Part shown: piece by piece, positions 1 to 64,000 of the stretch
Layout: every line of letters begins with the position of its first letter
How positions within the stretch are numbered: the first letter of the stretch is position 1
Origin: Salinisphaeraceae bacterium
GTDB lineage: Bacteria; Pseudomonadota; Gammaproteobacteria; Nevskiales; Salinisphaeraceae
Assembly (NCBI GenBank): GCA_002683405.1
Contig: NYTH01000033.1
Coordinates: 62,001-126,000, forward strand
DNA length: 64,000 nt
Reading direction: 5' to 3'
Made by a program: the position numbers and the translations under genes
The notes under the pieces: generated by a model
The model's input: only the letters and a program-made list of their open reading frames with translations
Told to the model about the DNA's origin: nothing
Databases searched by the model: none

Positions 1-290
1 GGATGCGCGAAGCCCATGGCCCAATCCTGGAATCGCCGCGCGGCAATCGGCTCGACGCCGAACTCCCGGATTTCGTGATGGCGAAGGCCGACCTTGATCT
101 GCGCAAACAACCGGCTGACTTCGGACTGCTCTCCCTCGAGAATCTGCACGAAGCTCTGGTCGGCATACAGCAGCATGCCGGTGATCTCCTGCGCCTCGTT
201 GTACACACGGGCCGCCCCCAGCAGGTCGGTCAACACGCGGTCATCGAGCGGCCGAACCGCGCGGCTTGCATAGATCAGCTTGCAGAGCAT
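1..290 (-). CDS. BLUF-domain blue-light sensor, 3' end cut by the window
   Basis: The first 96 residues are visible; the gene runs off the left edge. The sequence is a textbook BLUF (sensor of blue light using FAD) domain. It has the flavin-interacting Tyr7 in LIYASRA, Asn31 in the YNEAQEITGMLLY stretch, Gln49 in FVQILEGE, an RH pair at 70-71, and Trp90/Met92 in the WAMGF motif. These are the residues of the known BLUF photocycle. The start is the ATG at 290, preceded by GGAGAGGA at good spacing. Whether it is a stand-alone short BLUF protein (about 140 aa) or carries an output domain cannot be seen. The upstream MMPL exporter on the same strand is 65 bp away. Blue-light sensing is known for the family; the target is unknown. 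Confidence 0.88.
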   Translation of the reverse strand, partial: MLCKLIYASRAVRPLDDRVLTDLLGAARVYNEAQEITGMLLYADQSFVQILEGEQSEVSRLFAQIKVGLRHHEIREFGVEPIAARRFQDWAMGFAH

Positions 291-355
291 CCGTCCTCTC
301 CGTTCCGGCCCGCTCGCGGGCTCTTTATCATGACACCTGGCCGCCGATCACCCGC

Positions 356-2767
356 TCAATTGGTCTCATTGGGCGCCGCCCAGTCGATCGCTTCGCCCAG
401 CAGCTTCTGGTCGCGGGCGACGAAACGCGGCCTGGTCAGCGACACCAGCAAGGGCAGCACCAGCAGCGACGTGACCATGTTGATCCCCATGATCGCCATG
501 ATCAGCAGCCCCATGTCCGCCACAAACTTCAGACCCGAGAAAAGGTACAGCGGCAGGATGCCGATTGCCATGATGCTTGCCGTGAACAGAATGGCCTTGC
601 CGGTGGTTTGCAGGGCTCTGGCCACCGCCTGGTCCCAGTCGCCGTGCTGCAGCTGGTGCTCTTCGCAGATGCGTGACAGCAGATAGATGCCGTAATCAAT
701 GCCCACGCCCAGGCCGATGGCCGCCACGATCATGGAGTTCACGTCCAGCCCGACGCCCAGCAGATGCATGCAGGCCACCATGCAGAAGTGGGCAAGATTG
801 ACCGGAATGAGCAGCAGCAGCCCCGCGATCAGCGACCGGTAGGCCAGCGAAAACATCAGCAGGATGAAGACATCCAGCAGCAGGACCACCACGTGGTGAT
901 AACGCTTGACGACCCGGTTCACCGCCTCCTGCAGGGCAATCGTGCCGGTGCCCAGCCGCACCGTGAAGGTCGGATGATCCACCCCCACTTCCTGCACCGC
1001 CTGTCGCGCGGTCTCCAGTGCCCGGTCCACCGTTTCCTGCTTGTTGTCCGGGTACCAGAGGGAGACCGTCGCGTGCTGCGCGTCAAAGGAAATGACGTGC
1101 GAGAAATTCTTGGCGCTGGAACCCATCATGGCGCCGGTTGCCGCGGCGCTTACCGCACGCTGCCGATCGTCAATGGGAAACCACTTGGGGTTGCCGCCGT
1201 TGAACAGGCGGTTCGCCTCGGCCATGTAATCGGCGAACGACAGCGTGGCGGTGGGCGGGAAATCGCTGGTTTCCAGCTTGTCCTGCAGTTCGCGCATCAC
1301 CCTGGCGGTCTCGGCATGCTGGGCCGTCCAGCTGGGGTCTTTCGGGTTCCTGGCCTCGAGCACGATCTCCAGGGTGTTGGTGCCCGGAAAATGGTCGTTG
1401 ATCTGCCGCACCGCAATGTTGAATTCGCTGTCTTCCCAGAGCAGGTAGGTGCCTTCGACCGGGTTGCCGATCTTGATCTGCATGGCCGTCAGCACGGCCG
1501 CCACGGCCCCCGCCCCTACAAACACCGCGGTAACGCGCGCCTGCCGGCCGGTGGTCAACCGGCCCAGTCGCGCCAGCAGCCCGTGCAGCAGCCGGTGAAA
1601 ACCGGTCATGCGCTCGCCGCGCACCATTCGGGCCACGTTGCCCGGTGGAGGCAGCGTGGCCAGCAGCAGCGAGATGAGCACCACCCCGGTGGGGATCAGC
1701 CACACCGCCCACATGCCGCAGAAGATCGCGTGCCGCACCATGGCCGGGATGGGCGCGGCGATCACCACCGAGATGCCCAACACGTCGGTAAGAATGCTCA
1801 GCACCGACGGCGCCATCATGACCCGCATGGTGATGCGCGCCGACTCGACCCGGTCACCCACCCGATCAAAAACCTCGTAGAAACGCTCGGTGAACTGCAC
1901 GCTGTGCGAAAACGACCGCGCCGTGAGCAGCAGGGGCACCACCATGAGCAGCGGTTCCACCGAAATATCCAGCCAGCCCACAAGGCCGAACGCCCAGATG
2001 CCCGCGACGCTGCTGGTGATGATGGGCGTGATCACGCCCACCAGGTTCCGCATGTAGATCATCAGCGCCACGATCAGCGCCAGCGCGGTCAGCGCGAAGA
2101 TGCCGAGCATCTGCCACTGATAGCGATAGACCCAGCCGAACAGGGCGGGCTGGCCCGTCAGATAGACGTCGTGAGCATCGTCCCGCGCATTTTCCACCAG
2201 ATTCTGCGTGTACTCGAACACCTCGCCGTAATCGGTTCGATGTTCGATGAAAGTCGCCATGACCAGCGTGGCGGACTCGTCCGGCGAAATGAGAAAGGTC
2301 TTCACGTTCGGCGACTTGTCCACGCGCTGCTTGAACTGGCGCACCGCCTCGGGATTGGCGGGCGGCTGGTCGCTCATGAGCGGGCGCATGTCGATTCCGT
2401 AGGGTGTGGCTTCGGAGTAGCGCGCCTTGGTGGTCGTGATCGACAGGATCTGATCGTGGTCGACCGCCGGGGCCAGATCGATATCGCGGGTAAGATCCCA
2501 GACCTTCTGCAGGGTCTCCTCGTTGTAGATGGTGCCCTGCTTCTTTTTGACCATGATGATCATGGTCAGCGGGTTGCCGAAGCTGGGATGGTCCTGAAAC
2601 ACCTGCACGAAAGGGTCGTCCTGCGGCAGGAGATCGGAAAAGACGGTCTCGATCTGCACGCGCGGCAGACCCGCCGCAAAGAACAGCGTAATCGCGCCGA
2701 AAATCAGATAGGCGAGCCCGCGGTGCTCGAGCACCCAGCCGGCGAATTTATGGCGAAAACTGTACAC
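356..2767 (-). CDS. MMPL/RND-superfamily exporter
   Basis: About 803 residues with the duplicated RND layout: TM1 near residue 15, a large periplasmic loop, a block of five TMs, TM7 near residue 420, a second periplasmic loop and a last TM block. The conserved GLGVGIDYGIYLLSR segment in the second half is the MMPL/COG1033 TM motif with the proton-relay Asp. The matching segment in the first half is LLLTARSFSHSVQF, without that Asp, as I recall for this subfamily. An open frame extends upstream to a TTG at 2830, but that stretch runs into the terminator at 2829-2860. I chose the GTG at 2767, which has GAGGGG upstream and sits just before the conserved SFRHKFAGW start. It probably exports a hydrophobic or lipid substrate from the inner membrane; the substrate is unknown. 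Confidence 0.85.
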   Translation of the reverse strand: MYSFRHKFAGWVLEHRGLAYLIFGAITLFFAAGLPRVQIETVFSDLLPQDDPFVQVFQDHPSFGNPLTMIIMVKKKQGTIYNEETLQKVWDLTRDIDLAPAVDHDQILSITTTKARYSEATPYGIDMRPLMSDQPPANPEAVRQFKQRVDKSPNVKTFLISPDESATLVMATFIEHRTDYGEVFEYTQNLVENARDDAHDVYLTGQPALFGWVYRYQWQMLGIFALTALALIVALMIYMRNLVGVITPIITSSVAGIWAFGLVGWLDISVEPLLMVVPLLLTARSFSHSVQFTERFYEVFDRVGDRVESARITMRVMMAPSVLSILTDVLGISVVIAAPIPAMVRHAIFCGMWAVWLIPTGVVLISLLLATLPPPGNVARMVRGERMTGFHRLLHGLLARLGRLTTGRQARVTAVFVGAGAVAAVLTAMQIKIGNPVEGTYLLWEDSEFNIAVRQINDHFPGTNTLEIVLEARNPKDPSWTAQHAETARVMRELQDKLETSDFPPTATLSFADYMAEANRLFNGGNPKWFPIDDRQRAVSAAATGAMMGSSAKNFSHVISFDAQHATVSLWYPDNKQETVDRALETARQAVQEVGVDHPTFTVRLGTGTIALQEAVNRVVKRYHHVVVLLLDVFILLMFSLAYRSLIAGLLLLIPVNLAHFCMVACMHLLGVGLDVNSMIVAAIGLGVGIDYGIYLLSRICEEHQLQHGDWDQAVARALQTTGKAILFTASIMAIGILPLYLFSGLKFVADMGLLIMAIMGINMVTSLLVLPLLVSLTRPRFVARDQKLLGEAIDWAAPNETN

Positions 2768-2828
2768 CGCGTGCCCCTCGACCAAGCCAGCCGGCATCAT
2801 ACGGCCCGCCGCGCGCTGCGCCCACAAC

Positions 2829-2860
2829 AAAAAGGCCGCAACGGAAACCCGTTGCGGCCT
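2829..2860 (-). terminator. Rho-independent terminator after the GLP-rich secreted protein gene
   Basis: Perfect 12-bp stem (2833-2844 with 2849-2860) and a 4-nt loop. Read on the minus strand, the stem is followed by a run of five T. It separates the gene ending at 2902 from the exporter that starts at 2767. Confidence 0.9.
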
Positions 2861-2901
2861 TGTCGACGGTCTGTGCCGTCAATGCGTGCCGTGCCGACGT
2901 T

Positions 2902-3468
2902 TTACAACGCGGGCAGCGCCGGCGCGCCCGGCAGTGACGGCAGGCCTGCGCCATCCGGCAGGTTGGCGGCCGGATCGGTCAGGCTGATGGTCTGGCTCAT
3001 GCCTTCGCCGTTGATCGTGTAGCCGAAGGTCAGTTCCTCGAGCGTACCGCCGTAGACGATTTCGAAGCTCTGATCCATGAGGCTGCCGGCCACTTCGCCA
3101 CCACCCTGCTCGGGCAGCATGGCGGTATAGACGCTGCTGAACGAGACCAGGTCGGTTTCATAGGCCACGTCGTTATCGATATCCAGCGTGCCCAGTTCAG
3201 GCGCACCGGCGTCCGGCAGACCGGGCAGACCCGCTTCGGGCAGGCCCGGCAGGCCCGGCGCGCCGGCCATGGCAAGCGCGTCGGTGAGCATCATCTGGCC
3301 GCTCGCAATGGCGTCGGTAACCAGCGCGGCGTCCGGCGCGGCCGGCAGGGCGGGCGCCGCAGGCACGGCCGTACCCAGCACCGGAACAGCCGGCACGGCG
3401 GGCAGCTGCGCAAAGGCGGCTCCGCTGCCGGTCATGAGGCCAATGGCGATAAGGGACTGCGTTTTCAT
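2902..3468 (-). CDS. Small secreted protein with Gly-Leu-Pro-rich segments
   Basis: 188 residues. A clear Sec signal peptide (MKTQSLIAIGLMTGSGAAFA, cut before QLPA) is followed by an Ala/Pro-rich stretch and GLPGLPEAGLPGLPD repeats at about 72-90. A more ordinary, probably folded segment follows at about 92-165 (VAYETDLVSFSSVYTAM, FEIVYGGTLEELTFGY), and the protein ends in another GLPSLPGAPALPAL stretch. I do not recognise the family. It is transcribed alone and ends at a strong terminator. The plus-strand gene at 9580-10035 also starts MKT with a signal peptide and ends in GLPGL repeats, so the two may be related exported proteins. The function is unknown; the repeats look like a flexible linker or surface segment. 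Confidence 0.75.
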   Translation of the reverse strand: MKTQSLIAIGLMTGSGAAFAQLPAVPAVPVLGTAVPAAPALPAAPDAALVTDAIASGQMMLTDALAMAGAPGLPGLPEAGLPGLPDAGAPELGTLDIDNDVAYETDLVSFSSVYTAMLPEQGGGEVAGSLMDQSFEIVYGGTLEELTFGYTINGEGMSQTISLTDPAANLPDGAGLPSLPGAPALPAL

Positions 3469-3639
3469 CAGGACTCCTCGGTTCTTTATAGATTAAGAAT
3501 CTCAGTGTGTAATAACCGCAATGAACAGGGCGTGAACAAGCCCTGTATCGACAGATGACCGAAATAGGTCACATCATTAAAATACAGGCCGCCCGGACAC
3601 GGTGCAAACCAGCGCCGACCGGCTCATTAAAGCCGCAAG

Positions 3640-4203
3640 TCATTGCTTGACCGGCTTTTTATCCAGCTTTCGCTGCAGAGTCCGACGATACAGACCCAGG
3701 CTACGCGCCGCCGCGCTCACGTTGCCATCATGATCCGCCAGCACGCGATTGATGTGCTCCCACTCCAGTCGTTTGAGCGACATCGGCACGGCTTCGCCAT
3801 CTTCCATCGACGCCGGCTCCGCCAGACCGAATCGCAGCAGCACCGTCTGGGCGTCTACGGGTTTGGCCAGATAGTCCCGGGCGCCGCGCTTGATGGCCGC
3901 CACGGCCGTCGCAAGGCTCGCGTAGCCGGTCAACACCACGATATTCAGGTCCGGCAGCGCCGCCAGCAGCGGCTCGATCAGGTCCATACCCGATGTCGGT
4001 TCTTCCAGGTTGAGATCGAGCAGGCAGTAGTCCGGCTGCCAGACGGGCGCCACGGCCATGGCCTGGGCCGGATCAGCCACGCCCTGCACGTCGCAGCCGT
4101 GTCGCGCCAGCGAGCGCGTCATGGCCTGCAGAAAAGCCGCGTCATCGTCGATCAGCAGCACCCGCGCTGCGGGTGGGGACTCTTCCGGCGTCAGCATAGT
4201 CAT
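3640..4203 (-). CDS. regA: RegA/PrrA/ActR/RoxR-type redox response regulator
   Basis: 187 residues. The receiver domain at 13-125 has acidic residues at 19-21, phospho-acceptor Asp63 (CLLDLNLEE), a Thr in VVLTGYAS and a Lys in YLAKPVD. A short linker leads to a Fis-type helix-turn-helix at about 148-187 (NVSAAARSLGLYRRTLQRKL), the near-invariant DNA-binding helix of the RegA family. The start ATG at 4203 overlaps the stop of the sensor kinase by 4 bp (ATGA), so the pair is translationally coupled. Family members control respiration, carbon and energy genes in response to quinone-pool redox state; the targets here are unknown. The divergent neighbour at 5585 is a plausible target by position only. 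Confidence 0.9.
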   Translation of the reverse strand: MTMLTPEESPPAARVLLIDDDAAFLQAMTRSLARHGCDVQGVADPAQAMAVAPVWQPDYCLLDLNLEEPTSGMDLIEPLLAALPDLNIVVLTGYASLATAVAAIKRGARDYLAKPVDAQTVLLRFGLAEPASMEDGEAVPMSLKRLEWEHINRVLADHDGNVSAAARSLGLYRRTLQRKLDKKPVKQ

Positions 4204-5474
4204 GCCGGGCTCCCGACGGTTTCGACGAGGGGCAGGCAGAGCGTGGTTCGGGTGCCACCCGCCTCGCGCTGCGCCAGCGTGAGCTGCCCGCCCAGTCGTT
4301 CCAGAGTGGCATGCGACAACACCAGCCCAAGGCCATGCCCCTGCGTTTTGCCGGAAAACCGCACGCGGCCGGCCCGCTGCCGGTCCGCCCGGCTCAGCCC
4401 GGGACCGGTATCGTCAATGTGAATGAATATCCAGGCAGACTGCCGTTCCACCACAAGCTGCAGCGCCGAATCGCCGCACTGCGCGCCGGCATCTGCGGCA
4501 TTGTCCAGCAGGCTCAGCAGCGAATGGGTGAGCGACCCGTCCACCCTGATCCGGCACCCGGCGGCTGCAGACGGAATCTCGGCGTGAACCGTCGCCGCCG
4601 GCCGCATGCCGCGCCAGCGGGCCAGTCCGGCCTGCAGCCATTGCTCAACGGGCAGCGGACCGGGATCGGCCTGAGCGGCGCCGTCCGCGCGCAACAGCGC
4701 GTGCAGCCGGTTCCGGCAAATCTCGAGCTGTTCATCAATGAGCGACAGATCCGCCTCCAGCTCGTCATCACCCGCGGCCTTCTGGCGTATATCCGCCAGC
4801 GCGGTCTTCGCCGTGGTCAGCGGCGTGCCCAGTTCATGGGCCGCACCCGCCGCCAGGCAACCCACGCGCGATAGCTGCTCGGCGCGCAGCATCTGCTCCC
4901 GCGCGCGGGCCAGCGAGGCATCCCGCCGACGAACCGCCGACGCCATGGCAGACACAAACACGACCAGCAGCAGCGCCGACACGATGAAGGTGAGCCACAT
5001 ACCCATGACGTGCATGAAAAACGCCTGCCCGCCGTGCTGAGCGTGCGGCGGTTGCCACCAGATCAGCAGCGAATAGGCCCCGGCCGCCAGCGCCACCAGG
5101 CTCCAGGCGGACCAGGGTGGAAGCGCCGCCGCGGCCAGCCCGACCGGCACGAGAAACAGCGCCACAAACGGGCTGGCGCTGCCGCCGGTGACCCACAGCA
5201 GCCACACCAGCAGCGCCGTATCGGCCAGCAGGTGCAGCGTGATTTCCCATTCGGTGACCGGCCACGCCTGGCGGCTTCGCAACCACACCAGTCCCGACCA
5301 GACCGCCAGCATGATGGCGAACACACCCAGGCCGTGCGGCAGGCCCTGGCCGGACAGCAGCAGCGGGAGCAGAAACAGGCTCGCCAGGGTGACCAGCAGC
5401 GCCCAGAACCGCAGCCGCGAGAGAATTCGCAGCATTTCCTCGGGCGATAGCTTCAGCGCCACTCTGGCAAACAT
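4200..5474 (-). CDS. regB: RegB/PrrB/ActS/RoxS-type redox sensor histidine kinase
   Basis: 424 residues. It has six TM segments (roughly 25-175), a DHp/HisKA domain and a HATPase domain with a NAADAG N-box and DTGPGL/GHGLGL boxes. The loop GGSASPF (97-103) matches the RegB quinone-binding heptad GGxxNPF. The H-box is AAGAAHELGTPL with His213, and Cys253 lies 40 residues after it, the same spacing as the redox-active Cys265 to His225 in Rhodobacter RegB. The start ATG at 5474 has a strong GGAGGAG upstream and is preferred to an in-frame codon 30 bases earlier. It phosphorylates the overlapping RegA-type regulator and is expected to sense quinone redox state at the inner membrane. Confidence 0.9.
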   Translation of the reverse strand: MFARVALKLSPEEMLRILSRLRFWALLVTLASLFLLPLLLSGQGLPHGLGVFAIMLAVWSGLVWLRSRQAWPVTEWEITLHLLADTALLVWLLWVTGGSASPFVALFLVPVGLAAAALPPWSAWSLVALAAGAYSLLIWWQPPHAQHGGQAFFMHVMGMWLTFIVSALLLVVFVSAMASAVRRRDASLARAREQMLRAEQLSRVGCLAAGAAHELGTPLTTAKTALADIRQKAAGDDELEADLSLIDEQLEICRNRLHALLRADGAAQADPGPLPVEQWLQAGLARWRGMRPAATVHAEIPSAAAGCRIRVDGSLTHSLLSLLDNAADAGAQCGDSALQLVVERQSAWIFIHIDDTGPGLSRADRQRAGRVRFSGKTQGHGLGLVLSHATLERLGGQLTLAQREAGGTRTTLCLPLVETVGSPA

Positions 5475-5584
5475 GCCGGCTCCTCCCGCGACAATTTGTC
5501 GCATCCCCTGATGCAGTCGTCGTCCATAAAATACGGGGCGCGCCGCGCGTCACTCGCGTCCATTCTCCCGCACCCAATCGGCAC

Positions 5585-6649
5585 ATGATGAGAAATTTGC
5601 AGCCCTCAACGGCGATCCGCCGTCTTTCGCCCCTGATTATAGTCGCCGCCCTGCTCACCGCTACCGGGCCGACACGAGCGCACGACGGTTTCGATTTCGG
5701 CGGTCCGGCCGGCCACGCGCCGCTGGGCGTGATGGGCGATCACGTGCACCGCGACGGCGAATGGATGTTCTCCTACCGCTACATGCGCATGCACATGGAC
5801 GGCAACCGATCCGGCTCGCAGCGCATCAGCGAAGCCGAGATCGTGTCGCCGGCCGGGGAGGGCTTCGTGGTCGCGCCGGTGGAGATGGACACCGAAATGC
5901 ACATGCTCGGCGCCATGTACGCCTTCAGCGACCGGCTTACCGCCATGGTGATGGCCCCCTACGTCATCAAGGAAATGGATCACGTCACCCGCATGGGCCA
6001 GCGCTTTACCACGAAGTCCGAGGGACTGGGCGACGTGAAGCTCGCCGCGCTCTATCAGCTGCACGACCTGCCCGGCCAGAGCCTGCACCTGAACCTGGCC
6101 CTCAGCACGCCCACCGGCGCCATCGACGAAGAAGACGACACCCCCCGATGCCGGATGATGGGCAACTGCCCGGCCCAACTGCCCTACCCCATGCAGCTGG
6201 GCAGCGGCACCTGGGACCCGTCCGTCGGCCTCACCTGGCGGGCGGCGGCCGGCGCCTGGAGCGGCGGTGGCCAGTTCACGGCCACCTTCCGGCTGGGCCG
6301 CAACGACCACGAATACTCCATGGGCGAGCGCTTCGACTTGACCGGCTGGCTGGCCCGTCGCCTGGGCACGCGCACCAGCGTATCGCTGCGGCTGGCCGGT
6401 TCGGAATGGACGAACTACGACGGCCGGGACGACGAACTGGCCGTGGCCGACAGCAATTTCATACCGACCGCAGAAACCGATCTGCGCGCCGGCCGGCGCG
6501 TGGATGCGGGCGTGGGCCTGAACTGGCTAGCTGGCGCCGGACACCGGCTGGCGCTGGAACTGCTGCTACCCGTCTATCAGTCACTCGACGGGCCGCAGCT
6601 CGAATCCGACGGCATGCTCGTCGTCGGCTGGCAGTGGGCTCACGAATAG
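5585..6649 (+). CDS. Met/His-rich outer-membrane beta-barrel protein (transporter-like)
   Basis: 354 residues with an N-terminal export signal (hydrophobic LIIVAALLTATG, then RAHDGF). The body has alternating amphipathic strands and ends in an aromatic-rich strand (VVGWQWAHE). This matches the putative outer-membrane proteins often labelled 'transporter' or phenol-degradation MetA-like. Met and His are clustered (MGDHVHRD, YMRMHMDG, EMDTEMHMLGAM, KEMDHVTRMG), which suggests soft-metal (copper) binding; this is an inference from composition. It is divergent from regB, with a 110-bp shared regulatory gap, so control by RegA is plausible. Two ATG codons (5585, 5588) are possible starts. Confidence 0.7.
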   Translation: MMRNLQPSTAIRRLSPLIIVAALLTATGPTRAHDGFDFGGPAGHAPLGVMGDHVHRDGEWMFSYRYMRMHMDGNRSGSQRISEAEIVSPAGEGFVVAPVEMDTEMHMLGAMYAFSDRLTAMVMAPYVIKEMDHVTRMGQRFTTKSEGLGDVKLAALYQLHDLPGQSLHLNLALSTPTGAIDEEDDTPRCRMMGNCPAQLPYPMQLGSGTWDPSVGLTWRAAAGAWSGGGQFTATFRLGRNDHEYSMGERFDLTGWLARRLGTRTSVSLRLAGSEWTNYDGRDDELAVADSNFIPTAETDLRAGRRVDAGVGLNWLAGAGHRLALELLLPVYQSLDGPQLESDGMLVVGWQWAHE

Positions 6650-6745
6650 CGTAGAGCTTGCTCAACCGGGCCCCGCATCCGGCGCGCGTTGACGCGCTGT
6701 CTGTAAATGCGCCAGCCTTGCCTGCCCCAATGGCCGGTATGCAGC

Positions 6746-7948
6746 ATGTTCGAATATTCCCAGAAGACCCGCGATCTGCTTGAGCGCCTGAATGCGTTCA
6801 TGCAGAGCCACGTCTATCCCAACGAAGCGCGCTACTGGGAAGAGATAAACCGGGCCGTGCCCTACGGCCACGCCGAGGTGACGGACGAGCTTAAGGCCGA
6901 AGCCCGCGACGCCGGGCTGTGGAACCTGTTCCTGCCGGAATCCGATCTGGGCGCTGGGCTGTCCAACTTCGAATACGCGCCGCTGTGCGAGGTCATGGGC
7001 CGCTCGTTCATGGCGCCGGAAATCTTCAACTGCGCCGCGCCGGACACCGGCAACATGGAAGTACTGGCCCGTTACGGCACCCCCGAACAGCAGGCGCAGT
7101 GGCTCACTCCGCTGCTGAACGGCGAAATTCGCTCCTGTTTCGCCATGACCGAACCGGATGTTGCCTCCAGCGACGCCACCAACATCCAGAGCGAAATTCG
7201 CCGCGACGGCGACGACTACGTCATCAACGGCCACAAGTGGTACACCACCGGGCTCATCGATGATCGCTGCAAGATCATCATCTTCATGGGCAAGACCGAT
7301 CCGGACAACGAAAACCGGCACAAGCAGCAATCCATGATCCTGGTGCCCAAGGACACGCCGGGCGTGGAAGTGGTCCGCTCGCTGCCCATCTTCGGTTTCG
7401 ACGCCGTGCTCGACCGGGCCACGGAGGCGAAATTCACCGACGTGCGCGTGCCGGCCAGCAACATGCTGCTCGGCGAGGGCCGCGGCTTCGAAATTGCCCA
7501 GGGCCGGCTTGGCCCGGGCCGCATTCATCACTGCATGCGGCTGATCGGACTGGCCGAGCGCACGCTGGAAAAACTCTGCAGGCGCGCGAGTGAGCGCGTC
7601 GCCTTTGGCCGCGCCGTGGCCGACCACGGCGTCTGGCGGGAGCGGATTGCGGAATCGCGCATCATGATCGACCAGGCGCGTCTGCTGACGCTCAACGCCG
7701 CGCACAAGATGGACACCGTGGGCAACAAGGTCGCCAAGGCCGATATCGCCATGATCAAGGTAGTCGCCCCCAACATGGCCTGCCAGATCATCGACTGGGC
7801 CATTCAGGCCCATGGCGGCGGCGGCACCAGCAGCGACTTCGGCCTGGCCCAGGCCTACGCGATGGCCCGCGTGCTGCGCCTGGCCGACGGGCCCGACGAG
7901 GTGCATCGCAATCAGATTGCCAAGATCGAGCTGGGGAAATACCGCTAG
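6746..7948 (+). CDS. Acyl-CoA dehydrogenase family protein
   Basis: About 400 residues with the three-part acyl-CoA dehydrogenase fold. The N-terminal helical part contains [13 protein letters not shown]. The middle beta domain has the substrate/FAD segment [16 protein letters not shown] and HKWYTTG. The C-terminal helical part has [14 protein letters not shown] and the CoA/FAD signature [13 protein letters not shown]. It matches the roughly 400-aa ACAD10/11-like group rather than long FadE. The ATG at 6746 is preferred over the one at 6707, because homologues begin with MFEYS-like sequence and neither codon has a strong ribosome site. It should oxidise an acyl-CoA at C2-C3 in the cytoplasm; chain preference is unknown. 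The FadL porin follows 77 bp downstream on the same strand. Confidence 0.88.
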
Positions 7949-8025
7949 CCAGGCGCCCCGGAAGCCCTGATGCGCACAGTAGATTCATAACGCGAGAAGT
8001 CCCGGCACGACACGCGCCCGGGGCG

Positions 8026-9405
8026 ATGATCATCATGCAGCAATTATCTTCACGGGCAACGCGTGATCCTGCACCGAGTCTTCGCAGGAAGCATCGAAAC
8101 AGTCTGCTTCGCCTGGCCGCGGGACTGGCGACCCTGCTCGCGGCGACCGCTTCGCAGGCCGGCGGCTACTTCATCCTGGGCTACGGGCCCTACGCCAACC
8201 AGAGCGCCGGCACCTCAACGGCGATCGGCATGGATGGCTTCGCGGGCGCGTCGAACCCGGCCAAGCTCACCGAAGCCGATGACCGACTCGATCTGGGGCT
8301 CATCGTCTTCGCGCCCTATCGCCGGATCGAGCGCACCGACGCCCAGGTCCCCGCCTACAATTTCGCGTCCACCAGCGAGAACGACTGGTTCTTCCTGCCT
8401 GAGGTGGGCTACGTCCAGCATCTGAACGAGCGCTGGTCGGTGGGGCTGTCCATCTACGGCAACGGCGGCCTGAACACCGAATACCGCGACACCACCGGCA
8501 TTCCCGGCACCAACAACAACCCCGGACGCTGCGGAAATCAACCCGGCAACTTCTTTTTTGGCTGCGGCAAGCTCGGCTTTGATCTGTCCCAGCTGATCGT
8601 GGCGCCGACGCTGGCCTGGAAGATCAACGAGAAACACAGCATTGGCGGGGCGCCGCTGCTGGCCTACCAGCGGCTCAAGATGTATGGCCTACAGGCCTTC
8701 GAAAGCCTGTCGCAAACACCGAACGCCGTCAGCAACAACGGCAACGACGACACCTACGGCGCCGGTCTGCGGGTCGGGTGGTTCGGCAACATCACCCCCT
8801 GGCTGGACATGGGCCTGTCCTACGCCACGCGCGTGTACATGGACGAGTTCGACAAGTACCGCGGGCTGCTTGCCGACGAAGGCGATTTCGACATTCCCGA
8901 AAACTACAGCCTGGGACTGGCCATCAAGCCCAGCGCACGCTGGACCATTGGCCTGGACATTCAGCGAATACGCTTCGGCGAGATTCGAGCGTTATCCAAC
9001 GGCGTGCTCAATTCGATCGAGGACCCGGCGGGCAAGCCACTGGGCAGCAAGAACGGGAGCGGCTTCAACTGGCGCAGCACCACCCGCTTCAAGACGGCCG
9101 TGGCCTACGAGCACACCCCCGCGCTCACGCTGCGGGCCGGCTTCAGCTATGGTGAACGGGCCCAGCGCGACGACAGCGCCGACTCCGTCAGCTTCAACCT
9201 GCTGGCACCCAACCCCATCTACCAGGTCAGCGCGGGCTTCGGCTGGCGCATCGGCGAGCACCACGAGTTCAATGCCAGCTACAGCCGGTATCTGAAAGGG
9301 ACCTATAGCGGTCCCTCGGCGTCAGCCGCACTGGGCATAGGCGGCACCGAACGCATTACGCCGAACGTCGACCAGTTCATGTTCGCCTACAGCCGGCGAT
9401 TCTAG
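8026..9405 (+). CDS. OmpP1/FadL/TodX-family outer-membrane hydrocarbon or fatty-acid porin
   Basis: 459 residues. A long basic N-region is followed by a signal peptide (LLRLAAGLATLLAATASQAGG). The mature start GGYFILGYGPYANQSAGTSTA carries the N-terminal hatch pattern of FadL proteins (GxxxxNxxAGxA variant), and a 14-strand barrel ends in FMFAYSRRF with a terminal Phe. FadL barrels pass hydrophobic molecules laterally through the outer membrane. In this window, with CYP153 and beta-oxidation genes, alkanes or fatty acids are likely cargo (inference). Starts at 8026 or 8035 are both possible. Confidence 0.85.
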   Translation: MIIMQQLSSRATRDPAPSLRRKHRNSLLRLAAGLATLLAATASQAGGYFILGYGPYANQSAGTSTAIGMDGFAGASNPAKLTEADDRLDLGLIVFAPYRRIERTDAQVPAYNFASTSENDWFFLPEVGYVQHLNERWSVGLSIYGNGGLNTEYRDTTGIPGTNNNPGRCGNQPGNFFFGCGKLGFDLSQLIVAPTLAWKINEKHSIGGAPLLAYQRLKMYGLQAFESLSQTPNAVSNNGNDDTYGAGLRVGWFGNITPWLDMGLSYATRVYMDEFDKYRGLLADEGDFDIPENYSLGLAIKPSARWTIGLDIQRIRFGEIRALSNGVLNSIEDPAGKPLGSKNGSGFNWRSTTRFKTAVAYEHTPALTLRAGFSYGERAQRDDSADSVSFNLLAPNPIYQVSAGFGWRIGEHHEFNASYSRYLKGTYSGPSASAALGIGGTERITPNVDQFMFAYSRRF

Positions 9406-9579
9406 GCGCAATTTCAATCCGGTCGCAGCGCCCTGCTGCAGGCGGGCCGCAGACCGAAGATAAACCGCGTAGGAAATTTCCGTCATAAACGCTCTGATGT
9501 TGCCTACAGACGCGGCGCCGCGGTAGCGGGATGATTAGGCTCTGAATTGCCTTCTCACTTCGAAACACGGGTGCTATCG

Positions 9580-10035
9580 ATGAAAACTTGGATTGGTTTA
9601 GTTTCCGGACTGCTCCTCTGCGGCAGCGCCAGCGCGCAGACGGCACTGGTGCCCGCCCTGCTGGGACCGACCGGGCCGGTTCAGGGGCTGGTCACCACGC
9701 TGACGACCACCAACGCCGCACCGTTGGTCAACAGCCTGACGGGCGCCAACAGCGGTCTGATCCAGGGCCGTACCGGCGCGGGGCTGAACACCACGCTGAC
9801 CGGCCTGCTGGTCAATCAGGATCCCGGCCAGATCGCCGGCGGTCTGCAGTTTATCGTCGACCCCGGCCTCATCGGCGCCGACGGTGTGCTGGCTTCGATT
9901 CTGGGCGGCGGCCTGGGTAACGGCTTGCCGGGCCTGGACGCCCTGCCCGGCCTGCCTGGACTGGATGCACTGCCCGCACTGGTCGGCGGTGGTCTGCCGG
10001 GGCTCCCCGGTCTGCCCGCGCTGCCCCTGCCCTGA
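9580..10035 (+). CDS. Small secreted protein ending in Gly-Leu-Pro repeats
   Basis: 151 residues. The signal peptide is MKTWIGLVSGLLLCGSASA, cut before QTALVPA. The middle is rich in Thr, Asn, Gly and Leu (LVTTLTTTNAAPLVNSL, GLNTTLTGLLVNQ) and the C-terminus is GLPGLDALPGLPGLDAL followed by more GLP units. I do not recognise the family. It resembles the gene at 2902-3468 in export signal and GLP tail, though the mid-regions differ. The start ATG at 9580 was chosen because it begins the signal peptide. A strong hairpin lies 34 bp after the stop. The function is unknown. Confidence 0.7.
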   Translation: MKTWIGLVSGLLLCGSASAQTALVPALLGPTGPVQGLVTTLTTTNAAPLVNSLTGANSGLIQGRTGAGLNTTLTGLLVNQDPGQIAGGLQFIVDPGLIGADGVLASILGGGLGNGLPGLDALPGLPGLDALPALVGGGLPGLPGLPALPLP

Positions 10036-10068
10036 TCGCAGCGATACGGCAGTGATTCCGCTGCCAGC

Positions 10069-10097
10069 CCCGCCGGCCGACCTGCTCGGCCGGCGGG
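10069..10097 (+). terminator. Strong hairpin, probable terminator
   Basis: Perfect 12-bp GC-rich stem (10069-10080 with 10086-10097) and a 5-nt loop, followed on the plus strand by TCATTTGTT. The T-run is weak. It lies between convergent genes ending at 10035 (+) and 10129 (-) and could serve both. Confidence 0.65.
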
Positions 10098-10128
10098 TCA
10101 TTTGTTCGGCGAACGGGATGCCGGCGAG

Positions 10129-10869
10129 TCAGACCTGGATGATCTCGCCGATCGTGTTCGCCAACTGTTCTCCCCAGATGGCATAGCCGGCCTCCGATGG
10201 ATGGAAACCGTCCGTAGCCATCAGGGCCCGATTACTCACGTCGAACTCACCGGGCAGCAGCACGGCGTTGTCCAACCGCTCCACGATGGCCCGCAGCAGC
10301 GTACTCAAGTGCAAGGCGCGCCACCCCATGACCTGCCGTAGCGGCCGGACCAGCGCCGGAAAATGACCTACGGGCGGCACGTCGGCGACGGCGAGCAGAC
10401 GGGTCCGCGCCGATAGCGGCTCCAGCAGCCTGCGCGCGTGCCTGAAAAAAGCCGGTTCGGACGTGAGCCGCACCGTGTCGTTGACGCCCAGCGCCACTAC
10501 AATCACGTCGTAGCGCGGCCGGGTCAGGCGCGGCAGCAGCACCGGCAGCGCACACTCGAAGGTCGCGCCGTTGGCGCCGGCGGCTTCCCACTCGACCGAC
10601 CGCCCCAATCGTCCGGCGAGGCCTTGAGCCGTCTGACCCGCGAGCCCGCCGGCTTGCGTGTGCGCCCCGACCCCGGCCACCGTCGATTCGCCAATGAAAC
10701 CGATATGCAACGGCGGCTCGCCCGCGCCGGCACGGCCGGTCTGCGGGCCCGCCGCCTCCGGCAGACGCTCGATGGTCAGACGGGTATAGATTCCCTGCGC
10801 GGCCCAGACCGGCGCGCCTGCGATGGTCAGAACCTGGCGCAGTCGATCATTCGGCACCGTGACGATCAT
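10129..10869 (-). CDS. SGNH/GDSL-type hydrolase
   Basis: About 246 residues from the ATG at 10869. Block I is IGFIGESTVAGVGA, with the catalytic Ser in GES-T rather than GDS-L. Block III is VALGVNDT with the oxyanion Asn. Block V is DGFHPSEAGY with the Asp and His of the triad. This is an SGNH esterase/lipase fold; the substrate is unknown. The start overlaps the end of moaCB by about 23 bp, so it is probably transcribed with moaE-moaCB, though no molybdenum-related role is implied. No clear signal peptide is visible. Confidence 0.85.
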   Translation of the reverse strand: MIVTVPNDRLRQVLTIAGAPVWAAQGIYTRLTIERLPEAAGPQTGRAGAGEPPLHIGFIGESTVAGVGAHTQAGGLAGQTAQGLAGRLGRSVEWEAAGANGATFECALPVLLPRLTRPRYDVIVVALGVNDTVRLTSEPAFFRHARRLLEPLSARTRLLAVADVPPVGHFPALVRPLRQVMGWRALHLSTLLRAIVERLDNAVLLPGEFDVSNRALMATDGFHPSEAGYAIWGEQLANTIGEIIQV

Positions 10870-11770
10870 GCGGGTCGCCCGGTTCAAACACGTGGATCAG
10901 CGCCGGCAGAATGGGCGCCAGGCTCTCCTCCGCGCCGCTGCGGCTACCCGGCAGCGTCGCGATCAGCGAATCTCCGATCATGCCCGCCACCCCGCGCGAC
11001 AATGCGGCAAACGGCATGCGGCGCTGGCCGTAGGCGCGCGCCGTTTCCATGAGGCCGGGGATGGCGCGCTCGATCATCGGCTCGACGGTCTCCACGCTGA
11101 TGTCGCGGTCGCTGGTGCCCGTACCGCCCACGGTCAGCAGCAATCCGCGGTGGCCGGCCAGCCAGTCTTTAACGGCCTGCCGCAGCGGGTCCGCCTCGTC
11201 CGGCAGCACGCGAAAATCGATCGGGCCAAAACCGGCCTGCTCGAGCGTGCGCTGCACGCTTGCGCCGGCGGTATCCCGGGCCTGCCCGGCCGAGACCCGG
11301 TCCGACAGCACGATTACCGCCGCCGGCACCGGCTGCGACAATCGCCTGCGGTAGTGCGACTTGCCGCCGGTCTTGCTGAGCAGACGACATTCGGCGAGGC
11401 ACAGTTCGGTTTGCTCGACATAGGGCTTAAGCATGTCGTAAACAGTCAGCGCGGCCACGGATGCGGCGGTCAGCGCCTCCATCTCGACCCCGGTGGGGCT
11501 GATGGTTTCGACTTCGGTGAACACCTCCACCCGATCGTCGTGAATCTCGAAACGAACCTCGGCCTGCTGCAGCGGCAGCGGATGACACAGGGGGATGATG
11601 TCGTCGGTGCGCTTGGCCGCCATGATGCCGGCCACCCGCGCGGTCGCCAGAATATCGCCCTTGTCGCTGGTGCCGCTGCGCAGGATCGCCGCGCACGCCA
11701 CCGGGTAGCGCAGCTCGGCGCGCGCCTGCGCCGTGCGCCGAGTGTCCGGCTTGCCGCCCACGTGCTTCAT
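10847..11770 (-). CDS. moaCB: Bifunctional molybdenum cofactor biosynthesis protein MoaC/MoaB fusion
   Basis: 307 residues. Residues 1-143 are MoaC (cyclic pyranopterin monophosphate synthase), with KGDILATARVAGIMAAK, PLCHPL, GVEMEALTA and TGGKS. Residues about 147-307 are MoaB/MogA-like (MPT adenylyltransferase fold), with LSDRVSAG, TVGGTGTSDRD and the SRGVAGMIGDSLIATLPG segment. The two normally separate proteins are joined through a short linker (HYRRRLSQ). The start ATG at 11770 overlaps the moaE stop by 4 bp. It acts in the cytoplasm between MoaA and MoeA; a moaA gene is at 16709-17767. Confidence 0.95.
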   Translation of the reverse strand: MKHVGGKPDTRRTAQARAELRYPVACAAILRSGTSDKGDILATARVAGIMAAKRTDDIIPLCHPLPLQQAEVRFEIHDDRVEVFTEVETISPTGVEMEALTAASVAALTVYDMLKPYVEQTELCLAECRLLSKTGGKSHYRRRLSQPVPAAVIVLSDRVSAGQARDTAGASVQRTLEQAGFGPIDFRVLPDEADPLRQAVKDWLAGHRGLLLTVGGTGTSDRDISVETVEPMIERAIPGLMETARAYGQRRMPFAALSRGVAGMIGDSLIATLPGSRSGAEESLAPILPALIHVFEPGDPHDRHGAE

Positions 11771-12210
11771 TGGCCGCTGTCTTCCTCGGCGTGCAGCGCA
11801 CAGCCCTGGACAAATACGTGGCTGCCGTCGTCGTACTCTTCACGCTTCCAGATGGCGACTTCGTGCTTGATGGTGTCGATGGCCCAGCGGGCCGCGTCAA
11901 ACGCCTCGGCGCGATGCACCGACCGCACCACCACGTAGACGCTGACCGCGCCAATGGCCACGTCGCCGAGGCGATGCCGCAGCCGGCAGTCGAGAATGTC
12001 GAACTCGGTTTTCGCGCGGGCCTCGATATCGGCCAGCGCCTTTTCGGCCAGCGGCGGATAGGCCGAATATTCCAGCCGCGTGACCTGCTTGCCCGCATGC
12101 TGAATGCGCACCGTGCCGGCAAATACCACCAGCGCGCCCGCCTGGTCGCTGGCGGTGGCGTCCAGCAGCGCGTCCAGATCCAGCTCGGATTCGGTCAGTC
12201 GGTCGGTCAC
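11767..12210 (-). CDS. moaE: Molybdopterin synthase catalytic subunit MoaE
   Basis: 147 residues, the usual MoaE length. Diagnostic segments are GALVVFAGTVR, LEYSAYPPLAEK, HRLGDVAIG, VVVRSVHRAEAFDA and the active-site block IKHEVAIWKREEY with the conserved Lys residues. It forms the hetero-tetramer with MoaD (16433-16678) and transfers sulfur to precursor Z. It is the first gene of a minus-strand run moaE-moaCB-SGNH, divergent from the plus-strand yqeC-to-moaD run. The 123-bp gap at 12211-12333 must hold both promoters. Confidence 0.94.
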   Translation of the reverse strand: MTDRLTESELDLDALLDATASDQAGALVVFAGTVRIQHAGKQVTRLEYSAYPPLAEKALADIEARAKTEFDILDCRLRHRLGDVAIGAVSVYVVVRSVHRAEAFDAARWAIDTIKHEVAIWKREEYDDGSHVFVQGCALHAEEDSGQ

Positions 12211-12333
12211 CTGCGTTGTCCCGCGTCATGTGTCGGCAGGCAGTATGCCATTGGCGCCGCGGACTGTTGCCATGCCGGCTGCGCGGCGCACAATCGACCC
12301 CCGGATACTGTCTTTAATGAAGCCCCGCAACTC

Positions 12334-13098
12334 TTGAACACAACGCACAACAGTCTGGCCGAGGCGCTCGGCGCTACCCATGGCGTCGTCTGTGCCGTGG
12401 GCGCCGGCGGCAAGAAAAGTCTGCTCCACGCGCTGGCCCGCGAACTGCGCGGCCGCATTGCGCTGACGGCCTCGGTACCCATGCAGCCGCCCCCGACCGA
12501 CCTGGCGCAGGCAACGGTCATAGCAGATGACACCCGGCTTCGGCAGGCCTTGAGCACAGCCGCGCGGCCTGGCCTGACGGTCTACGCCGCGCCGTCTACC
12601 AAGCCCGGCCGCCTGGGCGGCGTGGAGCCGGCCACCATTGCCTGGCTGCATGCGCGCGCCGGTTTCGACTACACGCTGGTCAAGGCCGACGGCGCGCGCG
12701 GTCGCGGCATCAAGGCGCCCCGGGCGGGGGAGCCGGCTATCGTGCCGGGCGCGCAACGCGTGCTGGCGGTTGTGTCTGCCGCGGTACTGGGGCAGTCATT
12801 GACGGCCGAGGTCGCGCATCGACCGGAGCGGCTGGCGTCGCTGGTGGGCGCGGCGCCGGGCGAGCCTCTCGCGCCGACGCATCTGCTGCGGCTGATCACA
12901 TCGCAACGCGGCAGCCTGCAGGGCTGCGGCGCCAGCCCCGTCACCATCGTCATCAATCAGGTGGATTCGAGTGGCCAGGTGCCGCCACTCGCCACCATGG
13001 CGCGACAGGCCCTGGCCGCCCAGCCCGGCATTGACCGGATTGCCCTGACCTGTCTGAAAGACAGCCCCCGGCTGGTCGCCCTGTTCTCGCGCGGCTGA
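12334..13098 (+). CDS. yqeC: YqeC-family protein (selenium/molybdenum hydroxylase accessory)
   Basis: About 254 residues. The P-loop-like CAVGAGGKKSLLHALAREL, then VKADGARGRGIKAPRAGEP and VAHRPERLASLVG, are the hallmarks of YqeC. The family is found with selenium-dependent molybdenum hydroxylases, and its biochemical role is not settled. No ATG fits: the likely start is TTG at 12334, which puts the P-loop at the usual distance from the N-terminus, but no good ribosome site is visible. It is placed between moaE and the MoaD-like/moeB genes, so a role in maturing a molybdo-enzyme is likely. No selD or yqeB is in the window. Confidence 0.8.
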   Translation: MNTTHNSLAEALGATHGVVCAVGAGGKKSLLHALARELRGRIALTASVPMQPPPTDLAQATVIADDTRLRQALSTAARPGLTVYAAPSTKPGRLGGVEPATIAWLHARAGFDYTLVKADGARGRGIKAPRAGEPAIVPGAQRVLAVVSAAVLGQSLTAEVAHRPERLASLVGAAPGEPLAPTHLLRLITSQRGSLQGCGASPVTIVINQVDSSGQVPPLATMARQALAAQPGIDRIALTCLKDSPRLVALFSRG

Positions 13099-13134
13099 TT
13101 GGCCCGCCGGACGGCTTGCGCGAGAATACGTCGC

Positions 13135-13413
13135 GTGACGCCCGTGATCGATATCGAGATTCCCGACCGGCTGCAGCGACTTTGCGCTGGCGCGGCGATA
13201 TTGCGCGGCGAAGGCGAGACGCTGGAAGCCGCGCTGCGCCACATGGGCCGGCGGCATCAGATTCTTCTGCAGCGTGTGCTGGATGACAGCGGCGGCCTGC
13301 GCCGGGACATCGAGCTGTTCGTGAACAACCAGAGCGTCCGGCGTACCGGCGGATTGTCCACACCGTTGAGCCCGGGCGATATCGTCGCCATTGTGAGCCG
13401 TCATGAACGCTGA
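13135..13413 (+). CDS. MoaD/ThiS-like ubiquitin-fold protein without a terminal Gly-Gly
   Basis: 92 residues from GTG 13135. The pattern fits the beta-grasp of archaeal-type MoaD: DIEIPDRLQRL, GETLEAALRHMG, IELFVNNQSVRRTGGL and TPLSPGDIVAIV. In true sulfur carriers the last strand is followed by PPxxGG; here it ends SRHER, so the activatable di-glycine is missing. It overlaps the start of moeB by 11 bp. The canonical MoaD with a GG end is encoded separately at 16433-16678. This one could be a degenerate carrier, a regulator of MoeB, or a protein whose tail is remodelled. The start codon is uncertain. Confidence 0.65.
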   Translation: MTPVIDIEIPDRLQRLCAGAAILRGEGETLEAALRHMGRRHQILLQRVLDDSGGLRRDIELFVNNQSVRRTGGLSTPLSPGDIVAIVSRHER

Positions 13414-14569
13414 AACATCACTATCCGATCGGCTGGTCGACCTGGAGACCCGCTTTGATGCCGTGTCGCCGGCGCAGGCCCGTGAGCTGCAGACAGGCGG
13501 CGCCACGCTGATCGACGTGCGGGAAACCGCGGAACACGCGCAGGGGCTGCCCGCGGGTGCCCATGCCCTGAGCCGCGGTCTGCTGGAAAGTGGCATAGCC
13601 GATATCGCCCCGTCCCGGCAGGCGGACCTGCTGCTCATCTGCGGCAGCGGCGCCCGTTCGCTGCTGGCCTGCGAATCGCTGCGCCAGCTGGGTTACGAAC
13701 AACTGCGCTCGGTGCGGGGCGGCTTCCGGGCCTGGACCGATGCGGGACTGCCCTGGGCGCTGCCGGAATCCGACGACCCGGCGCTCAACGCCCGCTATGC
13801 ACGACAGGTGCAGCTGCCCGAGATCGGCCCGGAAGGCCAGCGAAAGCTCGCCAGGGCCCGCGTGCTGCTGGTGGGTGCCGGCGGGCTGGGCTCACCGGCC
13901 GCACTGTATCTAGCCGGCGCCGGCGTCGGCACGCTGACGCTGGTGGACGCGGACCGGGTGGATCGCAGCAACCTGCACCGTCAGGTGCTGCATGACGACG
14001 CCGGCCTGGACCGGCCCAAGACGGATTCGGCCCGCGACCGGCTGGCGGCCCTCAATCCCGACATCCACATCCGTACCCACGAAACCCGACTGACCCGGCA
14101 CAACATCGAAACGCTGTTCGCGGGGCAGGATCTGATCATCGACGGCTCGGACAACTTTCCTACCCGCTATCTGGTCAACGACGCCTGTCAGAAGCTCGGA
14201 CTCACGCTCATTTCCGCCGCCGTCCAGGGTTTCGAAGGACAGCTCAGCGTCTTCGAGCCGGGCGGGCCCTGCTACCGCTGCCTGTTTGCCGAGCCACCCC
14301 CGCCCGAGCTGGCGCCCTCCTGCGCCGAAGCGGGCGTGGCCGGGATGGTGCCGGGCGTGATGGGCGTGCTGCAGGCCCTGGAAGCGCTCAAGCTGCTCGT
14401 CGGTTTCGGCGAGCCGCTGCGCGGCCGGCTGATCATTTTCGACGCCCGGCGCAGCACCTTCCGGCAGCTGCGGATGAAGCGCGACCCCGACTGCGCCTAC
14501 TGCGATCCGGATGAGCCGTTCCCCGGCTACGTGGATTACGACCACTTCTGCGCGCAGGCGCCGGCATGA
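13403..14569 (+). CDS. moeB: MoeB-like adenylyltransferase with an N-terminal rhodanese domain
   Basis: 388 residues. Residues about 18-120 are a rhodanese domain (TLIDVRETAEH; active-site loop CGSGARS with Cys80; GYEQLRSVRGGFRAW). Residues about 128-388 are a ThiF/MoeB E1-like domain: RYARQVQLPEIG, nucleotide loop GAGGLGSP (158-165), DADRVDRSNLHRQ, DGSDNFPTRYLVND and zinc-binding CYRC...CAYC. The better-known MoeBR/MOCS3 proteins carry the rhodanese at the C-terminus, so this order is reversed. It adenylates the MoaD C-terminus and may also load sulfur. The start overlaps the MoaD-like gene by 11 bp and the end overlaps mobA by 4 bp. Confidence 0.92.
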   Translation: MNAETSLSDRLVDLETRFDAVSPAQARELQTGGATLIDVRETAEHAQGLPAGAHALSRGLLESGIADIAPSRQADLLLICGSGARSLLACESLRQLGYEQLRSVRGGFRAWTDAGLPWALPESDDPALNARYARQVQLPEIGPEGQRKLARARVLLVGAGGLGSPAALYLAGAGVGTLTLVDADRVDRSNLHRQVLHDDAGLDRPKTDSARDRLAALNPDIHIRTHETRLTRHNIETLFAGQDLIIDGSDNFPTRYLVNDACQKLGLTLISAAVQGFEGQLSVFEPGGPCYRCLFAEPPPPELAPSCAEAGVAGMVPGVMGVLQALEALKLLVGFGEPLRGRLIIFDARRSTFRQLRMKRDPDCAYCDPDEPFPGYVDYDHFCAQAPA

Positions 14570-15192
14570 CCGGCGGCATCAGCCGTTTCGAGATTGCCGC
14601 GGTTATCCTGGCCGGCGGTGCCGCACGCCGCATGGACGGTCGCGACAAGGGGCTGCTGGCGCTGGCGGGACGGCCCATGGTGGCCTGGGCCCTGGAACGG
14701 CTGGCGCCGCAGGCCGCACAGATGATGGTAAGCGCCAACCGTTCGCTCGATGCCTACCGCGAGCTGGCCGGCGACGTGATTGCCGACCATCCCGAGTTTG
14801 CCGGCCGGTTTCCCGGCCCGCTGGCAGGCATACTGGCCGCCATGGAAGCCACGCCCGCCCCCTGGCTGCTGACGCTGCCCTGCGACGCGCCGCTGGCGCC
14901 ACCGGACCTGGCCGGCCGCCTGGGCCGCGCGCTGCGGCAGGATGACAGCGAGGTGGCCATCGCGCAGGCCGGCGGACGGCTGCATCCGCTGCACTCGCTG
15001 ATCAGTACGCGGCTGAAGGACGATATCCGCGCCCGTCTGCTGCGCGGCGAGCATCAAGTCTTCACCTGGGTCGAGTCCCGCCGGCACAGCATCGTGAATT
15101 TTGACGACGAGGCCGAGCATTTCATCAACGTAAACACCCCCGAAGAACTCGACAGCTATTCGCAGCGCCTGCTGCTCAAGGGGATGCCATGA
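14566..15192 (+). CDS. mobA: Molybdenum cofactor guanylyltransferase MobA
   Basis: 208 residues. It has the nucleotidyltransferase start AAVILAGGAARRMDGRDKGLL, then VSANRSLDAY, FPGPLAGILAAME and LLTLPCDAP, and ends with FDDEAEHFINVNTPEEL. All match MobA. It adds GMP to Mo-molybdopterin for the DMSO-reductase enzyme family. Overlaps are 4 bp on each side with moeB and moeA, so the genes are tightly coupled. Confidence 0.94.
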   Translation: MTGGISRFEIAAVILAGGAARRMDGRDKGLLALAGRPMVAWALERLAPQAAQMMVSANRSLDAYRELAGDVIADHPEFAGRFPGPLAGILAAMEATPAPWLLTLPCDAPLAPPDLAGRLGRALRQDDSEVAIAQAGGRLHPLHSLISTRLKDDIRARLLRGEHQVFTWVESRRHSIVNFDDEAEHFINVNTPEELDSYSQRLLLKGMP

Positions 15193-16436
15193 CCGGCTCG
15201 GACGGCGCCGAACTGCTCGAATTCGATGAGGCCCGGCGCCGTATTCTCGAGCGCATCGAGCCCGTCACCGACCGCCAGACCCTGGCCTTGTCCGAAGCAC
15301 TGGGGCGCGTGCTGGCGGAATCCGTCGCGGCGCGGGTCGACGTGCCCGGCCACGACAATTCAGCCATGGACGGTTTCGCCCTGCGCGCCGCCGATACCGG
15401 CCGGGCGCCGGCCCGCCTGGCGCTGGTCGGCGACAGTTTTGCCGGCCATCCGTTTACGGGCATGGTCGGGCCGGGCGAATGCGTGCGCATCATGACGGGC
15501 GGCGTGCTCCCGGCCGGGGCTGACAGCGTGGTCATGCAGGAAAAATGCAGCCGGGACGGCGAGACAATCCGGGTGAGCGAACCGGTCGAGGCAGGCCATC
15601 ACGTGCGTCGCGCCGACGAGGATTTCGCCCGTGGCGCCACGGTCCTGCCCGCAGACCATTATCTGCGGCCGGCCGATCTGGGCGTGCTGGCGTCGGTGGG
15701 CGTTGCGCAGGTAGACGTATACCGCCGACCGCGAGTGGGCTTCTTTTCCACCGGCGATGAGCTGCGCGGGCTGGGCGAGACCCTTGAACCGGGCCAGATC
15801 TACGACAGCAATCGCTATGCGCTACAGGCGCTGGTCCAGTCGCTGGGGCTGACGTTCGTCGACTACGGCGTGGTCCGCGACGAGCCGGCCGCGCTGCGCG
15901 ACGCGTTCGACCAGGCCAGCCGCGAGTGTGACGCGCTGATCACCAGCGGCGGCGTATCCGTCGGGGCGGCGGATTACGTCGTCGACATCCTGCGCGAGCT
16001 GGGCGAAATTGGCTTCTGGAAGGTGGCCGTCAAGCCCGGCAAGCCCTTCGCATTCGGCCGCATGAACGGCGCGGCCTTCTTCGGCCTGCCGGGCAATCCG
16101 GTCTCGGCGGTGGTCGGCTTCATGCAGTACGTGCGGCCGGCGCTGGTCCGCATGTCGGGGGCGCAGCCAGCCGATGCGCTCCGCTTCACCGCCCGTCTTT
16201 CCGGGCCACTGCGCAAATCACCTGGCCGGCTGGAGTTCCAGCGCGGCCGGCTGGACATGGCCGCCGACGGACAGCCCACGGTCACGCCCTTCGGCCATCA
16301 GGGTTCGGGCGTGCTGCGCTCGATGAGCCAGGCCGACTGCTTTCTGGTGCTCGAGCCGGACTCGGGTGACCGCGCCGCAAGCGACGCCGTGACGGTCGAG
16401 CCGTTCAGCCAGCCGGTCTGGGGGTTCGTGTCTTGA
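15189..16436 (+). CDS. moeA: Molybdopterin molybdenumtransferase MoeA
   Basis: 415 residues, full length. MoeA signatures are DVPGHDNSAMDGFALR, IMTGGVLPAGADSVV, GFFSTGDELRGLG, LEPGQIYDSNRY, ITSGGVSVGAADYV and KVAVKPGKPFAFGR with FFGLPGNPVS. It inserts molybdate into adenylylated molybdopterin made by the MoaB part of MoaCB. The 3' end overlaps the TTG start of moaD by 4 bp. Confidence 0.95.
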   Translation: MTGSDGAELLEFDEARRRILERIEPVTDRQTLALSEALGRVLAESVAARVDVPGHDNSAMDGFALRAADTGRAPARLALVGDSFAGHPFTGMVGPGECVRIMTGGVLPAGADSVVMQEKCSRDGETIRVSEPVEAGHHVRRADEDFARGATVLPADHYLRPADLGVLASVGVAQVDVYRRPRVGFFSTGDELRGLGETLEPGQIYDSNRYALQALVQSLGLTFVDYGVVRDEPAALRDAFDQASRECDALITSGGVSVGAADYVVDILRELGEIGFWKVAVKPGKPFAFGRMNGAAFFGLPGNPVSAVVGFMQYVRPALVRMSGAQPADALRFTARLSGPLRKSPGRLEFQRGRLDMAADGQPTVTPFGHQGSGVLRSMSQADCFLVLEPDSGDRAASDAVTVEPFSQPVWGFVS

Positions 16437-16678
16437 AAATCACCGTCGAATGCTACGGCGTGCTATCGGAACTCTGCGCCCCGGTCTGCGCGCTGGATAT
16501 CGAAGCCACGGCGCCCACGGTGGCCAGCGTGCTGGACGCCCTCGCGGCGCGCTACCCGGCCTGCGCCGCCCATCTGCCGCTGGTGGCCTGCGCACGCGGC
16601 GACGAACTGGTGCCCCGTAGCCAAGCCGTTCAGGCCGGCGAAACGCTGGCGCTGCTGCCGCCGGTCAGCGGCGGCTGA
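16433..16678 (+). CDS. moaD: Molybdopterin synthase sulfur carrier subunit MoaD
   Basis: 81 residues. It has a beta-grasp fold start (KITVECYGVLSELC), VASVLDALAARYP, and the essential sulfur-carrier tail LLPPVSGG ending exactly at Gly-Gly. The start is TTG at 16433 within TTGA, coupled to the moeA stop; this weak codon may set a low MoaD level. It is activated by MoeB and works with MoaE. It is the last gene of the plus-strand run and faces moaA across 30 bp. Confidence 0.92.
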   Translation: MKITVECYGVLSELCAPVCALDIEATAPTVASVLDALAARYPACAAHLPLVACARGDELVPRSQAVQAGETLALLPPVSGG

Positions 16679-16708
16679 CCCGCCCGGATACTGGACCATC
16701 AGCGCCGG

Positions 16709-17767
16709 CTAGCCGCCGATATAGGACATGTTGACGGGCTGCGCATCGTCTCCGCGCCGGACCCGGCCCCGCAGTTCGGAATAGCGATCGTCGCGGCTGA
16801 CCCAGCGGCCGCTGATCAGCGCCAGCAGAGCATCGTCCGAAGCCCCGGCGCGCAGCGGTTCACGCAAATCCATGCCCCGGCTGGCAAACAGACAGGTATA
16901 CAGCTCGCCGATAGCCGACAGCCTGGCCCGCGTACAACCGCCGCAGAAGGGCTGGCTGACCGAGGCAATGACGCCAACCTCGCCCTGCCCGTCGGCGTAG
17001 CGAAAGCGTCTGGCCGTTTCGCCCGGCTGACTGGCCGGTAGAGGCTCAAGCGGCCACCGCTGCCCGATACGCTCGATGATCTGATCAGCCGTGACTACTG
17101 CCGGCCGCTGCCAGTCGGCGGCGCCGCCCACGTCCATGTACTCGATGAAGCGGAGCACCACGCCCGTGCCTCGAAAATACTCGGCCAGCGGCAGGATCTG
17201 GCTCTCGTTGACGCCCTTGCGCAGCACCACGTTCACCTTGACCGGGGTCAATCCGGCCTGTGCGGCGTGGTCAATGGCCGCCAGCACCGTCGCCACGGGA
17301 AACCCGACATCGTTGATCTGCCGAAACAGATCATCATCCAGCGCATCGAGGCTGACCGTGATTCGCCGCAGCCCGGCGCCGGCCAGCGCGCGGGCGTACG
17401 CCGTGTCGAGCAGCGCCCCGTTGGTGGTGAGGCTGATGTCCTCGATGCCGGGCAGCCCGGCGAGGCGCTTGACAAGCACGGGCAAGTCGCGACGGAGCAG
17501 CGGCTCGCCGCCGGTCAATCGCAGCTTGCGCACGCCCAGCCGGGCAAACAGGCCCGCCAGGCGCTCGATTTCCTCGAAGCTGAGCAGTTCGCGTCGGGGC
17601 AGGAAGGCGTGGCTGGCGCCGAACAGATGACGCGGCATGCAGTAGCCGCAACGAAAGTTGCAGCGGTCCGTCAGCGATATCCGCAAATCGCGCAGGCCAC
17701 GCCCGAAACGGTCCAGCGGCGTCGAATCGCTCGCGGCGGCCCTGTGGTTGTCCGAAGTCAGACTCAT
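16709..17767 (-). CDS. moaA: GTP 3',8-cyclase MoaA (radical SAM)
   Basis: 352 residues. The radical-SAM cluster is CNFRCGYC (Cys36, Cys40, Cys43) after RISLTDR. LRLTGGEPLLRRDL follows. The second cluster near the C-terminus is CGGCTRARLSAIGELYTC (C-x2-C-x13-C), and the protein ends in GG as MoaA must. It opens the molybdopterin pathway by rearranging GTP, acting with the MoaC part of MoaCB. It is convergent with moaD and transcribed separately from the other moa genes. Confidence 0.95.
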   Translation of the reverse strand: MSLTSDNHRAAASDSTPLDRFGRGLRDLRISLTDRCNFRCGYCMPRHLFGASHAFLPRRELLSFEEIERLAGLFARLGVRKLRLTGGEPLLRRDLPVLVKRLAGLPGIEDISLTTNGALLDTAYARALAGAGLRRITVSLDALDDDLFRQINDVGFPVATVLAAIDHAAQAGLTPVKVNVVLRKGVNESQILPLAEYFRGTGVVLRFIEYMDVGGAADWQRPAVVTADQIIERIGQRWPLEPLPASQPGETARRFRYADGQGEVGVIASVSQPFCGGCTRARLSAIGELYTCLFASRGMDLREPLRAGASDDALLALISGRWVSRDDRYSELRGRVRRGDDAQPVNMSYIGG

Positions 17768-17927
17768 GACCCCGCATTAAAACATGCCGGCCCGTCAGAA
17801 CGACCCTCTCTCGCGCCGAATACGCCGCGTCAGAGCGGATGAACGGTCACGCGCGACAGGATAAACGCGCTGGCATGGCGTTTTGATTCATGCATAATGT
17901 CACGTACATCCATAGCCCATTTGGATT

Positions 17928-18239
17928 ATGTTCAAATCAATGTCCCTCGTTTTGTGCCTGTGGGGTGCGCTCGTCGCAGCCCCCGCCGTCGCCGACTCGC
18001 CCGTCGGCGCCTGGGCCAAAGTCAACGCTTCGGCGCTCAACGTGCGCAGCACGCCCTCTCTCCACGGAGAGGTGAATGCGCGCATCCAGCAGGATGAGAC
18101 CGTTTTCGTGACCCCGTCCGGTCAGCCGGGATGGGTCTTCGTGCGAGGCGACGAATCAATCGGGTATGTCTTCGCGGAGTATCTGCGCATCATTCGCGTT
18201 ACTTCCGAAGCCCGGAGCAACCGGCGGGTGGGCTTCTAG
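17928..18239 (+). CDS. Secreted single SH3b-domain protein
   Basis: 103 residues. The signal peptide is MFKSMSLVLCLWGALVAAPAVA (cut before DSPVG), followed by one bacterial SH3 domain: AKVNASALNVRSTPSL, ARIQQDETVFVT, GQPGWVFVRG and GYVFAEYL. SH3b domains often bind peptidoglycan or proteins in the periplasm. It is monocistronic and ends 70 bp before a strong terminator. No partner can be assigned. Confidence 0.82.
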   Translation: MFKSMSLVLCLWGALVAAPAVADSPVGAWAKVNASALNVRSTPSLHGEVNARIQQDETVFVTPSGQPGWVFVRGDESIGYVFAEYLRIIRVTSEARSNRRVGF

Positions 18240-18309
18240 CTCAATGGGACAGCGTGTCTGGCATCTCGGGACGGATGCCAGAGGCGAATGCCCGGCGGAT
18301 TGCGTGGAA

Positions 18310-18340
18310 GGGGTGCCGGAATCTCCGGCGCCCCTTTTTT
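18310..18340 (+). terminator. Rho-independent terminator
   Basis: Eleven-bp stem (18310-18320 with 18324-18334, one G-T pair), a 3-nt loop and a run of six T. It ends the SH3b transcript and insulates the next operon. Confidence 0.92.
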
Positions 18341-18485
18341 GTTGTCCGGTTCCCTGACCGTCCGGCATCAGCCGACCGCACTCGTATCGCCTGAAACAGA
18401 GCGGCGCATCGTGCCATCATCGCGAACCTGATTTGCGCCCCGCCGGCCACCGGCCACGGGGCCCGACCGGCAAGGATGAACGGCA

Positions 18486-19736
18486 ATGCGCATAGCGGTG
18501 GTGGGCGGTTCGATTACAGGCTGCGCGCTGGCCGCGAGCCTGCGCGATCACGGGCATGAGCTGCAGGTTTTCGAGCGCAGCACGCAACCGCTGCAGGACC
18601 GCGGCGCCGGAATTGTCACACCCGTACCGGTCATCGATTCGCTGCGCGAACGCGGGCTGATCGATGCGGACATGCCCATGCTGTTCGCGCCGGGCATCAG
18701 CCACGTGGGCCGGCAGGGCACCAGCCGGCTGGGCCGTCTGTCCTGGCAGGCGCCCGTCGGACTGGCGCGGGTGCGCTGGAACGATCTGTACGGCCAGCTT
18801 CGTCGCCGGGTTGCCGACGAGCAATTCCACGGCGGGCAGGCCGTGCGCGACGTGCGGCTGACCGGCGATTCGGCGACGCCGGTCGAACTGGTTTTAGAAG
18901 ACGGGCGAACAGACGGCTTTGACCTGGCGGTCTTCGCCGATGGCTATCGTTCGCGCGGACGCGAGCAGATTTTTCCGGCCTCGCAGCTGCGCTACCCCGG
19001 CTACTGTCTGTTCCGCGGCACGCTCGCCGAAGCGGCTATCGATGATGTCGCGCCGCTGGAAGGCCGCCTGTACCGGATCAGCTACGCCGAAGGCCATGCG
19101 GTGTTCTACCTGGTGGCGGGTGAGTCCGGGGACACGCGCGCCGGCCACCGGCTGCTCAACTGGGGCATGTATCTGCGCCTGCCGGAAGCCAAACTGGGCG
19201 AGTACCTGGTAGACATTGACGGGCACCGCGGCTTTGGCTCGGTGCCCTTCGGCCGCATGCCGCCCGCCCGGGTCCGTCATCTGCTGGCGACGCTGACACC
19301 GCATCTTCCGCCCTATTTTGCCGATCTCATGGCGCACCCCGACACTCGCTACGCCATTCAGGTGCCCTACACCTGCGAGCTGCCGGCCTGCTGCAGCGGC
19401 CGCGTGGCGCTGGCCGGCGACGCCGGCATGATGGCGCCGCCCTTCACCGGCAGCGGCGTGTTCAAGGGCATGACCAACGCCACCGAACTGGCCGACTGCC
19501 TCGGGAGTTCTGCGGATACCGACAGCGCGCTGGAACGCTGGAACATGGCGCAGACCGATGTCGGCCGCAAGCAGACTCTGCTGGGGACGCGCCTGGCCGA
19601 CGCGCTCATCTGGAATATTCCGGATTTTGCGGCAATGTCGGCCGACCAGATGGCGCATTGGTGGGACAGCGCCGCCAAGTTTCCCGACGAGGTTTGGCGG
19701 GACCGGCGTGAGCGGCAGAACGGAGCACGAACATGA
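18486..19736 (+). CDS. FAD-dependent monooxygenase (PHBH-like)
   Basis: 416 residues. The N-terminal dinucleotide fold is RIAVVGGSITGCALAASL with a glycine-rich loop, then VFERS and GAGIVTP. The conserved second FAD motif is ALAGDAGMMAPPFTGSG near residue 310. This is the aromatic hydroxylase/flavin monooxygenase fold; the substrate is not evident. The stop overlaps the start of a CruF-like membrane protein by 4 bp, so the two form an operon and probably act on the same, perhaps isoprenoid or carotenoid, substrate (inference). Confidence 0.82.
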   Translation: MRIAVVGGSITGCALAASLRDHGHELQVFERSTQPLQDRGAGIVTPVPVIDSLRERGLIDADMPMLFAPGISHVGRQGTSRLGRLSWQAPVGLARVRWNDLYGQLRRRVADEQFHGGQAVRDVRLTGDSATPVELVLEDGRTDGFDLAVFADGYRSRGREQIFPASQLRYPGYCLFRGTLAEAAIDDVAPLEGRLYRISYAEGHAVFYLVAGESGDTRAGHRLLNWGMYLRLPEAKLGEYLVDIDGHRGFGSVPFGRMPPARVRHLLATLTPHLPPYFADLMAHPDTRYAIQVPYTCELPACCSGRVALAGDAGMMAPPFTGSGVFKGMTNATELADCLGSSADTDSALERWNMAQTDVGRKQTLLGTRLADALIWNIPDFAAMSADQMAHWWDSAAKFPDEVWRDRRERQNGART

Positions 19737-20608
19737 CAGATCACCCGCGGCTTTCCGGCAGCCTTTCCGCCTGGGCGCGCGGCCTGTGCTGGACGCTGAT
19801 CGGGCTGTACGGTCTGAGCATGCTGTTGCCGCTGGTCTGGCCTGCCTTCGGTGCCTGGGCCTTTCTGGTGCAGCTGGGCCTGCTCACCGGCTTCGCCCTG
19901 CTGCATGGCTCGGCGCGCTACGGCCTGCTGGGGATTTTCGTCTTCCTGGGCGTGATGTTTCTCGTGGTCAACGTCATCGAGAACATAAGCATCAATACGG
20001 GCGTGCCGTTCGGGCAGTTCCATCACACCGATGCCACCGGGCCCAAGCTGTTCGATGTGCCGCTGATCACCGGTCTGGCCTATTTCAGCGCGGGTTATGT
20101 GGCCTGGATCCTGGCCAGCCTGCTGCTGAGCGAATCGGATGTGGATACCGATTCCGTCTCCCGCTTTTCCACACCCATCGTGGCCATGTTCATCGTGACG
20201 GGCTGGGATGCCTGTATCGACCCCATTGGCGGCACCATTGCGCGGAACTGGGTCTGGGAGACGGGCGGCGGCTACTACGGGGTGCCCATCAGCAACTTCT
20301 TCGGCTGGATGATCACCACCTATATCGCCTACCAGATTTTTGCCCTGTATCTGGCCGGTTCGAACGAAGGGCTGCGGGTAGGACAGGGCCGCAGCTGGTG
20401 GTTGATGGCGGCGGTGCAGTTTCTCGTGATGAGCCTGCAGTATCCGCTGTACTGGCTGACCGGCGTGAATACCGAGGTGATCGACCCGGCCGGCCGCAGC
20501 TGGTACACCGGCGAAATCTTCGAGGGCACCACGGTGGTCAGTCTGTTCACCATGCTGTTCGTGTCGGTCACCTGCATCCTGATCATCCTGCGGCGACAGT
20601 TCCGGTAG
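19733..20608 (+). CDS. Carotenoid biosynthesis protein, CruF/DUF422-like membrane protein
   Basis: 291 residues and about seven TM helices. Family markers are the motif around IENISINTGVPFGQFHHTD, then FDVPLITGLAYF, GWDACIDPIGGTIARNW and GGGYYGVPISNFFGW, as in the CruF/DUF422 carotenoid hydratase group. No other crt gene (crtB, crtI) lies in the window, so either the pathway is elsewhere or the protein acts on another polyisoprenoid. It is coupled by a 4-bp overlap to the FAD monooxygenase upstream and is convergent with the dehalogenase gene. Confidence 0.8.
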   Translation: MTDHPRLSGSLSAWARGLCWTLIGLYGLSMLLPLVWPAFGAWAFLVQLGLLTGFALLHGSARYGLLGIFVFLGVMFLVVNVIENISINTGVPFGQFHHTDATGPKLFDVPLITGLAYFSAGYVAWILASLLLSESDVDTDSVSRFSTPIVAMFIVTGWDACIDPIGGTIARNWVWETGGGYYGVPISNFFGWMITTYIAYQIFALYLAGSNEGLRVGQGRSWWLMAAVQFLVMSLQYPLYWLTGVNTEVIDPAGRSWYTGEIFEGTTVVSLFTMLFVSVTCILIILRRQFR

Positions 20609-20703
20609 CACTAGCCGTAACCGCAAGAGACCGTCGAACCGCGACGGCCGCCTGACTCGAGCCTCGCGTTCACATCGAAACGGAGCCGGTGCGGCGCCCC
20701 GGG

Positions 20704-21597
20704 CTAGCCGGCAAGCCCCATCTGCTCCAGCATGAACCGCGCCACGGCTTCGCCCTGATCCTCCTGCAGGAAGTGGCCGGCGCCGCGAATGGTGGTATGC
20801 GCCACGTCGGAGGCGCCGGGCACCTTGCGGCGCAGGCTCTTGTCCATGCCGCGGGTGATCGGATCGCCGTCCGAAAACGTCGTGTGAAATGGCTTGTCGA
20901 AACGGGACAGCTCGGCCCAGGCGGCCCGGTTGGGCTCGCTAGCCGGATCATCCGGCCGCGAGGGCACCAGCGCCGGAAAGGCGCGGGCCCCGGCCTGGTA
21001 GCGCTTGTCGGGAAACGGCGCATCGTAGGCGGCCCGCACGGCCGGTCCGGGTCGGCTGGTGGCGGCTGCCCAAACGATCCGGCCGACTGGAAACACCGGC
21101 GAATGCAGCGCGAAAGCCCGCCACAGCGCAAAGGCAGCCGGCATCTTCCTGTCTCCGGTCGGCAGCCCGCCGTTGCCAATGAACACGCGGGCAAAGCGCG
21201 AGGGCTCGGCCGCGACCAGCCGCAGGCCCAGCAGCGAGCCCCAATCCTGTCCGAACAGGGTGACCTGCCGCGGATCGACCTGATGCAGCCAGTCGCTCAG
21301 CCAGTCCAGATGCCTTTGATAACTGTAATCACTCACGGCGACCGGCTTGTCGGATCGGCCAAAGCCGATCAGGTCGGGCGCCAGCACCCGGCAGCCCGCG
21401 GCAACGAATAGCGGCAGCATCTTCCGGTACAGATAGCACCAGGTGGGCTCGCCGTGCAGCAGCAAGACCACCGGCCCGTCACGCGGCCCCTCGTCGAGAT
21501 AGTGCATGCGAAGCCCGCCCACATCGACGTAGTGCGGCGCAAAATCGAAATCCGGCAACTGCTCGAAGCGCTCGTCCGGCGTGCGCAGGCATTCCAT
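20704..21597 (-). CDS. Haloalkane dehalogenase (DhlA/DhmA-like, subfamily I)
   Basis: 297 residues, alpha/beta-hydrolase. The oxyanion segment is LLLHGEPTWCYLYRKM and the nucleophile elbow is GQDWGS with Asp118 and the halide-binding Trp119. A second Trp at 159 sits at the place of the DhlA halide-binding Trp. The catalytic acid is in FSDGDPIT and the base is His275 in GAGHFLQEDQGE. The HGEPTW and FLQED segments are typical of haloalkane dehalogenases rather than generic esterases. It hydrolyses a carbon-halogen bond to an alcohol; the substrate is unknown. The HIT gene upstream ends 30 bp before it. Confidence 0.85.
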   Translation of the reverse strand: MECLRTPDERFEQLPDFDFAPHYVDVGGLRMHYLDEGPRDGPVVLLLHGEPTWCYLYRKMLPLFVAAGCRVLAPDLIGFGRSDKPVAVSDYSYQRHLDWLSDWLHQVDPRQVTLFGQDWGSLLGLRLVAAEPSRFARVFIGNGGLPTGDRKMPAAFALWRAFALHSPVFPVGRIVWAAATSRPGPAVRAAYDAPFPDKRYQAGARAFPALVPSRPDDPASEPNRAAWAELSRFDKPFHTTFSDGDPITRGMDKSLRRKVPGASDVAHTTIRGAGHFLQEDQGEAVARFMLEQMGLAG

Positions 21598-21627
21598 GGC
21601 AAATCCTCCGGCAGGAAAGCGGCGTGG

Positions 21628-22047
21628 CTACAGCGCGCGGCGGATGCGATCCGCCAGTTCAGCCAGCTTTTCGGGGTCTTCCATGTCGGCGCCGTGGCCC
21701 TTTTTCAAGAGCGTCTGCAGCGACGTGGGCACCACGTGAATATGAAAATGCGGGACCGTCTGGCCGGCCTGTTTGCCGTTGAGCTGCATGATGAGAATGC
21801 CCTCACGCTCGAAGGCTTTCTGCAGCGCCCGGCCCATCGTCTGCGCCAGCTGAATGCAGTGCGCCGCCGATTCAGGGGAGAGATCAAACAGGGTTTCCGC
21901 CGGCTCGCGCGGAATGACCAGCAGGTGCCCGTCGGCCTGCGGCATGACGTCCATGATGACAATGGCGTGATCGTCCTCATGCAGGCGTTGACTGGGCAAC
22001 TCGTCGCGCAGGATTTTGGCGAATACGTTGTTGTCGTCGTAGGTCAT
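21628..22047 (-). CDS. HIT-family nucleotide-binding protein
   Basis: 139 residues. The HIT triad motif HFHIHVVP lies at 100-107, with NVFAKILRDELPS at the N-terminus and GHLLVIPREPAETLFDL, all typical of the bacterial Hint/HIT group. These proteins hydrolyse or transfer nucleoside monophosphates. The start is taken as the ATG at 22047; an in-frame TTG two codons earlier overlaps the previous gene. It lies just 3 bp after the GGDEF-EAL gene and is likely the last-but-one gene of the kai-type operon, although a role in that system is not implied. Confidence 0.85.
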   Translation of the reverse strand: MTYDDNNVFAKILRDELPSQRLHEDDHAIVIMDVMPQADGHLLVIPREPAETLFDLSPESAAHCIQLAQTMGRALQKAFEREGILIMQLNGKQAGQTVPHFHIHVVPTSLQTLLKKGHGADMEDPEKLAELADRIRRAL

Positions 22048-22049
22048 AG

Positions 22050-24044
22050 TCAAATGTGTTCGCGCTCGTTCGAAAGAAATTGCTCAACAGCCTCACGCGG
22101 CATGGGCCGCGCAAAGCGAAACCCCTGCGCAAGGTCGCATTCGATCGTTCGGGCAAAGCGCTCCTGGTCCTCGCCTTCAACGCCTTCAGCGACGACCGAC
22201 AGCCGCAGTGAGCGGGCGATATCAATCACCGACTTCACGATACCCTGCTTGTGATCGTTCTCCTGAATATCGGCGAGAAAACTGCGGTCCAGCTTGACGA
22301 TATCGACCGGCAAATCGCGCAGACAAGACAGCGAGGAGTAGCCCGAGCCGAAGTCGTCAATCGCCACTTTGACACCCAGCGCCTGAAGTTCGCGCAATAC
22401 CGCAATACACTCGTCGAGATTGTGCATGAGACTGGTTTCGGTGACCTCGATCCAGAGCTCTCTGGCCGGTACCTGAGTTTCTCTGAGCAGACGCCTCAGC
22501 GACACCGCAAAGCTCCTATTGCTCAGCTGCAGGGCCGATACATTGACCGATATTCCGCCCAACCGCCCCTCAAATTCAGGCCGGCTGCGCCACTCGCCAT
22601 ATTGACGGCATACCTGCACCATCACCCAGTCGCCAATGGCGTCGATCATGCCGGTGTTCTCGGCCAGAGTGATGAATTCCTCCGGCTTGAGATCAGGATA
22701 AAGCGGATGCCGCCAGCGCAGCAGGGCCTCCAGGCACATCGGCTTCAAATTGCTTTTCAAAGCAACGATGGGCTGATATTCCAGCCACATCTCGTCTCGG
22801 GCCAGGGCATGCAGAATATCGCTTTCCAGCCGGCGCCGACGCGCGATGGCGTCGCCGGCCACCTTTGAATACATCCGATAGCGATGCTTGCCTTCGCGCT
22901 TGGCGGTGTACATCGCCGCATCGGCCGCGCTGATCAGGCCGTGCGCCGTGTCGGCCGCGCCCGGATAAGTCGCGATGCCAATGCTGGCGTTCACGCGCAC
23001 CTCGGTGCCGTCCAGATCAATGCGCTTGCTCAGTTCAACCAGATACCGTTCGGCAATCGTTTCCTCGGCACCGGGCGCCACGTCCCACACGAGAATAATG
23101 AATTCATCGCCACCCAGGCGTCCGGCCATGCTGCCGCTGCGGCCTACCGAGGTCAGCCGCCCGGCCACAATGCGCAGCACCTCGTCGCCGGCGTCGTGAC
23201 CAAGGTCGTCGTTGACGTTCTTGAAATTGTCCAGATCAATAAAGAACAGAGCCAGGCGCAGATTGCGCCGCCGGGCTTCGTCTATTGCCGTGTTGATATC
23301 CGCTTGCAGCCGGGAACGGTTCCGCAAGCCCGTCAGCCCATCGTGGTCCGCCGCGTGGGTGAGCGCCGCTTCCGCGCGCTTGCGATCGGTCACGTCCCGC
23401 AGCGTTGCCAGGCTGGCCTGCTCCCCCAACCAGTCGACGCCGACCACCCGCATCTCGGCGGTGCCCGACTTCCCTACGGAAACCTCAACGATTTCACCAC
23501 TGGGCACCGGCACCCGGAAAGCGCTGCCAACGAAGTTGCGCTCCTCTTTTTCGAACATCGAGATGGCGGCCGGGTTGGCATAGAGCACCCGAGAAACGTC
23601 GCTGACCACGACCACGCCATCAGGACTCTGCGCCAGAATTTCGCGAAATTGGGTGTGCATCTGCCAGGCGCGCGCCGCCGCCCGAGCCGCGCGACGCAAT
23701 TGCCCGGCCGCGTCCGGATGGGCGAGACACACGCGGTCGTCGAAAAGCCGGTCGACCTCATCAGCGTGGGCATCGGCGACCGGCGTATCGGTCAGCAGAA
23801 TGGCCGGCAGGTAAAGCCGACTGTGGCGCCACTCTGCCAGACGGTCGAGATCGGAGAGATCGCGCTGGTGGTACAACAGCACGTCGACGTCATCGGCTCG
23901 GGTCGGATCGGGCCTGTCTTCCAAGACATGCTCAACGCCGTATTCTACCGCAGCCTCTCCGGTAAACAGGTCGCTTATCCTGCCGGCCGCCGGCGCGGGG
24001 GCAACCAGCAGAAGATTGAGGCGATCCGGCGCCACTGATGCCAT
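22050..24044 (-). CDS. PAS-GGDEF-EAL c-di-GMP protein in the kai operon
   Basis: 664 residues. The N-terminus (1-125) has a receiver-like pattern without clear phosphorylation residues. A PAS domain follows at about 130-225 (ILAQSPDGVVVVSDVSRV). GGDEF lies at about 228-393, with an intact GGDEF at 311-315 and no RxxD inhibitory site before it. EAL lies at about 402-660, with CLEALLRWRHP, ENTGMIDAIGDW, WIEVTETSLM, AIDDFGSGYSSL and KLDRSF, so the phosphodiesterase looks active. It could make and/or break c-di-GMP; the net activity is not predictable. It begins 15 bp after kaiC and is the obvious output candidate for the Kai proteins. Confidence 0.93.
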   Translation of the reverse strand: MASVAPDRLNLLLVAPAPAAGRISDLFTGEAAVEYGVEHVLEDRPDPTRADDVDVLLYHQRDLSDLDRLAEWRHSRLYLPAILLTDTPVADAHADEVDRLFDDRVCLAHPDAAGQLRRAARAAARAWQMHTQFREILAQSPDGVVVVSDVSRVLYANPAAISMFEKEERNFVGSAFRVPVPSGEIVEVSVGKSGTAEMRVVGVDWLGEQASLATLRDVTDRKRAEAALTHAADHDGLTGLRNRSRLQADINTAIDEARRRNLRLALFFIDLDNFKNVNDDLGHDAGDEVLRIVAGRLTSVGRSGSMAGRLGGDEFIILVWDVAPGAEETIAERYLVELSKRIDLDGTEVRVNASIGIATYPGAADTAHGLISAADAAMYTAKREGKHRYRMYSKVAGDAIARRRRLESDILHALARDEMWLEYQPIVALKSNLKPMCLEALLRWRHPLYPDLKPEEFITLAENTGMIDAIGDWVMVQVCRQYGEWRSRPEFEGRLGGISVNVSALQLSNRSFAVSLRRLLRETQVPARELWIEVTETSLMHNLDECIAVLRELQALGVKVAIDDFGSGYSSLSCLRDLPVDIVKLDRSFLADIQENDHKQGIVKSVIDIARSLRLSVVAEGVEGEDQERFARTIECDLAQGFRFARPMPREAVEQFLSNEREHI

Positions 24045-24059
24045 GGCTATCCCGCCTGC

Positions 24060-25586
24060 CTACTCATCGGGAAACAACTCGCCCAGGGCGGCGCGGTCGT
24101 CAATAAGCGTGCGTGCGCCGCTGCCGGAGAGAATGCCGGTGACGTTACGAAACGGCTCGCGAATATGCATGCCCTCGCTGCCGATGACGTATTCACGAAT
24201 TTCGTTGTCGTGATAGGAGCCGCGCATCTTGAGCACGGTAATGCCGCGGCGCATCTCCCCGCGCACTTCGACATAGCGCAGGATGATGATGGAGTCGGTA
24301 ATGGTCGAAATATGGGTTTCCGTGATCGACTCGCCGCCCATGAGCTTGTCGGTCGTGTTGGTGAACATGCCGGCCGCACCCACGCTTTTCAGGTGGCTGG
24401 TAATGCCCAGCACGAACTCGCGGAAGGAGCGACCATTGGATACCCGCTCCAGCGCCGACAGGCTGTCTACTGCCACGCGGGTGGGCTTGAACTCCTCGAT
24501 GATCTGCTTGATGCGCACAAGGTGATCGATGAGGCTGCGGTTTTCCGGATATTCGGCCACTATCCTGAAGTGGCCCTGCTCCTGGGCGCCGCGGTAGTCG
24601 ATACCCCAGGCGGCCGCATTGCGCACCAGCTGCGCCTCGCTTTCCTCGAAGGCCAGCAGCAGCGTACGTTCGCCGGCTGCTATGCCGGCCTTCATGAACT
24701 GCGAGGCCATGAGCGTCTTGCCCGTGCCGGTGGCGCCGCTGACCAGGATGATCGAATCCTGGAATGGCCCGCCGTGACACATTTTGTCCAGTTCGCCGAT
24801 GCCCGACGAAATACGAACCTCGCCCGCTTCGTGGCTCAGCGTAATAGTCGCCAGCGGCGACAGGGTGAGACCTTCCTTGAGATCGATGGTAAAGGGGAAC
24901 TCGCCGGTCAGATGATCCGCGCCGCGGATCTTGACGATTTCCACCGTACGCCGCCGTCGTTCCGATTCCTGCCGATTGCGCAGCAGCATCACGTTGTCGG
25001 CGACGAATTCCTCGACGTTGTAGCGGGCCACCGGACCATCCTCGTCAGCCCGCTCCACGGTAATGAGGCTGGTCACCCCCATGGCGCGCAGCGCCACCAC
25101 CAGCCGATGCAGCTCGTGCCGCACCACCTGGGAATCGATGACCTGCGGAAACAGCGCGCCCACCGAGTCCAGAATGGCTCGCTTGGCGTCGGTCTTGCGT
25201 ACGGCATGCTCGATGCGCGAAATCAGTGCCGACAGGTCGTATTTGCCGGCAGATATGGCCGCCTCGCCCGGTACCGGCGATACGTCCACCACGGCGATGC
25301 GGCCATCGTCGATATGCTCGTCCAGGTGCCAGTCGAGGTTTTGAACGTTGCGGACGAGGTCTTCGGGGTCCTCTTCAAAGGTCACCAGTACGCCGTTTTC
25401 GCCATACTTCTCAACACCGTTGGCCAGGAACTGCAGCGCGAACAGGGTTTTGCCGCTACCTGCGGTGCCGCCAATCAGCGTGGTCCGGTTCTGGGGAATG
25501 CCGCCGTGGGCAATCTGATCGAACCCGGCTATGCCCGTGGGCACCACCCCCAGACTGTCAAGTTCGGTGTATTTGTGGTTTGTCAT
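24060..25586 (-). CDS. kaiC: KaiC-family circadian clock ATPase/autokinase
   Basis: 508 residues with two RecA-like domains. CI has Walker A GGTAGSGKT (39-47) and catalytic Glu pair FEEDPE (71-72). CII has Walker A GATGTGKT (284-291) and FEESEAQLVRNAAAWG (Glu314-315). The autophosphorylation segment ITETHISTITD keeps Ser427 and Thr428, equal to Ser431/Thr432 of cyanobacterial KaiC, and Thr422, equal to Thr426. The surrounding RYVEVRGEMRRGI and LKMRGSYHD are also KaiC-like. The C-terminal segment matches the A-loop (ILSGSGART) but the tail after it is about ten residues shorter than in Synechococcus. It lies 6 bp after kaiB. It should bind KaiB and cycle phosphorylation; whether a rhythm results is unknown. 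Confidence 0.95.
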   Translation of the reverse strand: MTNHKYTELDSLGVVPTGIAGFDQIAHGGIPQNRTTLIGGTAGSGKTLFALQFLANGVEKYGENGVLVTFEEDPEDLVRNVQNLDWHLDEHIDDGRIAVVDVSPVPGEAAISAGKYDLSALISRIEHAVRKTDAKRAILDSVGALFPQVIDSQVVRHELHRLVVALRAMGVTSLITVERADEDGPVARYNVEEFVADNVMLLRNRQESERRRRTVEIVKIRGADHLTGEFPFTIDLKEGLTLSPLATITLSHEAGEVRISSGIGELDKMCHGGPFQDSIILVSGATGTGKTLMASQFMKAGIAAGERTLLLAFEESEAQLVRNAAAWGIDYRGAQEQGHFRIVAEYPENRSLIDHLVRIKQIIEEFKPTRVAVDSLSALERVSNGRSFREFVLGITSHLKSVGAAGMFTNTTDKLMGGESITETHISTITDSIIILRYVEVRGEMRRGITVLKMRGSYHDNEIREYVIGSEGMHIREPFRNVTGILSGSGARTLIDDRAALGELFPDE

Positions 25587-25592
25587 GGACGG

Positions 25593-25880
25593 TTATTCCT
25601 GCAAGGGATCGGCAGGCGAAGCCAGAACCGCTTCGACCATGCCCCGGTCACTCAAGTCGCCGACTATCCGCCGCAGCGGGGGTGGCAGCCTGCGAATCAG
25701 CGTGGGCGTTGCCAGAATCTTCGCGTGCTCGGCACGATCCGGCTCCTTGACAACATCAATAATTTCCAGTCTTACCCTGCCTTTCAGGGATTGATCGCAA
25801 ATATCCCGAATGTTGTCGATCGCCCGTTTGGACAGCACATTGTCCGCAACCACATAAAGCTGCAGCAGCATTTCGGACAT
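25593..25880 (-). CDS. kaiB: KaiB circadian clock protein
   Basis: 95 residues. It matches KaiB along its length: LQLYVVADNVLSKRAIDNI, VRLEIIDVVKEPDRAEH, KILATPTLIRRLPPPLRRI and VGDLSDRGMV. KaiB is the fold-switching partner that docks on phosphorylated KaiC and captures KaiA. The ATG overlaps the stop of the KaiA-like gene by one base (TGATG), which implies coupled translation, and kaiC begins 6 bp later. Confidence 0.95.
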   Translation of the reverse strand: MSEMLLQLYVVADNVLSKRAIDNIRDICDQSLKGRVRLEIIDVVKEPDRAEHAKILATPTLIRRLPPPLRRIVGDLSDRGMVEAVLASPADPLQE

Positions 25881-26707
25881 CAGCTTGCCTGCCCGGAACC
25901 CGGCGCCGCCCGCTGGCGGTAAAAACTCAGCAATGCGCCCATCACCTTGAGGGCCAACAAGCGGCCGTCGGTGTTCAGATACTGCGCCCGTTCGGGCCGC
26001 TCACGTTTCACGGCAGCCTCCAGTGCGGAAATATGGATATCCAGCACATCGCGTGGTCCCGCGCCGGCTTTGCCAAGCAGTTTCACCAGCGGCTCCACTT
26101 CGAATTCGGGCATGGACCGCTTGACCACCAGGCATTCGAGATACTCGCCCAGCAGGTCGTCATACATGCGTCGGGCTTTCCGGAAAACTGCCGGGGCACT
26201 GTTCTTGATGGGACTGGCCGCCTTTTCTATCGGCTGTGCTTGCGATTCCACGGCGGAGTCATCCGCCAGGTCGCGGTAGCTGGCGAGCATGCGCTTGAAG
26301 GCGCGAACCTGGGCCTTGCGCCGGTACACCGCGTAAAGCAGAACCCGCTGCAAGGCGCGCGCGTTGACTTCGTCCTTGACCAGAAAATCCTGAGCACCGT
26401 ACTCCAGCGCCCTGAGCGCAATTTCGCGCTCGTTACTTCCGGTGAGAACCACCACCGCAGACTCCTCAGCCAGATCGACCATGCTGCTGACGGTATCCAG
26501 TCCCGCCGAATCGCCGAGGTTCATATCGAGCAGAATGACGTCCGCATAACTACCGCCAAGCCATTCTCTGGCCTCTGCCATTGAGCGCACACGTGAAAGG
26601 GTGTAGCTCACTTCATGCCGCAGACGTAATTTTTCCCGAAGCAGGACGGCGTCCGGCTCGAAATCCTCCACGAGCAATATCTGGATATCTGCGTAGCTTG
26701 CCGCCAC
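25880..26707 (-). CDS. Receiver-domain protein with KaiA/RsbU-type C-terminal domain (KaiA-like)
   Basis: 275 residues from GTG 26707, which has AGAAAGG 7 nt upstream; an in-frame GTG at 26743 lacks a ribosome site. Residues 8-125 are a complete receiver with Glu14/Asp15, phospho-acceptor Asp61 (VILLDMNLGD), VVVLTGSN and FLVKDEV, unlike the degenerate pseudo-receiver of classic KaiA. After a linker, residues about 180-270 read YDDLLGEY, GPRDVLDIHISALEAAVK and DGRLLALKVMGALLSFYRQ. This follows the pattern of the KaiA C-terminal four-helix domain (VVEIHMELMDEFAKKL; DYRLTLIDVIAHLCEMYRR), which shares a superfamily with RsbU N-terminal domains. Position directly before kaiB-kaiC favours a KaiA-like role; RsbU-like is the alternative. 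Confidence 0.75.
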   Translation of the reverse strand: MAASYADIQILLVEDFEPDAVLLREKLRLRHEVSYTLSRVRSMAEAREWLGGSYADVILLDMNLGDSAGLDTVSSMVDLAEESAVVVLTGSNEREIALRALEYGAQDFLVKDEVNARALQRVLLYAVYRRKAQVRAFKRMLASYRDLADDSAVESQAQPIEKAASPIKNSAPAVFRKARRMYDDLLGEYLECLVVKRSMPEFEVEPLVKLLGKAGAGPRDVLDIHISALEAAVKRERPERAQYLNTDGRLLALKVMGALLSFYRQRAAPGSGQAS

Positions 26708-26760
26708 GTCGCTGCCTTTCTGAACGGAATGACTGTAGACCACTAAGGAATACTACGTAT

Positions 26761-26789
26761 TGTATAGACAACCCTGTGGAATGGGTTAA
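26761..26789 (-). promoter_or_regulatory. Candidate sigma-70 promoter of the kai operon
   Basis: On the minus strand, TTAACC (26784-26789) and TATACA (26761-26766) are separated by 17 bp, upstream of the GTG at 26707. An overlapping TACAAT is an alternative -10. Matches are only partial, so this is a weak call made mainly on spacing and position. Confidence 0.35.
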
Positions 26790-26819
26790 CGGCTAGTCCC
26801 GAAATATGATTGATGGCAA

Positions 26820-28490
26820 TCAGCCTCTCAATTCGCGGCGCAGAATCTTTCCGGTCGGTGTTTTTGGCAACTCGTCGACGATTTCGACAATCCGCGGATA
26901 CTTGTAGGCCGCCATGGCCTGCTTGCAGTGGGCCTGCAGCGCCTCGGGCGACGCCGCGGCGCCGGGCTTGAGGCTGACCACGGCTTTCACCGTCTCGCCC
27001 CGGTATTCATCGGCCACCCCCACCACGCCGGCTTCGCGCACGGCCGGGTGGCTGTACAGCACATCCTCCACCTCGCGCGGCCAGATCTTGTAGCCGCCGG
27101 CGTTGATCTGGTCCTTCTTGCGATCCACCAGGTAGAACCAGCCCTGTGCGTCCATGAACCCCACGTCGCCGGTGCGAAATCCGTCCGGCCGCATGGCCTG
27201 CGCGGTCTCGTCGGGCTTGTCCCAGTAGCCGGGCACGATCATCGGGCCGCTGCTGACAATTTCCCCCACTTTGCCCACCGGCGCGGGCTGCCCGTCTTCG
27301 TCCGCGATCCAGACCTGCGCGTTGAAGATGGGCACGCCAATGGACAGCGCCCCGGACGCGGGATCGACCGGCGCGCGAGCGCCCATGGGCACCGCGTGGG
27401 TCGGCGAACTGGATTCGGTCAGCCCGTAGATGTTGTGGATATACAGCCGGAAGGTCTGCTCGAACTGCTCGACCGTGCTGGGCGGAATGGGCGCACCGCC
27501 CGAGTAGAGCGTTTTCAGACTCGCCAGCGCGTCTGCCGTCGCGTCCGGATGGTTCATCATGGCAATCAGCGCCGTCACGGCCGCCACAGTGAAGCCGGGC
27601 CGGTGCTCCCGGGCGGCGGCGAGCATGACGGCCGGCTCGAAACGGTAGGTCAGCACCAGCGGACTGGCGGTGATGAAGGCCGTCATTACGTGAGCCACCA
27701 GCCCGGTAATATGGAACAGCGGCGCAATACCCAGCACGCCCGTGCCGTCTTCCAGCCCCATCCAGTCGCGATAGGCCTGGGCGTTGAAGCAGATGTTGGC
27801 GTGCGTATTCATGGCGCCCTTGGGCGGGCCGGTGGTGCCCGAGGTGTAGACCAGAAAGGCCGGCTCGTCGGCCGCCAGCGGCGGCTGCTCGGGCGGGCGC
27901 TTGCCGGCGTAGTCCGCCACCACCCGCAGAAAATCCTGCGCGCCGTCACAGCGGCAGGTGCGGGCCACTCCGAAAACACGGTCATCGTGGCGAGACTGAC
28001 CGGCGCGCGGCGGCACGACGTACATCGCCTCCGGCAGGGCCGACCGGCCGGCCGGATCCAGGCGGCTGACCACCTCCTCGAACAGATCGTCGTGACACAC
28101 CAGCGCGGCCGGGCGGCAATCGGCCAGCAGGGCCGCCAGCTCCCGCTGCCGATTCATGGGGTTCACCGGCACGACAATGCCGCCCGCCTTCCAGGCCCCG
28201 AGCAGGGCCACGACGAAGGCGGGATGGTTCTGCAGGTAGATCGCCAGGCGATCGCCTCGAACAAACCCACGGTCGGCCAGCGCTGCGGCGAAGGCATTAC
28301 TGGCAATGTCCAACTCGGCGTAGCTCTGGGCGCTGTCGAAAAACAGCAGCGCCGGCTCGGCCGGCGCCCGGGCCACCGCCGCCCGAAAAAGGCTCAGCGC
28401 GTCATCGTATTCGGCCGCGATGACGGCCGGCTGCCCGGCGCCATACAGCGCCAGCCAGGGTTTTTCCGCGTAGGGGTTGTTGCCGCCCAT
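26820..28490 (-). CDS. Acyl-CoA ligase, class I AMP-forming
   Basis: 556 residues with all ANL-superfamily motifs: FLVYTSGTTGPPKGAMNTH (P-loop), NIYGLTESSSPTH (A5), GEIVSSGPMIVPGYW, FRTGDVGFMD with VDRKKDQINAGGYKIWPREVE, and the C-terminal PKTPTGKILRREL lysine. It activates a carboxylic acid as acyl-AMP and then acyl-CoA. With CYP153 and the fad genes nearby, fatty acids from terminal alkane oxidation are a reasonable substrate (inference). The cyclase-family gene lies 9 bp upstream on the same strand. Confidence 0.9.
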   Translation of the reverse strand: MGGNNPYAEKPWLALYGAGQPAVIAAEYDDALSLFRAAVARAPAEPALLFFDSAQSYAELDIASNAFAAALADRGFVRGDRLAIYLQNHPAFVVALLGAWKAGGIVVPVNPMNRQRELAALLADCRPAALVCHDDLFEEVVSRLDPAGRSALPEAMYVVPPRAGQSRHDDRVFGVARTCRCDGAQDFLRVVADYAGKRPPEQPPLAADEPAFLVYTSGTTGPPKGAMNTHANICFNAQAYRDWMGLEDGTGVLGIAPLFHITGLVAHVMTAFITASPLVLTYRFEPAVMLAAAREHRPGFTVAAVTALIAMMNHPDATADALASLKTLYSGGAPIPPSTVEQFEQTFRLYIHNIYGLTESSSPTHAVPMGARAPVDPASGALSIGVPIFNAQVWIADEDGQPAPVGKVGEIVSSGPMIVPGYWDKPDETAQAMRPDGFRTGDVGFMDAQGWFYLVDRKKDQINAGGYKIWPREVEDVLYSHPAVREAGVVGVADEYRGETVKAVVSLKPGAAASPEALQAHCKQAMAAYKYPRIVEIVDELPKTPTGKILRRELRG

Positions 28491-28499
28491 GAGGCTGAC

Positions 28500-29468
28500 C
28501 TACTTGATGACGACCGGGTTCACCGGCGCGCCGGAACCGCCCACCACCTTGAGCGGCGCCGCGGTGTACAGAAAACTGTACTGCCCGTCCTCGGCGCAGT
28601 CGGCGGCCAGCGGATCAAGCTCGGCGATTTCGGTCAGCGTCACGCCCAGGTTGCGCATCAGCGCGCAATGCAGCGGCAGGGCCACGCCGGTGCCCGGGTC
28701 GAAGGTGACCTCGTTGGCGATGGTGTCGGTCACGAAATTGGGAATTTCCATCTCGTTGAACCATTCCACCAGTTCCGGGCTGTAGGTCAGCCCCGGCTCG
28801 AGGAAATCCTTGTAGAACTCGTCGCGGTCCTTCCAGTAGAACGAGCCGATCCAGCCGGTGCGAATGACCAGGATGTCGCGCTTTTCGATGGGCGTGCCCT
28901 GGGCCTCTGCCGCGGCCACGAGGTCTTCGTGGGTGAAGGTTTCGCCCTTGTCGAGCACGTCCTTGCCGCGATAGCGCGCCATGTCGATGAGCACACCGCG
29001 ACCGGCCACGCCGCGCTCGGCAATGGGAAAGACGCTGGCCTTGCTCATCGACCCCGCCGTGGTGGCCGCGTCGTAACCGTTCCAGATCTGGTCGCCGTAC
29101 CAGACGTGACCCAGCGCGTCGTACTGCGTGGAGCCTTGCAGGTACATGAGCACGACGTCATCGGAATACTCGAGATGACCGGGAAATTCGGGCCCCTTGT
29201 TACAGGCGAAATGGCCGCGATCCATCACGTTGAACTTCTGCGCCTCCTTGCGGCCGGGCCACACCGGGTCGCCGTCCGGGTGGTTGACCGGAATCTGCAG
29301 GGTGAAGACCTTACCCTGCCTGATGTGCCGCGCCCCGCGCAGCACCTGCTCGGCATCCAGGTAATTGAGCGCACCGACCTCGTCGTCATCGCCCCACTTG
29401 CCCCAGTTCTTGGGGCTGTCCTTGAGCAGTTCGGCAACGGGCATCACGTCTGCGGGATTACTGGCCAT
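28500..29468 (-). CDS. Cyclase-family (kynurenine formamidase-like) metal-dependent hydrolase
   Basis: 322 residues of the PF04199 cyclase family, long version (NWGKWGDDDEVGALNYLD, GRGVLIDMARYRG, GTPIEKRDILVIRTGWIG, NEVTFDPGTGVALPLHCALMRNLG). In the usual metal-binding motif HxGTHxD, this protein reads QGSTQYDALGH, so the first two His are replaced while Asp and the distal His remain. This variant is, as I recall, common in the long cyclase branch, but the activity of the branch is poorly defined. It is co-transcribed with the acyl-CoA ligase and divergent from CYP153. Confidence 0.8.
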   Translation of the reverse strand: MASNPADVMPVAELLKDSPKNWGKWGDDDEVGALNYLDAEQVLRGARHIRQGKVFTLQIPVNHPDGDPVWPGRKEAQKFNVMDRGHFACNKGPEFPGHLEYSDDVVLMYLQGSTQYDALGHVWYGDQIWNGYDAATTAGSMSKASVFPIAERGVAGRGVLIDMARYRGKDVLDKGETFTHEDLVAAAEAQGTPIEKRDILVIRTGWIGSFYWKDRDEFYKDFLEPGLTYSPELVEWFNEMEIPNFVTDTIANEVTFDPGTGVALPLHCALMRNLGVTLTEIAELDPLAADCAEDGQYSFLYTAAPLKVVGGSGAPVNPVVIK

Positions 29469-29702
29469 GCTGTCTCCTCCGGTTTTCTGCCGGTCTCGGG
29501 CCGACTGTGGTTGGTTTCGATCTTCGATTCGGGCACGACGGCAGCCGCCCCGTCAAGCCGCGAGCGCATCCCGGCCGCCGCCCATACGCGACACCGGCTT
29601 GCATCCGGCGCGGAAAAATAGAATATTTACTCTAAATAGCGCGTGATGTCGCCGGCGGGCAATCACGCCATACAAGCTGAACGGACCCATGGAGGAGCAA
29701 GC

Positions 29703-30962
29703 ATGGCAACAACGGCAAACACGCTGAACACGGCACAGGATCCCTGGTCGATGCCGCTTGAGGACATCGACGTCAGCCAGCCGCATCTGTATCGCGACGA
29801 CATCCTGTGGGACTACTTCGCCCGCCTGCGGCGCGACGCGCCAGTGCACTATTGCCCGGACAGCCAGTTCGGCGCCTACTGGTCAGTGTCCAAGTTCCAC
29901 GACATCATGGAAGTGGAAAAGCACCACGAAATCTATTCCTCCGAATCCCGCGACGGCGGCATCACCATCATGGAGGACAACAGCATCGCCAGCCTGCCGA
30001 TGTTCATTGCCATGGATGAGCCGCGACACGGCGAGCAACGCAAGACGGTGTCGCCCATTGTGGGTGCCGATAATCTGGCCCAGCTGCGAGACCTGATCCT
30101 GCAGCGCACCGTGGATACTCTGGACAGCCTGCCGGCCAGCGAGGACTTCGACTGGGTGGAACGGGTTTCCATTCCCCTGACCACGGCCATGCTCGCCACG
30201 CTGTTCGACTTTCCCTGGGAAGACCGGCATCTGCTGACCCACTGGTCGGATGTGGCCACGACCATTCCCGGCGCCGGCGTCATCGACAGCGAGGAAGAGC
30301 GCCTGCAGATCATGCAGGAATGCGCCGAGTACATGACCCGGCTGTGGAACGAGCGGCTGAACGCCGAACCCGGCAATGACGTGCTCTCCATGCTGGCCCA
30401 CTCGGACCGGACGCGGGATATGTCGCCCGAGGAATTTCTGGGCAACATGTTCCTGATCATCGTCGGCGGCAACGACACCACCCGCAGCTCCATGACCGGC
30501 GGTCTTTACGCCATGAGCAAGCACCCCGGCGAATACGACAGGCTCTCCGCCAATCCGACGTTGCTGAAGTCCGCCATTCCCGAAATCATTCGCTGGCAGA
30601 CGCCGTTGTCACACATGCGCCGCAAGGCCCTGCGCGATACCGAGCTGGGCGGTCAGCAGATCAAGGCAGGTGACAAGGTGATCATGTGGTATGTCTCGGG
30701 TAATCGAGACGACGAGGTCATCGACAATCCGGACGCTTTCATCGTTGACCGAAAAAACGCCCGCCATCATCTGTCCTTCGGCTTCGGCATTCACCGCTGC
30801 GTGGGCAATCGCCTGGCCGAAATGCAGTTGCACATACTGTGGGAAGAGATGCTCAAGCGCTGGCCGAAGGCCGGCCAGATTGAAGTGACCGGCGAGCCCC
30901 GGCGCGTGCTGTCCAACTTCATCAAGGGCTACGAAACGCTGCCGGTACGCATCAACGCCTGA
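29703..30962 (+). CDS. Cytochrome P450 of the CYP153 alkane hydroxylase type
   Basis: 419 residues. The I-helix motif is VGGNDTTR (255-260), ExxR is EIIR (294-297) and the heme loop is SFGFGIHRCVGNRLAEMQ with Cys366. The N-terminus DPWSMPLEDIDVSQPHLY, the segment DGGITI and MWYVSGNRDDEVIDNPDAF with DRKNARHHLSFGFG are characteristic of CYP153A. CYP153 enzymes hydroxylate medium-chain alkanes or fatty acids at the terminal carbon. The ATG at 29703 has a perfect GGAGGAG. Electron partners, a ferredoxin and a reductase, lie 0.5 kb downstream on the opposite strand. Confidence 0.93.
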   Translation: MATTANTLNTAQDPWSMPLEDIDVSQPHLYRDDILWDYFARLRRDAPVHYCPDSQFGAYWSVSKFHDIMEVEKHHEIYSSESRDGGITIMEDNSIASLPMFIAMDEPRHGEQRKTVSPIVGADNLAQLRDLILQRTVDTLDSLPASEDFDWVERVSIPLTTAMLATLFDFPWEDRHLLTHWSDVATTIPGAGVIDSEEERLQIMQECAEYMTRLWNERLNAEPGNDVLSMLAHSDRTRDMSPEEFLGNMFLIIVGGNDTTRSSMTGGLYAMSKHPGEYDRLSANPTLLKSAIPEIIRWQTPLSHMRRKALRDTELGGQQIKAGDKVIMWYVSGNRDDEVIDNPDAFIVDRKNARHHLSFGFGIHRCVGNRLAEMQLHILWEEMLKRWPKAGQIEVTGEPRRVLSNFIKGYETLPVRINA

Positions 30963-30990
30963 TCCGACGCATCGCTAGATGATCTGAGAA

Positions 30991-31120
30991 AACCACAGAG
31001 GCACGGCGGACGCAGAGGGAACAGGAAGAGAGTTGAATCACAAAGGTACAAGGGGCACAAAGTAAGGCAGTATTTTCCTTTGTACGTTTCGTGTTCCTTG
31101 TGGTCCTGATTTCTTCGGTT
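30991..31120. repeat. Nested palindromic CACAGAG/CACAAAG repeat, partial copy
   Basis: In the 523-bp gap after the P450. The left outer arm ACCACAGAGGCACGG is at 30991. An inner pair follows: ATCACAAAGGTACAAGGGGC, and TTCCTTTGTACGTTTCGTG with CCTTGTGGT. The matching right outer arm is missing, so this copy is decayed. The same repeat family occurs at 54.3-55.0, 56.3-56.5, 58.8-59.0 and 61.3-61.6 kb. No gene is visible in 30963-31485. Confidence 0.8.
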
Positions 31121-31271
31121 CTTTGATCGGTGCCTGCGTAATTAACAGACCACCGCATAAAACCGCTCGACTGTGGAACCTGGCTGGCCATTGCCCCTAG
31201 TGGCCACAATGCCTGAATCCGCTTCGCTCCTTCAGGCCTACGGGCGGTCAGGCGTGGCGGTCGACAAGACC

Positions 31272-31307
31272 GTAGGCCGGATGCAGGTCGACGACCGGAA
31301 TCCGGCA
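31272..31307. repeat. REP-like palindrome (GTAGGCCGGATG...CGGAATCCGGC)
   Basis: The unit begins GTAGGCCGGATG and ends CGGAATCCGGCA. A related unit is at 56482-56526 in the opposite orientation and a partial one is at 52742-52780. The two ends pair loosely, as in REP/BIME elements of enterobacteria. Confidence 0.6.
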
Positions 31308-31485
31308 CGCGGGAAAGCCAGGGTGTCATCGACGCCGCCGCGGTGAGTCAATTTGCGCCCGACCCGCCCGCCAGCGTTCGCCAATCAGTACCGCAGCCGC
31401 CTCGCAAGAGCGCGGCCCTCGAACACGGGGTCTGCCATGTGCCCGTTCGCCGCGGCAACGTCTTGCAGCCGATCGAGGCCGCCGG

Positions 31486-31806
31486 CTAGTACTGGCTTTC
31501 CGGCACGTGCAGCACGATGCCGTCCAGTTCGTCGGTGATCTGTAGCTGACAGGTCAGGCGGCTGTTGTCCTGCGGGTCGGCCGTGTAGTCGATCATGGCC
31601 TCCTCATCGCCTTCCGGATCAGGCAGCTTGGACAGCCACTCCTTTTCCACGTAGACGTGGCAGGTGGCGCAAATGCAATTGCCGCCACAATCCGCCTCGA
31701 TCCCGGGCACCATGGCGTCCACCGCCGCTTCCATGATGGTCACCCCCGTCGTGGCATCCACCTCCTGCGTCTCGCCGCTGGGCTGTATAAACGTTATTTT
31801 GGGCAT
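31486..31806 (-). CDS. Adrenodoxin/putidaredoxin-type [2Fe-2S] ferredoxin
   Basis: 106 residues. Cluster ligands are Cys40, Cys46, Cys49 and Cys86 (C-x5-C-x2-C-x36-C) in ADCGGNCICATCHVYV and RLTCQLQI; Cys44 is an extra Cys. The ending PESQY is usual for this group. It carries electrons from the reductase upstream (31841-33073) to a P450, most likely the CYP153 encoded on the other strand. The gap to the reductase is 34 bp, so the two are an operon. Confidence 0.92.
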   Translation of the reverse strand: MPKITFIQPSGETQEVDATTGVTIMEAAVDAMVPGIEADCGGNCICATCHVYVEKEWLSKLPDPEGDEEAMIDYTADPQDNSRLTCQLQITDELDGIVLHVPESQY

Positions 31807-31840
31807 GGCCTGTTCTTCCAGTTCTGTCAGTTTGCTTGTT

Positions 31841-33073
31841 TCAAGTCAGTGTTTTCAGATCGACCGACGTGTCGGACAACTGATTCTTGTCCGGCGTCGC
31901 GCGCGCTGCAACCAGCTTCTTGCCGGCCATGAAGGATTTCGGGTCGTTGACCGCATCCACCGAAATGACCACGCCATTCTTCAGGTAAAAAATGGCGAAG
32001 CTGTCGTCATCCGGTAGGCCGCGCATGACGCTGTCGTCATGGCCGTCCGACAGACCCACCATCTGCATGCGGATATCGTACTGGTTCGACCAGAACCACG
32101 GCACGGCATCGTAGGCCTTGTCTTCACCACACAGCACGCTGGCGGTGGCGCGGGCCTGGTCGACCGCGTTGGACACGGCCTCCAGCCGCTTGGCATCGCT
32201 GTAGAAAAGATTCTTGTGCCGCGTGCAGTCGCCGATGGCAAAAATGTCCGGGTCGGATGTGCGGGTGAATTCGTCCACGACAATGCCGTCGTCGCAGTCC
32301 AGACCGGCCGCTTCGGCCAGCGCGGTTTCGGGCATGATGCCGATGGAAACCAGCACGGTGGTGGCTTCGAATTTTTCGCCGCTTTCTGTGGTCACGGCGC
32401 TCACGTGGCCGCTGCCATTGTCTTCGAAGCCCGCGACCTTGGCGCCGGTCCGCAGGTCCACACCGGCATCACGATGGCGCTTTTCGAAATAGGCAGATAC
32501 GTCCGGGCCCGTCACCCGCTCCATGACGCGATCCATGGCTTCCAGCACCGTGACATCCACGCCTCGTTTGACCGCGATGGCCGCCACTTCCAGCCCGATG
32601 TAGCCACCGCCGACAATGACCAGCTTGTGACCCTCGATCAGTTCCGGACGCAGCTTCTGCACGTCGGAAATCGTGCGCAGATAGTGGATGCCGTTCAGGT
32701 CCGAGCCGGGCGCCTTGAGCACGCGCATCTGAATACCGGTGGCCAGAACAAGTTTGTCATAGGCCAGGTCGGCGCCATTGGCGAGCTTGAGCGACTTGCT
32801 GTCGCGGTCGATTTTTTCAACTCTGGTATCCAGGGTCAGGTCGATACCGGCCTTGTCGTAGGTTTCCTGCGGCTTGAGGTAGAGCTTGTCGAGATCGATG
32901 TCCCCGGCCAGATAATCCTTGGACAGCGGCGGGCGCTGATAGGGCAGGTACGGCTCGTCGCCCACAATCAACACGCGGCCGGGATATTTCTTCTGGGCCA
33001 GCGTGGTAGCCAGCATGCCGCCGGCATGCCCGGCGCCCACGATGACGGTCGTTTCAGTCTGCTCTTCGGCCAT
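31841..33073 (-). CDS. NAD(P)H-dependent ferredoxin reductase (putidaredoxin/rubredoxin reductase type)
   Basis: 410 residues. It has the FAD fold TVIVGAGHAGGMLATTL, then YQRPPLSKDYL, LATGIQMRVL, the NAD fold VIVGGGYIGLEVAAIA, and FAIGDCTRHKN. The C-terminal domain contains WFWSNQYDIRMQMVGL, as in P450-system ferredoxin reductases. It passes electrons from NAD(P)H to the adjacent 2Fe-2S ferredoxin. Together with CYP153 this completes a class I P450 system. Confidence 0.92.
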   Translation of the reverse strand: MAEEQTETTVIVGAGHAGGMLATTLAQKKYPGRVLIVGDEPYLPYQRPPLSKDYLAGDIDLDKLYLKPQETYDKAGIDLTLDTRVEKIDRDSKSLKLANGADLAYDKLVLATGIQMRVLKAPGSDLNGIHYLRTISDVQKLRPELIEGHKLVIVGGGYIGLEVAAIAVKRGVDVTVLEAMDRVMERVTGPDVSAYFEKRHRDAGVDLRTGAKVAGFEDNGSGHVSAVTTESGEKFEATTVLVSIGIMPETALAEAAGLDCDDGIVVDEFTRTSDPDIFAIGDCTRHKNLFYSDAKRLEAVSNAVDQARATASVLCGEDKAYDAVPWFWSNQYDIRMQMVGLSDGHDDSVMRGLPDDDSFAIFYLKNGVVISVDAVNDPKSFMAGKKLVAARATPDKNQLSDTSVDLKTLT

Positions 33074-33150
33074 TTCTACCCTTCCTCCTGCTCAAAGCAG
33101 CCGGCATGATACCGACTATTGCCGCGACGTGTATTTCGTTGAACGGCCCG

Positions 33151-33831
33151 CTAGCCCTTGTGCCGCATGACCAGCGTGTCGATACCTTCGTCCTTGAGCC
33201 GGCGCAGCATCTTGTTGAGCGTGGCCACGTCGTTCAACGGTCCGCTGCGCACGCGAAAGACGGTCTTGCCGCCCGACAGCTCGACGCGCTCGATATCGGC
33301 CTGCAACCCCAGCAGCGCCAGGCCGGCCTTGCGGCGTTCTGCATCGGCCCGCGAACTGAACGAGCCGGCCTGGATGACGTAACGGCCCGGCTGCTCCACC
33401 TTGGGCATGGTGGTCTGGCTGGCCTGCTGTGCCGGCTTGCTCGCCGTGTCGGGGGAAGACGGCGAGCGCGCCGGCTCGGTGTATTCCTCCTCCGGAATGA
33501 CGACCTCATAGTTCGGCAGCATTTCGTAGAAGGCGAAGCGCGGCTCCTCCTCTTTCGGCGGCGCAGGCGTGGCGGGCGACTCGGCCGCGTCGGGCGCCCC
33601 CAGGGCCGGCATGCCGGCGATTTCGATTTGCGTGCCCGTCGTGCTGGCCGGCCGCGCAAAGATGTAGACGCCGGCCGCAACCACCAGGCCGAGACACAGC
33701 CCGCAGAACAGATACACCCAGCCCGGTACACCCGCCCCGGCCGCAGACTTGCGCGCCGGGCGCGCAGCTGGTTTGCGCCGCGTCTTGGTCTTGCGGTTAT
33801 CCGAGGGGCGGTTTGAGTAATCGCGGGCCAT
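33151..33831 (-). CDS. SPOR-domain membrane protein (FtsN-like)
   Basis: 226 residues. A basic cytoplasmic N-terminus (KTKTRRKPAARPARK) is followed by one TM at about 36-58, a Pro/Glu-rich periplasmic linker and a C-terminal SPOR domain (GRYVIQAGSFSSRADAERRKAGL; FRVRSGPLND). SPOR domains bind denuded peptidoglycan at the division septum. It sits 20 bp downstream of argS, a linkage I recall for ftsN-like genes in pseudomonads. It lacks other hallmarks needed to call it FtsN with certainty. Confidence 0.85.
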   Translation of the reverse strand: MARDYSNRPSDNRKTKTRRKPAARPARKSAAGAGVPGWVYLFCGLCLGLVVAAGVYIFARPASTTGTQIEIAGMPALGAPDAAESPATPAPPKEEEPRFAFYEMLPNYEVVIPEEEYTEPARSPSSPDTASKPAQQASQTTMPKVEQPGRYVIQAGSFSSRADAERRKAGLALLGLQADIERVELSGGKTVFRVRSGPLNDVATLNKMLRRLKDEGIDTLVMRHKG

Positions 33832-33851
33832 TCGACTCCCTGCCAGGCCGG

Positions 33852-35582
33852 CTACATCGATTGCGGTGCGTCAACGCCCAGCAAGTCTAAGCCATTGGCC
33901 AGTGTCTGCCGAGCCGCCAGCGCCAGCGCCAGACGGGCATTGCGCAGCGCGGCGTCGTCCACGATGAACTGGTGGGCGTTGTAAAGGCTATGGAAGGCGT
34001 CGGCCAGATCACGCAGGTAGTGCGCGAGCGTTTGGGGCGCATAGTTCAGCGCCGCGTTCTCCACGATCTCCGGGAATTTCGAGATGAGGGTAATCAGTCG
34101 CTGTTCCTGCTCGGTGTCCAGCCGCGTCAGATCGGCCGCGTCCGGATCGGCCGGCCACTGCTTGTCCCGGGCCTGCTGAGCCACGCTGCACACCCGCGCG
34201 TGGGCATACTGGATGTAGTACACGGGATTCTCGTTGCTGCGCGATTTGGCCAGCTCCAGATCGAAGTCCAGATGCTGATCATTCGAGCGCATGACGTAGA
34301 AATAGCGCGCGGCGTCGGTGCCGACCTCATCGCGCAGCTCCCGCAGCGTGACGTACTGCCCGGCCCGCGTGGACATGGGCAGCCGCTCGGCGCCGCGATA
34401 CAGATTGGCAAACTGCACCAGCTGTACGGCAAGCCGGTCATCGGCGCCGGTCAGCGCCGCGACCGCCGCCCGCACGCGAGGCACGTAGCCATGATGATCG
34501 GCGCCCCAGATATCCACCAGCCGCTCGAAGCCGCGGTCGAGCTTGTTCAGGTGGTAGGCGATATCAGCCGCAAAATAAGTGTGGCTGCCGCTGGCGCGCA
34601 CCAGCACCCGATCCTTTTCGTCGCCAAAACGCGAAGAGGCAAACCAGGTGGCGCCATCCTGTTCATACACATGGCCGGCCTCGCTGAGCCCCTTCAAGGC
34701 GTGCTGCACGGCGCCCTCGGTCACCAGACCACGCTCGGAGAACCAGTGGTCGAACCCCACGCGGAACTGCTCGAGATCGTCGCGAATATCATCGATTTGC
34801 AGGGTCAGAATGATATCCAGCAGGGCCAGGAATTCATCGGCGCCCAGCGCATCCCGCGCACGGGCGATCATGGCGTCTAGCGCCGCATCCGGCGACTCGG
34901 CGTCGGCCTGCGCGGCCAGTACGTCGTCTGCCGCAATGCGCAGGTCATCGCCGCGCTGCGCGCGCAGCGTAGCGGCCGCCTCGATCACGTAGTCGCCCTG
35001 ATAGGCGTTGCCCGGAAAATCGAGCTGTTCGCCGCAGGCTTGCAGATAACGCAGCCAAAGCGACAGCGCCAGAATATCCATCTGCCGGCCGGCATCATTG
35101 ATGTAGTACTCACGCGTCACGTCGAAGCCGGTGAAGGCCAGCAGGCGGGACACGCAATCACCATAGGCCGCACCGCGGCCGTGCCCGACGTGCAGCGGGC
35201 CGGTGGGGTTGGCAGAGACGAACTCGACCATCACCCTCAGACCGGCGCCCTGGCTGCCGCGGCCCCAGTCTGCGCCGGCTTCGAGCACCTGCCGCACCAC
35301 GGCCTGCATTTCCCCCCGCCGCAGAAAGAAATTGATGAAGCCGGGGCCGGCAATTTCGGCCTTTTCGACCAGATCGGAGGCCGGCAGCGAATCGATGATC
35401 ATCTGCGCGAGCTGACGCGGCGGCTGGCCGGCCTGCTTGGCATAGACCATGGCCACGTTGCTCGCGAAATCGCCGTGCGCGGCGTCGCGCGTACGCTCCA
35501 CATGCGGGGCGCGCGAGGTGTCGGCTTCCGGGAGCGCGGCGGTCACGGCGCGCGCAAGCAGTTCCTGCAGTTCAGACTTCAC
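33852..35582 (-). CDS. argS: Arginyl-tRNA synthetase
   Basis: 576 residues. The HIGH-like motif HVGHGRGAAYGD follows VEFVSANPTGPL. The KMSKS position reads MSTRAG, the usual relaxed form in ArgS. The C-terminal anticodon-binding helices include YAHARVCSVAQQA and ALNYAPQTLAHYL, and the N-terminal additional domain has FINFFLRRGEM. Full length. It is followed by the SPOR gene and preceded by priA on the same strand. Confidence 0.96.
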   Translation of the reverse strand: MKSELQELLARAVTAALPEADTSRAPHVERTRDAAHGDFASNVAMVYAKQAGQPPRQLAQMIIDSLPASDLVEKAEIAGPGFINFFLRRGEMQAVVRQVLEAGADWGRGSQGAGLRVMVEFVSANPTGPLHVGHGRGAAYGDCVSRLLAFTGFDVTREYYINDAGRQMDILALSLWLRYLQACGEQLDFPGNAYQGDYVIEAAATLRAQRGDDLRIAADDVLAAQADAESPDAALDAMIARARDALGADEFLALLDIILTLQIDDIRDDLEQFRVGFDHWFSERGLVTEGAVQHALKGLSEAGHVYEQDGATWFASSRFGDEKDRVLVRASGSHTYFAADIAYHLNKLDRGFERLVDIWGADHHGYVPRVRAAVAALTGADDRLAVQLVQFANLYRGAERLPMSTRAGQYVTLRELRDEVGTDAARYFYVMRSNDQHLDFDLELAKSRSNENPVYYIQYAHARVCSVAQQARDKQWPADPDAADLTRLDTEQEQRLITLISKFPEIVENAALNYAPQTLAHYLRDLADAFHSLYNAHQFIVDDAALRNARLALALAARQTLANGLDLLGVDAPQSM

Positions 35583-35685
35583 GAAGAAATTGCCTCTGGG
35601 CCGGTTCCGGGGCGAAAAACGCCGCAGATTGTAGCGATTGGCCGGGGTGCCGGCTAGCGGCGGGGGGCGCGGCCAGCGCGTCCGG

Positions 35686-37890
35686 TCAGGTCAGGTCCTG
35701 CGGATCCACGTCTAGCGCCCAGCGCACCCGCCGGCCTTCGCTCAGGCCATCCACCTCGGGCAACCAGGCCCGCAGGAACCGCTGCAGCTCGGACCGGCTG
35801 TCGGCCCGGAGCAGCAAATGCGCCCGCGTGCGGCCGGCGCGTCGCTCCAGCGGCGCCGGCGCCGGCCCCCACAGCTCGACGCGGAGCCGGCCCTGCGGCA
35901 CAAGCAGACGATCCGCCGCGGTACTGGCCGCCTGAAGGAACGCGTCCGGCGCGCGGGGCTGCCGGGCCTCGGCCTGCAGCAGCGCCAGGCTGCCGAAGGG
36001 CGGCAGGCCGGCCTGTTTCCGCTCCTCGAGCAAGGCCCGGGCGAAACGCCCGTAGCCTTCGGATACCAGCAACTGCAGCAAGGGGTGGCCGGGGTGGTGC
36101 GTCTGGATGATCACCTCGCCCCGACGGCGGTCGCGGCCGGCGCGACCGGCCACCTGCGTCACCAGCTGCGCCATGCGCTCGATGGCCCGGAAATCGGTGG
36201 AGAAAAGCCCGCCATCGGCATTGACCACACCCACCAGCGACAGATCGGGAAAGTCGTGCCCCTTGGCAATCATCTGTGTGCCCACCAGCAGGCGCAGCGC
36301 CTTGCTGCGCACCTGGGTCAGCAGCTGTGCAAGCGCGCCCTTGCGGGCGGTGCTGTCGCGATCGAAGCGTGCCATCGGCACGTCGGGAAACTCGCTGCGC
36401 AGGGCGGCGGCAATGCGTTCTGTCCCCTCACCCAGCGCAATCAGGCTGCGGCTGCCGCAGCGTTCGCATTGCGCGGGGGGCGGACGTTGGGCACCACAGT
36501 GATGACAGCACAGCCGCTGGCCGCCGGCGTGCAGCGTCATGGCGCTGTCGCAGTGGCGGCACGGCATCTGCCAGCCGCAATCGTGGCAGAGCAGCGCCGG
36601 CGCGAAGCCCCGCCGGTTGAGAAACATGAGCACCTGGCCGCCCTGCTCCAGATGCTGCGCCGCCTGCTCCAGCAGCGGTCGCGATAATCCCTCGCGCAGC
36701 GGCCGACTGCGCACATCCAGCAGGCGCACCACGGGTTGGCCGGCGCGGCCCACGCGTTGCGACAGCCGAACATGATGGTAGCGGCCCTGCAGAGCATTGT
36801 TGAGCGTTTCCAGCGACGGGGTGGCCGTGCCCAGGAGGATCGGTACGCCCGCCTGCTGCGCCCGGCGTACCGCCAGATCCCGCGCAGAATAGCGAAAGCC
36901 GTCCTGCTGCTTGAACGAGCCGTCGTGTTCTTCGTCCACGATAATCAGGCCCAGATCGGGCATCGGCGTAAAGATGGCCGATCTCGTACCCAGAATCACG
37001 CGGGCATCGCCCGCGCGCGCGGCAAGCCAGCCGTCGAGCCGCTCCGCATCGGTCAGTCCGGAATGCAGCACCGCGATACTCACGCTCAGCCGTTCGAAGA
37101 AACGATCGACCAGTTGCGGCGTCAGGCCGATTTCCGGCACCAGCACCAGCACCTGGCGGCCCGACTCGACCGCCCGCCGGGCGAGCGCAAGATAGATTTC
37201 GGTCTTGCCGCTGCCCGTCACGCCCTCGAGCAGCGTGGCCGAGAACCCCGCGCCGCCGGGTACGGCGGCCACGGCCTCGCGCTGCGCCTCGGTCAACGCC
37301 GGTCCGTCCGCCCCCCGACCGATGCGCGGCATCCTGGGACGATCACGCGCCTCCACCCAGCCATGCTCGAGCAGGCGTGCCAGCACGCCGGCCAGGCCAT
37401 CGCCGGCTGGCATTTCACCTTGCGCGGTCCAGCCGGGCCGGTCCAGGGCGCGCAGAATGCGCGCCTGACGCGAGGCACGCTGCATGAGCGCATCGGTATC
37501 CAGCTGCGCGCCGGTTGGGGTCAGACGCCAGACGCGTTCCACCCGTCGCGCCGCCGGATGGCCCTGCCTGAGCAGGGCCGGCAAGGCCGTCAGGCAGACA
37601 TCGCCGGCGGGGTGATGGTAGTAACCGCTGGCCCAGCGCAGCAGATTCATCATCGCCTCGGGGATCAATGGCTCGGTATCGATGATGCGGGTCAGCGGCC
37701 TGAGTCGATCAGGCGCGATGCCGGCCCCTGACGACGTACCGTCCACAATCGCCACCACCTTTCGCCTGCCCAGCGGCGCTTCCACCCGCGCGCCGGCCGG
37801 CGCCGGGCCGGCAGCGTGCGGCAGGTAATCCAGCCCCTGCCGAAAAGGGCCGGGCACGAAGACGCGGACAGGGGTTTCATCAGCGGTCAT
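35686..37890 (-). CDS. priA: Primosomal replication protein N' (PriA helicase)
   Basis: 734 residues. The N-terminal 3' DNA-binding domain has FRQGLDYLP. The helicase has LLEGVTGSGKTEIYLAL (Walker A), IIVDEEHDGSFKQQDGFRYSARDLAV (aromatic-rich loop, DEEH), and VAGRAGRDRRRGEVIIQT. The zinc-binding cysteine block is built of CHDCGW, CRHCDSAM, CCHHCGAQ and CERCGS. It restarts stalled forks. The usual priA-argS-SPOR order of gammaproteobacteria is kept. Confidence 0.96.
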   Translation of the reverse strand: MTADETPVRVFVPGPFRQGLDYLPHAAGPAPAGARVEAPLGRRKVVAIVDGTSSGAGIAPDRLRPLTRIIDTEPLIPEAMMNLLRWASGYYHHPAGDVCLTALPALLRQGHPAARRVERVWRLTPTGAQLDTDALMQRASRQARILRALDRPGWTAQGEMPAGDGLAGVLARLLEHGWVEARDRPRMPRIGRGADGPALTEAQREAVAAVPGGAGFSATLLEGVTGSGKTEIYLALARRAVESGRQVLVLVPEIGLTPQLVDRFFERLSVSIAVLHSGLTDAERLDGWLAARAGDARVILGTRSAIFTPMPDLGLIIVDEEHDGSFKQQDGFRYSARDLAVRRAQQAGVPILLGTATPSLETLNNALQGRYHHVRLSQRVGRAGQPVVRLLDVRSRPLREGLSRPLLEQAAQHLEQGGQVLMFLNRRGFAPALLCHDCGWQMPCRHCDSAMTLHAGGQRLCCHHCGAQRPPPAQCERCGSRSLIALGEGTERIAAALRSEFPDVPMARFDRDSTARKGALAQLLTQVRSKALRLLVGTQMIAKGHDFPDLSLVGVVNADGGLFSTDFRAIERMAQLVTQVAGRAGRDRRRGEVIIQTHHPGHPLLQLLVSEGYGRFARALLEERKQAGLPPFGSLALLQAEARQPRAPDAFLQAASTAADRLLVPQGRLRVELWGPAPAPLERRAGRTRAHLLLRADSRSELQRFLRAWLPEVDGLSEGRRVRWALDVDPQDLT

Positions 37891-38345
37891 GGCCGAATTC
37901 TAACCGCCCGGCCTACCGTACCGTCGTCGAGCAGGGCCAGCGGTCCAGCCCCTGTGGATAACTTTGGGGATAGTGCAGCCCGGAAGATCGAACGTCACGC
38001 GGCACAAACGCAGAGATGACGTTTACATGACGCAAAAATAAAAAGAATTATTTTTACAATCAGCTAATTAGAATGTATTAACCACAGCAGGCCGCGTTTG
38101 ACGGTTGACTTGAAGCTGCGCAACATGGCTCAGCGCTGGATGTGAATAACCCTGCCACCGGACGAAAAAACTCGCTGTAAATAGTTATTTATGGCCGTCC
38201 GCCACAATTTTTGCTGCAGCGCATCGCGCGAGGCGACCGGTGGACGGACGGCGTGAACGGAGGGACGACCGCTGGTCGATTCAATGGCATGGCGTCGTCT
38301 GCAGACGGTAAAATATCGAATAATTTTCAACCCGAGTTTTCACTG
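37891..38345. other. 455-bp gene-free region with two DnaA-box-like sites and a hairpin
   Basis: No gene is visible. TGTGGATAA at 37953-37961 is a perfect DnaA-box consensus, and TGTGAATAA at 38141-38149 is a second match to the relaxed consensus. Between them lies an AT-rich stretch (38034-38085) with a perfect inverted repeat AAAAATAA/TTATTTTT (38034-38041, 38048-38055). A 12-bp inverted repeat GCCGTCCGCCAC (38194-38205) pairs with 38240-38252 across one bulged base, about 95 bp before the cyclase-TnpA gene. Promoters for priA (minus) and the downstream gene (plus) must be here. Confidence 0.5.
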
Positions 38346-40067
38346 ATGGCTCATTACAGCGATGAGCCTCCGGGGCACTCTCCCTATGCTCTTCAATTAA
38401 GCCAGGGTTTTCCGTGGCTCAGATTTGAATACTCCCTGGAGGCGAGCTTCCGGGCCTATTACACGGCTCGCTATCTTGCCCGCGCGAGGTTTGTCCTTTC
38501 GCTCGCGATCATCCTCTTCGCCGTATTCGCGTTCTACAACCTGGCGGTGCTCCCCGCCCCGGTCGGCGGCGTGGCGGCGGCGGTGCAACTCGCCTTCATC
38601 TGCCCCTGGCTGCTGGCCGCCTGGGGCATGTCGTACTTCGAGTCGGTGTCACGCGATGTGTCCATGCTGGCCTGGTTTGCCCTGTCGGGTACGGCCATCG
38701 CGCTAATGGGCCTGATCTGGTATTCCACCCACCATCAGGTGGAGTACCCCTACACCGGCCTGGTTCTCATCGTCATCGCCGCCTACTACCTGGCCGGCAT
38801 GACCTTCTGGCACGCGCTCGCCTTCGGCCTGAGCTGCCTTGGCGTGTTTGTGCTCGGCTCCATGGCCGCCGACAGCTCGCCGGTGGAGCTGGTGGGTCCT
38901 GCGCTCTACCTGCTCACCGCCAATATCGTCGGCATGCTGGGCGCCTACACCTACGAGTACAACGAGCGCAGCGGCTATCTGAGCAAGGAAATCCTCGAGG
39001 GTCGCGCCAGTCGCGATGGGCTGACGGGCATCCACAACCGCCGCTACCTGGACGAACAGATCGATCGAATCTGGGCCCAGGCCAAGCGCGACAATGTCCG
39101 CGTGGCGGCCGCGTTCTTCGATGTTGACTACTTCAAGAGCTATAACGACGTGCACGGGCACCTGGGCGGGGATGACTGCCTGCGCAAGGTCGCGCAGTTG
39201 CTCAGCGACAAGGCCCGGCGCCCGCTGGATGTGGTGGTCCGCTACGGCGGCGAGGAATTCCTGGTCATCTGGTACGACGTGGAGCCTGCCGAGATGCTGA
39301 TCGAACTCGCCGAAGGTGTGCGCCGCAGTATCGAGCATGCCCGCATTCCGCACGGCGCGTCCCCGGTGTCCGACTACGTGACGGTCAGCGCCGGCGCGGC
39401 AGCCTGCGTGCCGGACGCCACCCATACGCCGGCGGCCTTTCTCGAGCAGGCCGACAGGCTGCTCTACCAGGCCAAGAGCGCCGGACGAAACCGCGTGATC
39501 TCGCTGCCGCACCTGTCGCAGACGGTGACTGCCCTGGGCAACGCCGTCAACGTGGCGCCCGAGGATTTCAACCGGGAAGACGTCACCGAGATGGAAGCCG
39601 AGCAGCCGCTATCCGCGGAGCAGCGGAATCGCCACGCGGCCTACCGCCGGTCAAAAACGGGCCTGTACCGGCTGCACTACCAGTTCGTGTTTCCCACCCG
39701 GAATCAGCGCCGGCTGCTGGCCGGCGAGGTCGCGCACGGGCTGCGCGCCGCCATACGCGAACTGTGCGATCGCGCCGACATCCATATTCTGCGAGGCCAG
39801 ATCTGCCCGGATCACATCAAGCTGATGCTGAGCGTCCCGCCCGGCCTGTCGCCCGGCGCGGTCATCGACACCATCCGCACCCGCAGCGCCGAGGCGTTGA
39901 TCACCGAATTCGGTCGCACCCACCGCGCCATCGCCAAGGGCGAGATCTGGGAGGAAGGCTATTTCGTGGCCACCATCGGCACGGTGAAGGAAAGCACGAT
40001 TGAACGTTACGTCGAGCATCAGGATCTCAAACCCCGCGACGACGAGTTCAAGATTACGACCGGCTAA
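38346..40067 (+). CDS. Membrane diguanylate cyclase fused to an IS200/IS605 TnpA-like (Y1/REP-transposase) domain
   Basis: 573 residues from ATG 38346 (an earlier in-frame ATG at 38286 is possible). About six TM helices lie at 46-203, like a MASE sensor. GGDEF lies at about 218-385, with active GGEEF at 301-305 and an RPLD inhibitory site at 292-295. An acidic linker follows (EDFNREDVTEMEAEQ). Residues about 436-560 match IS200 TnpA/RAYT: GLYRLHYQFVFPTRNQRRLL, CPDHIKLMLSVPPGLSP, EEGYFVATIGTVKES and TIERYVEHQ. The HUH motif is reduced to His490-Ile-Lys492, while the catalytic-position Tyr555 and Gln559 remain. This suggests a nucleic-acid hairpin-binding domain that has lost metal-dependent cleavage, tied to c-di-GMP synthesis (inference). 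I know of no characterised protein of this build. Confidence 0.85.
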   Translation: MAHYSDEPPGHSPYALQLSQGFPWLRFEYSLEASFRAYYTARYLARARFVLSLAIILFAVFAFYNLAVLPAPVGGVAAAVQLAFICPWLLAAWGMSYFESVSRDVSMLAWFALSGTAIALMGLIWYSTHHQVEYPYTGLVLIVIAAYYLAGMTFWHALAFGLSCLGVFVLGSMAADSSPVELVGPALYLLTANIVGMLGAYTYEYNERSGYLSKEILEGRASRDGLTGIHNRRYLDEQIDRIWAQAKRDNVRVAAAFFDVDYFKSYNDVHGHLGGDDCLRKVAQLLSDKARRPLDVVVRYGGEEFLVIWYDVEPAEMLIELAEGVRRSIEHARIPHGASPVSDYVTVSAGAAACVPDATHTPAAFLEQADRLLYQAKSAGRNRVISLPHLSQTVTALGNAVNVAPEDFNREDVTEMEAEQPLSAEQRNRHAAYRRSKTGLYRLHYQFVFPTRNQRRLLAGEVAHGLRAAIRELCDRADIHILRGQICPDHIKLMLSVPPGLSPGAVIDTIRTRSAEALITEFGRTHRAIAKGEIWEEGYFVATIGTVKESTIERYVEHQDLKPRDDEFKITTG

Positions 40068-40366
40068 GCGGCCCGCGCGGCACGAGCGTACGCGTACTAA
40101 GGCGCTCCGCCCGAGGCCCAGAACAGGGACCCGGCTCGCTGGGGGTGTGACTGCCGGCGGGGGGATTGAGCTGCGAACAAGACTCGCTCAGGCTCGTTCA
40201 TCCCGCCGAGGGTCAACCACGCCTGCCACGCGGCCCAGGTCCGCCTCTGGGGACAACATCCGCTGCGTGACACCTGCAAAGTTCTTCCTCTCTACCCCAC
40301 ATAAATTCGAGACGCCGTAACACCACAAGAACTCGGGTTTCGCGCCCACATGCAATGGGCGAAAAA
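40068..40366. other. Gene-free intergenic region
   Basis: Between the cyclase-TnpA stop and the terminator of the giant minus-strand gene. I see no convincing gene, repeat or RNA. Short GC-rich inverted segments are present but none stands out. Confidence 0.5.
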
Positions 40367-40389
40367 AAGCCCCGGCAGTACCGGGGCTT
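40367..40389 (-). terminator. Rho-independent terminator of the giant surface-protein gene
   Basis: Perfect 9-bp stem (40367-40375 with 40381-40389) and a 5-nt loop. On the minus strand it is followed by a run of T (seven A at 40362-40368 on the plus strand). It lies 24 bp after the stop at 40413. Confidence 0.92.
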
Positions 40390-40412
40390 GAATCGGGCAC
40401 AGAGTTGGCCTA

Positions 40413-43400
40413 TCAGAGGAGAACTTCGCGACGCCGGCGGCGCATCAGGCCACCCACGGCGATGGCAGCCAGCAGCCAGAGCAGCGGGTCCTGCCGCTGG
40501 TTGCTGCTGCCGAGCACACAGCCACCGCCACCACCGCCGCCGCCCAGCGTCGGACCCGGGTTCGGGTTGCCGCCACCAGTAGGCGGTGACGTGACGGCTG
40601 CCGTACCGGGCGCGCCCGGGTCGGTGATGCGACCGTCGGCCATGCCATCGGCATCACCGATGCCGCCATCAATAAGGTTCAGCGCGATCACGTTGCCGTT
40701 GATCTGCGCGCCCTCATTGTCAGCCGCGTCGAACAGGTACTCGAAGGCCACACCATTCTGGAACTTGTAGAAGGTGTTCGGCGTTGAGCCGGCCGGCAAG
40801 GTCAGCGTGACCTGCACGCTGTCACCATTGTTCAGGCCGCTGATGTCGAAGCTGAAGTAGCCATCATCGAAGTCCACGTTGGCCGGCGGGGTAATGCCCA
40901 TCGGCGGCTGAGCGGCGATCATGTAGTTCTCGATCTGCCCGCCGCTGGTGGCAATCTCCACCGGCTGCCCGTCCGGATTGTTCTGCGTATCCGTATCGGT
41001 TGCCGCGTCGGCACGCGTGGTGGAGGTAAAGGTATCCATCACGCCGCCAATGGTCAGCGTCGTATCCGTGGCCGTGGAGGCCGTTGCCGCCGAAGTGTGG
41101 CTCACGCAGACCGTATCCCCCTGCGACACCATGCCCGCCGAGCTGGTGAACATACCCGCCATACAGCCAATCGAGTACTCGCCACCGGTCACCGTGATGC
41201 TCGTGGGCGTGTCGATGCCGGCCACCGTGATTACGTTGGACTGCACCAGCGTGTTGATGGTCACGTCGTTCGTGTCCGTGAACATGAAGGCATCCGGCGT
41301 AATGTCCGGCTCGGCCTCGGGCGCGGTGGTCGTGGTGAACACATCCGACCCGGTGCCGACGGTCAACTCGGAGTTCACCGCCGTATTGGCCATGGCCGCG
41401 GAGGTATGCCGCACGCACACCGTGTCGTTGTTGTCGATGGTCCCGGCCATGCCGGTAAAGCTGTTGATGTCACAGCCAATCGAGTACTCACCCACGTCGA
41501 TCGAGATGGCGGTGCCGTCGTCGATGCCCGTAATGGTGACGGTATTGGACGTGATCGGCGTCGACTGGTCCACGTCAACCTGATCGTTGAACATGAAGCC
41601 ATCCGGCGTGCGATCGCCATCGCGAACCGTGGAACTGAAGTCGCCGGTCACACCGCCAATGGACAGCGTGGTGGTCACCATGCCGCCAAACATCGCGCTG
41701 CTGCTGTGACGCACACAAACCGTTTCGCCGTTGGCAATGGTGCCGGCGGCACTGGTGAAGCCCGGTTCGGCACAGCCGATGGCGTACTCACCGCCGGTTA
41801 CCGTGATCTGCGCGTCGGTATCGATGCCGGCCACGGTAATTGTATTGGACGTCTGAACGGTCATGGGCTCGACATTGTTGACGTCGGCAAACATGAAGGC
41901 GTCCGGCGTCGTGTCACCGGGATCAACCCCATCACCGCCGCCGAAGACCAGGGCGCCGAAGGCGGCGTTGAACTGGCCCACGCTCACCACGCCGCCGTCT
42001 GCGCGCTGTGCGATGGCGAAACTCGACAGGCTGGTGCCCGAGAGTTCGTTGCGGCGGAAAAGACCGCTATCACCAAAGTTGTTATCAATGGAACCGGTCG
42101 AACTCAGGATCGTGTAGAGCAGATCGTTAGAGCCGAAGTTTTCGTTGCCGCCTGCGGCCACCCGGCCGTCCGCCAGCACAATGACGCTGGTGAATGCGCC
42201 CGCAGGTTGATCGAAGCCGGTTAACCCCCCGATTCCGAAGGTGCTGTCCAGTGCGCCAGCAGATGTGACTTTGCCGACGGCGGGTCTGGCAGAAGAATTG
42301 ACCCCGGCAAAGAGAATGTCGTCGCCGACCAGAGCAACCGCGTTGATATCACTCATTCCGGCGACCAGCAACAAACCGTCGCTGTCAAACGCTGTATCCG
42401 GCGTACCGTCCGAGTTGAACCGAACCAGCGACGCGCCCGAGCGATACCGGCCGCCCATGACGATGCGACCCATGCTGTCGATGCGTAGACCACCGCCCTC
42501 GATAGTCTGAGTCTCGCCGGTGCCGATGTTTGCAACACCGTCGGCGAAGAACGCGGCATCACTGCCAAAGTTCGTATCCACGGTACCGTCGGCCAGGAAG
42601 CGCACGGCCCAGAACTGGGTGCCGTTGCTGTCGGTGAGGACGCCGCCGCCTACAATGATTGCGCCCGTGCTGTCGAACTCGGCGCCGCCAACCAGCTCGG
42701 TGCGCCCCGGTTGAGCCGGATTGATGTCGAACTGGACCAGGCCGCCTGTGCCAAACGAGGCGTCGACGCTCCCGTCGGTATTGAAACGGGCCAGGTAGAC
42801 CATGGCGTTGGGCGGGTTGGCTGCGGCTGACGTGCGGCCCACAAGCACATACTTGCCATCCGGCTGAACCAGGATACGGCGGACACTGTTGTTCTGGTTC
42901 GGCATGGTCAGGCTGTTCTTGCCATCCGTGTCGAAACTGGTATCCAGCATGCCGTCACTGGTCATGCGCACGATGCCGATCACGCCTGCCGAAAAGGTAT
43001 TGGGGCCAGCCATGACGATGGAGCCATCCGGCTGCACGATGACCGCTTCGGCGCGGTCGGGTCCGCCCGCAATATCTGCTACGACCAGACCATTGTTACC
43101 GAAGTTGGTGTTGATCTCGTCGTCACCGCCGTTGAAGATCAGGCCGGTCTTGCTGATGAAGTCGGCGCACTTGTCGCCGATGGTCAGGCTGGTGCGGGTT
43201 TCGGTTTCACCCGTGGCAGCTGTGGTATGACGAACGCAGACGGTATCGCCATTGCTGACGGTGCCTTCCATGGTGGTGAAATTGCCGTCGCAACCGATGG
43301 AGTATTCACCGCCTTCCACGGAAATCGGCGCATCCACGCCGTTGGCCAGACCGGACACGACGATGGTGTTGGAGGTGGCCACCACGCCGCCTTCGACATT

Positions 43401-45389
43401 GTCCTGACGCTGGAAAGTGAAGTTATCGGGGAAGACATCGATGTCCGTGGTGCAATCCACGCTATCGCCGGGGGTGCCGGCGCCCAGGATCGCGGTCTGG
43501 AACAGGCCGTCCCCGTCACCATTGCCCACGTAGACCATGTCGTCCTTGACCAGCAGGGACTGGACACGGCCAATACAGACAGAGGAGCGGGGCAGGCCGT
43601 CGGAATCCGGTGTCCAGGTGGCGCCACCGTCGGTGGAGACCGACAGACCGGCGTGTTCATCGCCGAGATAGACGACACCGTCGCCGTCCTCGGCCATGGA
43701 CAAAAGCTCGATACCGAACTTGGAAACCGCATGCCCGGTCGTTGCGGCCCAGGTCTCGCCATTATCAGTGGAGCGATACACGGTATCCCCGCCGGCGCTG
43801 GCGATCAGCGCGCTGGGTGTGGCAAAAATCTTGCCGAAAAAGCTGCCGCTCAGGCCGGAATTCTTGAGTGCCCAGGTGGCGCCGGCGTCGTCGCTGCGAT
43901 ATACGCCTTCGCCGGAAACATAAGCGAACACCGACCCGCCGGAAACGGCGAGGTTGCGGACGGCGTCATTGGCAAACGGGCCGCTGACATCGGCCCAGGT
44001 CGCCCCCCCATCGGTCGACTTGTACACGCCGCGATTGGCGCTGGCGATGGGCACGGCAACGTAGAAACTGCTGCCGTCGCTGACGATGCTGTCGGTTGAT
44101 GCACCGGCGGGCAGGCCGGTCACACCCGCAAACGTGGCGCCATCGTCCGTGGACCGGAAGAAACCGGTGATCTGGGTAGAGAAGGTGTTGATGCCGTCCG
44201 TAGCCAGCAATACGGTGGTGCCATCGCGCAGCACGCTGCGTACGCGGCGCAGGTCCGGCAGGCCCGGTTGTGCAAACGTGGCGCCGCCATCGTCGGTGGT
44301 GAAGTAACCGCCGCCCAGAACGCCCAGGCCGATATCGCCGGTGTCGCCGCGATCCACCAGGCCATAAATACCTGAGGCAGCCGGGCCGCCTGCCTTGGTC
44401 CACATGCCGGAACTGTTGGCGTAAATGCCGCCGCCGCGAGTGCCGGCGACGATGTTCGCGCCTACACCCAGCATCGCATCCACGCCCACGCCGGTGTTGG
44501 CGGGCAGCTGGCCGTTGTTGTCGGAGGCGAAGTTGACGCCGTTGTCCGTGCTGACAACTATTTTGCCGGAATCACGGCCGGCATAAATGTTGCGATCACT
44601 GTCCACGGCCAGGCTTTCTACCCTTTCCCCGGTTTCATTGAAGCCATTTTGACTTCGGTTGAACGTTCTGACGCAGTTGTCGCTGCTGACACGCAGCCCG
44701 CCCGATCCCCGGCCTATGTAGGTCTGTGATCCGTCGGGTGACGTGGCAATCAGATCGAACCCGCTACCCACTCCGTTAGAAGCCCAGGTCGCGCCGTTAT
44801 CCGTGGACACGCGGCCACCGACATTGTTCACAAGCGCACAGAGGTTGGGGCCGACGACGCGGAACACATTGGGTCCGCCATCTTCGGGGGTGATGTCCGT
44901 CCAGGCGGCGCTGTCGGTGGGGCTGCGATACAGACGGGGTGAACCGTCCATAAAGGTAGTGGCGTACACGAAACCGTTGGCCGAATCGAAGGCCTCGGGT
45001 ACGGGTGTATTCTTCAGCCCCGGCAGCGCGCCATCGTCCGTGCCGTTGAAGTCCGCCCAGGTCGCACCGCTGTCGCTGGACTTGAGAACGCCGTCGCCAC
45101 TCAGCGCGAACAGGATGCCCCCATCGGCAACCACACTGAAAAGACCGGGAATCATGTTGTTGCCGGCGGGCGCCCAGGTTGCGCCGGAATCTGCGCTTCT
45201 GAATACCCGAGTACCCGCCACCGTATAAAGCGTGCCGTTGGTGTCGGCGTCTATGCGCTGTATGCCGGCGCTGTCCGGGCTTTGCGGTCCGGTAAATTGC
45301 AGCGCATGCGCGCCGCCCAGGCAGAGAAATCCACCCACTGCCGCCAGAGCCCACCGGCCGAGTACGCCCATTTCGCGATTCCGCATCAT
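40413..45389 (-). CDS. Giant exported mosaic protein: Asp-box repeats, Delta-60 repeats, Cys-paired repeats, C-terminal sorting tag
   Basis: About 1,658 residues. The signal peptide begins MMRNREMGVLGRWALAAVGG. Next come about ten Asp-box repeats of the S-x-D-x-G-x-T-W kind (RSADSGATWA, KSSDSGATWA, STDGGATWTP), as in sialidase/YCF48 propellers. Then come about six Delta-60 repeats (DGSVDASFGTGG, DGTVDTNFGSD). Four copies of a roughly 90-aa unit follow the pattern PDAFMF...SNTITVAGID...GGEYSIGC...GDTVCVRHTSAA...LTIG: one before the Delta-60 block and three after it. Each has two Cys that could pair. A choice-of-anchor U-like domain precedes GGGGGGCVLGSS, DPLLWLLAAIAVGGLM and a run of Arg, a C-terminal protein-sorting tag of the GlyGly/JDVT-CTERM kind. 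The start ATG at 45389 was chosen for the signal peptide. Likely cell-surface or secreted; function unknown. Confidence 0.82.
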   Translation of the reverse strand: MMRNREMGVLGRWALAAVGGFLCLGGAHALQFTGPQSPDSAGIQRIDADTNGTLYTVAGTRVFRSADSGATWAPAGNNMIPGLFSVVADGGILFALSGDGVLKSSDSGATWADFNGTDDGALPGLKNTPVPEAFDSANGFVYATTFMDGSPRLYRSPTDSAAWTDITPEDGGPNVFRVVGPNLCALVNNVGGRVSTDNGATWASNGVGSGFDLIATSPDGSQTYIGRGSGGLRVSSDNCVRTFNRSQNGFNETGERVESLAVDSDRNIYAGRDSGKIVVSTDNGVNFASDNNGQLPANTGVGVDAMLGVGANIVAGTRGGGIYANSSGMWTKAGGPAASGIYGLVDRGDTGDIGLGVLGGGYFTTDDGGATFAQPGLPDLRRVRSVLRDGTTVLLATDGINTFSTQITGFFRSTDDGATFAGVTGLPAGASTDSIVSDGSSFYVAVPIASANRGVYKSTDGGATWADVSGPFANDAVRNLAVSGGSVFAYVSGEGVYRSDDAGATWALKNSGLSGSFFGKIFATPSALIASAGGDTVYRSTDNGETWAATTGHAVSKFGIELLSMAEDGDGVVYLGDEHAGLSVSTDGGATWTPDSDGLPRSSVCIGRVQSLLVKDDMVYVGNGDGDGLFQTAILGAGTPGDSVDCTTDIDVFPDNFTFQRQDNVEGGVVATSNTIVVSGLANGVDAPISVEGGEYSIGCDGNFTTMEGTVSNGDTVCVRHTTAATGETETRTSLTIGDKCADFISKTGLIFNGGDDEINTNFGNNGLVVADIAGGPDRAEAVIVQPDGSIVMAGPNTFSAGVIGIVRMTSDGMLDTSFDTDGKNSLTMPNQNNSVRRILVQPDGKYVLVGRTSAAANPPNAMVYLARFNTDGSVDASFGTGGLVQFDINPAQPGRTELVGGAEFDSTGAIIVGGGVLTDSNGTQFWAVRFLADGTVDTNFGSDAAFFADGVANIGTGETQTIEGGGLRIDSMGRIVMGGRYRSGASLVRFNSDGTPDTAFDSDGLLLVAGMSDINAVALVGDDILFAGVNSSARPAVGKVTSAGALDSTFGIGGLTGFDQPAGAFTSVIVLADGRVAAGGNENFGSNDLLYTILSSTGSIDNNFGDSGLFRRNELSGTSLSSFAIAQRADGGVVSVGQFNAAFGALVFGGGDGVDPGDTTPDAFMFADVNNVEPMTVQTSNTITVAGIDTDAQITVTGGEYAIGCAEPGFTSAAGTIANGETVCVRHSSSAMFGGMVTTTLSIGGVTGDFSSTVRDGDRTPDGFMFNDQVDVDQSTPITSNTVTITGIDDGTAISIDVGEYSIGCDINSFTGMAGTIDNNDTVCVRHTSAAMANTAVNSELTVGTGSDVFTTTTAPEAEPDITPDAFMFTDTNDVTINTLVQSNVITVAGIDTPTSITVTGGEYSIGCMAGMFTSSAGMVSQGDTVCVSHTSAATASTATDTTLTIGGVMDTFTSTTRADAATDTDTQNNPDGQPVEIATSGGQIENYMIAAQPPMGITPPANVDFDDGYFSFDISGLNNGDSVQVTLTLPAGSTPNTFYKFQNGVAFEYLFDAADNEGAQINGNVIALNLIDGGIGDADGMADGRITDPGAPGTAAVTSPPTGGGNPNPGPTLGGGGGGGGCVLGSSNQRQDPLLWLLAAIAVGGLMRRRRREVLL

Positions 45390-46013
45390 TCTTTCCCCAC
45401 CCAACGTTGTTCGATCCGGTATTCCCGGCAGCAAGTTGCGGAAGGTAGAAAGAGCGCCTGTGGCCGGACAGCCCCCATTTAGGGGGGCTGTCGAATTCCA
45501 GTGCGGCGAAACATTACCGATCTGACAGATAGCCCATGCCCGGCTAGCCATTTCGCATTACCCGGAATCGACCAGCGAAACTGGCCGCCCTGCATTTTTG
45601 GCAGTGAAATGCGGATCTAGCCACCCAGTTGCGCGCCGCGCACGCATTGATGGTGTCGACAGCCGGGCCTATCGGCGCACGTCGAGATTCGCGGTGACTA
45701 CCTTGGTTCGACGCGCACGGCCAAAGCGCTGCTAGTGATGGGTGACAGGCACTTTTGCAGGCGGATAGGCAGGATGCCCCGGCGGTATGCGCTCGCCCCA
45801 CGCGGCTTCGGTTCAGTTCTGGCTTAGGCTGAAGCTGTTACCCATCCCGCTGATTTCCCGGTTCAATCGCTTATGCGCGTTCCACTCACCGCTCTCACCC
45901 CGCTTCTGACCACCGGCAACGCAGCGTCGACGAGCTGAGCGACCGCCGGCACCCCGGGCCATGACGCGCCCCTGTGCCGGCCACCCTCAAAAGCTGCGGG
46001 ACGCCGAAGACAA
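45390..46013. other. Gene-free region upstream of the giant gene
   Basis: About 620 bp without a supportable gene. It holds the promoter and 5' leader of the minus-strand giant gene. A motif GGGTGACAGGCACTTTT at 45740-45756 resembles a sequence I recall as recurrent in proteobacterial intergenic DNA, but only one copy is in this window. Confidence 0.4.
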
Positions 46014-46017
46014 AAAA

Positions 46018-46045
46018 AGGGCCGCGTCGCAGCCGACGCGGCCCT
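46018..46045 (-). terminator. Rho-independent terminator after pntB
   Basis: Perfect 12-bp stem (46018-46029 with 46034-46045), a 4-nt loop, and a T-run on the minus strand (seven A at 46012-46018 on the plus strand). It ends the pntA1-pntA2-pntB operon. Confidence 0.93.
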
Positions 46046-46075
46046 GCTTTCCAGAGCAGGCCGAAGCCCGGCAAA

Positions 46076-47473
46076 TCAGAGCTGCTTGAGCCCCGCTGCC
46101 AGGTCGGTGCAGACCTGCTTGGCATCGCCGAACACCATGCGGGTGTTCTCGCCGAAGAACAGGCCGTTCTGCACACCGGAAAAACCGGTGCCCTTGCCGC
46201 GCTTGATGACGTAGACCTCGCGGGCCTTGTCGACATCGAGAATCGGCATGCCGTAGATGGGGCTGGATTCGTCGGTGCGCGCGGCGGGATTGACCACGTC
46301 GTTCGCGCCGATCACCAGCGCCGCGTCGGCGTTGGGGAACTCGCTGTTGATTTCTTCCAGGTCGAAAATCAGGTCGTAGGGTACGCCCGCTTCGGCCAGC
46401 AGCACGTTCATGTGGCCGGGCATGCGGCCCGCCACCGGATGGATGGCGAACTTCACGTCCACGTCGTGCTCCTTCTGTAGCGCCTGCACGAACTCCCAGA
46501 GCTTGTGCTGCGCCTGCGCGACGGCCAGGCCATATCCCGGCACGATGATGAGCGAATCGGAGTAGGCGAAGCTGGCTGCGGCGTCGAAAGCCTCCACCGA
46601 CTTCATTTCGCCTTCCGGGCCTTCCGCCTGCGCGCCGTCTTCCACACCGAAACCGGCGAACAGCACGTTGCTGATGGAGCGATTCATGCCCTTCGCCATG
46701 AGCAGCGTCAGCAGCGAACCGGCCGCGCCCACCACCGTACCGGCAATGATCATGGCCGGGTTCGACAGCACAAAGCCCTCGAAGGCCACCGCAAGGCCGG
46801 TCAGCGCGTTGTACAGCGAAATGACGACGGGCATGTCGGCGCCGCCGATCGGGTTGGTGACCAGCACACCCAGCGCCAGCGTCAGCGCCAGCAGCAGGGT
46901 GATCATGAAGACACTCGGATCATCCGCCGTAAGCAGCATCAGGCCGACAATCACGGAGGCAGCTGCCACCACGCCGTTGATGATGTGCGCCTTGGGCAGA
47001 CTGAACTTCATCCAGTCCACGCCCTCCAGCTTGCCCCAGGCGATGAGGCTGCCGGAGAAGGACACGGCGCCGATGATGGCGCCCAGGATGGCCAGGGCGA
47101 GCACGCCGGTGCCATGGGTCCAGGCCGCCCCGGAGTACATTTCCACCAGCGCGATGGCCGCGGCCGCACCGCCGCCCATGCCGTTGTACAGCGCCACCAT
47201 TTGCGGCATGGCGGTCATCTGCACGCGCTTGCCGCTGATCCAGGCGCCGATGCCGCCAATGGCGATGGCGAGCACGATGAGGAAGTAGCGGAAGAAGCCC
47301 GCCTCCATGGACGGATGCCAGAACGTGACCACCGTGGCCAGCACCATGCCGGCGCCGGCCCAGAGAATGCCGTTGCGCGCGGTCTTGGGCGAACCCATGC
47401 GCTTGAGGCCCAAAATGAAGAGCACGGCGGCCACGAAATAGCTCGCCTGAACTGTGAAATCCCAGAAACCCAT
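46076..47473 (-). CDS. pntB: NAD(P) transhydrogenase subunit beta
   Basis: 465 residues. The membrane part has about nine helices (QMVALYNGMGGGAAAAIALVE, GPITFSGSLIAWGKLEG-like segments). The C-terminal NADP-binding domain III has IVPGYGLAVAQAQH, GRMPGHMNVLLAEA, VIGANDVVNPAA, YGMPILDVDKA and KRGKGTGFSGV. It couples hydride transfer from NADH to NADP+ to proton entry. It is the last gene of the three-gene operon and is followed by a strong terminator. Confidence 0.96.
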   Translation of the reverse strand: MGFWDFTVQASYFVAAVLFILGLKRMGSPKTARNGILWAGAGMVLATVVTFWHPSMEAGFFRYFLIVLAIAIGGIGAWISGKRVQMTAMPQMVALYNGMGGGAAAAIALVEMYSGAAWTHGTGVLALAILGAIIGAVSFSGSLIAWGKLEGVDWMKFSLPKAHIINGVVAAASVIVGLMLLTADDPSVFMITLLLALTLALGVLVTNPIGGADMPVVISLYNALTGLAVAFEGFVLSNPAMIIAGTVVGAAGSLLTLLMAKGMNRSISNVLFAGFGVEDGAQAEGPEGEMKSVEAFDAAASFAYSDSLIIVPGYGLAVAQAQHKLWEFVQALQKEHDVDVKFAIHPVAGRMPGHMNVLLAEAGVPYDLIFDLEEINSEFPNADAALVIGANDVVNPAARTDESSPIYGMPILDVDKAREVYVIKRGKGTGFSGVQNGLFFGENTRMVFGDAKQVCTDLAAGLKQL

Positions 47474-47544
47474 ATCTTTAACCTTCGTTAACTGATTCTG
47501 ATTCGGCTGCTGTCAGCCGGAAAGATGACGCCGGAACAGCCGGA

Positions 47545-47829
47545 TCAGTCTTTCGAGGTCTTGAACATTTCAAGCATGCGCTCGGTCACCACGTAGCCGC
47601 CCACGGCGTTGCCCGCTGCCAGCACGACCCCGATGAAGCCGATCAGCGTCTGCCAGAACCCGTGGGAATGACCCAGCGCCACCATGGCGCCCACCAGCAC
47701 GATACCGTGCACGAAGTTCGAGCCGGACATCAGCGGCGTGTGCAGGATGGCCGGCACGCGGCCGATGATCTCGTAGCCGGTGAAGGCGGCGAGCATGAAG
47801 ATGTAAAGTGCAACAAAACCGGTAATCAT
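47545..47829 (-). CDS. pntA2: NAD(P) transhydrogenase subunit alpha part 2 (membrane segment)
   Basis: 94 residues, three TM helices. Typical PntAB segments are GYEIIGRVPAILHTPLMSGS, NFVHGIVLVGAM and GNAVGGYVVTERMLEMF. The alpha subunit is split into two genes, the arrangement of Rhodospirillum and many aerobic proteobacteria. Gaps are 58 bp to pntA1 and 71 bp to pntB. Confidence 0.95.
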   Translation of the reverse strand: MITGFVALYIFMLAAFTGYEIIGRVPAILHTPLMSGSNFVHGIVLVGAMVALGHSHGFWQTLIGFIGVVLAAGNAVGGYVVTERMLEMFKTSKD

Positions 47830-47887
47830 TGATTTGCTCCGTCTTGCATCGCCCAGCCCGGATATCGCCGGGACGGACGCGCCGTTA

Positions 47888-49060
47888 TTACGAGTTGCCG
47901 GACAACGCTTCGCGCGCTGCTTCGTTCCTGATCTCGCCGTCGTGCGTCAGCACCGACTTGGCGAGGACCTCATCCTCCCAGTCGATCTTGAGAACCCGCG
48001 GCTTCGGCCCCTTGTCATCACCCTCCGCCGCTTCGTCCTCCACCAGGATGAGCTGAAGGAAGTTGAACAGGTTCTGCGCGTACATCTCGCTGGCGTGTTC
48101 GGCAAGCAGGGCCGGCACGTTGGTGGGGCCGTAGATGGTCACCGAGCCTTCGGTGACGGTTTCCCCCGGCTTGGTCAGCTCGCAGTTGCCGCCGCCCGAA
48201 GCGCCCAGGTCGATGATGACCGAGCCTTCCTTCATGCCGGCCACCATGTCCTTGCTGATGATCTTTGGTGCAGGCCGGCCGGGTACCGCGGCAGTGGTGA
48301 TCACGGCATCGGCCTTGGCCATCTGCTTGACCAGCATGTCCTGCTGGGCCTGCTTTTCCTCGTCGGTCAGCTCGCGGGCGTAACCGCCCTCGGCTTCGGC
48401 CTTGATGCCTTCGGCGACCAGAAATTCCGCGCCCAGCGACTCCACCTGCTCTTTCGTATCGGTGCGCACGTCATACGCGAATACTTTTGCGCCCAGACGC
48501 TTGGAGGTCGCAATCGCCTGCAGGCCCGCCACACCGGCGCCGATAACCAAAACGGATGCCGGACGAATGGTGCCGGCCGCCGTGGTCAGCATGGGCAGAA
48601 AGCGCTCCAGTGAACTGGCGGCCATGAGCGCCGCCTTGTAACCGGCCGCCGAGGCCTGCGAAGACAGCGCGTCCATGCTTTGCGCGCGGGTGATGCGCGG
48701 CACCAGCTCCATGGCGAAACAGGTCACGCCCGCATCCTGCATGGCCTTGACCTTTTCGGCCTCGTTGTGCGCCTGCACAAAGCTGATCAGCACGCTGCCC
48801 TGACGCATCTTGGCGATATTGCTGGCCGAGGGCGCATTGACGGCAAGCACCACGTCGGCGGCGTAAATGTCGCCCGCCTTGCCGGCGATCTTGACCGATT
48901 CGCCATAGGACTCGTCGGGAATGCGGGAACCGTCGCCGGCGCCCTTCTGCACCCGCAGCTCCACGCCCAACTTGACCAGCTTGTCGGCCACCTTGGGCAC
49001 CATTGCAACGCGTGTTTCACCACTCGCCGCTTCTTTAGGAATCGCGATATTTACCGTCAT
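47888..49060 (-). CDS. pntA1: NAD(P) transhydrogenase subunit alpha part 1 (NAD-binding)
   Basis: About 390 residues, alanine-dehydrogenase-like. It begins VNIAIPKEAASGETRVAM. VQAHNEAEKVKAM, RITRAQSMDALSSQA and SVLVIGAGVAGLQAIATSKRLGA (NAD loop) follow, with YDVRTDTKEQVESLGAEF and IIDLGASGGGNCELT later. The ATG at 49060 has AAAGGG upstream and is preferred to an in-frame GTG two codons earlier. First gene of the pnt operon. It supplies NADPH, useful for the P450 and biosynthesis. Confidence 0.95.
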   Translation of the reverse strand: MTVNIAIPKEAASGETRVAMVPKVADKLVKLGVELRVQKGAGDGSRIPDESYGESVKIAGKAGDIYAADVVLAVNAPSASNIAKMRQGSVLISFVQAHNEAEKVKAMQDAGVTCFAMELVPRITRAQSMDALSSQASAAGYKAALMAASSLERFLPMLTTAAGTIRPASVLVIGAGVAGLQAIATSKRLGAKVFAYDVRTDTKEQVESLGAEFLVAEGIKAEAEGGYARELTDEEKQAQQDMLVKQMAKADAVITTAAVPGRPAPKIISKDMVAGMKEGSVIIDLGASGGGNCELTKPGETVTEGSVTIYGPTNVPALLAEHASEMYAQNLFNFLQLILVEDEAAEGDDKGPKPRVLKIDWEDEVLAKSVLTHDGEIRNEAAREALSGNS

Positions 49061-49255
49061 AACCACCCTTTGAAGTAAACCCTTCCCTCAGGAAGGGAAA
49101 ACGGCTGTCACCAGCCATGTTCCCGCTCGGGGGACTCGATCAGTTCCACTCGCCACTACCCTTTCGCAGCGGCCGGATGTAAGAGAGCGCCGCATGATAA
49201 CTGATCAATTCGCGCACTTATATTCGGTCGTTCCCGCCTGCAGCGAGCTGCCACG

Positions 49256-50017
49256 CTATTGCGGCAGCCCCGGCGAGCGCTTCGAGTAGCCCGGCGGAAT
49301 CTCGAAACTCAGGTCCGAAATGGCCTCATGAGACACCTCGTTCAGCGAGCGGGCGCCGCCGTCCGGCTGACTGTAGCGTATCGGCATGCCGTCAAAATCC
49401 AGATACGGCAAGCCCACATACTCCAGCCCGGTGCCGGAGAGCATGGTCTGCATCAGCGAAAACATGCCGGACACGGATTCGAATTCCGCCTCGCTCATGC
49501 CCAGCGCCTCGGCTGAAGCCACGCACAGGCGCTCACCCGGCCGGCCGTCGCGAACGACCTGAACCGGCTCGCAGGCCACGCCGGCCACACTCTGGCTGCC
49601 GCCACTGCGATCGAGACTCACGTTCTGAGCCTCTTCACTCATGCCCGGCACCTGGTTGGCCAGCGCCGCGCGGGCGGCGCGCCGCTGCTCGGCCGGCAAC
49701 CGGGCAAGCTGCTTCTCCATGTTCTGCCGCAAGGCGTTCATTTCGGATTTGATGGCTTCGGCGGCGCGCTGGTCCATTCGGGTGTAGCTGCGCGATGCCG
49801 GATGCACCGAGTAAATGCTCGCGTCAGCCTGCCGGTACAATTGCCAGCGATCACTGCCGTCATCAATGCGAATCTCGCCGGGCCGGATCTTGACCACGAA
49901 ATCCTTCTGACCGCTGTCGTAACGCAAAGTCGTGTCCGCCAGCGACACAGCGGGGAGCCCACCGGCTGCCACGAGAATACTCAGCGCGGTCTGCGTTATC
50001 TTGCGAATACCTGTCAT
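49256..50017 (-). CDS. Secreted protein of unknown function (DUF4412-like)
   Basis: 253 residues. The signal peptide is MTGIRKITQTALSILVAAGG to about SLA. The mature part begins DTTLRYDSGQKDFVVKIRPGEIRIDDGSDRW, then YSVHPASRSYTRMD, a charged helical segment (EMNALRQNMEKQLARLPAEQRRAARAAL) and two Cys (VACEPVQV, ERLCVASA). The early strand pattern resembles periplasmic proteins that report metal or lipid binding (DUF4412), but I am not certain. It is divergent from the Xni-like gene with 43 bp between starts. Confidence 0.65.
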   Translation of the reverse strand: MTGIRKITQTALSILVAAGGLPAVSLADTTLRYDSGQKDFVVKIRPGEIRIDDGSDRWQLYRQADASIYSVHPASRSYTRMDQRAAEAIKSEMNALRQNMEKQLARLPAEQRRAARAALANQVPGMSEEAQNVSLDRSGGSQSVAGVACEPVQVVRDGRPGERLCVASAEALGMSEAEFESVSGMFSLMQTMLSGTGLEYVGLPYLDFDGMPIRYSQPDGGARSLNEVSHEAISDLSFEIPPGYSKRSPGLPQ

Positions 50018-50060
50018 TGTCTGGAAACGCCTTAGCTCAGCACCTGAAAATGAGTGCGCC

Positions 50061-50930
50061 ATGATACTCGTTGACGCCAGCGTCTATATTTTCCGGGCCT
50101 ATCACGCCCTGCCCGACAGCCTGACGGGCCGCGACGGCCAGCCGCTGAACGCGGTCTACGGTTTTGTCGACTTTATGTGCAACCTGCTCGAGCAGGCCCG
50201 ACCCGCACGGGTAGGCGTGGCCTTTGACGAGTCGCTGGAAAGCTCCTTCCGGAATCGCTTCTACCCGGACTACAAGGCCAATCGGGAAAGCGCTCCACCG
50301 GCCCTCAAGGCGCAGATTCGGCTGTGCATGGATCTGTGTCGCGCCATGGGGCTGACGGTGCTGGTCAGCGCGGAATACGAGGCGGATGACCTGATCGGCA
50401 GCCTGATGGCTCTGGAGGACGGCCCGGTCACGATCGTCAGCAGCGACAAGGACCTGGCGCAGCTGCTGCGCAGCGGCGACATACTCTGGGATTTTGCGCG
50501 CGAAACCCGCTTTGACCCGAATGGCATTCGCGACAAGTTTGGCGTGAACTGCGACCAGATCGCCGACTATCTCGGACTGGTGGGCGACCCTGTCGACAAT
50601 ATCCCGGGCGTGGCCGGCATTGGCGCAAAATCCGCGGCCGCGCTGCTGAATGCCTTTGAGACTCTGGATAGCCTGTACGCCGACCTTGACGCCGTGGAAC
50701 AGCTCGAGCTGCGCGGCGCCCGGGCCGCACGGCGCAAGCTGGAGGTCGGCCGCGATATCGCCTTCCTGTCGCGACGGCTGGCGACCATCGCTTGCGACGC
50801 GCCGCTGTCCATAGCCGACCGCGATCTGGCCGTCCGCACCGCCGACGGTGAAGCGCTGGCCGCGCTGTGCGACCAACAGGGGATCGGCAGCCGGCTGCTA
50901 GACAAGATGCGCAACGCCACCGGCTCGTGA
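50061..50930 (+). CDS. 5'-3' exonuclease / flap endonuclease, Xni or PolA-N type
   Basis: 289 residues. The N-terminal nuclease domain has MILVDASVYIFRAYHALPD, VAFDESLESSFRNRFYPDYKANR, EADDLIGSLMA and TIVSSDKDLAQLL, carrying the metal-binding acidic residues. The helix-hairpin-helix with K+ site is GLVGDPVDNIPGVAGIGAKSA. There is no polymerase domain, so it is a stand-alone nuclease like Xni (ExoIX). It overlaps the fructosamine kinase gene by 4 bp. Confidence 0.9.
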   Translation: MILVDASVYIFRAYHALPDSLTGRDGQPLNAVYGFVDFMCNLLEQARPARVGVAFDESLESSFRNRFYPDYKANRESAPPALKAQIRLCMDLCRAMGLTVLVSAEYEADDLIGSLMALEDGPVTIVSSDKDLAQLLRSGDILWDFARETRFDPNGIRDKFGVNCDQIADYLGLVGDPVDNIPGVAGIGAKSAAALLNAFETLDSLYADLDAVEQLELRGARAARRKLEVGRDIAFLSRRLATIACDAPLSIADRDLAVRTADGEALAALCDQQGIGSRLLDKMRNATGS

Positions 50931-51808
50931 GTCCCTGGGACGCCATTGAAGCCGCCCTGCGCGACGCCCTCGGGCAGCGGTTCACCCTGCGTGCCTACAC
51001 GCCGGTCAGCGGCGGCAGCATCCATGATGCCTACTGCGTGACGGGCAGCGAGCAGCGCTTTTTCGTCAAGATGAATCGCGCCGACTGCGTTGACATGTTT
51101 CACGCTGAGACCGCGGGACTGGCAGAGCTGGGACAGGCCCACGGCCTGCGCGTGCCGCGACCCATCTGCTACGGCGTGGCGGGCGGCCGGGCCTATTTCG
51201 TATCCGAATTCATCGACTTGCAGCCGCTCCGGCCGGATGCCATGGCGCAACTGGGCGAAGCGCTGGCCGACATGCACGGCATCACGCAGACCGAATTCGG
51301 CTGGAGCCGCGACAACTATATTGGCAGCACCCGCCAGCGCAATACGGCAAACGGCAGCTGGCTGGAGTTCTGGCGCGAAAACCGGCTGGGTCATCAACTG
51401 GAGCTGGCGGCCGCCCAGGGCGCGCACGAGCTGGCCCGCAGAGGCGATGAACTCCTGACGCAACTGGACAGCCTGATCGGCGGCTATCAACCGGAAGCAT
51501 CACTGCTGCACGGAGATCTGTGGGGTGGCAACGCCGGCATGGACGCGAACGGTCAGCCGGTCATTTTCGACCCGGCGCTGTATTACGGCGATCGCGAAGC
51601 CGATCTGGCCATGACAGAGCTTTTCGGCGGCTTCTCTCCGGTGTTCTTCGAGGCCTACAACAACGTCTGGCCGCTGCCGCCCGAATATCGCCAGTATCGG
51701 CGCGATCTCTACCAGCTCTATCATCTGCTCAACCACCATCACCTGTTCGGCGGCCATTACGGCAGCGAAGCGCTGCGCGTGATCAACCGTCTGCTGGCCG
51801 GGCTGTAA
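50927..51808 (+). CDS. Fructosamine/ketosamine-3-kinase family protein
   Basis: About 293 residues from GTG 50927 (GTGA overlap with the nuclease gene). Motifs are [39 protein letters not shown] (catalytic loop, Asp in HGDLW) and [22 protein letters not shown] (metal-binding Asp). These define the family, which repairs glycated proteins by phosphorylating ketoamines. N-terminal IGST and GSWLEFW segments also fit. Confidence 0.92.
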
Positions 51809-51842
51809 GCCGGCGGGCGAGCCCTGTACCCTTACGCGTCCC

Positions 51843-52742
51843 ATGACGACAGACACCCTCCAAACCGGCTCCGTGGCCGCCAACAAGCTGGCCAAGCGGC
51901 TGCGTCGCCTGACCGGCCAGGCGATTGGCGACTACCAGATGATCGAGGATGGCGACCGGGTGCTGGTCTGCCTGTCCGGCGGCAAGGACAGCTACACCAT
52001 GCTGGATATGCTGCTTTACCTGCAGAAAAAAGCACCGATCTCCTTCGAAATCACCGCCCTCAATCTCGATCAGAAACAGCCCGGCTTCCCCGAGCACGTG
52101 CTGCCCGAGTATCTCGCAGGGCTGGGCGTGGACTACCGGATTCTCGAGCGCGACACCTACAGCGTAGTGCGCGACAAGATTCCCGAGGGCAAGACGATGT
52201 GCGGCCTGTGCTCGCGGCTGCGGCGCGGCATCCTGTATCGCTACGCCAACGAGCACGGCTACACGAAAATCGCTCTCGGCCATCACCGCGACGACATCGT
52301 GGAAACGCTGTTTCTGAACCTGTTTCATGGCGGCCGCCTCGCCGCCATGCCGCCGAAGCTGCGTTCCGACGATGGCGCCAACGTCGTGATTCGCCCTCTG
52401 GCCTATTGCAGCGAGAGGGACATCGAGAAGTGGGCCACGCTGCAGGACTACCCGATCATTCCCTGTAACCTCTGCGGTTCGCAGGAAAACCTGCAGCGCC
52501 AGAACATCAAGCAGATGCTGACCGAATGGGAACGCGCGTCGCCCGGCCGCACGGAAACAATGTTTCGTGCGATCTGCAATGTGCAGCCCTCGCAGCTGGC
52601 AGATGTGAATCTTTTTGATTTTGTCGGACTCGTGGCTGGCGACACTGCATCGGCGGCAAATCAGCCGGACGAGCCGTCACGTCAGAAAACTTCGACCTCC
52701 CCCCTCTACTTCCACCCCAGACAGGGATCCGGCACCGCCTGA
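51843..52742 (+). CDS. ttcA: tRNA 2-thiocytidine(32) synthetase TtcA
   Basis: 299 residues. The PP-loop SGGKDS lies at 45-50. Cluster-binding cysteines are in [11 protein letters not shown] and [26 protein letters not shown] is typical of TtcA. The C-terminal 40 residues ([15 protein letters not shown]...) are variable. It thiolates C32 of certain tRNAs. The start ATG at 51843 is clear. A REP-like motif and a large inverted-repeat element follow. Confidence 0.94.
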
Positions 52743-52810
52743 CGCCGGAGGCCTGATGGAGTGCGGCGGAATCCGGCGTTCGGTTGTCTTTGGCGTCGCC
52801 TAAGTTCTGT

Positions 52811-53502
52811 AAGCATTTCGCCGCTGCTTCGCAGCTGATGTCGCCCCGAGAGGCGGAGCGGGGCCCCACCGTAGGTGGGGTGCGACCCTCGGCGGGGCGA
52901 ACGAGCCCGAGTGTAAAATTCTCCGGGCTCTTCCGCCCGCCGGCGGTCGCATCCCCAGCAAGCTGGGGCCCCTGCTCTGCGCCTCGGGCGGAGACTGACT
53001 TTTTGGATAAGCCTCAAAAAAAGTCACCAAAAAAGGGCTGCCCGACGTACTCGCTCCTCATCGAAGCGCTGCTTCGACGAGGAGTCCCCTGCGCGCCTGC
53101 GTAAAGCGAGGGTCCGCTCGGGCGGCATCCTGCCGCTTCGAGCGGATTGCGGCCATCCCTGGCCGCAACCCTTCGGGCCGGGAACCTCGCTTTACTCCGG
53201 TGCTCGGCGAGTCCGAGGGCGATTCAAGAGACGATCAATCCCGCCTCCTGCTCTTGAACCGCCGTCTGAGTTGCCGTGCGGGCTGGGTGCCGCAGGGTCA
53301 AAAGTACAGGGATGTACTTTTGAGGCCCGCCTCGCAGGATGCGAGTCGGGCCGACCCGTCCGCGGTACGCAGCCCGCTCGGGGACCCGATTATCCGCATC
53401 GCGGATAATCGGGCAACGAGGCCGGACCCGCCTTTTTTGGTTCCTTTTTTGGCGGAGCAAAAAAGGGACTCGCATCAGCTGCGCAGTAGCGGCGAAATGC
53501 TT
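52811..53502. mobile_element. 692-bp gene-free element with 30-bp terminal inverted repeats
   Basis: The left end 52811-52840 (AAGCATTTCGCCGCT...) and the right end 53473-53502 are inverted copies matching at 28 of 30 positions. The inside is packed with smaller inverted repeats, for example GATTATCCGC/GCGGATAATC near 53388-53411, AAAGTAC/GTACTTTT near 53303-53321 and GCGGCCA/TGGCCGC near 53150-53167. It also has two A-rich/T-rich arms that pair at long range (CCAAAAAAGG near 53028 with CCTTTTTTGG near 53431). No credible protein is encoded and no clear target duplication is seen. It fits a non-autonomous (MITE-like) element or a large structured RNA. The rest of the 934-bp gap (52743-53676) shows nothing else except a partial REP-like unit at 52742-52780. 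Confidence 0.6.
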
Positions 53503-53676
53503 CGAGAGCGCAGGCGAAATCAGAATAGAAACGCCGGAAACGACTAGCTGATTCCAAGCTACGACGGAGGTCTACTCATCTCGGCCCGCCGACATTACAC
53601 ACAAGAATGCCGGGTACGACTTACGCCGCATCCCGGCTTACTGATGTGGAAAGCCTGAATACCCAGGCTGATTCGC

Positions 53677-54240
53677 TCAGGCCGCCTTCCACTTGATATT
53701 GCAGCCCTGACTTGGCGTCTGCGCCTCTTCGGGAATCATGTCGCCTTCCAGAATCGAGTCGAGCGAGGCGCGCAGGTCGGCGCCGGTGACGGGCTCGTCG
53801 TTGCCCGGCCGCGATGAGTCAAGCTGGCCGCGATAGGCGCATTTGAGCTTCTCGTCGAACACGTAGATGTCCGGCGTGCAGGCCGCGTCGTAGGCCTTGG
53901 CGACCGCCTGCGACTCATCGTAAAGGTAGGGAAACTTGAAGCCGTTCGCCTGGGCGAATTCGGTCATTTTCTCCGGCGCATCGTCGGGATGAGTTTCCAC
54001 ATCGTTGGAGGAAATCGCCACGAAACCCACACCCTGCGGCAGGTAGCGATCCGCCACGGCAGCCAGTTCGGCCTTTATATGAACCACATAAGGGCAGTGG
54101 TTGCAGATGAACATGACCACCGTCGCCTTGTCGCCCTTCACATCGGCCAGCGACACATCCTTGCCCGAAACGGTGTCCGGCAGGGTGAAATCGGGGGCCT
54201 TGGTGCCCAGCGGCATCATGTTGGACGGGGTCAGCGACAT
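53677..54240 (-). CDS. Thioredoxin-fold (AhpC/TSA-like) protein with CNHCPYV motif
   Basis: 187 residues. It begins LGTKAPDFTLPDTVSGKDVSL. The redox motif is FICNHCPYV (Cys46-x2-Cys49). VAISSNDVETHPDD, KAYDAACTPDIYVFDE and YRGQLDSSRPGND follow. This marks the common, poorly studied bacterial thioredoxin-like family of about 185 aa, cytoplasmic with no signal peptide. The start ATG at 54240 has AAGGAA upstream; upstream in-frame codons lie in repeat DNA. Confidence 0.88.
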   Translation of the reverse strand: MSLTPSNMMPLGTKAPDFTLPDTVSGKDVSLADVKGDKATVVMFICNHCPYVVHIKAELAAVADRYLPQGVGFVAISSNDVETHPDDAPEKMTEFAQANGFKFPYLYDESQAVAKAYDAACTPDIYVFDEKLKCAYRGQLDSSRPGNDEPVTGADLRASLDSILEGDMIPEEAQTPSQGCNIKWKAA

Positions 54241-54340
54241 GGGAATTCCTTCGATCCTGTATGAGCGCAGTATCCTAGCAGGCCCGGTCAACTGGTCAGG
54301 TCCGGCGCAGGATCCTTGGCTGAGGCAGGGAGGATTTTCA

Positions 54341-55004
54341 CCACGAAGGCACAAAGAACACAAAGGGGAAGAAAAAAGCCTTTCTGGGGGCCCGTCTTAT
54401 CAACGACTGATTCCTGCTGCTGAGAAAGTTTGGTGATCCAGCAAGAAGAAAAACCACAGAGGCGCGGAGGCACAGAGTGAAGAAAAGAAGAATTAAGGGC
54501 CGACCGGGTGAGGGAAAACCTTAGCGGTCGAATCCTTGATGGCCTCAGTACGCATTGCATTTAGCACAACGCGCTCTGTGTGCTCTGTGCCTCTGTGGCG
54601 CTTTCCGTTTGTTGATGAATCCTGAATACAAAGGCACAAAAAACACGAAGAGAGCGATAAAAAGCTTTGCTTTGAGGCGCCTGTCAGCCCAACAGCTGAT
54701 TAGTACCGCTGAAAATGGCGGCCAGTCGGGAAAAAAGAAAACCACAGAGGCACAGAGCGAAGACGTGGCGGTGAGGCAGCCCATGGCGCAAGGAGGGCAT
54801 TAAGCTCAGCTTCGGAATCCTTTGAGGCCTGCCTGTGCTTCGCAGGTAACGGCAACGCGCTCTGTGTGCTCTGTGCCTCTGTGGCGCTTTCAATTTTTTG
54901 CCGGGCATCCGCGGCTCGGTCGGGCGGCGGGTCTATAGCGATAGAACCGTGGCGCTTAGCCATGACGCAACTTCTTTGTGCCCTTGGCGCCTTTGTGTTG
55001 AATG
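54341..55004. repeat. Cluster of CACAGAG/CACAAAG palindromic repeats with a duplicated 156-bp unit
   Basis: Fills the gap 54241-55044. Two units, 54451-54607 and 54738-54893, each begin AAACCACAGAGG or AAAACCACAGAGGCACAGAG and end with the same 38 bases (54568-54605 and 54854-54891), which contain CTCTGTGCCTCTGTGGCGC. Between and around them are CACAAAG-type arms (54341-54366, 54628-54650, 54971-55002). No gene is supported here. Confidence 0.8.
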
Positions 55005-55044
55005 TCTTTTCTGGCGCCGCCTCGTGCCGCTAATCGAGCTTTAA

Positions 55045-56247
55045 TCAAGAGAGCGTGTGCAGCAGCCCGTTATCGGCTCCCAGCTCAGGCGCGTCTGCCA
55101 AGGGTGCGGGCCGCTGGCCATCCAGCATGATCGGGCAGGCAAAGGCCGTCTGGCCGCCGGCCGATTCGCGCAGCCCGCGCTCAATGATCTGCTGACTCCC
55201 GAGCGCTTCCTCCAGCTTGAGTACCGGGGTAGTGCAGGCATCGGCGTCGGCCAGCACCTTGAGCCAGTAGTCGCGCGAACGCAGCCGGAACAGCGAGGCC
55301 AGCCCCCAGTGTATTGGCCGCAGCCAACGGCGGGCGCGCGCAGGGTCATCCATGAGCTTATCCAGACGCCCCGGCACCGCTTTCGTGGCGGAGGACTTGT
55401 CAGCCGCGCGGGATGACGAAGCACCGCCTCCGCCGCCACCGCGCAGCCCGGGAATCGGAATGGTTTGCTGCAGCGCCCTGACGAGCCGCAGGAAGAACTT
55501 GGGCTCCAGCGCCCCCACGGCCAGATAGCGACCGTCACGGCATTTGTAGCTGCGGTAATTGGGCAGTGCACCGGTGAGCATATCGCTGCCGCGGGGCTGC
55601 GTACGCCCCTGTGATCGCAGCGTGGCCAGGGCCATCGGCTGCAGCGCGAGACTGCCGTCGAGCATGGCGCTGTCCACGAAACTGCCCTGCCCGCTGGCGC
55701 GTGCGCCAAACAGAGCGGCCAGCAGCCCCACGGCGCAGGTCAGGGCACCGCCGGCCAGATCGGCCACCTGCAGATTGTTCATGGCGGGCGCGCCGCCGGC
55801 CGCGCCAATCTGGTCAAGCGCGCCGGACAGGGCGAGGTAGTTCAGGTCGTGGCCGGCAGCTTCGCGCAGCGGGCCACTTTGGCCGTAGCCGGTCAGCGCC
55901 ACGTAGACCAGCGCCGGTTTGAGGGTCTTGAGCCTGTCGTAACCGCAGCCCAGACGATCCATGACGCCCGGCCGAAAGGACTCGACGACTACATCGGCCT
56001 GTGCGACCAGGGCGTAAAAGCGCTCGACATCTTCGGCCTGACGCAGATCCAGCGTGACCGACTGCTTGCCGCGATTGACCACGGCGAACAGCTCCGGGCT
56101 AAGCGCCCGGGCGTAGTCGCCGCCGTCCGGGTCCTCGATCTTGATGACCTCGGCGCCAAGCTGGGCCAGATACTGCGTACAGAACGGCCCGGGCAGCAGC
56201 CGGGTGAGATCGAGAATGCGGACGCCGTTGAGCAGAGGATTGGTCAT
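55045..56247 (-). CDS. CaiB/BaiF CoA-transferase family protein (alpha-methylacyl-CoA racemase-like)
   Basis: 400 residues. It begins GVRILDLTRLLPGPFCTQYLAQLGAEVIKIE, typical of class III CoA transferases/Amacr. RGKQSVTLDL, ESFRPGVMDRLG, VALTGYGQSGP, AGHDLNYLALSGAL and VADLAGGAL follow. An unusual low-complexity insert (GLRGGGGGGASSSRAAD) lies near residues 265-295. In the fad context, racemisation of 2-methylacyl-CoA for branched-chain oxidation is a good guess, not proven. Confidence 0.88.
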   Translation of the reverse strand: MTNPLLNGVRILDLTRLLPGPFCTQYLAQLGAEVIKIEDPDGGDYARALSPELFAVVNRGKQSVTLDLRQAEDVERFYALVAQADVVVESFRPGVMDRLGCGYDRLKTLKPALVYVALTGYGQSGPLREAAGHDLNYLALSGALDQIGAAGGAPAMNNLQVADLAGGALTCAVGLLAALFGARASGQGSFVDSAMLDGSLALQPMALATLRSQGRTQPRGSDMLTGALPNYRSYKCRDGRYLAVGALEPKFFLRLVRALQQTIPIPGLRGGGGGGASSSRAADKSSATKAVPGRLDKLMDDPARARRWLRPIHWGLASLFRLRSRDYWLKVLADADACTTPVLKLEEALGSQQIIERGLRESAGGQTAFACPIMLDGQRPAPLADAPELGADNGLLHTLS

Positions 56248-56333
56248 TATTTACTCGCAGGCAGGAGATTTATCCAGAGTGCGGATTGGGCGGAACAAGT
56301 CGGGACCGGTCTGCTGCGAGAAAGAAAGCCCGT

Positions 56334-56452
56334 TCACCACAGGCAAACGAAGAGCACGAAGATGTTTCGCTTCGTGCTCTCACGCGGCCACGACAATTCT
56401 CGAGAACTATTTCTCTGTGCTCTCTGCGCCTCTGTGGTTCTCTTTTTAACGG
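56334..56452. repeat. CACAGAG-family repeat copy
   Basis: In the 303-bp gap 56248-56550. Left arm TTCACCACAGGCAAACGAAG at 56334; right arm CTCTGTGCTCTCTGCGCCTC followed by TGTGGTT at 56411-56437. No gene is visible in this gap. Confidence 0.75.
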
Positions 56453-56481
56453 TTCAGGACCGGATACGTGTCATCGGCCAT

Positions 56482-56526
56482 TACGCCGGATTCCGCCCGC
56501 TTGATGCGGGCTTCATCCGGCCTACG
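56482..56526. repeat. REP-like palindrome, second copy
   Basis: Inverse orientation of the unit at 31272-31307. It runs from TACGCCGGATTCCGCCCG to GGCTTCATCCGGCCTAC, with a central hairpin CCCGCTTGATGCGGG. It lies just after the fadE stop. Confidence 0.7.
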
Positions 56527-56550
56527 TTTGCTCGGCTAGGTTTACTCGCC

Positions 56551-58797
56551 TCAGGCAGCCTCGCGAGTTTCAGCTGATTCCGTGCTGGACGCGTTGGCGA
56601 AGAACTCCTCGGGCGTGAACACGTCCACCTCGATGGCGGCCAGACGCGCCTCGCGGGCCTCGGCCAGCTGCGCGGCCTCGGCCTCGGTGAGCACGCCGGC
56701 CTTGCGGGCCTTTTCGGCCAGCGCGTCGGCGTCGCCGGCGCCCAGCTTGCCGGCCTTCTGCGCGGCCTTGACCTTCGCCACCAGCGGTTCTGCAGCACAG
56801 ACCTTCCTGAAGGCATCCAGCAGTCGGCCCAGCCCGGTGCTGCTGTCCCGCGGCAGGAACAGATCGGCAGCAAGGCGCTCGCTCTGCGCATCCCATTTCT
56901 GCGCGATGGCGGCGGCTTCGCGGGCCAGATTGTCCGACGGCATCCGCGCCAGCGGGTTCACCCGCAGTCCGACCATGCCGACCGTCTTCAGCACGGCACC
57001 CAGCGGGCCACCGAAGTTCTGGTAGATACCCTCGAAAGCCTGCTGAGCGTTGGCCAGGGCCAGCTGCAGCGAGTAGTGCACCAACGGCAGGTCCTCGGCC
57101 CGTCGGCCTTCTGCTTCATAGCGGCGCAGCGTAGACAGACCCATGAGCGTCCAGGACAGCACATCCGCATAGCGCCCCGTGAGGTTGCCCTTCACCTTGA
57201 GCTTGCCACCCACGAAGAACAGCGCCAGGTTGGTCATGAAGCCGAATCGGGCGATGGCCCAGCCCAGACGGCGGTAGTAGGTCTTGGAGGCCCTGTCGGC
57301 GTTCGGTGTCTTCACGAACAGGCCGCGGGTCAGCGAGTGGAAAGCGTTGCGGCCCATGCCCACGAAGAAGGCGCCCAGCCAGCCCAGCAGGTTGCTGCGG
57401 AACGCGCCGACATCGGCGTCTTCTACTGCCTTGACCACTTTCAGGGCGTAGGGATGGCAGCGCGTGGCGCCCTGGCCAAAGATGATGAGCGTGCGGGTCA
57501 TGATGTTGGCACCCTCGACCGTCACGCCCACCGGCGCGGCGGAATAGCCTCGGCCCAGAATATTGTTCGGGCCCTGCATGACGCCGGCGCCGGCACACAC
57601 GTCCATGGCCTCCACCGAACATTTCTGGGCCAGATCGGTGGTGTAGGCCTTCAGCGCGCCGGACACAACGGGCGGGTCGATGCCGTCATCCACGGCGGAA
57701 CAGCCGTGCACGCGGGCGGCTTCGGTCATGTACGCCAGCGCAGACAAACGGCCGACCGGCGTAGCCACGCCTTCCATCCGGCCGATCTGAATGCCGAATT
57801 GCTGACGCACCATGGAGTAGGCGCCGGCGGTGAGCGAGGCGGCGCGAATGCCGCCCACGGCGCCCGCCGGCAGCGACACCATGCGGCCACCCGCCAGCTG
57901 TTCCATGAGCATTTTCCAGCCTTCACCGGCACGGTCATGGCCGCCAATGATGTTGCTGGCGGGCACTTCCACGTTCTCGCCGATGACCACACCATTGGGG
58001 AACGGATCGCCGATGGGCTCGTGGCGGTCGCCGGTCTGCAGGCCGGGCGTGCCCTTGTGCAGCAGCACGACCGAGATGCCGGCATCCTCGCCCTTGCCAA
58101 GCAGATTCTCCGGATCGCGGACGCGGCAGGCCAGCGAAACAATATTGGCCACCGGCGCCAGAGTGATGTAGCGCTTGCGGAAGTTCATGCGCAGCATCAC
58201 CTCACCATCGTCGCCCCGGTAGGTGACGGCTTCGGCCTTGATGGACGCGGCGTCGGAGCCGGCGGTGGGCTCGGTCAGGCCGAAACAGGGCAGATACTCG
58301 CCCTTCGCCAGTCGGGGCAGATAATGGTCCTTCTGTTCGTCCGTACCGTATTCAATCAACAGCTCGGCCGCGCCCAGCGTGTTCGGGATGACCACATAGG
58401 TGGTCAGAATGGTCGAGTGGCCAGTGACCTTGGCCATGACGGCCGAGCGGGCCAGCGTGGAAAAGCCCTTGCCGCCGTACTCCTTCGGGATGATCAGGCC
58501 GAAAAAGCCCTCGTCCTGCATGAACTTGTAGATATCGTCCGGCACGCGGCGCGCCTTGGCGATCGCGTAACTGTCGGCCCGGTTGAGCAACTCTTCCAGC
58601 GGGCCATCCATGAAGGCCTGCTCTTCGGCCGACAGCGAGTGGTAGCTGGTCTTGAGCAGGCGATCGAAATCGGCCTTGCCGGCAAAGATATCGCCGTCGA
58701 TCCAGACGTGGCCGGCTTCCAGCGCCTGGCGCTCGGTGTCGGAAATCTGCGGCAGCATCTGCCGGTCGCGCATGAGGTTCATTAAAGCTGCGAACAT
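56551..58797 (-). CDS. fadE: Long acyl-CoA dehydrogenase FadE-type
   Basis: About 748 residues. The N-terminal helical region is MFAALMNLMRDRQML with VWIDGDIFAGKADFDRLL, then FGLIIPKEYGGKGFS, CFGLTEPTAGSDAAS, KRYITLAPVANIV and LAGGRMVSLPAGAVGG. ALKAYTTDLAQKCSVEAMDVCAG and GPNNILGRGY follow, with a C-terminal extension including TEAEAAQL. This is the approximately 800-aa FadE branch of fatty-acid beta-oxidation. An open frame extends to 58893, but those 32 residues come from a CACAAAG repeat; the ATG at 58797 with AAGG upstream is the likely start. Confidence 0.92.
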   Translation of the reverse strand: MFAALMNLMRDRQMLPQISDTERQALEAGHVWIDGDIFAGKADFDRLLKTSYHSLSAEEQAFMDGPLEELLNRADSYAIAKARRVPDDIYKFMQDEGFFGLIIPKEYGGKGFSTLARSAVMAKVTGHSTILTTYVVIPNTLGAAELLIEYGTDEQKDHYLPRLAKGEYLPCFGLTEPTAGSDAASIKAEAVTYRGDDGEVMLRMNFRKRYITLAPVANIVSLACRVRDPENLLGKGEDAGISVVLLHKGTPGLQTGDRHEPIGDPFPNGVVIGENVEVPASNIIGGHDRAGEGWKMLMEQLAGGRMVSLPAGAVGGIRAASLTAGAYSMVRQQFGIQIGRMEGVATPVGRLSALAYMTEAARVHGCSAVDDGIDPPVVSGALKAYTTDLAQKCSVEAMDVCAGAGVMQGPNNILGRGYSAAPVGVTVEGANIMTRTLIIFGQGATRCHPYALKVVKAVEDADVGAFRSNLLGWLGAFFVGMGRNAFHSLTRGLFVKTPNADRASKTYYRRLGWAIARFGFMTNLALFFVGGKLKVKGNLTGRYADVLSWTLMGLSTLRRYEAEGRRAEDLPLVHYSLQLALANAQQAFEGIYQNFGGPLGAVLKTVGMVGLRVNPLARMPSDNLAREAAAIAQKWDAQSERLAADLFLPRDSSTGLGRLLDAFRKVCAAEPLVAKVKAAQKAGKLGAGDADALAEKARKAGVLTEAEAAQLAEAREARLAAIEVDVFTPEEFFANASSTESAETREAA

Positions 58798-58832
58798 CGT
58801 ATTTACCTTGTTTGGGTTCAATTCAAGAGCTG

Positions 58833-59006
58833 CCACAGAGGCGCAGAGGACACAGAGAAAAGAAAATCCGAACCACAAAGGCACAAAGGACACGAAGTTT
58901 TTTCGGCTTCACCCTTTGTGACGTTTGTGCCTTTGTGGTTAATCAAATTTCTTGCTCTTTCTCTGTGACTCTGTGCCTCTGTGCCTCTGTGCCTCTGTGG
59001 TTAATC
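58833..59006. repeat. Nested palindrome, complete CACAGAG/CACAAAG copy
   Basis: The clearest copy. The outer left arm is CCACAGAGGCGCAGAGGACA (58833). The inner left arm is ACCACAAAGGCACAAAGGAC. A short loop follows, then the inner right arm GTGCCTTTGTGGTTAATC and the outer right arm GACTCTGTGCCTCTGTGCCT with TGTGGTTAATC (to 59006). The outer right arm contains three tandem GTGCCTCT steps. Confidence 0.88.
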
Positions 59007-59011
59007 TTCCT

Positions 59012-61252
59012 TCAGGAAGCCTCCGCCTTGCGCCGACGCGTCGTGGCTTTCTTTTCCGGATAGAACGGCTTGCCTTTCTTGGCGGCTTCCACCAGCGCCG
59101 GCGCGGGCTTGAAGCGCTCGCCATAGCGGCCCGCGTATTTATCGAGCTTATCGACCACGGCCTGCGCACCGAGCTGGTCGGCAAAGCGGAACGGGCCGCC
59201 GGTGAAGGGCGGGAAGCCCAGACCGAAGATGGCGCCGATGTCGCCGTGCATGGGGTCGGTGATGATGTCGTCACCCAGGCAGTAGGCCGCTTCGTTGAGC
59301 ATCATCAGCGTGCAGCGCTCGGCGATTTCGGTGGCGTCCATCTGCTTGTGATTGTCCGCGGATACGCCCATGAGCTTGTACACGGCCGTGTTGACCGGCT
59401 TGGCGCCCTTGGACTTCTTGCCGTCGTACACATAAAAGCCCTTGCCGGTCTTGCGCCCGGCGTAACCGGCTTCGATCATCTTGTTGGCGTCGCCCGGCAC
59501 GGCCATGCGTTCGCCAAAGGCTTTTTCCAGGATCGGGCCAATCTTGGTACCGACATCGATACCGACCTCGTCCATCAGGGTGATGGGGCCAACGGGGAAG
59601 CCGTAGTCCTTCAACGCCTTGTCCACGGCGCGAATTTCCACGCCTTCGGACAGGATGCGCGTCGCTTCATTGAGGAAGGGCGCGAGAATGCGGGTGGTGT
59701 AGAACCCCGGGCCGTCCTTGACCACGATGATGGTCTTGCCCTGCGCCTTGCCGAACTTGACGCTCGCCGCAATCACCTCGGGCGCGGTGTGCTCGGTGGC
59801 GATGATTTCCAGCAGCGGCATCTTTTCGACCGGCGAAAAATAATGCAGGCCGATGACGTTTTCCGGCCGCTGGGCCTTGGCCGCGATGTCGGTAATGGGA
59901 ATGGACGAGGTGTTGGACGCAAAAATGGTCTGCTCGTTACCCAGCGCCTCGACGTCGGCCAGCATGCGGTGCTTTAGTTCCAGATCCTCGAACACGGCCT
60001 CGATGACCATGTCCGCGCCCTTGAATCCGTCGTAGCCGGTGGTGCCGGTCATGCGGCGCAGGTCGCGTTCCGCGTCGTAGCGGGACATGGCCTTGCGCTT
60101 GACGCGTTTTTCGTAGAAGCCGCGCACGCTGGACAGGCCGCGCGCCAGGCCCTCGTTGTCCTTGTCCTTCAGCCGTACGTCCAGGCCAGCCTTGTTGATG
60201 GTGACCATGGCGATACCCGCGCCCATGAGCCCGGCGCCCAGTACGCCGACGTGGTCTATTTCACGCGGCACCACGCCCTCGGCCACGAAGGTCTCGCGCT
60301 TCAAGTCCTCGGTGGCGCGGTAGACATGCCGCAGGGCCTTGCACTGCGGCGTGAAGACAAGCTGCCCGAAGGCCTTGGCCTCCATCGCCAGGCCGGCTTT
60401 CATGCCGCGCGCAGCGCCTTCCGCCACGCAGTCGATGATCTTCTCCGGCGCCGGATAGTTGCCGCGGGTCTGCTTGTAGACCTGCTGGCGCGCTTGCGAA
60501 AACAGCACCTTGCGGCCGGCAAAATTCTCTTCCAGCGCCACCTCCATGGCCTTGTCCTGCAGGTTGCCGGGCAGCGCCATGAGGTCGCCGATACGCGAAG
60601 CCAGGCCACGGTTCTTGCCGGGCTTGTCGCTCGCCAGCTTCTTCGCATGCGCGATGGCGGCGTCGATAATTGCCTCGGGCGCGACCACCTTGTCCACGAT
60701 GCCCAGCTTCTTCGCCTTGACCGGGCGGACCTGCTTGCCGGTGAGCATCAGGTCCAGGGCGGCTCGAATGCCGATGAGATTGGGCAGCCGCTGCGTCCCG
60801 CCGCCGGCCGGCAGCAGGCCCAGCATGACTTCCGGCAGGCCGAGTACGGTCTTGGGCGAATCCGATGCCACGCGGGCATCGCAGGCCAGCGCCAGCTCCA
60901 GGCCGCCGCCCAGGCATGCGCCGTCGATGGCAGCAACCACCGGCACCGGCAGGTCTTCCATCTCCTGCAGCGCGGCGTGCAGCTGTCTGGACAGGTCCTC
61001 GATTTCCTTCGCGGTCGAGACGTTCTCGAACAGCTTGATGTCCGCCCCGGCCAGGAAGGAGCCGGGCTTGCTCGAACCGAAGACCACGGCCTGGAGCTGG
61101 CCGTTACCCTTGAGCTGCCTGAACAGATCCTCGAATTCGTCGGTGAACTCGGCCTTGAGCACGTTATGCGCCTCACCGGGCACGTTCATGCGGACGACGG
61201 CTACGTTGTCGTCGCGAATTTCGAGTTCAAATGCTGTCTGCTTTTTCGGCAT
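59012..61252 (-). CDS. fadJ: Fatty-acid oxidation complex alpha subunit (enoyl-CoA hydratase/3-hydroxyacyl-CoA dehydrogenase)
   Basis: 746 residues. The N-terminal crotonase half has FLAGADIKLFENV, AIDGACLGGGLELALACD, and the catalytic Glu regions LGLPEVMLGLLPAGGGTQRLP. The second half is the dehydrogenase: HVGVLGAGLMGAGIAMV (NAD), ASNTSSIPITDIA, GLHYFSPVEKMPLLEII, VKDGPGFYTTRILAPFLNEA and AGYAGRKTGKGFYVYDG. It fits FadJ/FadB. The start at 61252 has AGAGGAA. It works with FadI (61642-62970). Confidence 0.94.
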   Translation of the reverse strand: MPKKQTAFELEIRDDNVAVVRMNVPGEAHNVLKAEFTDEFEDLFRQLKGNGQLQAVVFGSSKPGSFLAGADIKLFENVSTAKEIEDLSRQLHAALQEMEDLPVPVVAAIDGACLGGGLELALACDARVASDSPKTVLGLPEVMLGLLPAGGGTQRLPNLIGIRAALDLMLTGKQVRPVKAKKLGIVDKVVAPEAIIDAAIAHAKKLASDKPGKNRGLASRIGDLMALPGNLQDKAMEVALEENFAGRKVLFSQARQQVYKQTRGNYPAPEKIIDCVAEGAARGMKAGLAMEAKAFGQLVFTPQCKALRHVYRATEDLKRETFVAEGVVPREIDHVGVLGAGLMGAGIAMVTINKAGLDVRLKDKDNEGLARGLSSVRGFYEKRVKRKAMSRYDAERDLRRMTGTTGYDGFKGADMVIEAVFEDLELKHRMLADVEALGNEQTIFASNTSSIPITDIAAKAQRPENVIGLHYFSPVEKMPLLEIIATEHTAPEVIAASVKFGKAQGKTIIVVKDGPGFYTTRILAPFLNEATRILSEGVEIRAVDKALKDYGFPVGPITLMDEVGIDVGTKIGPILEKAFGERMAVPGDANKMIEAGYAGRKTGKGFYVYDGKKSKGAKPVNTAVYKLMGVSADNHKQMDATEIAERCTLMMLNEAAYCLGDDIITDPMHGDIGAIFGLGFPPFTGGPFRFADQLGAQAVVDKLDKYAGRYGERFKPAPALVEAAKKGKPFYPEKKATTRRRKAEAS

Positions 61253-61264
61253 GACGTTCCTCTA

Positions 61265-61632
61265 ATGAAGATTAACCACAGAGGCACGGAGGGCGCAGAG
61301 AAAAGATCTTTAGAACCACAAAAGAAACAAGGAATACAAAGTTCTGGCTGTCTTACCTTCGTGCTCTTCGTGCTCTTCGTGCTCTTCGTGCTCTTCGTGG
61401 TCTTTGTGGTTAAAAACTCTTCTGCCTTTGCTCTGTGTGCTCTGTGGCTATTGATTAGCTTGTTAAAGACTAACCACAGAGGCACAGAGGGCACAGAGAA
61501 AAGACCTTTAGAACCACAAAGGAACAAAGGACACAAAGTTCTGATCCTTTTACCTTTGTGCGCTTTGTGATCTTTGTGGTTAAAAATTCTGCCGTTTTCT
61601 CTCTGTGTGCTCTGCGCCTCTGTGGCTCTTGA
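61265..61632. repeat. Two tandem nested palindromes plus a 9-bp microsatellite
   Basis: Fills the 389-bp fadJ-fadI gap. Copy A (about 61265-61452) and copy B (about 61472-61632) each read outer ACCACAGAGGCAC..., inner ACCACAAA..., inner TTTGTGGTTAAAA, then outer CTCTGTG...TCTGTGGCT. Copy A carries tandem CTTCGTGCT repeats (about four, at 61362-61400). No gene is supported. Confidence 0.88.
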
Positions 61633-61641
61633 TCAAATGAA

Positions 61642-62970
61642 TCAGGCGCCTTCAATGACCATCGCTGCACCGATGCCGCCAGCCGCACAGGCCGTCGTCA
61701 GCGCCAGGCCGCCGCCGCGCTGCTTGAGCTCGTGCGCCATGCCGCCGATCACGCGGGCGCCGGTGGCGCCAAAGGGGTGGCCGTAGGCGATGGAACCGCC
61801 GTTGACGTTGAGCTTGGCGGTATCCACCTCGCCTACCGCCTGGTCGCGGCCGGTCCACTTCTTGATGTAGTCCTTGCTCGCCAGACCGCGGATGTTGCAG
61901 GCGATCTGGGCGGCGAAGGCCTCGTGCATATCGACGAGGTCCATGTCCTTTAGGGTCACGCCGGCCCGCTCGAGCGCCACCGGCGCGGCCAGCACCGGCC
62001 CCATGAGCAGATCGTCTTCCGGCGTCTTGCCGGCGAAGGCATAGCCGCGAATATAGGCCATCGGCTCATAGCCGAGCGCCTTGGCCTTGTCCTCGCTCAT
62101 GAGCAGCAGACAGGCCGCGCCATCGGTGAGCGGGCTGGAGTTGGCGGCCGTCACGGTGCCGAGCTGCTTGTCGAACACCGGCTTGAGCTTGTCGTAGCCC
62201 GCGCGCTCGGAATTCTTGCGCACCAGATTGTCGTCGTGCAGGGCCTCGGTCTTGCCGCCCTGGCCTCTGGCGAGGAAGGCGGTCATGACGAAATCGTCAA
62301 GCTTGCCCTGTTTCCAGGCGTTTGCCGCATTGCTGTGCGAGGCGTGCGCGATGTCGTCCTGCTCGCTGCGCGGCACGTTCCAGACCTTGGCCATCTGCTC
62401 GGCGGATTCGCCCATGAGCATGCCGGTCGAGTACTCGGTGATGGCCGGCGGCACCGGCAGCAGATCACGCGGCCGCAGCTTCGACAGGATTTTTACCCGC
62501 TGGCCCGCCGTCTTGGCGAAGTTGGCGTCGCGCAGAGCGGAGGCAAGTTTCTTGGAAACAGGAATGGGGGCATCCGACGTGGAATCGACCCCACCCGCCA
62601 ACACCACATCGGCGTGACCCAGCAGAATCGACTCGGCCGCATTGGCCGCCGACTGGAAGCTGGTGGCGCAGGCCCGGGTGACCGAGTAGGCGTCCACGTC
62701 CGGCAGACCAATGGCCAGCGCCACTTCGCGGCCGATGAACTGCGTGCCCGAGGCCTGAATGGTCTGGCCGAAGACGATCTGATCCAGCGTGTCGGCGTCC
62801 AGATTATTCCGGGCGACCATCTCGGCGGCCACCATGGCGCCCAGATCCACCGAGTTCATGTCCCGGAAATGTGTGGCGATGCGCGCAAATGGCGTGCGCA
62901 AGGCGTCGACGATGGCCACGCGGCCCTGTTGACCTTTCAACTCATTCCGACCGGCTTTGGCAGCAGACAT
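61642..62970 (-). CDS. fadI: Acetyl-CoA C-acyltransferase (3-ketoacyl-CoA thiolase) FadI
   Basis: 442 residues, thiolase fold. The nucleophile Cys is in SVTRACATSFQSAANA. The active-site His lie in DMHEAFAAQ and NGGSIAYGHPFGATGAR, and the second Cys is in ALTTACAAGGIGAAMV. TAANSSPLTDGAACLLLM also fits. Length and the PRDLLPVPPAI segment are as in FadI. First gene of the fadI-fadJ-fadE-CaiB run, divergent from tetR. Confidence 0.95.
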   Translation of the reverse strand: MSAAKAGRNELKGQQGRVAIVDALRTPFARIATHFRDMNSVDLGAMVAAEMVARNNLDADTLDQIVFGQTIQASGTQFIGREVALAIGLPDVDAYSVTRACATSFQSAANAAESILLGHADVVLAGGVDSTSDAPIPVSKKLASALRDANFAKTAGQRVKILSKLRPRDLLPVPPAITEYSTGMLMGESAEQMAKVWNVPRSEQDDIAHASHSNAANAWKQGKLDDFVMTAFLARGQGGKTEALHDDNLVRKNSERAGYDKLKPVFDKQLGTVTAANSSPLTDGAACLLLMSEDKAKALGYEPMAYIRGYAFAGKTPEDDLLMGPVLAAPVALERAGVTLKDMDLVDMHEAFAAQIACNIRGLASKDYIKKWTGRDQAVGEVDTAKLNVNGGSIAYGHPFGATGARVIGGMAHELKQRGGGLALTTACAAGGIGAAMVIEGA

Positions 62971-63106
62971 GCGGACTCCGTGGAAGCTGTAATTTAACGT
63001 ACACCCATAAACAGGAAATCAATCTTTCCTTTCGGGATCCTTATTGTCGCGATGCAACAACGCTTGTCAAGTGCGGCCGCTAGCGCAGGCGGGGTAGAGA
63101 AATTTA

Positions 63107-63122
63107 TGTAATATTCATTACA
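63107..63122. promoter_or_regulatory. Palindromic operator candidate for the TetR regulator
   Basis: Perfect inverted repeat TGTAAT-ATTC-ATTACA (6-bp arms, 4-bp centre), 25 bp before the tetR ATG and 136 bp before the divergent fadI start. Size and position suit a TetR-family site controlling both genes. Confidence 0.5.
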
Positions 63123-63147
63123 CATTCACTGCCCGACATTGATCCGT

Positions 63148-63789
63148 ATGCCCCGCTCCACGGAAGCTCAAGCCCGCCGGCGAATCGAATCGGCCGCGCT
63201 GAAGCTGTTTGCCACCAAGCCTTTCAGCGCCGTTCGCCTGGATGAAATCGCCGCCGAGGCCAACGCGTCGCTACAGACCATCTACCGCTATTACGGAGAT
63301 AAATCCGGGCTGCTGGAGGTCTGCATGGACGACTGGCTGGGACAGCTGGCGCGGCGGATGCTGGACCATCTGCAGGGTATCGAGAGCTACAAGGAGCGGC
63401 TGCGGAAAGTCTTCTGGGTGGTCATCGATTTCTTCGAGCGCAATCCCCAGGTGATTTCCATGATGGCCAACGCCGTAACGCCGGCCATATGGCAGCAGAA
63501 CGCCACGTTTCGCCAACGGGCGCTGACCCGGGAGCTGCTCCAGATGTTCAGCCAGGGACGCGCGCAGGGCATCCTGACCGACGAGGTCAGCGAGGCGCTG
63601 CTCCTGGACTACTTCTACGGCGTGCTGTTCAGGATTGTGCCGATGAACCTCGCGCGCGGCCGGCCCGAGTCGCTGTCCGCTCAGGCCAATACGCTATTCG
63701 AGATGCTGTGGCGGGCAATCGCCCGGCCCGTCCGAGATGACCGACAGAGCGCGCGAGCCGGACCGGCGGCCAGACCCGCCGGGCGCTAA
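63148..63789 (+). CDS. TetR/AcrR-family transcriptional regulator, probably of fatty-acid oxidation
   Basis: 213 residues. The N-terminal HTH reads ESAALKLFATKPFSAVRLDE, then IAAEANASLQTIYRYYGDK and SGLLEVCMDDWL, a classic TetR pattern. The C-terminal helical ligand domain (VFWVVIDFFERNPQVISMM; LLLDYFYGVLFR) has no assigned ligand; acyl-CoA is likely from its divergent position to fadI (inference). The start ATG at 63148 is preferred to a TTG three codons earlier. The stop TAA is formed at the very left edge of a small inverted-repeat element. Confidence 0.88.
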   Translation: MPRSTEAQARRRIESAALKLFATKPFSAVRLDEIAAEANASLQTIYRYYGDKSGLLEVCMDDWLGQLARRMLDHLQGIESYKERLRKVFWVVIDFFERNPQVISMMANAVTPAIWQQNATFRQRALTRELLQMFSQGRAQGILTDEVSEALLLDYFYGVLFRIVPMNLARGRPESLSAQANTLFEMLWRAIARPVRDDRQSARAGPAARPAGR

Positions 63790-63953
63790 GAGGCTGCTGA
63801 AGTGCCAAGCATTTTGGCAGCTTCAGAGCGGCACAAGCACGTAAAGCCAAAACCAGGCACGCCAAGTGCCTGATTTTGAGAGCAAGTGAAAACCGCGTGT
63901 TCGAGCAGCCACGCTGAAAAGAGCCAGGATGGCTGCTTTTCAGCAACCTCCTA
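63787..63953. mobile_element. 167-bp MITE-like element or IS remnant
   Basis: Ends: TAAGAGGCTGCTGAA (63787-63801) and the inverse of TAGGAGGTTGCTGAA (63939-63953), matching at 13 of 15. Internal hairpin CAGGCAC/GTGCCTG near 63856-63875. No coding capacity. If the inverted repeats are taken as GAGGYTGCTGAA, the flanks are CTAA and CTAG, which fits the YTAR target preference I recall for IS5-type elements. The termini look like those of IS4/IS5-type elements; the source family is not identified. Confidence 0.6.
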
Positions 63954-64000
63954 GGGGTCGACCGACAAGTCGCGCTTGAGCTCCTGCGCGGCGCGTACGT
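63951..64000 (-). CDS. 3' end of an unidentified minus-strand gene
   Basis: Only 15 codons (VRAAQELKRDLSVDP) and a TAG stop at 63951-63953 are inside the window. The helical, charged composition looks coding, but identity is not possible. Its stop lies on the right terminus of the small inverted-repeat element, so the original 3' end may have been altered by insertion. Confidence 0.35.
   Translation of the reverse strand, partial: VRAAQELKRDLSVDP

Follow-up and report, generated by a model that had tools for sequence, protein, structure and literature searches.

Can a transposase become part of a signalling enzyme in bacteria? The question is raised by one gene in a 64,000-nucleotide stretch of DNA from a Salinisphaeraceae bacterium (the window), whose frame encodes a membrane diguanylate cyclase with an IS200/IS605 TnpA domain at its C-terminus. 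An earlier note, made from the letters of the sequence, had read the tail as a domesticated TnpA/RAYT domain that recognises DNA or RNA hairpins and connects them to c-di-GMP synthesis. Here, we ask what the tail is, in which state it has been retained, whether other genomes share it, and which role it may have.

Results

A membrane cyclase and a TnpA domain in one open frame

The frame at 38346–40067 (+) runs unbroken through 573 codons. Its ATG at 38346 is a plausible start, similarity to most homologous cyclases beginning at residues 10–14, and an upstream TTG at 38211 is an alternative start that would extend the frame. In the probable membrane part (38469–38945, residues about 42–200), the Kyte-Doolittle profile shows hydrophobic peaks that number five by an automatic cut and six by eye, the latter in agreement with the six transmembrane helices noted earlier. 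No Pfam sensor family matched residues 1–220 at E up to 5. The GGDEF domain that follows (39006–39494, residues 221–383) is complete, with PF00990 matched at 2.3e-43 over profile positions 1–161 of 161 and with 148.2 bits against a cut-off of 23.8. A motif scan found both the GGEEF active-site motif (39246–39260, residues 301–305) and, five residues ahead of it, the RxxD motif of the inhibitory site (39219–39230, R292–D295), as the earlier note had it. As judged by domain criteria, i.e. a complete GGDEF domain with GG[DE]EF, the protein is a predicted diguanylate cyclase.

A linker of 44 residues (389–432; 39510–39641), which is missing from the homologous cyclases that we read and has no Pfam match, leads into a full-length IS200/IS605 TnpA domain (residues 433–573; 39642–40064) recognised by Pfam, NCBIfam, alignment, an AlphaFold model and a fold search. 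The peptides from which resemblance to the Y1 transposase had been claimed, FVFPTRNQRRLL, CPDHIKLMLSVPPGLSP, EEGYFVATIGTV and RYVEHQ, are all present in this part. Chance matches are excluded by the E-values together with the fold match. At the level of sequence the cyclase–TnpA fusion is real, and the claim of both proteins in one frame is borne out.

Convergent to the fusion gene lies a frame of 1712 aa (40413–45551, −) with repeated blocks. Its C-terminal end is glycine-rich, hydrophobic and arginine-rich and, judged by eye, resembles sorting signals.

The tail is an IS200/IS605 TnpA by descent

To which branch of the Y1 transposases does the tail belong? Pfam Y1_Tnp covers residues 441–559 (4.9e-25), and NF033573, the NCBIfam model of IS200 TnpA, matches residues 433–558 over the full model, scoring 99.5 bits against a cut-off of 55. 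With the RAYT model NF047646 the score is 26.9 bits, below the cut-off of 80, and these profile results rule out the RAYT identity that the earlier note had offered as an alternative label. Solved TnpA proteins were matched by the fusion sequence alone, the best being 2ec2 (5e-20).

The AlphaFold model of the TnpA part, built with 41 aligned sequences including the query, has a mean pLDDT of 80.1 and a pTM of 0.71; its core lies above 90 and both ends below 50, and the helix bearing Tyr555 is less confident, with blocks at 75 and 61. In a Foldseek search with this model (9.7e-13 to solved TnpA) the best 29 matches were all IS200/IS605-type transposase chains, the next being the RAYT structure 4er8. 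VIA-align superposed the model on 2f4f with Z 18.2 and 1.5 A over 113 residues; Z ranged from 16.5 to 18.2 for 15 solved TnpA entries and was 9.1 for 4er8. Structure prediction, which had been proposed as a check, thus yielded the TnpA fold, and the tail is an IS200/IS605 TnpA by descent with the TnpA fold in the predicted model.

Loss of conserved transposase residues in the TnpA domain

Is the tail still active? In a reference of 17 close standalone TnpAs, 33 columns are conserved at 90% or more; the fusion differs at 16 of these and each of the 17 relatives at 0–4. Three of the 16 changes are Lys to Arg and one is Val to Leu. Part of this excess reflects distance, because the fusion is 33% identical to the nearest of the 17, whereas none of the 17 is less than 52% identical to its own nearest neighbour. 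Compared with a wider, more mixed set of 40 TnpAs, the fusion differs at 6 of 17 conserved columns (H446Q, K452R, Y453N, R454Q, H492K and K511R) and the worst relative at 3 of 15.

Motifs were scored in 57 relatives, made up of 8 from other genomes and 49 of 80 viral-contig TnpA loci, 40 of which entered the alignment of the wider set (A3). The other 31 viral-contig loci were left out by eye as look-alike, truncated or distant, and one locus (L045), read on the wrong strand, was likewise left out of the comparison. Of the 57, 55 keep H-u-H, 54 a T-K-Y-R type motif, 55 K-[GSAN]-x-[ST]-[SA] and 56 Y-u-x-x-[QH], which is lacking from a single, truncated sequence. Only the last of these four motifs is kept in the fusion. 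Its HUH is broken to H490-I491-K492 (39813–39821), T-K-Y-R and K-[GSAN]-x-[ST]-[SA] are altered, and Tyr555 to Gln559 (40008–40022), at the sites of the IS608 TnpA nucleophile and metal-ligand Gln, are retained. This confirms the pattern described earlier, a broken HUH with the Tyr and a nearby Gln in place. Two standalone TnpAs, L046 (1501–1911, HVP) and L163 (2001–2378, DYAH), have a broken HUH without being fused.

In IS608 TnpA (PMC5934647), D61, H64 and H66 coordinate the metal together with Q131 from the partner chain, and Y127 acts as nucleophile. With numbering transferred by alignment, H66 becomes K492, H490 is present, and Y127 and Q131 correspond to Y555 and Q559. H492K would thus remove one metal ligand of an IS608-type site. 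From the loss of HUH and of other conserved residues, cleavage by this domain appears very unlikely, and we infer that it is gone. It is all but certain that the domain no longer works as a transposase; an active enzyme was rejected on H492K and the lost conserved columns, and domestication, as proposed earlier, is the more likely reading. For element ends, folding of two stretches gave a DNA z of −1.39 (39520–39642) and +2.19 (40068–40150).

The tail is an addition to the cyclase

Where does the cyclase end in its relatives? The nearest cyclases are 33–40% identical to the fusion over residues about 10–390, with matches reaching residue 396. All 14 homologous cyclases read (11 loci, L183, L185 and the own-genome paralogue L008) end at most about 20 residues past the GRN-type motif that closes GGDEF, and the tail is therefore an addition. 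Two candidates for further fusions, whose matches seemed to extend into the tail as far as residue 501 (G500) and residue 431 (G579) and in both cases contained a stop, were ruled out on close reading: the cyclases stop at GRNQVVA after 397 and 398 aa, and the remainder is the next gene read out of frame.

The TnpA part of the fusion extends from the usual TnpA start region through the usual end, and its last residues, D-D-E-F-K-I, are common to the standalone TnpA L101 and nearly so in L102. GC3 is 0.82–0.86 in every part of the fusion gene, and the TnpA part has a codon score of 0.774, 130-codon pieces of priA and argS ranging from 0.61 to 0.81. The TnpA part does not stand out from the remainder of the gene in codon use or GC3.

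The fusion is seen in one genome

Is the fusion shared by other bacteria? We searched overlapping genome samples, each counting the own genome: 61 genomes, 17 of the family, 85 of the order, 369 of the class and 398 of the phylum. IS200 TnpA searches, in which the best 10–11 candidates per genome were scored, revealed no second GGDEF–TnpA fusion in the class or phylum samples. Matches, own genome included, occurred in 69 of the 369 class genomes (E 1e-8) and 57 of the 398 phylum genomes (E 1e-15), and the others listed all lie in frames of 242 aa or less. A search with the whole protein over the 85 order and 398 phylum genomes, with the best 3 candidates per genome scored in the phylum, returned cyclases without a TnpA tail. 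Across the 61 genomes (own plus 60 relatives), one other match to the TnpA part came up, a standalone TnpA in G010, and a family search with PF01797 (17 genomes, frame sizes only) gave matches in frames up to 362 aa. Apart from the fusion, nothing in this genome matches IS200 TnpA at E 1e-8. It contains two further Y1 genes, judged RAYT-like by eye, whose HVH and HLH motifs are intact and which lie on contigs other than that of the fusion (L002, 1177–1917, −; L003, 1471–1980, +).

Scans of genome contigs depend on short near-exact peptides and would show only close relatives; with the TnpA part they gave 90 pattern-matching stretches, none confirmed, and with the whole protein 34 relatives, of which 33 matched through the cyclase alone and one (L100) through the TnpA part alone. 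Viral contigs gave no match to the single fusion query, and a search with the TnpA alignment left 80 of 98 TnpA loci. By tblastn, no fusion was seen among the plasmid matches listed (40 of 1558, of which 37 are annotated as transposase and 3 lack annotation) or the phage matches listed (20 of 58). A long open frame was judged insufficient as proof of fusion, five viral-contig TnpAs lying in frames of 254–573 aa in which Pfam finds Y1_Tnp only. Within the samples searched, no homologue shares the GGDEF–TnpA fusion, which counts against the earlier reading.

Retention or decay of the tail

Has the tail been kept for use, or did a TnpA frame join the cyclase by chance, lose transposition and persist as a tolerated, functionless tail in slow decay? 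Consistent with decay, a single genome among those searched carries the fusion, half of the conserved TnpA columns are gone, and two of the 57 standalone relatives likewise have a broken HUH. Many IS200 matches in class and phylum genomes are partial or stop-bearing, and IS200 copies tend to decay according to Quentin et al. 2018 (PMC6006769). Against it, despite heavy divergence the frame contains no stop or frameshift, 25 of 26 TnpA core columns are still hydrophobic, and the core of the predicted fold is confident.

How often would neutral decay leave such a tail? We mutated relatives randomly until 16 of the 33 conserved columns were lost (3000 runs). The mean was 3.9 stops; 2.1% of runs had no stop, 7.4% kept a hydrophobic residue in 25 or all of the 26 core columns, and 0.37% did both, a joint figure from substitutions without indels, which would lower it. 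When the mutation bias and the number of columns to be lost were varied (six settings, 1500 runs per setting), the simulation gave 1.3–9.8% without a stop, 2.0–9.1% with the core kept and 0.13–1.3% with both. Both sets of runs assume that transposition had already ceased when the columns changed, and are biased by the choice of the gene as an open frame; part of the tail divergence may predate the fusion. Each of the two signs alone is weak. Probably the TnpA fold was kept while catalysis was lost, and decay of a useless tail, the best of the rival explanations, seems to us rather unlikely; with the fusion seen in one genome, and a sister sequence for dN/dS looked for and not found, selection on the fold is presumed.

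Hairpins, repeats and nucleic-acid binding

Could the dead TnpA domain instead act as a sensor, binding a DNA or RNA hairpin or a single strand and thereby altering cyclase activity? PMC5934647 describes TnpA as a fold that binds hairpins, and a sensor would be expected to arise from it by giving up cleavage while still binding. The fusion retains Tyr555 and Gln559 together with the fold, and its count of Lys and Arg residues (22) falls among those of the relatives (19–24); loss of basic residues was rejected as proof against DNA binding, given this count and the three Lys-to-Arg changes. Against sensing, the T-K-Y-R and K-G motifs are altered, Glu537 replaces a conserved Arg, and the net charge of +4 lies towards the low end of the +2 to +11 of the relatives.

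Do hairpins near the gene point to a ligand? The imperfect hairpin upstream (38194–38252, +) is modest, with a DNA z of −2.23 and 5 of 200 shuffles as good, and counts against a sensor as a single-copy element, matched in the own genome by only two weak 25–35-bp pieces. A dispersed, intergenic, near-palindromic long-hairpin repeat of ~165 bp, for its part, has a copy 38 bp past the fusion stop (40105–40267, +), which would favour sensing, and a second copy in the window (52830–52993, −); with short flanks their RNA MFE is −94 and −121 kcal/mol, respectively. The own genome holds 24 matching pieces (E up to 0.001), ten of at least 77 bases, and copies occur in 5 of 16 other family genomes, the long ones 70–76% identical. 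One of these five (G010) has the standalone TnpA only and the other four have no TnpA match; the repeat also recurs elsewhere without tnpA. Since repeat-bearing relatives were found without the fusion, the repeat does not track it, which argues against the repeat as ligand of a sensor. As for REP flanking, there is one long-hairpin repeat, on the downstream side only and of a kind present at other loci. A 25–30-bp piece from the outer end of the repeat (query 156–186) recurs alone at many places, e.g. at 53473–53502, and several such pieces lie near contig ends. Rfam gave no family at threshold within 33000–46000.

Hairpin recognition, as the earlier note proposed it, is therefore not supported by the altered motifs and the single-copy hairpin, and no link between nucleic acid and c-di-GMP was found. 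We consider a nucleic-acid sensor of any kind unlikely. The specific version, in which single-stranded or hairpin DNA, from stalled forks near the membrane or from dispersed repeats, would bind the TnpA dimer and switch c-di-GMP synthesis, is more doubtful again.

Internal start and assembly artefact

Two products from one frame are highly improbable: an internal start near Met416 (39591), within the linker and 17 residues ahead of the TnpA domain, could also yield a separate TnpA-like protein, but ribosomes making the cyclase must read through, with no stop between the parts, and by eye no strong ribosome-binding site precedes 39591. An assembly or sequencing artefact that joined two neighbouring genes can be dismissed almost entirely, for although the fusion occurs in one assembly only, it lies inside a 205-kb contig with even codon use across the join, the genome offers no second IS200 TnpA at E 1e-8, and a live IS copy put in the wrong place would not show the divergence at conserved sites that the TnpA part has.

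Discussion

What could a dead transposase do for a cyclase? The TnpA dimer of the IS200/IS605 family has a swapped helix. GGDEF enzymes act as dimers as well, and two GGDEF domains face to face are needed to form c-di-GMP. According to PMC7290912, IS200/IS605 TnpA is obligatorily dimeric, with a hairpin bound by each monomer; its active site is assembled in trans (PMC5934647). Given an obligatory TnpA dimer and dimeric GGDEF enzymes, the simplest use of a dead TnpA with its fold kept would be as a dimerising accessory module.

As we read the gene, a membrane diguanylate cyclase captured a complete IS200/IS605 TnpA frame at its C-terminus; transposase activity very probably died, and the fold was probably kept under selection because it may help the cyclase, either by dimerising at the C-terminal end or as an accessory part. 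A tail prone to dimerise could increase or adjust the activity of the cyclase, with the six-helix membrane part as the input. This explanation, whose dimer role is borrowed from the family, is put forward tentatively, and we rank it ahead of useless decay, which in turn precedes hairpin sensing.

If the tail serves the cyclase, the gene would be a bacterial instance of a signalling enzyme that gained a transposase domain through in-frame fusion, which is better known from eukaryotes. It would then also offer a natural way to ask whether a fold that forms dimers is by itself enough to tune a diguanylate cyclase, and whether nucleic acid can feed into c-di-GMP signalling. Coming from one genome, the case carries limited general weight unless sister strains or a further instance are found. 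In the open-licence literature, we found no report of a GGDEF or diguanylate cyclase protein fused to Y1_Tnp, a RAYT or an IS200 transposase. Long TnpA proteins are known but were set aside in Quentin et al. 2018 (PMC6006769), and GGDEF is not mentioned in the available text of that study.

How does the fusion compare with known systems? With the membrane GGDEF cyclases of about 390–480 aa (L008, L038, L181, L183 and others) it shares a hydrophobic N-terminal part followed by GGDEF; these proteins end soon after GGDEF, whereas the fusion adds about 180 residues. With TnpA of IS200/IS605 elements (Y1 HUH enzymes such as those of IS608 and ISDra2; TnpA-Y1 subclass 1.1 of Quentin et al. 2018), the tail shares the predicted fold, full length, the profile match and Y-u-x-x-Q. 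Unlike them, it has H-u-K for H-u-H, has lost T-K-Y-R, is joined to a cyclase, and occurs as a single copy in its genome with no tnpB beside it. RAYT or TnpA-REP proteins (4er8) have a more distant Y1 fold in common with the tail (Z 9.1); REP-associated subclasses carry a Y motif ending in NP, according to PMC6006769, whereas the tail carries Y-u-x-x-Q. Primate CSB-PGBD3 and SETMAR are eukaryotic and involve other transposase classes, SETMAR reportedly retaining its ancestral DNA binding; in both, as in the fusion described here, a host gene is joined to a captured transposase.
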